Source of the DNA: Acidobacteriota bacterium
GTDB lineage: Bacteria > Acidobacteriota > Thermoanaerobaculia > Gp7-AA8
Assembly (NCBI GenBank): GCA_021325515.1
Contig: JAJPHC010000059.1
Location: 1 to 37,509 of the forward strand
DNA: 37,509 bases
Direction: 5' to 3'
Positions within the stretch are counted from its first letter, which is position 1. Each line of letters begins with the position of its first letter. The position numbers were made by a program, and so were the translations under genes. Below the pieces are notes generated by a model. That model was not told the DNA's origin and searched no databases. It saw only the letters and a list, made by a program, of their open reading frames with translations. Shown piece by piece: positions 1-37,509 of this stretch.

Positions 1-40
1 GATAGCCGAAGCAGTTACCCACTGAAAACCACCATGCCCC

Positions 41-140
41 AGAATTCAGAATTCAGAATGAAAAATGACAGCTCGACCAGAGCAGTCGACACGTCATCGC
101 ATTCTTCATTCTGAATTCTGTAATTCTGAATTCTGAATTT
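41..140. repeat. Inverted repeat of short TTCTGAA-type units
   Basis: Bases 41-66 hold overlapping copies of AGAATTC, and 101-140 hold the reverse complement (ATTCTGAATTCTG repeated). The two arms can pair over roughly 20 bp around a loop of about 35 bases. The patch lies just past the stop of the minus-strand channel gene at 171, so it could act as a transcript-end hairpin, but there is no T-tract. It may equally be a small dispersed intergenic repeat. Bases 1-40 show nothing recognisable. Confidence 0.6.
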
Positions 141-170
141 CGCTTTTCGAAGTCCCCCAACGGTTCCCCA

Positions 171-1187
171 TCATGCGTGGAACTTCGTGCTGAAGACGTC
201 GCTCCAGCTCCAGCCGGCTTTCTCGATCAGCCCCAGGAGGCGGCGACGCACTTCCTGATACTGGCTCACTCGCTGAACAAACTCGGGCTCCGGCCGCGCT
301 GGAATGTTGAGGCGGTGGAGGATTCCGATGTCGGGCGGAGGCGGCGGCACGGCGGCGGCGTCGACGAACTCGCTCTCCACGACCGTGCCCAGGCCGCGAA
401 TCGCATCGATCGCCGTCAGCAGCACGAGGCGCGAGGGGCGCACGCTCTCCAGCACTCCCTCGCGGAGAAGGATGAGCGTCTCGAGCATCGCCGCGATCCG
501 CAGCGGCTCCGCCGTGCGCCGGTTCTCGGAATGGAAGAACTCGAGAATCGGGTAGGCGAGATTCTGTTCGCCGAACAGCTCGATCGCGACGACGAACTGA
601 TTGAGATGCGTGTGGAGATCCTCGAACTGCTCGCCATCCCACATGCGCTCGATGATCCGCTCCGGCGTCGCTCCCAGATCCCAGACGTAGGATCCGAGCG
701 CGCGCTTCTCCACCGTCGCCGCGAGCACCGACATGATGTAGGTGATCGACATCGTCACCACGAAGAGTCCCGAACCGGCACATCCCGCCGCCGCGAGATG
801 CCACGCATGTCCCTTCGGGTTGTACTCCGCGGTCCCACTGGTGAACATCGAAGAGCCGACGAAGAAGATCCGCTCGATCGCGCCGGCCGGCGCGTGCGTC
901 TTCGCGTCGATCAGCGCCTCACGCGCGCTGATGAACACCAGCGCCCATCCCGTCCAGGTCAGCATCACCCAGAAGAGGAGGAGCACGCCGAGAATGAAGG
1001 AGCCGGCGAACGACAGCAGCCGGTGATGTCCCCGCGCCGCGCGCCGGGCGACGGCCCAGACGAAGTTCGTCAGCGGACCCGACAACGGGCCGCCGCCATG
1101 CGTGCCGAGTGTGGTCCAGATGAGATCGACCGCAGCCGCGAGCAGCACGAGCACACCGATGATCGCGAGCCACCACATGAACATCAT
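171..1187 (-). CDS. Ion-channel-like membrane protein (two-pore-helix K+ channel family)
   Basis: A protein of 338 aa. It has an N-terminal membrane segment (about residues 3-27), a second (about 58-85), a re-entrant pore-like stretch, then an inner helix (about 130-158) that ends at a VEKR-type junction. A cytosolic helical domain of about 170 aa follows, with no recognisable nucleotide-binding domain. The stretch TSGTAEYNP aligns by position with the TVGYGDLYP filter of classic K+ channels, so the fold looks like the ion-channel (Ion_trans_2) family. The filter residues are non-canonical (TSGTA), so ion selectivity cannot be assumed. The gene begins 22 bp after the YceI gene on the same strand and probably shares its transcript. 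Alternative start: the second Met, one codon in. Channel fold is fairly likely; transported ion is unknown. Confidence 0.72.
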   Translation of the reverse strand: MMFMWWLAIIGVLVLLAAAVDLIWTTLGTHGGGPLSGPLTNFVWAVARRAARGHHRLLSFAGSFILGVLLLFWVMLTWTGWALVFISAREALIDAKTHAPAGAIERIFFVGSSMFTSGTAEYNPKGHAWHLAAAGCAGSGLFVVTMSITYIMSVLAATVEKRALGSYVWDLGATPERIIERMWDGEQFEDLHTHLNQFVVAIELFGEQNLAYPILEFFHSENRRTAEPLRIAAMLETLILLREGVLESVRPSRLVLLTAIDAIRGLGTVVESEFVDAAAVPPPPPDIGILHRLNIPARPEPEFVQRVSQYQEVRRRLLGLIEKAGWSWSDVFSTKFHA

Positions 1188-1209
1188 CCGCGCGCCGCGC
1201 CGCCTCGCG

Positions 1210-1767
1210 TCAGGCCGTCACCGGCACCGCTTTCACGGCCTGCACTTCGAGCTCGATGCGGACTTCGTTCGCCACGAGAATGCCGCCGGTCTCGAGAGCC
1301 TGATTCCACTGGAGGCCCCACTCGCGCCGATCGATTTTCGTCGTGGCCCTCACGCCGGAGCGCGTCCCGCCCCAGGGGTCGGTGCCTGTGCCTTCGTATT
1401 CGCAATCGAGCGTCACTTCGATCGTCCTGCCGCGAATCGTCAGATCTCCGATCACGCGGAACCGGTCGCCTTCCTTCTTCATCGCCCCTTCGATGCGCTT
1501 GCTTCGGAACGTGAGCGACGGATGGTGCTCCGCATCGAGAAAATCGGGAGACTTCAGATGCGTGTCGCGATCGGCGACGCCGGTGTCGATGCTCGCCGCG
1601 GCGATCTCGACACTGACCTTCGAGCGATCCGGGTTCCGTTCATCGACTTCGATGGTCCCCGTGAAATCCCGGAAGCGGCCGCGAACCGTCGTGAACATCA
1701 TGTGCTTCACGGCAAACTCCACGGCTGAGTGCGCCGGATCGATGTTCCACAGTGTTGTCTCTGCCAT
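1210..1767 (-). CDS. YceI family protein
   Basis: A protein of 185 aa with the full YceI lipocalin-like pattern: an opening WNIDPAHSAVEFAVKHM, the central TGVADRDTHLKSPDFLDAE, and a closing LEVQ strand. The family binds isoprenoid-type lipids in a beta-barrel and is often periplasmic. This copy has no signal peptide, so it is probably cytosolic. The start is the ATG at 1767, preceded by an AAAGGA ribosome site about 9 nt upstream. It sits between the cyclase gene (41 bp upstream) and the channel gene (22 bp downstream), all on the minus strand. The ribosome site is inside a perfect hairpin (1770-1792), which suggests translational or operator control. The family assignment is secure; the ligand is unknown. 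Confidence 0.93.
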   Translation of the reverse strand: MAETTLWNIDPAHSAVEFAVKHMMFTTVRGRFRDFTGTIEVDERNPDRSKVSVEIAAASIDTGVADRDTHLKSPDFLDAEHHPSLTFRSKRIEGAMKKEGDRFRVIGDLTIRGRTIEVTLDCEYEGTGTDPWGGTRSGVRATTKIDRREWGLQWNQALETGGILVANEVRIELEVQAVKAVPVTA

Positions 1768-1769
1768 TG

Positions 1770-1792
1770 CGTCATCCTTTCGCAGGATGACG
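1770..1792 (-). promoter_or_regulatory. Perfect hairpin covering the yceI ribosome-binding site
   Basis: The arms CGTCATCCT (1770-1778) and AGGATGACG (1784-1792) are exact reverse complements, with a 5-base loop. In the minus-strand mRNA the arm nearer the gene contains AAGGATGACG and ends 2 nt before the ATG. The Shine-Dalgarno bases would therefore be paired when the hairpin forms. The 23-bp symmetry is also a plausible repressor site. It has no T-run, so a terminator role for the upstream cyclase gene is less likely. Confidence 0.6.
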
Positions 1793-1808
1793 TTTCATAG
1801 GGCGTGCC

Positions 1809-3842
1809 TCACTTCACGGATGAGACGTAGATTCCGTCCCAATCGGGCGGCGGCGGATCGTTCAGCATTCTGCGGCAGCGTCCGGCGAGCACTGCGCTCG
1901 GCGGATCGGACAACTGCTGTTCGAGGATCGCCAGCGCTCCTGCGAAGTCGCGCAGGAAGTATTTCGCCAGCGCTTCCTCGTACCTCTCGGCCGCACTAAC
2001 TCTTTGCTGCAGCAGCTCGTAGACCTCGATTCCGCGCGACTTTCCCTTCACCGCGACGCGGTCGAGATGCCGGAACGCGAACTGCTCCTTCGCCGCCGCG
2101 TAGATCGTCTCGCTGACGATGATCTGGGTTCCGTACTGCTTGTTGAGCCCCTCCAGCCGTGACGCGAGATTGACTCCGTCGCCGATCGCCGTGAAGCTCA
2201 TCCGGTCCGGCGCACCGAAATGCCCGACCATCACCGTGTCGCGATGCAAACCGAAGCGCGTGACGAGCTCGGGGCTCGCGCTCCGCGTCGCCTCCACGCA
2301 GGCTAGCGCTGCGCTGCACGCCTTCAGCGGATGATCCGCCACGTCTGCCGGCGCATTCCAGATCACCATCACCGCATCGCCGATGTACTTGTCGACCGTC
2401 CCCGCATTCGCCTGAATCGCGTTGGTCATCACCTCGAGATAGCTGCCGAGATTGCGGGCCAGCACGTCGGGCGAGAGGCGCTCGGCGAGCGTCGTGAAGT
2501 CCTTGATGTCGGTGAACATCAGCGACACATCGCGCAGCTCGCCGCCCAGCACCGGCTCGCGGTTCGCTTCGTACAACTGCCGCACGAGGCCGACCGGCAC
2601 GTACTTGCCCATCGCGCGCATCGCGGTCTTCGCCTGATCGAGACTGCGCAGAACGTCGCCGACATCGCGGAACGGGCTCTCCACCGCCGACGGGGCGAAC
2701 ACGAACCGGCGCATCTGCGCCGTCTCGCCCTGAATCTGCCGGAGCCCGCGCCGCAAGAGCCGCAACGTGAGCGTGCCGCCGAGGAGGATGACGATGATCA
2801 GCGCGAGGGTGGCGGCGATGAGGCGGTTGCGAATCGCATGCAGCCGGCCGAAGTAGTACTCCTGCGGCACCACGATTCCAACGCGCCAGCCCTGCGTCTG
2901 CGGCAGTCCGCGAAAACTGACGAAGTATGGTTGTCCGCCGGCGATGATCGAATCCGCGGTGTTCAGCGTACGCGGCGAGACCTGCGCGAGCGCCCGTGAG
3001 CGCAACGCCGCGGCGATCTCCGGCGGCATCTTCGCCGGCACCACGCGCAGCGACTCGTCGGATCGATCTTCGGCGAGACGGTCCCGCGAAGTGAGGCGCG
3101 CGATCAGCCGTCCCATGTCGTCGCAGATGAAGATCTCGTGCGGCGCATTCGCCGCAGACTCTTCGCGCACCAGCGCGTCGATCTTCTCGGTGAGGAGTCC
3201 GATGCGCAGGACTCCTGCGAACCTGCCCTGCCTGTCTTCGATCGTCTTCATCACCGTGACGACGACGCGGCGCTTCTCCTCCGGCAGCCTTGCATCGAGC
3301 TCGGTGAAACTGAGATCGCTCCAGATCACGCCGCCGTAATTCGATGGCGTCGAGGGAGTCGTGAACGTCGGATGGCGGGTGGGATCGCCGGCCGGCATCC
3401 GCTGCACGATGTCGCCCCTACGCACCTCGGAGACGAAGTGTCCGTTCTCTTCGAACGTGATGCGCGTGCCGATCATCGCGCCTTCGGCTGCGCTGTCGCG
3501 GAAATACGACATCTGCCACGGCGCCTCGGCATGCGTCGCCGTCGCCTCGGCCAGGTTCGCGTTGCTGAGGATCTCCTTCTCCAGACAGGGAGCGATCGAC
3601 TGCGGACTGCCGGCCCCGCACGCATCGTGCTGCAGCTCCGTCTCGATATGCGCAATCGCCTGCTGCGCCTGATCCAGATACGACTCGACGTTGGCTGCGA
3701 TGCGCCGCGTGTGCGCTTCGCGCAAACGCTCCGAGCTCTCGACGATCGACTGCTTCGAACTGTCGAGAAAGAGATAGAACAGCAGCCCGAGAAGGAGCGT
3801 CAGCGCAAGCAGCGATGCGTAGAAGAGGCGGCTGAGTGTCAA
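1809..3842 (-). CDS. Membrane class III adenylate cyclase with extracytoplasmic Cache-type sensor
   Basis: Makes cAMP from ATP. From the TTG at 3842 the protein is 677 aa: a signal-anchor helix (about 6-25), a large extracytoplasmic sensor (about 35-340, Cache-like, with a PYFVSFRGLPQ-type element), a second helix (about 341-365), a linker, then the cyclase domain (about 435-615). Both metal aspartates are present (FTDIKDF, D445; KYIGDAVM, D489). The adenine-selecting position is Lys485, and the partner position is Thr551 (TAIGDGVNLASRL), as in class IIIb cyclases. The transition-state Asn558 and Arg562 are kept. The start is uncertain: an ATG at 3917 would add 25 residues that look non-coding and would overlap the divergent receptor gene. 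The TTG follows a -10-like TACGAT closely. It probably heads an operon with yceI and the channel gene. Confidence 0.88.
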   Translation of the reverse strand: MTLSRLFYASLLALTLLLGLLFYLFLDSSKQSIVESSERLREAHTRRIAANVESYLDQAQQAIAHIETELQHDACGAGSPQSIAPCLEKEILSNANLAEATATHAEAPWQMSYFRDSAAEGAMIGTRITFEENGHFVSEVRRGDIVQRMPAGDPTRHPTFTTPSTPSNYGGVIWSDLSFTELDARLPEEKRRVVVTVMKTIEDRQGRFAGVLRIGLLTEKIDALVREESAANAPHEIFICDDMGRLIARLTSRDRLAEDRSDESLRVVPAKMPPEIAAALRSRALAQVSPRTLNTADSIIAGGQPYFVSFRGLPQTQGWRVGIVVPQEYYFGRLHAIRNRLIAATLALIIVILLGGTLTLRLLRRGLRQIQGETAQMRRFVFAPSAVESPFRDVGDVLRSLDQAKTAMRAMGKYVPVGLVRQLYEANREPVLGGELRDVSLMFTDIKDFTTLAERLSPDVLARNLGSYLEVMTNAIQANAGTVDKYIGDAVMVIWNAPADVADHPLKACSAALACVEATRSASPELVTRFGLHRDTVMVGHFGAPDRMSFTAIGDGVNLASRLEGLNKQYGTQIIVSETIYAAAKEQFAFRHLDRVAVKGKSRGIEVYELLQQRVSAAERYEEALAKYFLRDFAGALAILEQQLSDPPSAVLAGRCRRMLNDPPPPDWDGIYVSSVK

Positions 3843-3855
3843 GTTTTCGAGATGG

Positions 3856-3862
3856 TATCGTA
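3856..3862. promoter_or_regulatory. Candidate back-to-back -10 boxes for the receptor and cyclase genes
   Basis: The plus strand reads TGGTATCGT, an extended -10 pattern with TATCGT at 3856-3861, 10 nt before the ATG at 3872. The minus strand reads TACGAT over 3862-3857, 14 nt before the TTG at 3842. One near-palindromic box could therefore serve both divergent genes, each with a very short leader. No clear -35 element is visible for either. Confidence 0.35.
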
Positions 3863-3871
3863 CGCCCGCCG

Positions 3872-5863
3872 ATGAAGGAGAACGGGCGCAACGTGGAGTG
3901 CAGACAGCGGCGTTCACGCTCCATGCTGTTCGTGATCGCGTTTTTCTTCTTCGCGACTTCGGCGGCGGCGCAGGTGCAGAACGCCTCCATCGAAGGCACC
4001 GTCACGGATGCCTCGTCCGCGCCGCTACCCGGAGTCACGATCGAGCTCCGTGATCCATCCACCAACGCGGCCCGCAGCACGACGAGCGCCGGCAACGGCC
4101 ACTACCGCTTCACGAACGTCGCGCCCGGCTCGTACTCGGTCACCGCGACTCTCTCCGGCTTCGTCTCCTTCCATTCGAACGCGACGCTCACGATCGGCCA
4201 GGCGCTTCAGCTCAACCTTCCACTGCACCCGGAAGCCGTGCAGGAGAACGTCGAGGTCAGCGCACAACAGCCCGGCCTCGACACGACTTCGCCCTCTCCG
4301 CCGGCGGTCATCGACACGGAGCGCATCGAGGAGCTGCCGGTGCAGGCGAGGAACTATCTCGACTTCGTCCTGCTGACGCCGGGAGTCGTGCAGACTCCGC
4401 AGCTTCACGCGTCTTCGATCGACAGCGGTTTCAGTTTCGCGGGGCAGCGGCCGCGCAGCAACGTCCTCACGATTGACGGTCTGAACAACAACGACGAGTA
4501 CAGCGGCTCGGCCCGCACGGAGCTCTCGCTGGAAACGGTCCGCGAGTTCGACGCCGTCTCGCACGGATCATCCGCGGAGAGCGGCGGCGGCTCGGGCGGG
4601 GTCATCAACGTCGTGACGAAGAGCGGCTCGAACACGCTTCACGGCGATGTCTTTCTCTTCGCGCAGAAACCGCCCATCCACCGCTACCGCACCGGCGGCG
4701 CCCTCGGCGGTCCGATCGTCCGCGACCGGATGTTCTACTACGTCGCCGGCGAATACGAGACGTCGTCGTCGCTCGACCGCCGCGAGCAGGAGCTCTCGGC
4801 GAAACTCAACGATCAATGGAGCGATGCGACGTCGCTCATCGCGCGGATCGCAGCGAACGACAATCGCGAGAAAACGGATCACGTCACCGACTCCGCCGCG
4901 ACCGCGACGCTCACCTCCATCCTCGGCCGCGAAGCGACGAACGAGGTGCGATCGCAGGCTGCGCGGCGCTCGACCGGCGGGCGCGATCAACGCTATCTCG
5001 AGGCCGGCGACACGCTCACGGCGGGATGGGGTGAGCACCTCTTCCGGGCCGGAGGCGATGTGACCTCCATCGATGTCCGTCCCATCCGCGCAACCCGCTA
5101 CGACGCATTCCTGCAGGACAGCTGGACGCACGGCAGCCTCACACTGGATGGAGGGCTTCGTCTCGACGACGAACGTCTTCCGGGCAGGCTCGGCATCTCT
5201 AACCAGCAACTGCAGCCGCGCTTCGGCTTCGCCTGGGCGGCTGCCGCCGGCTGGGTGCTGCGCGGCACGGGCGGCACCTTCGCCGACCGCATTCCGCTCA
5301 TCGCACTCGAACGCCCGCTGCGCGGCGAGGTGACGGTCCGGCCCGGCGAGTGGTCGCCGGCCAGCACGCAGTACAGCCTCAGCGCCGAACATGCTCTCGC
5401 GCAGGCTCTGCGCGCGTCGATCACGCTGCAGCACGTGCGCGGGAGCCACCTGCTGCAGACGGTGGACAACGAGCTTCAGGCCGCGGCGTCATCCTCGTAC
5501 GACGGCTGCACGCTCACCGTGGTGCAGCGGATGGTTGAGGATGTCGAATGGGCCGCGAGCTACACCTTTTCGAAGGCGATCGATGACGCAGCCGACTTCG
5601 ATGAGCCGCCGCACCGCGGTCTCTCGAAGTTCGACCAGCGGCACCGCTTCGCCGCCAGCGCTCTCTTCGAGGTCAGCGAGGCGGCACACATCGAAATGGC
5701 GCCGATCGTCATCGCCGCTTCGGGAAAACGGACGACCCTGAATCTCCGCGCCGTGAAGTACATCCCGATCAAGCCGCACGGCCGGCTCGACTTCGTCGTC
5801 GAAGGATTCGAGCTGCTGCAGCGCCGGCGCGCGGCACAGGCCTCCGTCGATCTCGAGTTCTGA
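3872..5863 (+). CDS. Short TonB-dependent receptor-like outer-membrane protein (CarboxypepD_reg + plug)
   Basis: From the ATG at 3872 the protein is 663 aa. It has a signal peptide with an Arg-rich n-region and the core FVIAFFFFATSAAA, then a carboxypeptidase-regulatory-like Ig fold (IEGTVTDASSAPLPGVTIEL ... GHYRFTNVAPGSYSV). A plug domain follows (RIEELPVQARNYLDFVLLTP, GQRPRSNVLTIDGLNNND, SGGVINVVTKSGSN), then a barrel that ends in the outer-membrane-type terminal Phe (DLEF). Oar-like receptors of this type commonly exceed 1000 residues; here the barrel has only about 400. It is unbroken, so this is a short variant rather than a visible frameshift. An alternative start is the ATG at 3923, which gives a more compact signal peptide. 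Substrate is unknown. It is divergent from the cyclase gene. Confidence 0.82.
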   Translation: MKENGRNVECRQRRSRSMLFVIAFFFFATSAAAQVQNASIEGTVTDASSAPLPGVTIELRDPSTNAARSTTSAGNGHYRFTNVAPGSYSVTATLSGFVSFHSNATLTIGQALQLNLPLHPEAVQENVEVSAQQPGLDTTSPSPPAVIDTERIEELPVQARNYLDFVLLTPGVVQTPQLHASSIDSGFSFAGQRPRSNVLTIDGLNNNDEYSGSARTELSLETVREFDAVSHGSSAESGGGSGGVINVVTKSGSNTLHGDVFLFAQKPPIHRYRTGGALGGPIVRDRMFYYVAGEYETSSSLDRREQELSAKLNDQWSDATSLIARIAANDNREKTDHVTDSAATATLTSILGREATNEVRSQAARRSTGGRDQRYLEAGDTLTAGWGEHLFRAGGDVTSIDVRPIRATRYDAFLQDSWTHGSLTLDGGLRLDDERLPGRLGISNQQLQPRFGFAWAAAAGWVLRGTGGTFADRIPLIALERPLRGEVTVRPGEWSPASTQYSLSAEHALAQALRASITLQHVRGSHLLQTVDNELQAAASSSYDGCTLTVVQRMVEDVEWAASYTFSKAIDDAADFDEPPHRGLSKFDQRHRFAASALFEVSEAAHIEMAPIVIAASGKRTTLNLRAVKYIPIKPHGRLDFVVEGFELLQRRRAAQASVDLEF

Positions 5864-5869
5864 CTGTAC

Positions 5870-5932
5870 GGCAGGCGCCCCCGCCTGTCGCTGCTACGGG
5901 ACAGACTACGGGACAGGCGAGGGCGCCTGTCC
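5870..5932. repeat. Two ACAGGCG/CGCCTGT palindromes between convergent genes
   Basis: The first palindrome has arms CAGGCG (5872-5877) and CGCCTG (5882-5887) around CCCC. The second has perfect 9-bp arms GGACAGGCG (5911-5919) and CGCCTGTCC (5924-5932) around AGGG. The second is followed by a short T-rich tail on the plus strand (ACACCTTTT). The pair lies exactly between the ends of the receptor and nucleotidase genes, so a bidirectional terminator is likely. The near-duplication of the unit also looks like a REP-type dispersed element. Confidence 0.6.
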
Positions 5933-5940
5933 TACACCTT

Positions 5941-8313
5941 TTACGGCGCGTTCTGCAGAGCCGACATCGTCCCCGCCAGTTGTCCGATCGACTGCAGCGG
6001 ATACGACGCATTGCGCGTCTTCACCGCGCTGCCGGCGTTTGGGAACTCCGTGAAGTTCGCCGTCGACGCGTACTCCGTCCCGATGCTTCCCTTCAACCCG
6101 GTCCCAACGTTCGACAGCAGCGCCATCCACTCCTTCAGCTCCTGGATCCCGCTCGTCGCCGGATCCGCGTCGATCCGGTTGGCGAGCAGCGCCGGCATGT
6201 CGGCCGATGAAAGAGTGGTGCTGCCGGTTGCCGACTGATACGCCGTGATCTTCACGCCGTACTGCGACTCCACCGCGCCCAGCAGCAGCATCGCGTAGAG
6301 ATCGACCGAGACGCGCAGGCGGCCCGAGGTTACGTCCGTCGTCGAGCCGGTGTTCATCGCGTCGCTCACCGCGAACGCGGAGATCGTATCGATCGCGTTC
6401 ACCGCCTTCGACACGACGAGCCCGCTCGCGACATTGGTTCCCTTGAGAGCGGCCAGCGCGACTTCGCCCAGCGTCGTCAGGTTCACCACGAGCTGATTGA
6501 AGTCGGTCGCCGGATCGTTCAGCTTCAGCATCGCGGACGCATACGGATTGCCGCCCGCGCTTTCCGTGAGGAGCGCGGAGCCGTTGTCGGTCGCGAGACT
6601 GTTGAGCGCGGTCATGGCCGCGATCGCCGGCGCCGAGCCGCGCGCCGCTTTCTCCTGCGTGATCGTCAGCACCGCTGCTGCCGTCGCGTACTTGAAGTAC
6701 GTGTACGTCTCCGCCGTCTTCAGCGAATACCGCACGCCCGACATGTTGAGATAGAACGAAGAGGAAACGAGATTGCTCTGTCCCACGAGTTGCAGCGCGC
6801 AGATCTTCTTCAGATCCGCGAGCTCCACGTAGCCCGACACCATCGGATAGCCGACCGGCAGCGCCTGCGCCGTATCGGGCGAGATGCCGAGGGGCAGCAC
6901 GTCATAGATGTCGGCGAAGGTTAGAGGCACGCCGCCCTGGAGATTGTTGCGCAGCACGCCGGTGGCGACGATGCCTACCTGGAACGGCGTCGTATCGAAG
7001 CCGGGAAGATTCGCCGGATTTGCGCCGGCCGCGGCGAGCGCCTGCGCGATGATCGTGTTCGGCACATTGCGCACGGAGTCCGCGGCGAGATTGCCGAGAC
7101 CGTTGGGCGAGAGCACAGGATTGCGGTCGTTCGAGCTCATGTCCTGCGCGGCAAGCGCCGCGGGATGGTAGATGCCTTTCGCCAGACTCGCCGCGTCGTA
7201 ATCGCTGAACGCCTGCCGGAGAATGGGACCAAGGCTCGTGTTGAGCTGCTGGTCGGTGGCGGAGACGAGCGCCGTCGTCGTGGGATCGGGAACGAGGCCG
7301 GACTTCACCGCGGTCAGACCCGCGTTCGTCATCGCAGCGTTGGAGAATGCCTCGGGCGTCGTGCTGCCGTTGTTGCGCTGCACGAGCAGATCGAGACGCG
7401 CGACGTTCGTGCCGAACGCGCCGGCGTCGATGATCTGCGTCGTCCAGTTGCCGTTCGTCACGGCGTGCATCGACGAGAGCGGCGTGTGCGTGTGACCCGA
7501 GGCGATGACGTTGATGCCGCGAACGTGGCGCGCGAGATTCACGTCTTCGCCGGCGCTGCCGCTCGCATCCGTGCCGGTGTGCGAAAGGGCGATCACCACC
7601 GTCGCTCCCTTGTTGTTGCGGAGATCGTCCACGACGGCCTGGATCGCGTCGTAGTGCGTCGACAGCGCGGAGAAGGTGACGGGCGCCGATGCCGGCGCGT
7701 CGATCGCGGCATCTTCTCCCATCAATCCGATGAATCCGGCCTTCAGGCCGTTGCCCAGCGTCTTGACGTAGGACGGCACGATCGCGTTCGCCGCGAACAG
7801 CGGAGCGAGATCGCTGTTGCCGTTCAGGTTGATGTTCGTCGCCACGATCGGCGTCTGGAAATTGAAACTGCTGCGCGCCGCGGCGATCATGCCGGCAAGG
7901 CCGCGCGGCGTGTAGTCGAACTCGTGATTGCCGAGCGTGATCGCGTCGTAGCCCATCGCGCTGATGAACCCGAGCGCGAAGGGACGGCTGCCGTTCGTCA
8001 GGTCGTACAGCGTGCCCATCGTCCAGTCGCCGGAATCGACGAGGATCACCGGATGTCCCGCCGTGGCCCGCACGTAACCGACATAGCTCGCGATGCGCGC
8101 GTAGGCTCCTGTCGTCCCCATTGCCGCCGGACTGACATCGAGTCCGACATGCCCCGATCCATTCGCATGGTGATGCAGATCCGTCGTCTGCAGGATCGTG
8201 ATCTCGCTGTTCGGCGGCGGCGCGACCGTCCGCCGTCTCTGCGCAAACGCGCTGGAAGGAAGGAGAGCGGTGAGAAGAGACAGAAGGACTACGGAACAGC
8301 GGATTGCGCGCAT
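5941..8313 (-). CDS. Exported bifunctional metallophosphatase / 5'-nucleotidase
   Basis: From the ATG at 8313 the protein is 790 aa. A signal peptide (RAIRCSVVLLSLLTALLPSSAFA) is followed by a calcineurin-like metallophosphatase domain with the metal ligands in order: TTDLHHH (D45, H47), DSGDWTMG (D93), GNHEFDYTPRG (N129, H130), ALSHTGTD and ASGHTHTP. The C-terminal 5'-nucleotidase domain includes VATGVLRNNLQGG and a substrate-stacking region near DIYDVLPLG. Members hydrolyse nucleotides or cyclic nucleotides outside the inner membrane. No cell-wall anchor is seen. A longer frame opens at 8400, but those 29 residues would run into the divergent DUF5655 gene and lack signal-peptide logic. It is the only gene of its unit, convergent with the receptor gene. 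Confidence 0.92.
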   Translation of the reverse strand: MRAIRCSVVLLSLLTALLPSSAFAQRRRTVAPPPNSEITILQTTDLHHHANGSGHVGLDVSPAAMGTTGAYARIASYVGYVRATAGHPVILVDSGDWTMGTLYDLTNGSRPFALGFISAMGYDAITLGNHEFDYTPRGLAGMIAAARSSFNFQTPIVATNINLNGNSDLAPLFAANAIVPSYVKTLGNGLKAGFIGLMGEDAAIDAPASAPVTFSALSTHYDAIQAVVDDLRNNKGATVVIALSHTGTDASGSAGEDVNLARHVRGINVIASGHTHTPLSSMHAVTNGNWTTQIIDAGAFGTNVARLDLLVQRNNGSTTPEAFSNAAMTNAGLTAVKSGLVPDPTTTALVSATDQQLNTSLGPILRQAFSDYDAASLAKGIYHPAALAAQDMSSNDRNPVLSPNGLGNLAADSVRNVPNTIIAQALAAAGANPANLPGFDTTPFQVGIVATGVLRNNLQGGVPLTFADIYDVLPLGISPDTAQALPVGYPMVSGYVELADLKKICALQLVGQSNLVSSSFYLNMSGVRYSLKTAETYTYFKYATAAAVLTITQEKAARGSAPAIAAMTALNSLATDNGSALLTESAGGNPYASAMLKLNDPATDFNQLVVNLTTLGEVALAALKGTNVASGLVVSKAVNAIDTISAFAVSDAMNTGSTTDVTSGRLRVSVDLYAMLLLGAVESQYGVKITAYQSATGSTTLSSADMPALLANRIDADPATSGIQELKEWMALLSNVGTGLKGSIGTEYASTANFTEFPNAGSAVKTRNASYPLQSIGQLAGTMSALQNAP

Positions 8314-8366
8314 GAGAAATTCTCTCACGGGAAGGGCAGACAGCCGGCAAATGAGATCATGAGGAC

Positions 8367-8789
8367 ATGCCGAAAGAAGCAGCAGGCTGGCAATGCCCAT
8401 CCTGCGGCCGTCGATTCACGCAGCGGACGCGTGAACATTCCTGCGATCTCACCTCGCTCGACGCGCATCTCGCGCGTGCATCCGCGGAGGTCCGCGAGAC
8501 CTTCGACGCTCTGCGCGCGATGCTGAGCAGCATCGGCGCGATGCACATCAATCCGCTGAAGACGATGATCACGCTCTCGACCACGAAGAACTTCGCCGGC
8601 CTCACCATTCGCAGGACCGCGATCGACCTCGGATTCTTTCTGCCGCGGCAGGAGCGAAGCGGGCGAATCGTCCGCACCGAAAAAATCTCGGCGACGAAGA
8701 TCGCCCATCACGTGCTGCTCGCGTCGCCGGGTGACGTCGACGAACAATTGGAGCAATGGCTGCGCGAGTCGTATGCTGTCGCATCATGA
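8367..8789 (+). CDS. DUF5655 domain protein with N-terminal zinc-binding motif
   Basis: A protein of 140 aa. It opens with [10 protein letters not shown] and a following HSC, a probable zinc site (C10, C13, H25/C26). The rest matches the DUF5655 pattern: [20 protein letters not shown], then a beta-rich region ending in the [17 protein letters not shown] helix. The function of the family is not known; it resembles small single-domain proteins related to DUF1801/YdhG. A short AGGA lies 4-5 nt before the ATG. The stop overlaps the mscL start (ATGA), so the two are translationally coupled. That coupling is the only contextual hint. Confidence 0.75.
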
Positions 8790-9220
8790 GTATCGGAAAA
8801 GAATTCAAGGAATTCGCGCTGAAGGGCAACGTGCTCGATCTCGCGATCGGCGTCATCATCGGCGCGGCCTTCGGCACCGTCGTGAAGTCGTTCACCGAAG
8901 ACATCCTGATGCCGCCGCTGGCACTCCTCACCGGCCATCCGGATTTCTCGAACAAGTTCATCGTGCTCAGCGGCGGTCATTTCGACACGCTCGCACAGGC
9001 GAAGGCCGCGGGCGCCGCGACGCTGAACTACGGCCTCTTCATCAACGCGGTGATCAATTTCCTCCTGGTCGCGTTCGCAGTGTTCATGGTGGTGAAGTGG
9101 TTCAACAAACTGCGGCGAGAGCCCGAGCCCGCCGCGCCGAACACACGAGAGTGTCCCGAGTGCCTCTCCCCGATTCCCCTGGGCGCCAAGCGCTGCAAGT
9201 TCTGCACTGCGGGGGTGTAG
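8786..9220 (+). CDS. mscL: Large-conductance mechanosensitive channel MscL with C-terminal zinc ribbon
   Basis: Releases osmolytes when membrane tension rises on hypo-osmotic shock. The protein is 144 aa from the ATG at 8786 (overlapping ATGA with DUF5655). The N-terminal amphipathic helix and TM1 read [20 protein letters not shown], continuing [21 protein letters not shown]2 is [19 protein letters not shown]. After a short linker with PEPAAP, the tail carries two CPxC/CxxC pairs (CPEC...CKFC), a zinc-ribbon extension in place of the usual C-terminal coiled helix. Such ribbon-tailed MscL proteins occur in several phyla. The 9-bp minisatellite begins 2 bp after the stop. Confidence 0.95.
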
Positions 9221-9222
9221 GA

Positions 9223-9275
9223 ATGGGACGGATGGGACGGATGGGACGGATGGGACCGATGGGACCGATGGGCGG
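9223..9275. repeat. 9-bp minisatellite (ATGGGACSG), about six units
   Basis: Three copies of ATGGGACGG, two of ATGGGACCG and one partial copy run head to tail immediately after the mscL stop. If mscL were read through, the unit would encode Met-Gly-Arg/Pro triplets. The same unit, in opposite orientation (CCCATCGGT type), recurs at 9357-9398 and 9459-9500. The left block and the right blocks can therefore pair as an inverted repeat. Confidence 0.85.
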
Positions 9276-9300
9276 AAACAGGCAGGTTGAGTTCCCGCCA

Positions 9301-9508
9301 TCACACGATCTCGATTGCAAGCAGCGCGATGTCATCGCGCAGCACGTCAGGTTCCACCCATAGGTCCCATAGGTCCCATCGGTCCCATTCGTCCCATCCA
9401 ATTCACACGATCTCGATTGCAAGCAGCGCGATGTCATCGCGCAGCACGTCAGGTTCCACCCATAGGTCCCATCGGTCCCATCGGTCCCATTCGTCCCATC
9501 CATCCAAT
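9301..9508. repeat. Two tandem copies of the PP2C gene's 3' end, each capped by minisatellite
   Basis: Unit A (9301-9402, 102 bp) and unit B (9403-9508, 106 bp) each start with the reverse complement of the last codons and stop of the following minus-strand gene (encoding RDDIALLAIEIV-stop). A shared stretch encoding EPDVL then follows, and finally 4-4.5 copies of the CCCATNGGT unit. The real gene end at 9509 is the third member of the series. In the copies the residues before RDD read EPDVL, whereas the gene itself reads DAPP, so they are not simple duplicates of the present gene end. No gene is visible in 9221-9508. Confidence 0.85.
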
Positions 9509-11701
9509 TCACACGATCTCGATTGCAAGCAGCGCGATGTCGTCGCGCGGGGGGGCGTCGCCGCGGCGTTCGTGCAGCACTTCTGCGAGAGATGCGCATG
9601 CTTCGGAGAGCGTCTGCTTCCGCGCCGCGATGAAATGCTGCTCCAGCGACTCGAGTCCGAATCGCTCGCCGTAGAGATCCTCGTCATCGATCAGCCCGTC
9701 GCTGTACAGGACGACGCGATCGCCAGCCTGCAGCGCGACTTCGGCATCCACGAATCCATCGCCGAGGCCGAGGCCGAGGAGGGGTCCGTTCGACACGAGG
9801 CGCTCGACGGTTCCGTCGATGCGGACCACGATCGGTGCAGGATGGCCCGCGCAGGCGTAGCGCAGCGTGTCGCCATCGATCACTGCGAAGACGAGCGTCA
9901 GATATCGGCCGAACCGCTCGAACGGAAACTCACGCTCGAGCTGCTTCATGACGCGTGACGGCAGCTCGCTCGTCATCGACAGCAGGCGCTGCGACACGAC
10001 GGACGCCATCAGCACGGATGCGGCTCCCTGCCCGCTCACGTCGACGAGAAACGCCGCGCGGCCGGAGACATTGAAGATGTCGCCGCCCACTTCGAGCGAG
10101 CGTTGGAACAGCGACGCGGCATCGAAGCCGACCGCGGAGACTTCGTCCTGCAGTTGCAGCGTGCGCTGCACGTCGATCGCCGCGTTGAGATCTTCGCTCA
10201 GCTTGCGCGCTTCGATCTCCGCCGGCGGCTGCACCTGATGCTGCGGCCGCAGCAGGTCGAAGACCGTCTTGACGGGAGCGAAGGTCGCGGCCGGAACCTC
10301 GACACAGATCGTGTTCCAACCAGCCATTGCACCATTCCAGAGGCCGGGCCGCTCCAGCGCACTCAGCTCGCGCCCTTCGTACGACTTCTTCGAAATGAAG
10401 ATCGAATCAGAGTCGACGAAGCGCTCCAGATCGAACGGTTCACCGCGCCAGGAGCGGAGCCCGCAGACGAGGTCGACGGGATTGAAGTGCGTCGACGATT
10501 TGAAAATCGCGACCTGCCGCGGGTCGGTGCCGTCGACCTGCGCGGACTCGACGATCTGCACCGAGCGGACGCCGTCACTGCCCACGACCCAGAACGGCGC
10601 GCCGCCCGGCTCGCCTTCGTTGATCACGACGCCGCACACGCGCAGCGGGCGGTCGAGCGCTTCGAACACGAAGCGGCGCTTCTCGTCGGCCGTGGCCAGC
10701 ATCCGATCCGGCCGCCGCGCAAAACGAAACGCTGCCAGCGCGAGCGCGCGGTCGAGCATCGCCTCCGGCACATCCTCGCGCGAGCACGCCTCCAGCAGCT
10801 CGAACACTTCCTGCTGAATGCGGAGGAGATAGCCGATGAGGATCTGCTTCCAGCGAACGACTTCGCCATTCGCTTCATCGGGAACGATGTTGTCGATGTT
10901 CTTGATGACGACGATGTCGCCGCCGGCGAGCTGCAGGTTGCGCAGCAGCGAGCCATGTCCGCCCGGCCGCAGCAGCAACTCACCCGCCGATGTGCGGAAC
11001 GGATTGCCCTGTGCGTCGATCGCGAGCGTGTCGGTGGACGGATGCTGCTCGGAGAATGACACCTTCAGCGCGCCGCCGCGCCGCTTCCGCAGCACTTCCG
11101 GCTCCAGCATCGCGAGCGTCTCCTCGAATTCGCCGCGAAACTCCGGAGCGACCGTGAAGTGCATGCTGCACGCGTAGCGCGTTCCCTCGAGGAGCTGCTC
11201 TTCGAACGCAGTGCGCGCCTTCTCGACGCGATGAAACGGGATCAGCCCCTTCGGCTTCTGCGCGTATCCCATCTCCTCGAGCAAGGTCGCGAGCAGGCGG
11301 CGCTCGCCCGCTTCATCCTCGCCCGCAGTTCCTGCGCGTTCGCGCAACTCCGCGGCGAAGGCGAAGGCATCGAGATGCTCGAAGAACTCGCGGCCGGCAG
11401 GTGATGCAGACGGGCGCCGCTGATCCTGCAGCGCAGCGATGAGGTCCTTGAACATGCGCGTCGCGGCGCCCGACGCCGGCACGAACTTCATCACGCGGCC
11501 TGCATCGGCAGCGGCCTCGGCGCGATCGAGCAGCGAGCGCTGATCGATCTCGCGAATGCGTGAGATTCCGTCGCCGACGGTCGACGGCCGGTCGAGCCGG
11601 ATCGCCTGCGGAGGGTTGCGCAGCAGACCGATCTGCCTCTCCGCCTCTTCTCTGGTAATCCCGTGCTGAGCGAGCCGTTGAAGGTCGTCGTTGGAGAACA
11701 T
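9509..11701 (-). CDS. DUF4301 domain fused to PP2C/SpoIIE-type phosphatase
   Basis: A protein of 730 aa in one unbroken frame. Residues about 1-490 match DUF4301: FVPASGAATRMFKDL (74-87), KGLIPFH, HFTVAPE, SFSEQHPSTDT, LRPGGHGSLLRNL (244-256) and IKNIDNIVPD (266-275). The GGHG and NIDN features recall sugar-nucleotidyltransferase folds, so a nucleotidyltransferase-like fold is possible but unproven. A helical linker (EIEARKLSEDLNAAIDVQRTL) leads to a SpoIIE-like phosphatase (about 520-730) with VGGDIFNVSG, VDVSGQGAASVLMA, YSDGLID and the terminal RDDIALLAI. The metal aspartates are kept, although the usual GDYYD is GDIFN and SGHG is SGQG. Its 3' end is the template-like end of the repeat array. 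A small gene lies 21 bp upstream on the same strand. Confidence 0.83.
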   Translation of the reverse strand: MFSNDDLQRLAQHGITREEAERQIGLLRNPPQAIRLDRPSTVGDGISRIREIDQRSLLDRAEAAADAGRVMKFVPASGAATRMFKDLIAALQDQRRPSASPAGREFFEHLDAFAFAAELRERAGTAGEDEAGERRLLATLLEEMGYAQKPKGLIPFHRVEKARTAFEEQLLEGTRYACSMHFTVAPEFRGEFEETLAMLEPEVLRKRRGGALKVSFSEQHPSTDTLAIDAQGNPFRTSAGELLLRPGGHGSLLRNLQLAGGDIVVIKNIDNIVPDEANGEVVRWKQILIGYLLRIQQEVFELLEACSREDVPEAMLDRALALAAFRFARRPDRMLATADEKRRFVFEALDRPLRVCGVVINEGEPGGAPFWVVGSDGVRSVQIVESAQVDGTDPRQVAIFKSSTHFNPVDLVCGLRSWRGEPFDLERFVDSDSIFISKKSYEGRELSALERPGLWNGAMAGWNTICVEVPAATFAPVKTVFDLLRPQHQVQPPAEIEARKLSEDLNAAIDVQRTLQLQDEVSAVGFDAASLFQRSLEVGGDIFNVSGRAAFLVDVSGQGAASVLMASVVSQRLLSMTSELPSRVMKQLEREFPFERFGRYLTLVFAVIDGDTLRYACAGHPAPIVVRIDGTVERLVSNGPLLGLGLGDGFVDAEVALQAGDRVVLYSDGLIDDEDLYGERFGLESLEQHFIAARKQTLSEACASLAEVLHERRGDAPPRDDIALLAIEIV

Positions 11702-11722
11702 GTTCGCGATGCGAACAGTACC

Positions 11723-11863
11723 TCAGTCCGTTACGCGCAGTGGATTCGAGATCTCGCGGCGGTAACGCTCCTCACGCTCGCGATCGTCGTCGCTCGCCTC
11801 GCGCTTCTCGTCCTTGATCTCGATCTCCGGCTTGCCTGCCTTGATTTCGACATCGTCGGCCAT
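11723..11863 (-). CDS. Small, highly charged hypothetical protein (46 aa)
   Basis: The frame from the ATG at 11863 encodes a 46-residue protein that is almost all charged residues (EIEIKDEKREASDDDREREE). Codon third positions are G or C nearly throughout, as in neighbouring genes, which supports coding. It ends 21 bp before the DUF4301-PP2C start and may share its transcript. No Shine-Dalgarno is obvious. The frame is open up to an ATG at 11944, but that extension would overlap the divergent kinase promoter and start. No family is recognised. Confidence 0.45.
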   Translation of the reverse strand: MADDVEIKAGKPEIEIKDEKREASDDDREREERYRREISNPLRVTD

Positions 11864-11915
11864 GGAAGCAACGTAGGCCCGGAAATCGGTTTCGGCAATG
11901 CTTTGCGGAGAGAGG

Positions 11916-11921
11916 GATAAT
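11916..11921 (+). promoter_or_regulatory. Candidate -10 box (GATAAT) of the TPR kinase gene
   Basis: GATAAT matches the TATAAT consensus at five of six positions and ends 12 nt before the ATG at 11934. A start site about 7 nt downstream of the box would leave a leader of roughly 6 nt. No convincing Shine-Dalgarno or -35 is present. Confidence 0.4.
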
Positions 11922-11933
11922 CGCCTGCAACCG

Positions 11934-14765
11934 ATGTCGTCCATCCCCGATGATCTTCCTGAAGATCCTCAGAGCTCGTACAACCCCGAGATCACCGAGA
12001 TTCTGAGCACGCCGGTTCCGCGCGGCGGCTCACTCGCCGAAACGAGGCCGCTTCGAAAACTGATCGCCGATTTCGACCTCCTCAACCTCGCGGGCGAGGG
12101 CGGCTTCGGCGAAGTATGGCGCGCGAATCAATACTCGCTCGCGCGCATCGTTGCGCTGAAGCGCGTGCGCTCCGGCATGCGGAACACGAGCGCGATCGAA
12201 GAGGCCTTCCGCATCGAAGCGCTGACGACCGCCCGCCTCGAGCATCCCAACATCATCCCGATGTACGACCTCGGCGCGGACGAAGCCGGATTGCCCGTCC
12301 TCGTCATGCGCTACGTCGAAGGGCACACGTGGCTGTCGCTGCTCAACAGGGATTTCTCCGCACTGCCGGCCGCCGATTTTCTCGCCAAGCATCTGCCGAT
12401 CCTCATCGATGTCGCGCAGGCCACGGCCTATGCACATTCGCGCGGCGTCGTCCATCGCGATCTCAAGCCGTCGCAGGTGATGCTCGGCGAGTTCGGCGAA
12501 GTGCTGTTGATGGACTGGGGACTGGCGGTCGCGCTCTATCGCAGGCCGAAGGACGTCGCGGATGCGGACCTGGCAACGGGCGGCACGAATCCGGCGGGCA
12601 CGGTCGCATACATGGCGCCGGAACAGACGCAGCGCTCCACGGACCACATCGGACCCTGGACCGACGTCTATCTTCTCGGCGGCATTCTCTACACGCTGCT
12701 GACGTCGCGGCCGCCGCATGACGCCGGCGATGCGCGCACTGCGTTCGAGATGGCGCGCGATGGCCGCTTCGTCGATCCGATCGAAGCAGCCGCAGGACGC
12801 GAGGTTCCGGAAGAGCTGCGGCAACTCGTCTTCGAATGCCTCGAGCCCGATCGCGAGAAGCGGATCCAGTCGGCGTCGCAGATCGTCGAACGGCTGCAGG
12901 CGTATCTCTCCGGCGCGGGGAAGCGGAGCGAGTCGGAGGCGATGGCGGCCCGTGCGGCGGCGATGCTGAAGGAGTCGGATGGATCCTACGCATCGCTCGG
13001 CCCGATCAAGGATCTGTTGCAGCGCGCGGCGATCTCCTGGCGCGACAACCCGCGGGTTCCGCCGCTCCTCGAGGAAGCCTCGGAACGATTCGCGCGCGCG
13101 GCGATTCGCAATCGCGACCTCATGCTCGCGCGCATCGAAGCGGGACGCGTGGCGAATCACGATCGGCGCGAGGCGCTGCTCGAAGAGATCAGCGAGCGCG
13201 AAGAGCGAACGAAGGCGATCGCACGCCAGCGCCGCCTCGCCGGACTCCTCGTGGCGACGCTCCTCGCCGTGATCGTCATCGGCGGCGGCATCTACACCTG
13301 GCTCCTCACCCGCGCGCAATCCGAAGAAAAGGCGGCGCACGCGCGTGCCGAGAAACTGCTCGAGTTCATGCTGCGCGATCTGCGCATCGGACTGGAGCCG
13401 ATCGGACGCCTCGACCTGCTGGACGGCGTCTCACAGCAGGCGCTCAGGTATTTCGATTCGATCCCGAGCGGCTCGCTGTCGGATGCGGAACGCGCCCAGC
13501 GCGCGACGATGCTCGACGCGATCGGCTATGTGCTCAGGATGCGCGGCAAGCTCGATGATGCGGAGAAGGCGTTCGACGAATCCGCTGCGATTCGCGGCGA
13601 GCTGCTGCGCAGGGATCCTGCGAATCACGACCGCCAGATCGACGTCGCAATGTCCCGCTACTACCACGGCGTGATCGCCCGTGCCCGCGGCGACATGAAG
13701 ACGGCGATCTCCGACATGCGCACGTCGCAGCACATGATCGAGGCGAACCTCGCGGCCGAGCCGCATCATCTCGAGTGGAAACGAGAGCTCGCGTCGCGGC
13801 ACAGCCAGATCGGCGACATGCTCACGCAGCAGGGCGACGTGAAGGGAGCGCTCGCCGAATATGTGGCGAGCACCGATCTGCTCGAGACGATCGCCGCGGC
13901 ATCGCCCGATGATCATCAGTTGCGCGAAGAGCTCGGCGTCAGCCACAGCAAGATCGGCGATGTGCTCGACGCCCAGGGCGATGGCGATGGTTCGCTGCGC
14001 GAGTACCGGCACTACCTGTCGATCATGAGCGGCCTGACCGAGAAGGAGCCGGCGAATCTCGCATGGCGGCGCGAGCTCGCGGTCGCGCACAACAGCATCG
14101 GCTGGGCGCTTCGCTCGAAGGGTCAGCTCGACGATGCGATCGCGGAATTCCAGCAGCAGCGCGAGATCATGGAAGACATCACCGCGAAGGAACCGGGCAA
14201 CACCGCCTGGCAGCGCGAGCTCGCGTTCTCGCATGCGGTGATCGGCCGCGTCTTCAAGGCGAAGGGCGACATCGCACCGGCGATCGGACACATCACGAAG
14301 GCCAGGGAGATCCTCGGCGCATTCGCCGCGCGCGATCCGTCGAATGCCTCCTGGTCGCGCGATTACGCGATGGCTGCGGCACTGCTCGGCGAGACGCTGT
14401 TCCAGGGAAGGAATTTCGCCGAGGCGTCGGAGGAGATGACGAAGGCGATCGCCACGATGGAGCGCCTCAGCGCGATGGAGCCATCGAACGCCGGCTGGAC
14501 GCGCGATCTCGCTCAGGCGCGGCGCACGCACGCTTCCGTTCTCCTCGCGCTGGGCCGACGCGAGGATGCGAACACGCAACTCGAGAAAGCAGTGACGGCG
14601 ATGCAGCCGCTGACGCGCGATGTGGCGAACGCGCCCGTGGCATTCCTCGACACGCACGCGTCCGCACTCCTGCTCCTCGGCCGCCGCGCAGAGGCGCTGA
14701 CGATGATCGGCGAGCTGGCCAGGCGCGGGTACAAGGATCCCGCGTACATGGCGCTCGTGAAGTAA
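11934..14765 (+). CDS. Transmembrane Ser/Thr protein kinase with C-terminal TPR-like repeats
   Basis: From the ATG at 11934 the protein is 943 aa. The kinase domain (about 47-325) has the P-loop GEGGFGEVW (54-62), the ATP lysine VALKR (K76), the catalytic loop HRDLKPSQ (D176), the metal site DWG (D194) and an APE (228-230). The Asn normally ending HRDxKxxN is Gln181. DWG in place of DFG is usual for this kinase subgroup. A coiled region leads to one membrane helix (about 434-456). The C-terminal half holds about six repeats of roughly 50 aa with the pattern P-x-N-x-x-W-x-R-[ED]-L-A (for example EPANLAWRRELA and EPGNTAWQRELA), a TPR-type sensor. Target unknown. It is followed 86 bp later by a second kinase gene. 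Confidence 0.92.
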   Translation: MSSIPDDLPEDPQSSYNPEITEILSTPVPRGGSLAETRPLRKLIADFDLLNLAGEGGFGEVWRANQYSLARIVALKRVRSGMRNTSAIEEAFRIEALTTARLEHPNIIPMYDLGADEAGLPVLVMRYVEGHTWLSLLNRDFSALPAADFLAKHLPILIDVAQATAYAHSRGVVHRDLKPSQVMLGEFGEVLLMDWGLAVALYRRPKDVADADLATGGTNPAGTVAYMAPEQTQRSTDHIGPWTDVYLLGGILYTLLTSRPPHDAGDARTAFEMARDGRFVDPIEAAAGREVPEELRQLVFECLEPDREKRIQSASQIVERLQAYLSGAGKRSESEAMAARAAAMLKESDGSYASLGPIKDLLQRAAISWRDNPRVPPLLEEASERFARAAIRNRDLMLARIEAGRVANHDRREALLEEISEREERTKAIARQRRLAGLLVATLLAVIVIGGGIYTWLLTRAQSEEKAAHARAEKLLEFMLRDLRIGLEPIGRLDLLDGVSQQALRYFDSIPSGSLSDAERAQRATMLDAIGYVLRMRGKLDDAEKAFDESAAIRGELLRRDPANHDRQIDVAMSRYYHGVIARARGDMKTAISDMRTSQHMIEANLAAEPHHLEWKRELASRHSQIGDMLTQQGDVKGALAEYVASTDLLETIAAASPDDHQLREELGVSHSKIGDVLDAQGDGDGSLREYRHYLSIMSGLTEKEPANLAWRRELAVAHNSIGWALRSKGQLDDAIAEFQQQREIMEDITAKEPGNTAWQRELAFSHAVIGRVFKAKGDIAPAIGHITKAREILGAFAARDPSNASWSRDYAMAAALLGETLFQGRNFAEASEEMTKAIATMERLSAMEPSNAGWTRDLAQARRTHASVLLALGRREDANTQLEKAVTAMQPLTRDVANAPVAFLDTHASALLLLGRRAEALTMIGELARRGYKDPAYMALVK

Positions 14766-14839
14766 GCGCGGCGAAACCGGTCTCATGCAGAGCTGCAACC
14801 AAACCAAAAACCTGCAGGCCGCGATGCGCGCGAACCGTC

Positions 14840-14845
14840 TATCCT
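14840..14845 (+). promoter_or_regulatory. Candidate -10 box (TATCCT) of the propeller kinase gene
   Basis: TATCCT ends 6 nt before the GTG at 14852. The usual spacing from a -10 box to the first transcribed base would place the transcript start on the GTG itself, giving a leaderless mRNA. The 86-bp gap from the upstream kinase gene holds nothing else that is clear. Confidence 0.35.
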
Positions 14846-14851
14846 TTCACG

Positions 14852-17332
14852 GTGACGATCGCCCCCGGCACACGCCTCGGACGCTATGAAATCCACGACT
14901 CGATTGGATCGGGCGGCATGGGCGAGGTGTATCGCGCGACGGATGCCACGTTGCGGCGCGACGTCGCGCTGAAGATTCTCCCCTCCTCACTGATCAACGA
15001 TCGGACGCGCCTGCTGCGCTTCGAACAGGAGGCGCGCGCCACCGCGGCACTGCGCCATCCGAACATCGTCACGATTCACGACTTCGGCACGTCGGACTCG
15101 ACTCCGTTTCTCGTCACGGAGCTGCTCGAGGGAGAGCCGCTGTCCGACATCCTTCTGCGCGGCCCGGTGCCGCTGCGCCGCGCGCTCGCCTGGGCGCTGC
15201 AGATGCTGCGCGGCATCGCCGCGGCGCATGCTCGCGGCATCATCCATCGCGATCTGAAGCCTGCGAATCTCTTCATCCTCCACGATGGGTCGCTGAAGAT
15301 TCTGGACTTTGGTCTCGCCCGAGTCGCCATCGAAATGAATCCTCTTTCCGGAGACTCGCCGACCGCGCGGCTGTCCGAAGACGGAATGGTGTTCGGCACG
15401 ATCGGCTACATGTCGCCGGAACAGGTGCGCGGAGAGCGCGCCGACGCGCGGAGCGACATCTTCAGCTTCGCAGTCGTGCTGCAGGAGATGCTCACCGGCC
15501 GCACGCCCTTCGCGCGCGAGACGACGGCGGAGACGATCAGCGCGATTCTTCGCGATGAGCCGCAGAAGCTCGACTCGCCGCCGTTTCCCGCGGCGCTCGC
15601 GAAGACGCTCCAGCATTGCCTCGAGAAGAATCCGGAAACGCGCTTTCACTCCGCGCACGATCTCGCGCTGCATCTCGAGATGATCGAGATCGCAGGATCG
15701 GGCGCGACGCCGGCGATCTCGATCGCCGATGCAGCGCCGCTGCTGCCGAAGATCGCGCAGGTGACGTTCCGCCGCGGCGATGTCGCGCAGGCGCGATTCG
15801 CACCGGATGGAAGCGTCCTGTACGGCGCGGCGTGGAACGACCGGCCGCTGGAGATCTTCGTTTCCCATCGCGGCATCGCGGAAGCGCGTCCCCTCGGCAT
15901 CGGAGGATCGGTGCACGCCATCTCGCGCAACGGCGAGCTCGCGGTGTCACTCGGGCGCCGGCAGGACTTCGGCTTTCAGTTTTCCGGAACGCTCGCCCGT
16001 GTCGCACTCGTCGGAGGTGTACCGCGTCCGATTGCGAAGGAAGTCTACGAGGCCGACTGGTCGCCGGATGGAAAACAACTGGCGATCGTGCGGCGGTCGG
16101 AGCGCGGATTCCAAATCGAATATCCGATCGGACATCGCATCTACGAATCGGCCTCGTGGATCAGCGATCTCCGCTTCTCTCCCAACGGACGCGAGCTCGC
16201 GTTCCTCGAGCATCCGTTCGTCGGAGACAACTACGGCTTCGTCAATGTCGTCGATCTCGATGGGCGCGCGGAGCGCCTCACCGAGGATCACTACATCGCG
16301 TGGGGACTTTCGTGGCATCCGCCGAGTGGCGAGATCTGGTACAGCGGAGCGCCGAAGCATGACGAGGGACGCAACATTTCCATCTATGCGGTGGCGCGCG
16401 GAAGACAGCCGCGCGAGGTCTTCTCCACGCTCGGCGCGGTGCTCGTGCACGACATTGCGCCGGACGGCACGGCGCTCGTGGCGCAGCAGACGCCGCGGCG
16501 CTACGTCGTCAGCCACACCGCGGGAGAGGAGAACGATCGCGATCTCTCCTGGCAGGACTGGTCGTTCCCGATGCGGCTCTCGAGCGACGGCAGGACGCTG
16601 CTCTTCGAAGAGCAGGGCGTGGCCAGCGGAGGGAGGAATACGTTCTACCTCCGCGGCACGGATGGCGGGCCCGCGGTGCGTCTCGATGAAGGGCGCGGAC
16701 GTGATTTGTCGAGCGATGGCGAGCATGTGCTCGCGTTGACGAATGACTCGCCGGCGAAGTTGATGATGGTGCCGACCGGTGCGGGCGAGGTGCACGAGAT
16801 CCCGCTGCGCGGAGTCGATCACATCTGGACCGCGAGGTTCATCGATCGCGATCAGTCGATCATGATCTTCGGCTCGCGCGCGGAGGAGGGAACGCGCATC
16901 TGGCGCGTCGCAGTCGAAGGAGGCGAGCCGCGGCCGCTGAGCGAGCCGGTGATCGGCTCATGGTTCTACCTCGCGATCTCGCCGGACGGCCGCCGCATCG
17001 CAACGACGGACATGAATCAGATGCCGTTCATCTGGTCGCTCGAAGAGCAGACCGCGCCGGAACGAATCGCAGGAACGGGCGCCGGCGATCTGCCGGTGCA
17101 CTGGCCCGGCGAGCAGACGATCTTCGTCTGCAGGCCGAACGAAAAGCAGAGCGACGTATACGCAGTCGATCTCGCGACAGGCGAGCGGACATTTGTCCGC
17201 ACCCTCCGCCCGCCGGATGCAGCGGGCGTGCAGGGCGTCTTCCCGATCCATTTCGCGAGCGGCAGCGAGAGCTGGGTATTCGGCTACAAGCTGCTGCTCA
17301 CGAATCTGTTCACGGTCAGCGGACTGCGTTAG
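14852..17332 (+). CDS. Ser/Thr protein kinase fused to a WD40/PD40-like beta-propeller
   Basis: A protein of 826 aa from the GTG at 14852, chosen because the N-terminus then reads TIAPGTRLGRYEI, as is typical of these kinases. The frame is open far upstream inside the previous gene. Kinase domain about 11-270: SGGMGEVYRA, lysine K41 (VALKIL), HRDLKPAN (D134, N139), DFG (D152), SPEQ. All catalytic residues are present. From about 290 on there are propeller-blade motifs: DWSPDGKQLAIV, LRFSPNGRELAFLE, LAISPDGRRIATTD. I see no membrane helix between the two parts, unlike many kinases of this architecture, so it may be cytosolic. It ends directly against the convergent lipoprotein gene with no spacer. 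Confidence 0.92.
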   Translation: MTIAPGTRLGRYEIHDSIGSGGMGEVYRATDATLRRDVALKILPSSLINDRTRLLRFEQEARATAALRHPNIVTIHDFGTSDSTPFLVTELLEGEPLSDILLRGPVPLRRALAWALQMLRGIAAAHARGIIHRDLKPANLFILHDGSLKILDFGLARVAIEMNPLSGDSPTARLSEDGMVFGTIGYMSPEQVRGERADARSDIFSFAVVLQEMLTGRTPFARETTAETISAILRDEPQKLDSPPFPAALAKTLQHCLEKNPETRFHSAHDLALHLEMIEIAGSGATPAISIADAAPLLPKIAQVTFRRGDVAQARFAPDGSVLYGAAWNDRPLEIFVSHRGIAEARPLGIGGSVHAISRNGELAVSLGRRQDFGFQFSGTLARVALVGGVPRPIAKEVYEADWSPDGKQLAIVRRSERGFQIEYPIGHRIYESASWISDLRFSPNGRELAFLEHPFVGDNYGFVNVVDLDGRAERLTEDHYIAWGLSWHPPSGEIWYSGAPKHDEGRNISIYAVARGRQPREVFSTLGAVLVHDIAPDGTALVAQQTPRRYVVSHTAGEENDRDLSWQDWSFPMRLSSDGRTLLFEEQGVASGGRNTFYLRGTDGGPAVRLDEGRGRDLSSDGEHVLALTNDSPAKLMMVPTGAGEVHEIPLRGVDHIWTARFIDRDQSIMIFGSRAEEGTRIWRVAVEGGEPRPLSEPVIGSWFYLAISPDGRRIATTDMNQMPFIWSLEEQTAPERIAGTGAGDLPVHWPGEQTIFVCRPNEKQSDVYAVDLATGERTFVRTLRPPDAAGVQGVFPIHFASGSESWVFGYKLLLTNLFTVSGLR

Positions 17333-18130
17333 CTACTTCCTGTACGTCACGTTCACGCCGAGATCATCGAGTCCCGTCTTCGACTCGGCGAGCTTCTGCA
17401 GCTTCTGGAAGTCGTACTCCCAGATCAGCGTCTTCCCTTCCCTGCGCGTGGCGTTGCTCGATACGACTTCGAACGGCGCCGTGATCTTCCACGCGACGCG
17501 CATGTTCTTGAACGCGTCGTTCATCAGCTTCTCGGTGTCGGCGTCGAGCTTCGGGCCCTGCTCTCCCGCCTCGGACTTCACTTTGTCGGCGGGGTTCTGC
17601 GGCTTCGTGTGGATCGTGATCGTCTTCGCGGTCTCCGAGACTTCCAGTCCCTGGAACGGCGAATCGATGACCGATTTCTTCGTCGGATCGCCGGCGCCTT
17701 CGCCTTCCTTCTTCGAATTGAGCTTCACGTTGACGAGACTCGCCAGCTTGTCGAACGCGAACTTCATCGTCGTCGTCATGCCGAATTCCTTCTCGTCCAC
17801 TTTGACGCCGAGAAGCTTCACACCGGGAGGCAGTCCACCCTCCACTTCCTTCTTCGGATCTTCGCTCGTGCTCTCCGACTTCTTCGCGTTCTTCTTGAAG
17901 TCGGCTTTCACGGCTGCGATCTCCTCCTTCGTGAGCGGGCTCTTGTCCCCGCCCATCTCCTTCTGCACCTTGGCCATGATCATGACCATCGGCTCCATGT
18001 CGACGCCGAGCTTGAAGTCGGCGGTGCCGGACATGTCCTTCTCGAGAACGATCGACTGCTCGATCTCAAAACAGCCGGTGGCGAAAAGAGAGAGCAGCGC
18101 AACGGCGAAGACCTTGCGGGTGCGAATCAT
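17333..18130 (-). CDS. Putative lipoprotein of unknown function
   Basis: A protein of 265 aa. The N-terminus (RTRKVFAVALLSLFATGC) is a lipoprotein signal with lipobox FATGC, so the mature protein starts at Cys20 and is membrane-anchored. The mature part is rich in Lys and Glu, with a low-complexity acidic/basic stretch (KKNAKKSESTSEDPKKE). It begins FEIEQSIVLEKDMSGTADF, a beta-rich start like that of LppM-type lipoproteins, but I would not name a family. An AAGGAG ribosome site lies 7 nt before the ATG at 18130. The stop codon abuts the kinase stop: the palindrome TAGCTA supplies both. Confidence 0.75.
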   Translation of the reverse strand: MIRTRKVFAVALLSLFATGCFEIEQSIVLEKDMSGTADFKLGVDMEPMVMIMAKVQKEMGGDKSPLTKEEIAAVKADFKKNAKKSESTSEDPKKEVEGGLPPGVKLLGVKVDEKEFGMTTTMKFAFDKLASLVNVKLNSKKEGEGAGDPTKKSVIDSPFQGLEVSETAKTITIHTKPQNPADKVKSEAGEQGPKLDADTEKLMNDAFKNMRVAWKITAPFEVVSSNATRREGKTLIWEYDFQKLQKLAESKTGLDDLGVNVTYRK

Positions 18131-18229
18131 CGGATTCTCCTTGTGCGCTAGAGAGTACGACCTCCCATCCCTGTTTGAAAAGGGCGCCGCGACGCTGGAG
18201 CGCTCTGCAGGCGCGCGATCGCGCCGTGG

Positions 18230-18235
18230 GATAAT
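18230..18235 (+). promoter_or_regulatory. Candidate extended -10 box (TGGGATAAT) of the GGDEF sensor gene
   Basis: GATAAT preceded by TG one base away gives an extended -10 pattern. It ends 18 nt before the ATG at 18254, so the leader would be about 12 nt. The rest of 18131-18253, between divergent genes, shows only the ribosome site of the lipoprotein gene on the minus strand. Confidence 0.4.
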
Positions 18236-18253
18236 CCTCCCAGCAGGTCCTCA

Positions 18254-21163
18254 ATGCGCCGGGGCAGCATCATGCTGTTTGCGATTCTTGCTCTGTATGC
18301 AGGACAGCTCTTCCCCGCCGCTCCCGAGAAATACATCCGCCAGTACATTCACAGCGAGTGGCAGGATCAATTGCCGCACGGAACCATCCTCTCGCTCGCG
18401 CAATCGCATGACGGCTACATCTGGCTCGGCACCTACGAAGGTCTGGCGCGGTTCAACGGCAGCGAGTTCATGCTCTTCGACAAGAGCAACACGAATCTCG
18501 AGGTCGCCTCGGTCGCCGCGCTGCTCGAGGACTCCGAGAGCAGCCTCTGGGTCGGGACCGTCAACGGCGGCCTCTATCGCTTCGATCGCGGCGTGATGAC
18601 TCGCGTCAAAGCTGCAGGCGTCGGCGCCGGCATCCATGCGCTCGCACAGGACAGTGAGAAGGCCATCTGGGTTGCGAGCGATCTCGGGGTCGCGCGCATT
18701 CGCCGCGACGGGAAGGCGCTTCCCCTTCCGCTCGGCGCACCACGCAACGCCGTCCGCTGGGTCACCGCGATCGGCGACGACGTCTGGCTCACCTCGGAAG
18801 GCGAAGGACTCTTCCGTTTCAGCGCCGGCAAGTTCACCCGATACACGACGGCCGACGGCCTTTCGAGCAACATCACCTTCGATGTGGTGCCATCGAGCAT
18901 CGGCCTTCTCGTCGGCACCGATCGCCACGGCATCGACGTCTTCTCCCGCGGCAGGTTCGGCCGGCCTCCGTTCGCAGCAGAGCTCGAGAACACGACCGTC
19001 ACGCATCTCACCGCAGGACGCGATGGCAGCGTCTGGTTCACCACCGACCTCAAAGGCCTCTGCCACTTCACCGGGGACCGGCTCGACTGCGACACGCTGA
19101 CGCTGCCGGGAACATCGGACATCTTCCGCTCGATGCTGGCCGACCGCGAAGGCAACGTATGGTTAGGCGGGACTAACACAGGGCTGCACCGCCTGACGAA
19201 CGGCAAGCTGACGCCCACCACGTCGGACAGCGCCGGCAACTCCGCACGCGCGGTGACCGAAGCGCGGGATGGAACGATCTGGGCGGGGATGGATGGAGGA
19301 GGATTGCAGCGCGTCCGGGACGGCCGGCTGCTTCCCGACCCATCGATCAGCCTGCCGAGCGGCACCGTGCGCGCGGTCATCGCCGCACGCGACGGCTCGC
19401 TCTGGATCGGCGGCTTCGCGGGACTCACGCACATCGTCAATGGCAAGGCCGCCAACTACGGCGTGAACGATGGGCTGTCGTCGACCTACGTCTACGCACT
19501 CGAAGAAGATGCGGACGGCTCGATCTGGATCGGCACCACGCGCGGCGTATGCCGCTATCGCGACGGGAAGATCATCGCGTATCCATCCGACGACTGGGCC
19601 GATGTCCGCGGTCTGCATCGCGACCGCTCCGGCAGACTGTGGGTCGCGACGCGCAGCGGTCTGCGCTGCCTCGATGCCGATCGCGTCGTTCCCTGCGGCG
19701 CGGGGCTCCTCCCCTTCACCACGATCTTCTCCTTCTACGAAGACGGCGACGGCACGCTCTGGATCGGCACCAATCGCGGGCTCGTTCGCCTCCGCCGCGA
19801 ACGGATGTCGGTGTACACGACGAAGGATGGGATGTTCGACGACATCTCCTTCGCGATTCTCGACGATGGCCGCGGCTCGTTCTGGCTGTCGTCGAACAAG
19901 GGAATCGCCCGCGTGAGCAAGAGCGACTTCGATGCGTACGATGAGCGGAGGATCCCTTCGATCCGCTACCGCGCGTTCGACAAGTCGGACGGCATGCCTT
20001 CCACCCAGTGCAATGGCGCCTCGCAGCCGGCAGGATGGAAGGCGCGCGACGGGCGCTTGTGGTTCCCCACCGGACGCGGGCTCGTCACGATCGATCCGTC
20101 GCGGCTGGAGAGCAACCCGATCGAGCCGCCGCTCTCGATCGAACAGATTCTCGTCAACCGGCGCGTCACTCCTGCCGCCGCGCTGGCCAAGCTCGCATCG
20201 GGCTCGCGCGATCTCGAGTTCCATTACGCGGCACTCACCTTCATCACTCCGGAGAAGACGAAGTTCCGCTACATGCTCGACGGCTACGACAAAGGCTGGA
20301 TCGACGCCGGCAATCGCCGCGCGGCGTTCTACACGAATGTGCCCGCCGGCCATTACGAGTTTCGCGTGATCGCCGCCAACAGCGACGGCGTCTGGAACAG
20401 CCGCGGCTCATCCGTGACCTTGAACATCGCGCCGCATTTCTATGAGACCTGGTGGTTCCAGTCGCTCGCCGTCCTCGCCTTCCTCGGCACGCTCGCGCTC
20501 GCGCACAAGGTCCGGACGTGGAAGCTGAAAGAGAATGAGAAGCGGCTCGTCGCCCTCGTCGCGCGCAAGACGGAAGAACTGCGCAATGCGAATGTCGCGC
20601 TGGAGAAACTGGCGACGACCGATCCGCTGACACAGGTCGCGAATCGCCGCTCCTTCCAGACCGCGCTCTCGCGCATGTGGGCCGATCACGTCCGCTCCTG
20701 CGAGCCGCTGGGCGCGATCCTCTGCGATGTCGATTTCTTCAAGCGCTACAACGACACCTATGGACATCAGGCCGGCGACAACGCGCTGGTGCAGGTGGCA
20801 AACGTGCTCGCGGCGGAAGCCAGACGCTCGACGGATGTCGTTGCGCGATTCGGCGGCGAAGAGTTCATCATCCTCCTCGGCCATACTTCGCTGGATGACG
20901 CGGCGGCGATCGCGCAGAGGATCGTCGAAGCGGTGCGCGAACTACGCCTGCCGCACTCGGCCTCCGACACGGCACCGTACGTCACGGTGAGTCTCGGCGT
21001 TGCGGCCTTCGTCCCCGACATCGACGTCGTCCCCGAGGAGTTGGTTCGCGAAGCCGATGAGGCGCTCTACTGGGCGAAGGAGCACGGCCGCAACAACTAC
21101 GCGACGACGAAGGAGTGCGGCATCATCACGCCGGACCAGCAGCGAGGACGTCTCATCCGCTAA
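18254..21163 (+). CDS. Propeller-sensor transmembrane diguanylate cyclase (GGDEF)
   Basis: Makes cyclic di-GMP. The protein is 969 aa: a signal sequence (SIMLFAILALYAGQLFPAA), then a long extracytoplasmic double propeller of 'two-component regulator propeller' blades (repeats such as DGYIWLGTYEGLARF, SSLWVGTVNGGLYRF, GSIWIGTTRGVCRY). A Y_Y_Y-type Ig domain (about 640-725: FRYMLDGYDKGWIDAG) follows, then a membrane helix (about 735-757), a short coiled linker and the GGDEF domain. The active site reads GGEEF (867-871), with DVDFFKRYNDTYGHQAGD upstream. The inhibitory site RSTD stands exactly five residues before GGEEF, so product feedback is expected. Such propeller heads are better known on hybrid histidine kinases. 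It ends overlapping by 4 bp the convergent gene at 21160. Confidence 0.94.
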   Translation: MRRGSIMLFAILALYAGQLFPAAPEKYIRQYIHSEWQDQLPHGTILSLAQSHDGYIWLGTYEGLARFNGSEFMLFDKSNTNLEVASVAALLEDSESSLWVGTVNGGLYRFDRGVMTRVKAAGVGAGIHALAQDSEKAIWVASDLGVARIRRDGKALPLPLGAPRNAVRWVTAIGDDVWLTSEGEGLFRFSAGKFTRYTTADGLSSNITFDVVPSSIGLLVGTDRHGIDVFSRGRFGRPPFAAELENTTVTHLTAGRDGSVWFTTDLKGLCHFTGDRLDCDTLTLPGTSDIFRSMLADREGNVWLGGTNTGLHRLTNGKLTPTTSDSAGNSARAVTEARDGTIWAGMDGGGLQRVRDGRLLPDPSISLPSGTVRAVIAARDGSLWIGGFAGLTHIVNGKAANYGVNDGLSSTYVYALEEDADGSIWIGTTRGVCRYRDGKIIAYPSDDWADVRGLHRDRSGRLWVATRSGLRCLDADRVVPCGAGLLPFTTIFSFYEDGDGTLWIGTNRGLVRLRRERMSVYTTKDGMFDDISFAILDDGRGSFWLSSNKGIARVSKSDFDAYDERRIPSIRYRAFDKSDGMPSTQCNGASQPAGWKARDGRLWFPTGRGLVTIDPSRLESNPIEPPLSIEQILVNRRVTPAAALAKLASGSRDLEFHYAALTFITPEKTKFRYMLDGYDKGWIDAGNRRAAFYTNVPAGHYEFRVIAANSDGVWNSRGSSVTLNIAPHFYETWWFQSLAVLAFLGTLALAHKVRTWKLKENEKRLVALVARKTEELRNANVALEKLATTDPLTQVANRRSFQTALSRMWADHVRSCEPLGAILCDVDFFKRYNDTYGHQAGDNALVQVANVLAAEARRSTDVVARFGGEEFIILLGHTSLDDAAAIAQRIVEAVRELRLPHSASDTAPYVTVSLGVAAFVPDIDVVPEELVREADEALYWAKEHGRNNYATTKECGIITPDQQRGRLIR

Positions 21164-22026
21164 TCGGTGAGACTCAGCAGAATCCCGACGATCAGCGCCT
21201 TGTCGTACTTGAACCCATCCTTCTCGCCCGAAACGTATTTCACGATCGGCGTGAACTTTCCGGCCAGCGGCAGGCCGACACCGGCGTCGATCTTTCCCGT
21301 CAGCTCGTGGTGATAGGTCGCGCTCAGATTCGCGACGACGCGCAGCGGCAGCTTCGAGTTTTCGAAGATGATGTTGTCGGCCTCGAACGTCGACGTCAGC
21401 TTGTGCGCGACGATCTTCTCCGGCAACGCGACATCGCCGCGCGTCCGCAGCGGATGGTAATAGCTCAATGTGAAATGCGGCGGCGACTGCAGCGTCTTCG
21501 TCACCTTCACCTTGCACTCCGGATGCTTCGCGCGCTCCTCGGCCGTCAGCGTGAGACAGGGGCTGTCTGCGGGAAACTGATCGACGGGAATCGTCACCTT
21601 CTTCGAGACCCAGTCGCTGAACAGGCGCGGCACGTACTCGATCGTGACGCCGGCGAGGATCTGATTGACCTTCTCGAGCTTCGCATCCTGTTCGAATTGT
21701 CCGTTCTTGCCGAGCATGCGGAGGAATCCGCTCCAGCGCGGATAGCCCGCGTTCATCTCGACGAGACCGGCGCCCGCGGAGAACTCGACCTGATCCGGTT
21801 TGTCCGCCTTGCTGTTCCACGCGCCGTCGATGCCGTACGTCGCGCCGGGCGACCACTGCGCGACTGGCTTGCCGAACGCTGTCACGTACTCACCCTTCGC
21901 CGTCGCGCCGATGCCGCCGTCTTCGTAACCGACGACGACTTTCACGGGATCGGTCAGCAGCGTCTTCTCCTGCGCTGCGATCGTGTTCGCCAGCAGCACG
22001 AGCGCGAGCCAGCGCAGCGATCTCAC
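21160..22026 (-). CDS. Exported protein of unknown function, probably outer-membrane beta-barrel
   Basis: From the GTG at 22026 the protein is 288 aa. It begins with a short signal peptide (RSLRWLALVLLANTIAAQ) and continues with alternating hydrophobic/polar strands and many aromatic strand ends (FTLSYYHPL, LRVVANLSATYHHEL, FTPIVKYVSG). The C-terminus (ALIVGILLSLTD) is strand-like but lacks a terminal Phe. A secreted or outer-membrane barrel is my inference; no family is recognised. The GTG overlaps the stop of the upstream small gene (GTGA), so the two are coupled. The frame is open up to 22476, but the part upstream of 22026 is the other reading frame of the neighbouring gene. Confidence 0.68.
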   Translation of the reverse strand: MRSLRWLALVLLANTIAAQEKTLLTDPVKVVVGYEDGGIGATAKGEYVTAFGKPVAQWSPGATYGIDGAWNSKADKPDQVEFSAGAGLVEMNAGYPRWSGFLRMLGKNGQFEQDAKLEKVNQILAGVTIEYVPRLFSDWVSKKVTIPVDQFPADSPCLTLTAEERAKHPECKVKVTKTLQSPPHFTLSYYHPLRTRGDVALPEKIVAHKLTSTFEADNIIFENSKLPLRVVANLSATYHHELTGKIDAGVGLPLAGKFTPIVKYVSGEKDGFKYDKALIVGILLSLTD

Positions 22027-22391
22027 TTGCCGCCTCCAGTGAAGTGCGCGAGATACGACTCGATGTCCCCGGCAGCCTGAGTGTCGCTCGGCGGCTTCAA
22101 CTTCGAGTAGACGAGGCCGATGAGATCCTCGATCACTTTGCAGCCGGCGATGTCGGAGGCGTAGACCTGATTCCAGCCGAAGCCGTGCTGGAGGGGGCGG
22201 CCGGAGTTGTTGAGCTGCGCTGCCCACGAGATCTGCACCTGAATGTGCTTCGTCCATGAGGCGATCGAAGTCCCCGGCTGCGGGATCTGGCCGCCGCCGA
22301 AGAGATCGGAGACCATCAGCAGCGCGACGCGCATCCGCGGAGGATCGACCGCGGAAGGCGGTGCTCCGGCACCCGATTTGTTGGAAGGCAT
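22023..22391 (-). CDS. Hypothetical protein (122 aa), coupled to the exported protein
   Basis: A protein of 122 aa with no signal peptide or membrane helix. Recognisable only by composition: a Pro/Gly-rich start, a central HIQVQISWAAQLNNSG segment and a C-terminal helix DIAGCKVIEDLIGLVYSKLK. No family is recognised. Its stop overlaps the start of the downstream gene by 4 bp (GTGA), so the pair probably works together. A -10-like TAACAT sits 6 nt before the ATG at 22391, implying a leaderless mRNA. It is divergent from the gene at 22460. Confidence 0.6.
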   Translation of the reverse strand: MPSNKSGAGAPPSAVDPPRMRVALLMVSDLFGGGQIPQPGTSIASWTKHIQVQISWAAQLNNSGRPLQHGFGWNQVYASDIAGCKVIEDLIGLVYSKLKPPSDTQAAGDIESYLAHFTGGGK

Positions 22392-22397
22392 GGCGTG

Positions 22398-22403
22398 ATG
22401 TTA
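22398..22403 (-). promoter_or_regulatory. Candidate -10 box (TAACAT) of the 122-aa gene
   Basis: On the minus strand TAACAT ends 6 nt before the ATG at 22391, spacing that would put the transcript start at the start codon. It lies in the loop of a small inverted repeat (GGCGT at 22392-22396, ACGCC at 22403-22407), which could be an operator. Confidence 0.35.
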
Positions 22404-22459
22404 CGCCCGGTTTCTCTTTGAGCGCGACAGTTGTCCAACAGCGATGAAAGGGATTCGCA

Positions 22460-23209
22460 ATGCGCACACCTCTCATCCTGGCGAGCCTGCTGTTCGCCGC
22501 GGCCGCCGCGGCTCACGATCAATCCGGCTACGGGCTCACGGTTCTGGTCGATGACTCGCCCAGGCCTGAGTATCGACACAACGGCACGACGTACGTGGAA
22601 GCGATCCGCGGCGCGAGCTACGCGCTGCGCATCACGAATCCGACTCCGTATCGCGTTGCCGTCGCGCTGTCCGTCGATGGACTCAACACGATCGACGCAA
22701 AGCACACTGACGCGCGCGGAGCGTCGAAGTGGGTGCTCGGTCCGTACGAATCGACAGTCATCTCGGGCTGGCAGGTCAGCGATCGCACGGCGCGCAGTTT
22801 CTTCTTCACCGGTGAGCGCCAGTCATACGGCGCCTTCCTCGGGAAGACCGAGAATCTCGGCGTGATCGAGGCGGCGTTCTTCCGCGAGGCTGTGCCGGTG
22901 CGGCCGCGGTTGGAGGAGTCCGCAGCGCCTGCTCCATCGGCCGGGGCGGAAGCACAACGCCGCGATCGCTTGTCCGACGATTACGCTGCGACCGGCATGG
23001 GCGAGCGCGAGCGGCACGAGGTCGAGAGCGTGGACATCCGTCTCGAGCGCGATCCGGTCGCGTCGGTCCGCATTCGATACGAGTTCACGAAGCAGCTCGT
23101 CCAGATGGGAATCCTGCCTGAGCCGTATCGCACGACGCCGCTGGACCGGCGCGAGCATGCGCGCGGATTCTCCAATTTTTGCCCCGAACAGGCACACCCC
23201 TCGCAGTAA
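22460..23209 (+). CDS. Conserved exported protein of unknown function
   Basis: A protein of 249 aa with a signal peptide (RTPLILASLLFAAAAAA). The mature part (about 25-140) is a single beta-sandwich-like domain: TTYVEAIRGASYALRITNPTP, VALSVDGLNTIDAKHTDAR, KWVLGPYESTVISGWQVS, FFFTGERQSYGAFLGKTENLGVIEAAFF. I recognise this conserved block from hypothetical proteins of several proteobacteria, but know no function. A low-complexity Ala/Pro linker leads to a C-terminal DDYAATGMGERERHEV region. A purine-rich GAAAGGGA lies about 8 nt before the ATG. It is divergent from the gene at 22391 and followed 23 bp later by the glycine-zipper gene. Confidence 0.75.
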   Translation: MRTPLILASLLFAAAAAAHDQSGYGLTVLVDDSPRPEYRHNGTTYVEAIRGASYALRITNPTPYRVAVALSVDGLNTIDAKHTDARGASKWVLGPYESTVISGWQVSDRTARSFFFTGERQSYGAFLGKTENLGVIEAAFFREAVPVRPRLEESAAPAPSAGAEAQRRDRLSDDYAATGMGERERHEVESVDIRLERDPVASVRIRYEFTKQLVQMGILPEPYRTTPLDRREHARGFSNFCPEQAHPSQ

Positions 23210-23232
23210 TTCAGGGGCAGGAGGTGCCTCAA

Positions 23233-23517
23233 ATGGCTTCTCATCTTGGAAAGAAAATACAAGCTGCAGTGCTCGCTTCGTCGCTCCTGTTGCCGGCAAG
23301 CGGAGCATTCGCAAATGACTGGTCGAAGTCGCAGAGCCGTACGAAAGGAACCGTCATCGGCGCCGTCGCCGGTGCGCTCCTCGGCGGCAAGAAGGGCGCA
23401 ATCGTAGGCGCCGCGGTCGGCAACGGCGTGCAGTACGCCCGTCACAAGACGACGCGTCACAAACGCCACTACAAATACGTCTACCGCAACGGCCACTACT
23501 ACCGCCACTACTACTAG
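23233..23517 (+). CDS. Small exported glycine-zipper protein
   Basis: A protein of 94 aa from the ATG at 23233, chosen because of a strong AGGAGGTG ribosome site 8 nt upstream; the open frame upstream overlaps the previous gene. Signal peptide (KKIQAAVLASSLLLPASGAFA), then a glycine-zipper segment GTVIGAVAGALLGGKKGAIV continuing GAAVGNG, and a basic/aromatic tail ending RNGHYYRHYY. Proteins of this type are small envelope or membrane-associated proteins; the role here is unknown. Directly downstream lies the paired 46-bp palindromic element. Confidence 0.8.
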   Translation: MASHLGKKIQAAVLASSLLLPASGAFANDWSKSQSRTKGTVIGAVAGALLGGKKGAIVGAAVGNGVQYARHKTTRHKRHYKYVYRNGHYYRHYY

Positions 23518-23518
23518 C

Positions 23519-23627
23519 CGTTAAGTTGGTTCGCGGGGGTCACACCTGGAAAATCAACTTAACGGCGTGCCAGGATGCAGGCGTTAAGTTGATTTTTCAG
23601 GTGTGCCCCCCAAAAACCAACTTAACG
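23519..23627. repeat. Inverted pair of 46-bp palindrome-ended elements (REP-like)
   Basis: Copy 1 (23519-23564) and copy 2 (23582-23627) are both 46 bp. Copy 1 and the reverse complement of copy 2 agree at 41 of 46 positions. Each copy is itself bounded by the inverted termini CGTTAAGTTG and CAACTTAACG, with a GGTGTG/CACACC core inside. The 17-bp spacer would be the loop of one long hairpin. The pattern fits a REP/BIME-type or MITE-like non-autonomous element; no transposase gene is in the window. Confidence 0.85.
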
Positions 23628-23675
23628 GGGCCTGGTCCGCGGCGACATCCCACCTTCCTTATCTTCATAAGCTTC

Positions 23676-23693
23676 GCACTTACACTTAAGTGC
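23676..23693 (+). promoter_or_regulatory. Small hairpin and CACTTAAGTG palindrome before the lipid operon
   Basis: GCACTT (23676-23681) and AAGTGC (23688-23693) can pair, and the overlapping CACTTAAGTG (23683-23692) is a perfect 10-bp palindrome ending 4 nt before the ATG at 23697. No Shine-Dalgarno is seen. It is a candidate operator or translational control site for the six-gene operon. Confidence 0.35.
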
Positions 23694-23696
23694 CTT

Positions 23697-24296
23697 ATGA
23701 CGATTTATGCGCTGAAAGGGCGGTTTCAGGGGATTCTGCGGCCGGCGGTGCGGGGGATGGTGTGGATCGGGGTTCGCGCGAATCACGTCACGATCGCGGC
23801 CTGCCTTGTGTCGATCGCCATCGGGGCGCTGCTCATCCTTCTCGATCGCGTCTGGTTTGCGCTCATTCCGATCTGGATGTTTCTCCGCATGGCGCTGAAC
23901 GCGATCGACGGCATGCTCGCGCGCGAGTTCAACCAGAAATCGGCGCTCGGCGGCTACCTCAACGAGCTGACCGATGTCCTCTCCGACGCTGCGCTCTATC
24001 TTCCGTTCGCGTTCGTCCCGCCCTTCAACTGGATGTCCGTGACCGCCGCGATCTTCGCCTCCGCGCTGACGGAGATGACCGGCGTCGTCTCGGTCATGAT
24101 CGGCGCCTCGCGCCGTTACGACGGACCGATGGGGAAGAGCGACCGCGCATTCGTCTTCTCGCTCCTCGCGATCTGGATTTCCGTGACGCGCGCCACGCTC
24201 CCGCGCTGGGCAAACGTGATCATGTGGGCGATCACAGCCGCAGCGGCGCTGACGGTGGTCCGCCGCATTCGCGGCGGTCTCGAGGAGTTGACATGA
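23697..24296 (+). CDS. ynbA: YnbA-like CDP-alcohol phosphatidyltransferase
   Basis: A membrane enzyme of 199 aa that would transfer a phosphatidyl group from CDP-diacylglycerol to an alcohol. Several membrane helices flank the family signature at 68-97: NAIDGMLAREF (D71, G72, A75, R76) then LNELTDVLSD (D93, D97). Compared with the classic DxxDGxxAR...GxxxDxxxD, the first Asp is Asn68 and the second Gly position is Asn89. I believe this variation is shared by YnbA-type members but could not check it. The start at 23697 follows a small palindrome. The stop overlaps the next start (ATGA). It heads the six-gene operon. Confidence 0.85.
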   Translation: MTIYALKGRFQGILRPAVRGMVWIGVRANHVTIAACLVSIAIGALLILLDRVWFALIPIWMFLRMALNAIDGMLAREFNQKSALGGYLNELTDVLSDAALYLPFAFVPPFNWMSVTAAIFASALTEMTGVVSVMIGASRRYDGPMGKSDRAFVFSLLAIWISVTRATLPRWANVIMWAITAAAALTVVRRIRGGLEELT

Positions 24297-26038
24297 GGCA
24301 ATGCCAGGAGCGGACATTCCGCACCTCAGACGGAACGGAGCTCTTCTATCGCCACTGGCCCGCGCTCGCGCCGAAGCCGCGCGGCGCGATCGTGCTCTTT
24401 CATCGCGGTCACGAACACTCCGGCCGCATGGCGCATCTCGCCGCCGAATTGAAACTCGACGACTTCGCCTTCCACGCGTGGGACGCGCGCGGCCACGGCC
24501 GCTCACCCGGACCCCGCGGTTTCAGCCCGAGCCTCGGGACATCGATCCGCGACGTGGACGAATTCATCGCCGAAGTCTCGCGCGACTCCGGCCACGCGAT
24601 CTCCGACATCGCCGTGATCGCGCAGAGCGTCGGCGCCGTCATCGTCTCGGCATGGATGCACGATTACGCGCCGCGCATCCGCTGCGCCGTCCTCGCCTCG
24701 CCCGCGTTCCGGGTCAAGCTCTACGTTCCGCTCGCGCGCACCGGACTCGCCGCGATGTACAAAGCTCGCGGCAACTTCTTCGTGAAGAGCTACGTGAAGT
24801 CGAAGTTCCTCACGCACGATCCGGAGCGCATCGCGTCATTCGATGCCGATCCGCTGATCACGCGCGACATCTCCGCGAACATCCTCCTCGCACTCTACGA
24901 GACCGCGGAGCGCGTTGTCGCCGATGCGAATGCGATCACGATCCCGACGCAGCTTCTGATCTCCGGCTCCGACTTCGTCGTCCACCATGCGCCGCAGCAC
25001 GAGTTCTTCAACCGTCTGGGCAGCATCGTGAAGGAGCGGCACGTGCTGCCCGGCTTCTTCCACGACACGCTGGGCGAGAAGGATCGCGAGCTCGCGTTCC
25101 AGCACATCCGCCGCTTCATTCACACGCAGTTCGATGAGCTGCCGCAGCGCGTCGACGTGACGCACGCCGATCGCAGCGGACACACGCGCGAAGAATCCGA
25201 CCGGCTCGCAACTCCGCTCCCGCCGGTCTCGCCGCGCGGTCTCTACTGGACCGCGACGCGCCTCGGCATCCGGATCGGCGGCCTCCTCTCCGAAGGTCTG
25301 AACCTCGGCAGCAAGACCGGCTTCGACTCCGGCAGCACGCTCGACTACGTCTACGAGAATCAGCCGCGCGGCAGGACCGCCCTCGGCCGCTTCATCGATC
25401 ACAACTATCTGCAGTCGATCGGCTGGCGCGGCATTCGCCAGAGAAAGCTCCACGTCGAAGAACTCCTGCGCGATGCGATGCGGCGCACCCGCGACTACGG
25501 CAGCGACGTCCGCATCCTGGACGTGGCTGCGGGACACGGCCGATACGTGCTCGACGCGATCGCGTCATCCGAGGTGAAGCCCGCATCGATTCTGCTGCGC
25601 GATTACAGCGAGTTGAATGTCCGCAAGGGTGCGGAGCTGATCTCCGCGCGCGGACTCCAGCACGTCGCGAGCTTCCAGCATGGAGACGCCTTCGATCGTC
25701 CGAGCCTCGCGTCGATCACGCCGCGCCCCACGATCGCGATCGTCTCCGGCCTCTATGAATTGTTCGGCGACAACGATCTCGTCTCGCGCTCGCTCGCCGG
25801 CATCGCCGATGCCGTTCCCGAGGGCGGCTACCTGATCTACACCTGCCAGCCCTGGCATCCGCAGCTCGAGCTGATCGCGCGCGCGCTGACGAGCCATCGC
25901 GGCGGGCAGGCGTGGGTGATGCGCCGCCGCACGCAGAACGAGATGGATCAGCTCGCGGAGCGCGCCGGATTCCGCAAGGTGGCGGAGCGCATCGACGAGT
26001 GGGGCATCTTCACCGTGTCGCTCGCGGTGCGCACGTGA
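24293..26038 (+). CDS. ynbC: YnbC-like alpha/beta hydrolase fused to a SAM methyltransferase
   Basis: A protein of 581 aa, close to the length I remember for E. coli YnbC. The N-terminal half is a monoglyceride-lipase-like hydrolase: AIVLFHRGHEHSGR, AWDARGHGRSPG, nucleophile elbow AQSVGA (Ser112), acid region SGSDFVVH and catalytic-His region FFHDTLGE. The C-terminal half starts near 320 and has a Rossmann methyltransferase motif LDVAAGHGRY (409-418), then RDYSELNVRKG and the late motif GGYLIYTCQPWHP. A GAGGAG ribosome site precedes the ATG. It overlaps the neighbours at both ends by 4 bp (ATGA, GTGA). A role in trimming and methylating a lipid intermediate is inferred from context only. Confidence 0.88.
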   Translation: MRQCQERTFRTSDGTELFYRHWPALAPKPRGAIVLFHRGHEHSGRMAHLAAELKLDDFAFHAWDARGHGRSPGPRGFSPSLGTSIRDVDEFIAEVSRDSGHAISDIAVIAQSVGAVIVSAWMHDYAPRIRCAVLASPAFRVKLYVPLARTGLAAMYKARGNFFVKSYVKSKFLTHDPERIASFDADPLITRDISANILLALYETAERVVADANAITIPTQLLISGSDFVVHHAPQHEFFNRLGSIVKERHVLPGFFHDTLGEKDRELAFQHIRRFIHTQFDELPQRVDVTHADRSGHTREESDRLATPLPPVSPRGLYWTATRLGIRIGGLLSEGLNLGSKTGFDSGSTLDYVYENQPRGRTALGRFIDHNYLQSIGWRGIRQRKLHVEELLRDAMRRTRDYGSDVRILDVAAGHGRYVLDAIASSEVKPASILLRDYSELNVRKGAELISARGLQHVASFQHGDAFDRPSLASITPRPTIAIVSGLYELFGDNDLVSRSLAGIADAVPEGGYLIYTCQPWHPQLELIARALTSHRGGQAWVMRRRTQNEMDQLAERAGFRKVAERIDEWGIFTVSLAVRT

Positions 26039-27300
26039 CCAGCGGGCGGCCGTGGCGCCGCGCCTGTGCATGGCTCGCGTTTCTCGGCCCGTTCTTCTTC
26101 GCGAGCTACGGCTTCGCGAACTACCTCGCGAGCCGCCGCGCGCACGTCGGCGCGATCGTGTTCGGATGGGAGCACCACATCCCGTTCATCCCCTGGACGA
26201 TCATTCCCTACTGGTCGATCGACCTTCTCTACGCCGTCTCGATCTTCCTCTGCACCACCAGGCGCGAGCTCGATCGTCACGCGCTGCGTCTGCTCTTCGT
26301 GCAGCTCGTCAGCGTCGCCTGCTTCATCGCGTTCCCTCTTCGATTCTCATTTCTGAAGCCGCAGACGGACGGTGCGGCCGGCCTGCTCTTCAGAGTGCTC
26401 GGCAGTTTCGACAAGCCGTTCAATCAGGCGCCGTCGCTGCACATCGCGCTGCTGGTGCTGATCTGGGACCGGCTCGCCGCACACACTCCGGCGCGCTGGG
26501 GAATCGCGCTGCATCTCTGGATGCTGCTCATCGCCGCCTCGATTCTGACGACGTATCAGCATCACTTCATCGATCTGCCGACAGGGCTCGCCCTCGGATT
26601 GATTGCGCTCTGGCTCGGCGAGGGAGAGCTCCGCCTCACGCGCGACCGCCTGCGCTGGCGGATCGCCGCAACGTACGTCATCGGCGCTGCGCTCTTCGCC
26701 CTCGCGGCGACGCGCGGCGGCACCTGGCTCTGGCTGCTGTGGGTATCGCTCGCGCTGCTCTTCGTGGCCTTCAACTATCTCTTCGCCGGCGCGCGCGGCT
26801 TTCTCAAGCGGAGCGATGGATCGATCTCCGCAATCGGACATGCGCTGTACGCTCCCTTCACCTTCGGCGCATGGTTGAACTCGAGACTCTGGAGCGCGAA
26901 TGCCGCGACGCCTTCGCCGATCATGGACGGCGTCTTTCTCGGCCGCATCCCGACGCGGCGCGCGGAGTTCGACGCGATCATCGATCTCTGCGCAGAGATT
27001 CCCTGCCGCGGCGGAGCGAAGTTCTATCGCTCGTTTCCGGTGCTCGATCACGTCGTCGCGAGCGAGGAGACATTCGAGGCAGCCGTGCGTGCGATCGAAG
27101 AAGGCCGCACGCATGGACGCGTCCTCGTCTGCTGTGCCCTCGGATTTTCGCGCAGTGCGTCGACTGTCGCTGCCTGGATGTTGAAGACGGGGCGCGCGGC
27201 TTCGGCCGATGAAGCGGTCGAGCGCATCCGCATCGCGCGGCCGCGCATCGTGCTGAAGCAGCGGCATGTCGCGGCACTGCGCCGGCAGGCAGCAGGATGA
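26035..27300 (+). CDS. ynbD: YnbD-like PAP2 phosphatase fused to a dual-specificity phosphatase
   Basis: A protein of 421 aa from the GTG at 26035. The membrane part (about 1-300) carries PAP2-type motifs: PSLH (133-136) and TYQHHFIDLPTG (H176, D180), as in lipid phosphate phosphatases. A cytosolic tail (about 310-421) is a dual-specificity/tyrosine phosphatase: MDGVFLGRIPTRRAEFDAII, the acid region FPVLDH and the P-loop CCALGFSRS (Cys367, Arg373; CX5R). The residue before the catalytic Cys is Cys rather than the usual His. Both phosphatase active sites seem intact. Start and stop overlap the neighbours by 4 bp. It could dephosphorylate the phosphorylated product of the CDP-alcohol transferase. 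Confidence 0.88.
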   Translation: MTSGRPWRRACAWLAFLGPFFFASYGFANYLASRRAHVGAIVFGWEHHIPFIPWTIIPYWSIDLLYAVSIFLCTTRRELDRHALRLLFVQLVSVACFIAFPLRFSFLKPQTDGAAGLLFRVLGSFDKPFNQAPSLHIALLVLIWDRLAAHTPARWGIALHLWMLLIAASILTTYQHHFIDLPTGLALGLIALWLGEGELRLTRDRLRWRIAATYVIGAALFALAATRGGTWLWLLWVSLALLFVAFNYLFAGARGFLKRSDGSISAIGHALYAPFTFGAWLNSRLWSANAATPSPIMDGVFLGRIPTRRAEFDAIIDLCAEIPCRGGAKFYRSFPVLDHVVASEETFEAAVRAIEEGRTHGRVLVCCALGFSRSASTVAAWMLKTGRAASADEAVERIRIARPRIVLKQRHVAALRRQAAG

Positions 27301-27644
27301 GCGCCGCTGCACTCTCAACCGCGCGTTTGCTGCGCGCCGCGCGACTCCTGTCGCTAAGCAGCATCGCTCTTACGCTCTTCGCTCGCAACGCGCTGGAGAT
27401 CTCCCTCGGACTCATCGCCTTCTGGCTCGCGGTCCGAATCGAATTCGACGCACGCATTTTCGATGCTCTCGCGGAGGGACGCTTGTCACTCGACGCATTC
27501 GACAGTGCTGCGCTGGCCCTTCGCATCATGCCGAAAGAGAAAACCGGACGTCCGCTCGAACTGCGCTGCCGCGGCGCGCCCCGTCTCGTTCTTGTTCTCG
27601 GAGCGATCCTGGTGATCCAATTCGCGCTGCGGTTCACCCGATGA
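27297..27644 (+). CDS. Small membrane protein in the lipid operon
   Basis: A protein of 115 aa. Hydrophobic segments at about 15-47 (ISLGLIAFWLAVRIEF) and 96-112 (LVLVLGAILVIQFAL) flank a polar middle with SLDAFDSAALALRIMPKEKTGRP. This suggests a two-helix inner-membrane protein. The ATG overlaps the YnbD stop (ATGA), so it is translated with the phosphatase. I do not recognise a family. The next gene begins 19 bp later. It has no counterpart that I recall in the E. coli ynb operon. Confidence 0.7.
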   Translation: MSAAALSTARLLRAARLLSLSSIALTLFARNALEISLGLIAFWLAVRIEFDARIFDALAEGRLSLDAFDSAALALRIMPKEKTGRPLELRCRGAPRLVLVLGAILVIQFALRFTR

Positions 27645-27663
27645 CTCCACCTGCTGCCTGATC

Positions 27664-28611
27664 ATGAGCGACGCGCTGCACAATCCGGTCTTCCGCATCT
27701 ACTTCGCGGTGCTGATGGGGCTTCTCGTCTTCGCCGGTGCGCTCCTCGCGATCCTCCGTCTCGCACTGCACAAGAATGTCGATCACGCATGGAAGGCGTA
27801 TCGCGGCTGGCTGATCATGATTCCGCCGGTGTTCGCAGCGCTTCTCATCGGCCGCCTGGCGACGATCGTCTTCTTCACGGCGGTGGCGATCGGCGCGTTC
27901 ATCGAGTTCGCGCGCGCCACCGGTCTCTATCGCGACTGGTGGATGACGAGCATCGTCATCCTCGGCATCACCGCGGTCGGCGTCGTCTCCGCGATCGACG
28001 ATCCCGATCCCGCGAAGCACGTTCATGGCTGGTACGGAATGCTGATGGCGCTCCCTGTCTATGTCGTGGCGGCAATCATGATGATTCCGATCCTTCGCGA
28101 TCGGGCAAAGGGACAACTGCAGCCGATAGCGCTGTCGGTCGTCGGCTTCGTGTACATCGGCTGGATGTTCGGCCATCTCAGCTTTCTCGCAAACGCGAAG
28201 AATGCGTACGGCTATCTGCTCTATCTGCTGTTCGCGGTACCGCTGAACGACATCGCGGCGTTCACCTTCGGGCGCGCGTTCGGCAAGACGAAAATGCGGC
28301 CGAACATCAGCCCGAACAAGACGTGGGCCGGATCGATCGGCGCGCTCGCGGTGTCGATGCTGCTGCCATGGCTGGTCCGCTTTTCGTTTCCCGGGTTCGG
28401 AACGACGGAGCTGATTCTCACCGGAGTCATCGTCGGCATCGGCGGCCAGCTCGGCGATCTCACGATCAGCGTGATGAAGCGCGATATCGGGATCAAGGAC
28501 ATGGGTGCGGTGATCGAGGGGCACGGCGGCGTGCTCGATCGCGTCGACAGTTTGATCTATGTCGCGCCTCTGTTTTTTCACATGGCGCGGTATTTCGCCG
28601 GTTTATCCTGA
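27664..28611 (+). CDS. ynbB: YnbB-like phosphatidate cytidylyltransferase (CDP-diglyceride synthase)
   Basis: A multi-helix membrane enzyme of 315 aa converting phosphatidate and CTP to CDP-diacylglycerol. The CdsA signature lies near the C-terminus: SVMKRDIGIKDMGAVIEG then HGGVLDRVDS (286-295 for GHGGVLDRVD), with the metal aspartates present. Upstream GRAFGKTKMRPNISPNKTWA is the other family hallmark. It supplies the substrate for the YnbA-like transferase encoded at the head of the operon. A housekeeping cdsA presumably exists elsewhere, so this would be a dedicated paralogue (inference). The stop lies within a perfect 6-bp hairpin (28608-28622). Confidence 0.9.
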   Translation: MSDALHNPVFRIYFAVLMGLLVFAGALLAILRLALHKNVDHAWKAYRGWLIMIPPVFAALLIGRLATIVFFTAVAIGAFIEFARATGLYRDWWMTSIVILGITAVGVVSAIDDPDPAKHVHGWYGMLMALPVYVVAAIMMIPILRDRAKGQLQPIALSVVGFVYIGWMFGHLSFLANAKNAYGYLLYLLFAVPLNDIAAFTFGRAFGKTKMRPNISPNKTWAGSIGALAVSMLLPWLVRFSFPGFGTTELILTGVIVGIGGQLGDLTISVMKRDIGIKDMGAVIEGHGGVLDRVDSLIYVAPLFFHMARYFAGLS

Positions 28612-28622
28612 GCGAAGCTCAG
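28608..28622. repeat. Short perfect hairpin CTGAGC-GAA-GCTCAG
   Basis: Arms of 6 bp with a 3-base loop overlap the stop codon of the cytidylyltransferase gene and lie 11 bp before the next start. It could slow ribosomes or RNases at this junction, or be a fragment of a dispersed palindrome. No T-tract follows. Confidence 0.45.
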
Positions 28623-28633
28623 CGTTGCCGGTG

Positions 28634-29344
28634 ATGGACGAGTGGCACTACGACCCGACGCCCGATTTCGATCAGACGCCGATCGAGCGTCTGCGCGGCT
28701 TCCCGCGCCATCCGAATCTCTTCGTCTATGCGGCGCGCACGCTCGCGAACCTCATCGTCCGGCTCATTCTTCGCCTCGGCAACCGGCTCGAGATCGAGGG
28801 GCGCGAGCATCTCCCTGCCGGTGAGTCGTTCGTCATGGTGGCGAATCATGCGAGCCATCTCGATGCGCCGGCGCTGCTGGCAGCACTGCCGCTCGCGCAG
28901 GTGCATCGCGCGTTTCCCGCGGCGGCCGCCGATTACTTCTTCACGCACCTTCCGGTGCTCGCCTTCTCCGCGATCGTGATGAATGCGATGCCGTTCGACC
29001 GCAAAGAAAATCCGAAGCAGAGCATCGACGCCTGCCGGCAGCTTCTCGATGCGAGAGGCCACGTGCTGATTCTTTTCCCCGAGGGGACGCGGACGACGGA
29101 TGGCAGCATCGGGGCGTTCAAGCCGGGCATCGGATTCCTCGCTGCCGGCACCGATGTCCCCATCGTTCCATGTCACATCGACGGCGCGTTCCGCGCGTGG
29201 CCGAAGGGCGCATGGGTTCCGCGGCCGCGAAAGCTCAAGCTGCGAATCGGTGCTCCAGTTCGCTTTCGCGACATGCGGCGCGTAAAGGAGGACGCGGTTC
29301 AGATTGCAGAAACACTCCGAAACCGCGTCATCGCGCTACAATGA
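28634..29344 (+). CDS. plsC: 1-acylglycerol-3-phosphate acyltransferase (PlsC family)
   Basis: A protein of 236 aa from the ATG at 28634. It has the PlsC/LPLAT motifs: NHASHLD (71-77, catalytic H72 and D77), PFDRKENPKQSI, FPEGTRT (148-154) and IVPCHIDGAF. It forms phosphatidate, the substrate of the cytidylyltransferase encoded 22 bp upstream, which fits one pathway in one operon. The frame upstream of 28634 is open but overlaps the previous gene and looks non-coding. Whether this is the housekeeping enzyme or one dedicated to the special lipid cannot be told from the window. Its 3' end contains the promoter box of the response-regulator gene. Confidence 0.92.
   Translation: MDEWHYDPTPDFDQTPIERLRGFPRHPNLFVYAARTLANLIVRLILRLGNRLEIEGREHLPAGESFVMVANHASHLDAPALLAALPLAQVHRAFPAAAADYFFTHLPVLAFSAIVMNAMPFDRKENPKQSIDACRQLLDARGHVLILFPEGTRTTDGSIGAFKPGIGFLAAGTDVPIVPCHIDGAFRAWPKGAWVPRPRKLKLRIGAPVRFRDMRRVKEDAVQIAETLRNRVIALQ
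29337..29342 (+). promoter_or_regulatory. Candidate -10 box (TACAAT) of the response regulator gene
   Basis: TACAAT matches TATAAT at five of six positions and overlaps the plsC stop. It ends 17 nt before the ATG at 29360, implying a leader of about 11 nt. Confidence 0.4.
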
Positions 29345-29359
29345 TCGCGGCCCAATCAC

Positions 29360-29740
29360 ATGGAAAATCCGACAGGCGCCCAACGCCGACTGCTGCTGGT
29401 GGAAGACGAACGTCTGATCCGGGAACGGATCGAGGCGGCCTTCACGGAGTGGGAAGTGACGGCGGCGGTCGACGGCGAGCAGGCCATCGAGTTGCTGTGG
29501 AGCGGGATGTTCGATGTGGTGCTGCTCGACATGATGCTGCCGCGGCTCTCGGGCTATGACGTGATTCGCCACATGAGCATGCGGCGCCCCGAGTTGCTGC
29601 AGCGGACGATCGTCTTTTCCGGTGCAAGCGATGTCGACACCGCGTTCATCGAAGGGCTCAACATCCGCAAGATCATCCGGAAGCCGGCGCCCGCCGAAAC
29701 GCTTCTGGCGATCGCCAGCGATATCGCCGCGGAATCCTGA
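29360..29740 (+). CDS. Single-domain response regulator (REC)
   Basis: A protein of 126 aa, receiver domain only. The acidic pocket E15/D16 (LLLVEDERLI), phospho-acceptor D57 (VVLLDMMLP), Ser87 in the switch position (IVFSGAS) and K108 (IIRKPAP) are all present. It has no output domain, so it would act by binding a partner protein, as CheY-like regulators do. No histidine kinase gene is adjacent. It is followed 69 bp later by a Ser/Thr kinase gene with its own promoter-like box. Confidence 0.9.
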   Translation: MENPTGAQRRLLLVEDERLIRERIEAAFTEWEVTAAVDGEQAIELLWSGMFDVVLLDMMLPRLSGYDVIRHMSMRRPELLQRTIVFSGASDVDTAFIEGLNIRKIIRKPAPAETLLAIASDIAAES

Positions 29741-29785
29741 AGCAGGCAGCCTGGTACTCTCCCTGCCGCCTGCCTCCTTCTGCCT

Positions 29786-29800
29786 GAGTGCTAGACTCGC
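29786..29800 (+). promoter_or_regulatory. Promoter-like 15-mer GAGTGCTAGACTCGC before the TPR kinase gene
   Basis: It contains an extended -10 pattern TGCTAGACT (TAGACT at 29792-29797), 12 nt before the TTG start at 29810. The identical 15 bases occur before asnB (33947-33961). Confidence 0.45.
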
Positions 29801-29809
29801 AGCACAAGA

Positions 29810-32299
29810 TTGATACTCGAAATCGGGACGCGGGTGGCTTCGTATACCGTCGTCGCTCCCCTGGGCGCCGGCGGCATGGGAGAGGTTTACCGCGCGCATG
29901 ACGAGAAGCTTGATCGCGACGTTGCGCTGAAGGTTCTCTCGCCGGCGCTGGCCGAGCATCCCGATCACCTCCGCCGTTTCATTCAGGAGGCGCGCGCCGC
30001 GTCGTCGCTGTCGCATCCGAACATCGTCACGATCTATGAAGTCGGCAGCGAGAACGACATCTCGTTCATCGCGATGGAGCTGGTCAACGGCGTCACTCTG
30101 CGCGACCGCCTTGCGCAGGGGCCGCCGCTCAGTTACGACGACGCGCTGCGCATCGCGGCGAAAGTCGCCGACGGGCTCGCGGCCGCGCACGAACGCGGAA
30201 TCGTGCATCGCGATCTCAAGCCCGAGAATCTGGTCATCACGCATCAGGGCTTCGTGAAGATCGTCGATTTCGGTCTCGCCAAGCTGAATCTCCCGTCGAC
30301 AGTCGACGGGCCGACTCTTCGACAGACCACACCGGGCGTCGTTCTCGGAACGATCTCGTACATGTCGCCCGAACAGGTGCGCGGCCGTCCCGTCGATGCG
30401 CGATCGGATCAGTTCTCGCTCGGCATGATCCTCTACGAGATCTTCTCGGGAGTACGTCCGTTCGACCGCGACTCCGCGGGCGACACGATGGCGGCGATCA
30501 TTCGCGACGATCCTCCGCCGCTCAGCGAGACCGCGCCGTCGCTCGATCCCGAAGTCGCGGAGCTGGTGATGCGGTGCCTGGAAAAGGATCGCGAGAAGCG
30601 CTTCGCGTCGACGCGCGAGCTCTCGGACGATTTTCGCCGTCTGCGCGGACCGCATGTCTCCTCCGATCCGAAATCGCGGCGCATTTCGTCGGGCTACGAG
30701 AAGACGATGCGGCTGCAACGTCCGTTCGAACGGCTCTGGCTGCGGGTGACCGCAGCGATCGTCCTGCTCGCGATCCTGGCGGCCGGCTCGATCCTCGCGC
30801 TGCGCCGCCGCCAGCCGAGCCCCGCCCGAACCTCGATCGTCGCCCTCGGCACGATCACGCCTCCCGGCGTCGCGCAGGCAATCGCTTCCCAGCTCAACGA
30901 GATCCCGAGCGTGCAGGTTGTCTCGCCTCAGGATCTCGCCCTGCTCGGCAAAGGTGCAACGGCTGGTCAGGCTCTCGACGCATCGCTCACGCAGGACGGA
31001 TTGGCGTGGCGGCTCGGAACGACGAAGGAAAGCGCGAGCGGAGACCCGATCCCTCTCATCGATCGCGTCATCCACAGCGTCTGCGAAGCAACGGGAACGA
31101 AGCCTCCGCGCGACCTTGCCTCGCGCGCCGGCGTGCTGCCTCCTCGCCAGCAGCGCGACTATCTCCATGCGCTCGAGCTTCTGCAGAAGCGTCACGAGCC
31201 GGCGGCGCTGGGCGATGGCATCCGCATCCTCGAGTCGCTGCTGGTCACCTCCCGTGATTCCGCGCTGCTCAATGCGCAGTTGAGCCGCGGATTGCTGGAA
31301 CACTTCCGGGCTACGCACAAAGTCGTTTCGCTGGATCAGGCAACGCTGTACGCAAATCGCGCGGCAACGCTCGAGCCGGGATCGGTCGCGACGCACATGG
31401 CGAGCGCCGATCTCTTCCTGATGAAGAACGACTTCAACAAGGCGGTCGCCGAATACGATGCGGTGCTTCGGCTTCAGCCTCACTCCTTCGACGCAGTCCT
31501 CGGCCGCGGTTCGTGCTACTTCAATCTGGGACGCACGGTCGAGGCGGAGAACTCATTTCGCGCGGCGATCGCGCTCCGTCCGGCGATGGCTCGCGCGCAC
31601 TATGCGTATGGAATTCTCTGTCTCGCGCACGGGAGGTTCGACGAAGCACTGAAACTGTTCCAGCGCGGCACGGAGCTCGACCCTGCGGATCCGGGCGGCT
31701 TCGCCAATCTGGGAGCCACGTATCAGAGCATGGGACGCTACGACGAGGCGATGCGTGCGTATGAGCAATCGCTGAAGCTGCGGCCGATCGCGAGTGCCTG
31801 GTCCAACATCGGCACCTGTCAGTTCAATCTCGGCCAGTACGCGGAAGCGGTTCAGTCGTACAGGCATGCAACCGAACTGGACACGCATGATCCGACGCTC
31901 TGGATGAATCTCGGCGATGCGTATCGATGGCTGAAGGATTCGAAGAACGCCAACGAAGCGTACGCGCGCGCGATCTCGACCGGCCGGAATCTGAAGGATG
32001 CGGCGGATGCGACCACGCGCGCGGTCATCGCCGCGTCGCTCGCGAAGTCCGGGCATCGCGCGGAGGCCGGCCGTGAGATCGAGGCCACCTTGCAGAGCGA
32101 TCCGACGAACGCCGTCGCACTCTACGAAGCCGCGGTGATCGCGACCCTCGACGGAGACAAGGAACGCGCGCTCGTCTACGCATCGAAGGCCATCGATGCC
32201 GGCTACCCGATGCCCGATGTCGCTGCCGATCCCGAGCTCACTCCACTTCATTCCGAACCGGAGTTCAAAGCGCTGACCACACGTACGAAAGCGAGGTAA
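29810..32299 (+). CDS. Transmembrane Ser/Thr protein kinase with TPR repeats
   Basis: A protein of 829 aa from the TTG at 29810, chosen because the N-terminus GTRVASYTVVAPLGAGGMGE aligns with kinases of this type; a GTG at 29834 would cut into it. Kinase domain about 11-275: lysine K41, HRDLKPEN (D135, N140), DFG (D153), SPEQVRGRPVDARSD. All catalytic residues are intact. One membrane helix at about 310-330 (VTAAIVLLAILAAGSILAL). The C-terminal half has a VALGTITPPGVAQAI domain and then at least six TPR units from about 505 to 775 (for example LGRGSCYFNLGRTVEAENSF). It is followed 2 bp later by a small lipoprotein gene and then a PP2C phosphatase gene. Confidence 0.92.
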   Translation: MILEIGTRVASYTVVAPLGAGGMGEVYRAHDEKLDRDVALKVLSPALAEHPDHLRRFIQEARAASSLSHPNIVTIYEVGSENDISFIAMELVNGVTLRDRLAQGPPLSYDDALRIAAKVADGLAAAHERGIVHRDLKPENLVITHQGFVKIVDFGLAKLNLPSTVDGPTLRQTTPGVVLGTISYMSPEQVRGRPVDARSDQFSLGMILYEIFSGVRPFDRDSAGDTMAAIIRDDPPPLSETAPSLDPEVAELVMRCLEKDREKRFASTRELSDDFRRLRGPHVSSDPKSRRISSGYEKTMRLQRPFERLWLRVTAAIVLLAILAAGSILALRRRQPSPARTSIVALGTITPPGVAQAIASQLNEIPSVQVVSPQDLALLGKGATAGQALDASLTQDGLAWRLGTTKESASGDPIPLIDRVIHSVCEATGTKPPRDLASRAGVLPPRQQRDYLHALELLQKRHEPAALGDGIRILESLLVTSRDSALLNAQLSRGLLEHFRATHKVVSLDQATLYANRAATLEPGSVATHMASADLFLMKNDFNKAVAEYDAVLRLQPHSFDAVLGRGSCYFNLGRTVEAENSFRAAIALRPAMARAHYAYGILCLAHGRFDEALKLFQRGTELDPADPGGFANLGATYQSMGRYDEAMRAYEQSLKLRPIASAWSNIGTCQFNLGQYAEAVQSYRHATELDTHDPTLWMNLGDAYRWLKDSKNANEAYARAISTGRNLKDAADATTRAVIAASLAKSGHRAEAGREIEATLQSDPTNAVALYEAAVIATLDGDKERALVYASKAIDAGYPMPDVAADPELTPLHSEPEFKALTTRTKAR

Positions 32300-32301
32300 C
32301 G

Positions 32302-32712
32302 ATGAAGCGACTCATTCTTACGGGAATCCTGCTGCTCGCCGCTTGCAGTTTCTTCCATCCCGTTCAAGTCACCCCATGTCCCGGCCCCAGCCAGAATCCT
32401 CAAGGTCCTATCGTCTGCATCGATGCGAACGCACAGGTGAATCCTGCGACCCCGGTTCACATGAACCGGCATACGCAGATCCAGTGGTTCGGCGCCGCGC
32501 CGTTCAGGATCGAGTTCGGCAAGCCGACGAATCCGAACGACACGAGCGATCCGAACTACGCATGCCCCAGTCTCGAAGCGAACTACAAACCGGTGGCCGG
32601 GACGACGAAGGCACACACGTCGAGCACCGGCGTCGACGGTGATTGCAAGTACACGGTCTGGGTCGGTTCGATCAAGAACGACCCGATCATCAAAGTGGAT
32701 CCGGTTCCCTAG
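32302..32712 (+). CDS. Small lipoprotein, unknown function
   Basis: A protein of 136 aa. The N-terminus KRLILTGILLLAAC is a lipoprotein signal (lipobox LAAC, Cys15). The mature protein has paired cysteines (TPCPG, IVCID, YACPS, DCKYT), which could form disulfides in the periplasm, and a beta-rich pattern ending DPIIKVDP. No family is recognised. The ATG follows the kinase stop by 2 bp with a GAGGT ribosome site, so it is cotranscribed with the kinase gene and may be a partner of its extracytoplasmic TPR sensor (inference). Confidence 0.72.
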   Translation: MKRLILTGILLLAACSFFHPVQVTPCPGPSQNPQGPIVCIDANAQVNPATPVHMNRHTQIQWFGAAPFRIEFGKPTNPNDTSDPNYACPSLEANYKPVAGTTKAHTSSTGVDGDCKYTVWVGSIKNDPIIKVDPVP

Positions 32713-32726
32713 CTCCATCTGCTTCG

Positions 32727-32761
32727 CGCCTCCGCGATTGGACCCTCCTCCCGCGGAGGCG
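32727..32761 (+). promoter_or_regulatory. Hairpin with 10-bp perfect arms before the PP2C gene
   Basis: CGCCTCCGCG (32727-32736) pairs exactly with CGCGGAGGCG (32752-32761) around a 15-base loop. The right arm contains the only strong GGAGG near the next start (ATG 32778), but it is about 18 nt away, far for a ribosome site. It could be a terminator-like end of the kinase-lipoprotein transcript or a translational switch; no T-tract follows. Confidence 0.45.
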
Positions 32762-32777
32762 TGAAGTCGTTGCGATC

Positions 32778-33902
32778 ATGGCCCTCATGCTCGATCCTGC
32801 GCGCTACCGCGAGCTCTTCGATCGCGTGCAGGACATCCTCTACGTCCGCGACATGAACGGCGTGCTCCTCTACATCAACGAGTCGGGCGCCCGTTTCCTC
32901 GGCAGGCCGCGCGAGGCTCTTCTCGGCACCACGCTGCATCAGCACGATGACGATCACCAGGCCCAGAGCCTTCAGGCCACCAACGAGATTCTGCTGCGCG
33001 ACGGCATCGATCGCTCGACGGTCGAGATCCGCGGCCGTGTGCTCGAAGCCACGACCACGCTCATTCGCGATGAGCAGGGCAATCCCACCGGCGCGTACGG
33101 TGTCATGCGCGACATCACGGAGTCGGTGAACCTGCAGGCGTCCCTCGAGCGGAGGATGCGCGAGGCGCAGGAGGCGCGCGAGCAGCTTCGCGCCGATCAC
33201 GAACGGAAGACGCGCGAGCTCGAAGAAGCGCGAGCGCTCCACCTCTCGATGCTGCCGCGGTCGCTGCCGGCACTCGCGCACGGCGACATCGCCGTCTACA
33301 GCAGCACCGCGACGGAAGTGGGAGGCGACTACTACGACTGGGTCACGGACGAACGCGGAGTCGCGACGATCGCCATCGGCGATGCCACCGGTCACGGGAT
33401 GCGCGCCGGGGTACTCGTCGCGACGGCGAAGAGCTACTTCCAGACGCTCGCATGCGACCGGACTCCGCGCGAGACGCTGCTGGCGATCTCGCAGGCCCTG
33501 CGCAACCTCGGCAGTCCGGCGCTCTACATGTGCATGATGCTGGCGCGGATCGAAGCGCACGCCGTCTCGATCGTCAGCGCCGGCATGCCTCCGATCCTCG
33601 TGCGCAGCCCGCGCGGCGTAGTCGATCGCGTGGCGATCGCCGGCATGCCGCTCGGCCTTCGCGCCAGGCCGCAGTTCGACGAGCACACCGTCGCCTGGGA
33701 ACGCGGCACCGCCATTCTCTTCGTCAGCGATGGACTCACCGAGGTGCCCGACGCCGCCGGCCGCGAGCTCGGCTACCAGCCGATCGAGCGCGCATTCGCA
33801 CAGGATGGGAGCGCGCAGGAGACTCTCGATCGCGTGATCGCGGCGGCAGGCGATCGCACACCCTCGGATGACATCACCGCCATCGTCCTGAAGTCGGTAT
33901 GA
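32778..33902 (+). CDS. PAS-domain PP2C/SpoIIE-type Ser/Thr phosphatase
   Basis: From the ATG at 32778 the protein is 374 aa. A PAS domain (about 8-120: LFDRVQDILYVRDMNGVLLY, YGVMRDITE) is followed by a coiled signalling helix (LERRMREAQEAREQLRADHE) and a RsbU/SpoIIE phosphatase domain. The phosphatase carries VGGDYYDWV, GDATGHGMRAGVL, SAGMPPIL, VSDGLTEV and the terminal SDDITAIVLK. All metal aspartates are present, so it should be active. An earlier frame exists but lies over the lipoprotein gene. Placed after a kinase gene, it could reverse that kinase's phosphorylation, or act in an anti-sigma partner switch; no anti-sigma genes are in the window. Confidence 0.92.
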   Translation: MALMLDPARYRELFDRVQDILYVRDMNGVLLYINESGARFLGRPREALLGTTLHQHDDDHQAQSLQATNEILLRDGIDRSTVEIRGRVLEATTTLIRDEQGNPTGAYGVMRDITESVNLQASLERRMREAQEAREQLRADHERKTRELEEARALHLSMLPRSLPALAHGDIAVYSSTATEVGGDYYDWVTDERGVATIAIGDATGHGMRAGVLVATAKSYFQTLACDRTPRETLLAISQALRNLGSPALYMCMMLARIEAHAVSIVSAGMPPILVRSPRGVVDRVAIAGMPLGLRARPQFDEHTVAWERGTAILFVSDGLTEVPDAAGRELGYQPIERAFAQDGSAQETLDRVIAAAGDRTPSDDITAIVLKSV

Positions 33903-33946
33903 CCAGGCTCTTGCGCACGCGGCCGCCGGCGAAATGCCGTCTCCGC

Positions 33947-33961
33947 GAGTGCTAGACTCGC
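33947..33961 (+). promoter_or_regulatory. Promoter-like 15-mer GAGTGCTAGACTCGC before asnB
   Basis: Same 15 bases as at 29786-29800, containing extended -10 TGCTAGACT with TAGACT at 33953-33958. It ends 9 nt before the ATG at 33968, so the leader would be about 3 nt. No Shine-Dalgarno is present. Confidence 0.45.
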
Positions 33962-33967
33962 CCGCTC

Positions 33968-35905
33968 ATGTGCGGGCTCACCGGATTCGTCACCGCGTCA
34001 GGCTCGAGCGATCTCACTTCCGGCATTCGCCGCATGTGCGAGGCCATCGCTCATCGCGGTCCCGACGACAGCGGTGAATGGATCGATCCCCAACTCGGCG
34101 TTGCACTCGGCTTCCGCCGGCTCTCGATCATCGACCTCTCGCCGGCCGGACATCAACCGATGCTCTCGGCCTCGGGCCGCTTCGTCGCAACGCTCAACGG
34201 CGAGATCTACAACTTCGAAGAGCTGCGGCGCGAGCTGCCCGCCATCGCGTACCGCGGGCACTCGGACACCGAGGTGATGCTGGCGGCGTTCGAGACGTGG
34301 GGAGTGGAGCGCGCCGTGAGGCGCTTCAACGGCATGTTCGCCATCGCGGTCTGGGATCGGGACGAGCGCCGGCTTCACCTCGTTCGCGACCGGATGGGCG
34401 TCAAGCCGTTGTACTACGGCGTCTGCGGCTCGACCTTTCTTTATGGCTCGGAGCTGAAGGCGCTGGAGCAGCATCCCGATTTCGATCGCACGATCGATCG
34501 CGATGTGTTGCCGCTCTACCTCCGCTTTCTCTACATCCCCGCGCCGTTCAGCATCTATGCCGCCGTGCGCAAGCTGATGCCCGGCACGATTCTCACGTGG
34601 GCGCAGGCGACGCACACGATCACGACGTCGGAGTATTGGTCGGCGCGCGACGCAGCGATTGCCGGAACGCAGAATCCGTTCAAAGGAACGGAGGAAGAGG
34701 CGGCGGCGCAGCTCGAGCAACTGCTCCGCGATTCGATTCGGCTGCGGATGGTCGCTGATGTGCCGCTCGGCGTTTTTCTCTCCGGCGGGGTCGACTCCGC
34801 CGTCGTCACCGCGCTGATGCAGCGCGAGAGCACGCGGCCGGTGAAGACGTTCACGATCGGCTTCGACGATCCCTCGTACGACGAAGCCCCGTTCGCCAAA
34901 GCGATCGCCCGTCATCTCGGCACCGAGCACACCGAGTTGTACTTCGGCGAAGACGATGCCGTGGATGTCATTCCGAAACTTCCGGCGATGTACGACGAGC
35001 CGTTCGCGGACTCGTCGCAGATTCCGACGCATCTCGTTTCCGCGCTCGCACGCCGTCACGTCACGGTCAGCCTCTCCGGCGACGGAGGAGACGAGTTGTT
35101 CGGCGGCTACACGCGTTACTTCATCGGGCAGCGAGTCTTTCGCAGGCTTCACAGGCTGCCGCCGATTCTGCGGCCGCTGGCGGGACGAGCGCTCACGATG
35201 CTCGCACCGCGAAGCTGGGATCGACTGCTTGCCGCCGGCGGCCGCCTGCTTCCCGGCGCGTTGCGCCAGCGGCCCGGAGAGCGCATCCACAAAGTCGCGC
35301 GCACGCTGAAGGCAAACGACTCCGATGCGATGTATCTGGAGCTCGTCTCGCACTGGCCGAACATCGCGATCCACGCAACAGCGCACGAAGCTCCGGTGAC
35401 CAAGCCCGGCGCCTGGTTGTCGAAGCTCGATCCCGTCGAGCGGATGATGTTTCTCGATCAGACCTCGTATCTCCCGGATGACATCCTCACCAAGGTCGAT
35501 CGCGCGAGCATGGCCGTCTCGCTCGAAGCGCGCGAACCGCTCCTCGATTACCGCCTCGTCGAGTTCTCCTGGACTCTGCCTCTCCCGATGAAAGTGGGGC
35601 GCGGCAAGGGAAAGCATCTGCTGCGCCGAGTGCTCTACCGACACGTGCCCGAGTCGTTGATGGAGAGACCGAAGATGGGATTCGGCATTCCCATCGATTC
35701 CCTCTTGCGCGGACGCCTGCGTGACTGGGCCGAGGCACTCCTCGATGAATCGCTGCTGCGCTCTCAGAATCTCCTGGATGCGGCAGCGGTGCGCGCGAAG
35801 TGGCAGGAGCATCTCGCTGGAAAAGGGGACTGGAAATCTCATCTGTGGGGAGTGCTGATGCTGCAGGCGTGGCTCGCGGCGCGCGTCACTTCGCGAACGG
35901 GATGA
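33968..35905 (+). CDS. asnB: Asparagine synthetase (glutamine-hydrolysing), AsnB type
   Basis: A protein of 645 aa. The N-terminal glutaminase starts MCGLTGF with the nucleophile Cys2, followed by HRGPDDSGEW, RRLSIIDLS, NGEIYNF and SDTEVML. The synthetase domain has the ATP pyrophosphatase loop SGGVDSA (272-278), FTIGFDDPSYDE, and SLSGDGGDELFGGYTRY. All key residues are present, so it should amidate Asp (or a sugar acid or peptide) using Gln. AsnB paralogues of this length commonly sit in polysaccharide loci, and a flippase gene converges on it here. That makes a role in exopolysaccharide modification as plausible as amino-acid supply. Its last 20 bp overlap the end of the flippase gene. Confidence 0.94.
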   Translation: MCGLTGFVTASGSSDLTSGIRRMCEAIAHRGPDDSGEWIDPQLGVALGFRRLSIIDLSPAGHQPMLSASGRFVATLNGEIYNFEELRRELPAIAYRGHSDTEVMLAAFETWGVERAVRRFNGMFAIAVWDRDERRLHLVRDRMGVKPLYYGVCGSTFLYGSELKALEQHPDFDRTIDRDVLPLYLRFLYIPAPFSIYAAVRKLMPGTILTWAQATHTITTSEYWSARDAAIAGTQNPFKGTEEEAAAQLEQLLRDSIRLRMVADVPLGVFLSGGVDSAVVTALMQRESTRPVKTFTIGFDDPSYDEAPFAKAIARHLGTEHTELYFGEDDAVDVIPKLPAMYDEPFADSSQIPTHLVSALARRHVTVSLSGDGGDELFGGYTRYFIGQRVFRRLHRLPPILRPLAGRALTMLAPRSWDRLLAAGGRLLPGALRQRPGERIHKVARTLKANDSDAMYLELVSHWPNIAIHATAHEAPVTKPGAWLSKLDPVERMMFLDQTSYLPDDILTKVDRASMAVSLEAREPLLDYRLVEFSWTLPLPMKVGRGKGKHLLRRVLYRHVPESLMERPKMGFGIPIDSLLRGRLRDWAEALLDESLLRSQNLLDAAAVRAKWQEHLAGKGDWKSHLWGVLMLQAWLAARVTSRTG

Positions 35906-37376
35906 TGCGGCGCACCGCAAGCCGTTCATCCGGCGTCAACACCCTGGCCAGAATGAGCGCTCCATAGATCAGCACCGCCGTCCCCGCGATGGCGAGCCTC
36001 GCGATCAGCGAGGACGTGAGGAACGCCGGCGCACCAGCCGCGAGCACGGCGGCGCTGAGTGCAAAGGCGCCGATGCGATCGGGCAGCGGCCGGAAGCGAA
36101 ATCCCGATTCGCGGCGTGCGAGCAGGACGAAGAGCATCGTTCCCGCAATCGCGCGCAGACTCCAGGCGATCGCCGCACCCGCCGCTCCGAAATGCTGGAT
36201 GAGCACGACGGCGACAGCGAGGTAAGGGACGAGCAGAGCGACATTGCAACGCGCGATGAGATCCGTCCGTCCGTACGCAAGGAGGACTCCGTAACTCGGA
36301 AACGAAAGGATCTCCACCAGCACGCCGCCGATCAGCAGAAAGAACGGCAGTGTGCTCTCGCGGCCATATTCCGGACCTGCCCAGATCGTCAGAAACGGCC
36401 GCGCAACCACGCACACGAAGAGCGTCGCGGGCAGACCCCAGTAGAGCATCCCATGCAGTGCACGGCGGTAGAGCAGCTCGAGTCCGGCACGATCGCCGCT
36501 CGCATGCAGGCGCGACAACGCAGGGAGGAGCATCTGCAGCATCGCGGTCGGGACCGCGGTCATCATGAACGCGAGTGTGAACGCAACGGAGTAGTGGGCC
36601 AGTGCGTTGACCGACGCATAGCGCGGGATGAGCAGCTTCTCGGCGTTCATCAGCGCCTTCTCCGCAATCGTCGAGATTACGAGAGCGCCGCCGAAGCTCG
36701 CCAGCGGCGCGAGCAGTTCCTTCCTGATGTCAGGCCGCCGCAGCGCGGGGAGAAGCCGCAGCGAGATGATCGCGTGCGCCACCGCGGTCGCGAGTGCGAC
36801 GCCGGCGACGACGAGTGCCGCGCCTTGCAATCCACCTCCGAGCCAGACCACGACCGGCACGATCACGATCTGCAGCAGCGCCGAACCGCTGGCGACAGGA
36901 ACGAGCAACTCGACGCGCAGCCGGACCAGCGCCGGCGTATTCAGCACGCCGGCCACGCTCCGCGCGATGAAGGCAATCGCCGCCGCCTGCACGCAGAAGA
37001 TTGCCGCGGCATGCAGTGACGGCGGCAACCGGAGTCCCTGCACCACGAGCGGTCTGGCGAGTGTGAAGAGCGTCGCACCGACGAAGGTTGCGGGGATGAG
37101 CGCGAGGAGCAGCGAAGACCAGATCGCCGCAGCCTCGCCGTGATCATCGCCCTGCTCATGCGCCATCGCGCCGAAGCGCGTGGACGCCGTCCCCATGCCG
37201 AGGTCGGCGAAGGCGAGGTAACCGCCGATGACGTGCATCAGCGCCAGCACGCCGTACCGTTCGGGGCCGAGGAGACGAAGGGTCCACGGCGTGGCGAGCA
37301 GAGTCGCCAGCATCGTGACGGACTGTCCGCCGAAATTCAGCAGGCCGCCGCGGGCAACGCGCGTCGTCAGTCCCAT
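35886..37376 (-). CDS. Polysaccharide flippase (Wzx/MATE-like MOP superfamily)
   Basis: An integral membrane protein of 496 aa from the ATG at 37376, with about a dozen hydrophobic segments throughout. The N-terminus TRVARGGLLNFGGQSVTMLA followed by LLGPERYGVLALM is typical of Wzx-type lipid-linked oligosaccharide flippases. It would move undecaprenyl-linked repeat units across the inner membrane. A TTG at 37391 is an alternative start, only 10 nt from a -10-like TAGAAT. The 3' end overlaps asnB by 20 bp, tail to tail. No glycosyltransferase genes are in view; they may lie beyond the right edge. Confidence 0.86.
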   Translation of the reverse strand: MGLTTRVARGGLLNFGGQSVTMLATLLATPWTLRLLGPERYGVLALMHVIGGYLAFADLGMGTASTRFGAMAHEQGDDHGEAAAIWSSLLLALIPATFVGATLFTLARPLVVQGLRLPPSLHAAAIFCVQAAAIAFIARSVAGVLNTPALVRLRVELLVPVASGSALLQIVIVPVVVWLGGGLQGAALVVAGVALATAVAHAIISLRLLPALRRPDIRKELLAPLASFGGALVISTIAEKALMNAEKLLIPRYASVNALAHYSVAFTLAFMMTAVPTAMLQMLLPALSRLHASGDRAGLELLYRRALHGMLYWGLPATLFVCVVARPFLTIWAGPEYGRESTLPFFLLIGGVLVEILSFPSYGVLLAYGRTDLIARCNVALLVPYLAVAVVLIQHFGAAGAAIAWSLRAIAGTMLFVLLARRESGFRFRPLPDRIGAFALSAAVLAAGAPAFLTSSLIARLAIAGTAVLIYGALILARVLTPDERLAVRRIIPFAK

Positions 37377-37400
37377 TCCGTTCTTTTTCAAACCGCGGGC

Positions 37401-37406
37401 ATTCTA
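37401..37406 (-). promoter_or_regulatory. Candidate -10 box (TAGAAT) of the flippase gene
   Basis: On the minus strand GAGCACTAGAAT resembles the GAGTGCTAGACT element found before asnB and the TPR kinase gene. TAGAAT ends 9 nt before the TTG at 37391 and 24 nt before the ATG at 37376. Confidence 0.4.
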
Positions 37407-37481
37407 GTGCTCTGTCCTCGAATTCGGCGCAATACCGCTGGTGGTGCTTGCGAGGCAAGATCAAGGAGCGAGGAGGAGGCG

Positions 37482-37509
37482 ATGCGGGACATCGTTGACG
37501 ACGAGCGAC
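37482..37509 (+). CDS. Start of a gene cut by the window edge
   Basis: An excellent AGGAGGAGG ribosome site at 37471-37479 precedes an ATG at 37482. The frame reads MRDIVDDER and stays open to the window edge. Nine codons are too few to name a family. It is divergent from the flippase gene; the roughly 100 bp between them hold only the flippase promoter-like box. Confidence 0.55.

Follow-up and report, generated by a model that had tools for sequence, protein, structure and literature searches.

The window analysed here, a stretch of 37,509 nucleotides from an Acidobacteriota genome (G000; 5.38 Mb in 63 contigs), contains between two convergent genes what is probably a member of a family of palindromic minisatellites that are dispersed through the genome and seated at stop codons, with the copies of a gene end found inside it as a secondary feature. 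Members of the family share one anatomy, occur throughout the genome, are anchored at gene 3′ ends, carry units specific to the genome, and are present in one genome and absent from the matching sites of a related one.

The window element and its family

The features of the window are listed in Table 1. The left gene, mscL, ends in TAG, which is directly followed by GAATGGGAC, and five TGGGACSGA units lie immediately 3′ of this stop codon. Tandem Repeats Finder reported 9-bp arrays at 9223–9276, 9357–9397 and 9459–9500, and a 102-bp array at 9301–9548 with 2.4 copies and 95% matches. The repeat scan aligned 9301–9400 with 9403–9502 (offset 102, 99%), 9394–9442 with 9500–9548 (offset 106, 98%) and 9301–9340 with 9509–9548 (97%). 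Together with the translations, these results confirmed the description in the initial annotation of two tandem units (102 and 106 bp), each carrying the last 12 codons and the stop of the fusion gene, interleaved with 9-mers. The annotation had also placed an opposite-strand block of the 9-mer before the array and considered it able to pair, and this was borne out: the left block (9223–9276) is inverted relative to both right blocks, and folding of 9205–9520 gave z scores of −9.1 and −8.5 against shuffles for the two strands, with a long hairpin on both. By sequence the left block can pair with either right block, and the minimum-energy fold displays one choice. The left block most plausibly forms the opposite arm of this hairpin. 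The edges of the loop remnant were similar by eye to the loop edges of other family members. The 15-base pattern TGGGACSKATGGGAC, with up to two mismatches, occurred 14 times in the window, compared with 0.22 occurrences expected from shuffles. In the DUF4301-SpoIIE fusion, the SpoIIE profile (PF07228) was matched up to position 191 of 192. Among the closest named relatives of this fusion, the majority, though not every one, are labelled Acidobacteriota. An Rfam search with five sources yielded no match at the gathering score and eight sub-threshold matches, seven of them to microRNAs and one to an sRNA family. No match was found in a plasmid collection searched with the window region or in a phage collection searched with one element.

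Table 1 Coordinates of features in the window, and lengths of the gaps at aligned sites of genomes G008 and G015
Feature	Position or gap length	Strand	Basis or remark
Second palindromic minisatellite, 7-bp unit CAGAATT	40..139	.	beyond the 3′ end of minus-strand gene 171-1187
mscL (large-conductance mechanosensitive channel), left convergent gene	8786..9220	+	PF01741, E 2.7e-40; translation
Hairpin arm 1, TGGGACSGA units	9221..9276	+	Tandem Repeats Finder row 9223-9276; sequence
Loop remnant GGGCGGAAAC...GTTCCCGCC	9274..9300	.	sequence; by-eye comparison with other elements
Gene-end copy 2, RDDIALLAIEIV-stop	9301..9340	-	97% identity to 9509-9548; translation
Copy 2 of loop edge and arm 2 (9-mer units)	9341..9398	-	sequence; Tandem Repeats Finder; repeat scan
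Gene-end copy 1, RDDIALLAIEIV-stop	9403..9442	-	offset 102 to copy 2, 106 to gene
Copy 1 of loop edge and arm 2 (9-mer units)	9443..9507	-	end 10 bp from the gene's stop codon
DUF4301-SpoIIE (PP2C) fusion gene, right convergent gene	9509..11701	-	PF14134, E 1.5e-164; PF07228, E 2e-33
L218, gap at first element	G008 78 bp vs G015 12 bp		flank alignment
L235, gap at first element	G008 94 bp vs G015 52 bp		flank alignment
L235, gap at second element	G008 248 bp vs G015 38 bp		flank alignment
L247, gap	G008 126 bp vs G015 36 bp		flank alignment
L248, gap at first element	G008 107 bp vs G015 26 bp		flank alignment

The architecture of the family is (TGGGACNNA)n, a short loop and then the reverse complement, a hairpin formed by a palindromic minisatellite. 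The exact 24-mer TGGGACSKATGGGACSKATGGGAC occurred in 171 copies in G000, and the reversed control pattern in none. We examined 96 array clusters of this genome, consisting of a first set of 61 and a second set of 35 drawn from covariance-model matches outside the first, the model having been built from first-set elements with 10-bp flanks. The 129 clusters from four genomes (G000, G008, G009 and G016) comprised 108 with two clean arms, 19 with a single orientation (16 from G000; some lie at contig ends) and two mixed, so not every cluster is a hairpin. The GGAC-rich arm came first in 101 of the 108 clusters with two clean arms, and both unit orientations were present in 110 of the 129, which is the inverted doublet of REPIN-type elements. 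Several contigs of the draft G000 genome end in or near such arrays, and array lengths in it may therefore be shortened.

Folding energies of 26 clusters of 70–135 bp ranged from −58 to −123 kcal/mol, and the loop edges resembled GGYGGAA...TTCCRCC in an alignment of 22 of the 26 hairpins. Covariation of the arms was seen at subfamily level, several pairs changing from G-C to U-A. When arms were swapped within subfamilies among 25 simple elements, no extra arm-to-arm matching emerged (746 of 2000 permutations were as good); arm-to-arm correction within single elements was therefore rejected, and only the subfamily-level covariation remains.

The covariance model located the family in five of the 18 genomes of the GTDB family, G000 included, with at least 150 matches in G000, 97 in G008, 36 in G016, 27 in G009 and eight in G014, counts for which no more than 150 candidates were scored per genome and both strands of a palindrome can count. 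In the phylum sample, three of 396 genomes (G000, G009 and G209) contained the exact G000 24-mer. The unit of G008 is TAGGACNNA, and all 97 of its 24-mers had TAGGAC three times, although the pattern allowed TGGGAC too; both TAGGAC and TGGGAC units occur in G016.

Hairpins were also built from other units in the fetched DNA, including CAGAATT, GCTGAGT, AGATGGC, GGTTGCTC, AGGCTCA, GATGAAC and more, and those with units of 7–8 bp share genomes with the 9-bp family. There were 10 in 319 kb of G000 (one of which, at L161, belongs to the 9-bp family as a variant), 17 in 201 kb of G008, nine in 88 kb of G009/G016, seven in 139 kb of G015, two in 66 kb of other relatives and, with an N run left out, three in 705 kb of DNA from named genomes, each of them in the same Thermoanaerobaculaceae record (L041); because the loci were chosen around GGAC arrays or by synteny, these counts are not unbiased densities, and a few of the hairpins may be chance or coding repeats. 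Their median distance was 8 bp to gene 3′ ends (n = 37) and 32 bp to 5′ ends (n = 43), a looser seating than in the 9-bp family, and no convergent bias was seen (six convergent, nine divergent).

Seating at gene 3′ ends and stop codons

Genes were called by our own script, which relied on codon usage learned from these loci. Among the 61 clusters of the first G000 set, four lay inside an ORF and six had an unknown side, and the distance counts omit such clusters. Over the first G000 set, G008 and G009/G016, 126 of 144 flanking gene 3′ ends were within 25 bp of an array (median 4 bp), compared with 25 of 88 flanking 5′ ends (median 52.5 bp). The respective counts for 3′ and 5′ ends were 56/64 and 8/38 in the first G000 set, 55/60 and 13/28 in G008, and 15/20 and 4/22 in G009/G016, where the arrays were further from the stop (median about 16 bp). 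The second G000 set gave 41 of 44 and 8 of 25 (P = 2e-7). The link between minisatellite and gene ends, which the initial annotation had raised for TGGGACSGA arrays elsewhere in the genome, is real and general.

Arrays were also found more often between convergent genes. The convergent:divergent ratio was 20:7 at G000 arrays versus 6:25 in control gaps (array-free gaps at the same loci), 17:1 versus 5:23 in G008, and 12:3 versus 0:15 in the second G000 set. This bias was absent in G009/G016, with 1:2 at arrays versus 8:11 in control gaps.

The stop codons of G000 genes often run straight into unit-like sequence (TGA-TGGGAC, TGA-TGGATGGGAC or TAG-GATGGGAC), and period-9 identity was 0.38 in the gap between the stop and the first full unit versus 0.26 in the last coding bases. 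No preference for TAG was observed at G000 stops beside arrays (P = 0.19). In G008, where 3′ ends up to 30 bp from an array were counted, 34 of 55 genes stop on the outermost TAG of the array itself, and at seven more of these 55 3′ ends the stop is directly followed by TAGGAC. TAG was used by 43 of 55 G008 stops beside arrays versus 33 of 111 control stops (P = 3e-9), and 34 of the 37 ends inside an array used the array's TAG, compared with about one third expected under a random frame. In six convergent G008 pairs, an array of 48–110 bp fills the space from stop to stop.

Folding and distance counts together place a stable hairpin just 3′ of the stop codon, the arrangement of an intrinsic terminator. 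No enrichment of a U-tract was observed 3′ of the hairpins (T fraction 0.21 versus 0.18 in the background; TTTT at 6 of 257 edges), so termination by them, if any, would not be of the standard intrinsic kind. The family resembles intrinsic terminators in having a GC-rich hairpin 3′ of the stop codon, but differs from them in its longer stems and in being a dispersed repeat family.

Empty sites and the spread of the hairpins

Genome G015, placed in the same genus as G008, yielded no covariance-model match and no 24-mer, and the 139 kb examined contained no two adjacent GGAC units. Four of the 40 G008 loci were searched for in G015, and L217 and L247 fell within the fetched stretches. Five G008 elements had close alignment to G015 on both flanks, and G015 lacked the hairpin at each of them (Table 1). 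Four less clean sites were also without a hairpin in G015, namely L217 (a single close flank, with 1.6 kb of additional sequence in G008), the second elements of L218 and L248 (one close flank each), and the first element of L239 (colinear but weak flanks, 571 bp in G008 and 509 bp in G015). The comparison of L239 with G015 matched mostly paralogues, and its other two elements were left out of the scoring. Two other-unit hairpins at L235 were missing in G015 as well (86 vs 7 bp and 93 vs 17 bp). A site that is filled in one genome and empty in its relative, as at the five G008 elements, is the pattern of a mobile element or MITE; no clear target-site duplication was seen by eye at the aligned sites.

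The proteins at L217 and L218 end at the same residue in both genomes, on TGA in G015 and on the array's TAG in G008. At L248 the protein ends are almost alike (KARA in G008, KARQA in G015), and at L235 they differ (GLSGL in G008 vs GLLSPAE in G015). In annotation, an element may determine where a neighbouring protein ends, L235 being an example. At L218, the putative ATG of the next gene overlaps the last GTCCTA of the array.

The strongest alternative is that the hairpins are bidirectional transcription terminators kept by selection, the repeats being only the way in which the hairpins grew, with no mobility involved. Their position at 3′ ends, the convergent bias in G000 and G008 and the strength of the hairpins are consistent with this, as is the description of inverted repeats downstream of stop codons as general in bacteria and attributed to termination (PMC13155455). 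However, the hairpins have no U-tract, independent origin would not readily yield one unit at about 100 loci and another in a relative, and G015 has empty sites. We consider this explanation possible but rather doubtful.

Mobilisation of REPIN-like elements by a RAYT transposase appears unlikely. REPINs are doublets of REP sequences that form hairpins (PMC3116915), and REP elements are described with a GTAG or CGTC tag at the foot of the hairpin (PMC3733652). The present family shares with them extragenic inverted-repeat hairpins in many copies and in distinct groups per genome (PMC3116915), its arms are inverted and mostly intergenic with genome-specific units, and G000 contains seven Y1_Tnp matches. 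Paired GGAC units were nevertheless found at none of the seven Y1 transposase loci (flanks of about 1.5 kb), and no mobilising enzyme was linked to the family there. The arms are 9-bp tandem arrays instead of single REPs, they are anchored at stop codons, and hairpins of unrelated unit families have the same architecture.

An assembly artefact, in the form of collapsed or chimeric repeats in the draft genome, would be in keeping with the contig ends in or near arrays, where the assembly seems to break, but is highly improbable: both sequence and unit number set the gene-end copies apart from the gene, and the family recurs in separate genomes, with empty sites. DNA uptake sequences are motifs of 9–12 bp with species dialects, often found as inverted pairs near gene ends. 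The one-base change of the unit between genomes (TGGGAC/TAGGAC) and the inverted pairs at 3′ ends recall such sequences, but the counts of isolated hexamers in the fetched DNA, which represents a small part of each genome, were 64 for TGGGAC in G000 versus 82 and 41 for two control hexamers, and six for TAGGAC in G008 versus 61 and 23 for controls; with the exact 24-mer absent from 37 of 39 other genomes searched, a role in DNA uptake can hardly be entertained.

We favour a dispersed family of stop-codon-seated hairpins. New copies would arise by copying from other copies, since a shared genome-specific unit together with empty sites points to copying between loci. An insertion that falls on a stop codon, and in G008 brings one along, would be tolerated for that reason, and unit number would change through slippage. 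The hairpin may serve as a bidirectional transcript end or insulator. More tentatively, the hairpins might represent a class of tiny selfish or domesticated elements, built from many unrelated short units. Such a class would install itself at stop codons, be able to supply the stop, and have expanded independently in related genomes, each with its own unit, through a copying process tied to no known transposase. For work on how tiny elements can spread harmlessly, and on how tandem units and palindromes come into being together, repeats that lie on stop codons and even provide the stop in one genome would offer a clean natural system. Strain comparison could test how the copying works, given the pairs of occupied and empty sites in G008 and G015 and the genome-specific unit.

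A literature search did not find the combination of tandem-unit hairpins, several unit families and seating on, or supply of, stop codons, and retrieved neighbouring arrangements. Mycobacterial MIRUs are likewise described as small, seemingly mobile repeats whose insertion at a codon boundary hardly affects the gene, but they insert at start codons with a coupled ORF (PMC12548453), whereas the present hairpins sit on stops. The GGGAATC heptamers of Xanthomonas and Nostoc are short tandem units, mostly intergenic and near or overlapping stops, and the account of them mentions tandemly inverted repeats and associates no known mobile element with them (PMC4692102). They differ in being G-quadruplex heptamers (PMC4692102), whereas the present elements are mainly long hairpins of 9-mers, with empty sites in a relative and a repeat-supplied stop in G008. 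The TAACTGA repeats of Beggiatoaceae are also short tandem units, mostly intergenic, some overlapping stops, and unevenly distributed among strains, but are direct repeats mostly facing start codons, with one inverted set reported (PMC4679880).

Copies of gene ends

Both window copies read EPDVL-RDDIALLAIEIV-stop and the gene reads HERRGDAPP-RDDIALLAIEIV-stop, in agreement with the difference (EPDVL versus DAPP before the shared end) from which the initial annotation had suggested a swapped gene end. That suggestion was not supported, since it is the copies that depart from a PP2C-like ending, which the gene retains. PP2C ends at related loci carry a similar GDxPxxDD-like stretch at the same place as the gene, and this resemblance indicates that the copies changed and not the gene; judged by sequence, the gene end looks native and the copies appear to be without about nine codons. 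By eye, the copies seem to start near the gene's GTGCTGC, without 27 bp (HERRGDAPP), and no clear array microhomology was seen at this duplication junction. One hairpin arm and the adjacent gene end would have been duplicated in tandem with the loss of about 27 bp, and then duplicated again, probably via slippage or template switching at the hairpin. In a search of 19 relatives for orthologues of the DUF4301-SpoIIE fusion, no single match spanned the whole protein (the best covered residues 4–491), so that no empty site is readable for the window's own element.

Under a strict test, called gene ends were copied at four of the 61 first-set G000 arrays (the window, L134, L145 and L148). Strict non-array duplication of any kind was detected at 8 of these 61 arrays versus 8 of 1220 control windows (P = 2e-7), at 0 of 47 arrays in G008 (controls, 9 of 940 windows) and at 0 of 21 in G009/G016 (controls, 0 of 420 windows); the strict test superseded a looser count of 11/61 versus 86/1220 controls. 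The four copied ends would be expected if the arrays were mobile patches that serve to capture gene ends, a possibility raised in the initial annotation, but this is very hard to reconcile with the 57 of 61 first-set arrays and all 68 arrays of G008, G009 and G016 that carry no copied gene end. Gene-end copies are a by-product of the hairpin array and capture is occasional, and the earlier interpretation was thus partly supported: its arrays abut gene 3′ ends widely and carry copies of them rarely.

Two further loci displayed the joins by eye. At L134, GTCCCATCGTC is common to the gene and the outer arm of the array, and the copies begin there. At L145, the join lies at CGTAGG in the gene and CATAGG in the arm. 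Both joins fit slippage or template switching between the array and array-like sequence at the gene end.

Hairpins of other units

The GGAC family of dispersed palindromic minisatellites was not found in the DNA searched from G015, a genome placed in the same genus as the TAGGAC-array carrier G008. G015 has 7-bp-unit hairpins of its own, built of GATGAAC and GAACGCA units, some of which directly adjoin a stop codon. The two hairpins of further units in G008 lie within a span of less than 1 kb, and both are absent from G015. At another G008 locus (L239:1951-2028) an array occupies the place at which, by eye, the colinear gene pair in G015 (L284) seemingly overlaps at GTGA; this site is reminiscent of MIRU sites. 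An exact 20-mer of the CAGAATT minisatellite occurred 24 times in the window's own genome (G000), with 0 matches across the 17 relatives searched.

Locations of the features
Feature	Location	Remark
DUF4301 fused to SpoIIE/PP2C	window 9509-11701	
Second palindromic minisatellite	window 40-139	unit CAGAATT
Two hairpins of further units (G008)	L235:2960-3110 and 3760-3915	GAATTGT; AGGCTCA-like
7-bp hairpins (G015)	L289:3805-3860; L291:12922-13002; L294; L295	
TGGGACGGA array	G209 contig C32:5-100 (loci L209-L213)	right at the contig's start

The fusion gene

No single match spanning the whole DUF4301-SpoIIE/PP2C fusion was found in the 19 unnamed relatives searched; of the 80 named loci retained, L040 alone contained a near-full-length match to the protein.

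Arrays at contig ends

Hairpin minisatellites were located at or near the ends of G000 contigs C8 (position 100), C23 (40), C30 (82), C51 (324) and C62 (7), and likewise of C12, C20, C34 and C43, which suggests that the assembly breaks at such arrays. G209, with its TGGGACGGA array at a contig start, belongs to a different family of the same phylum.
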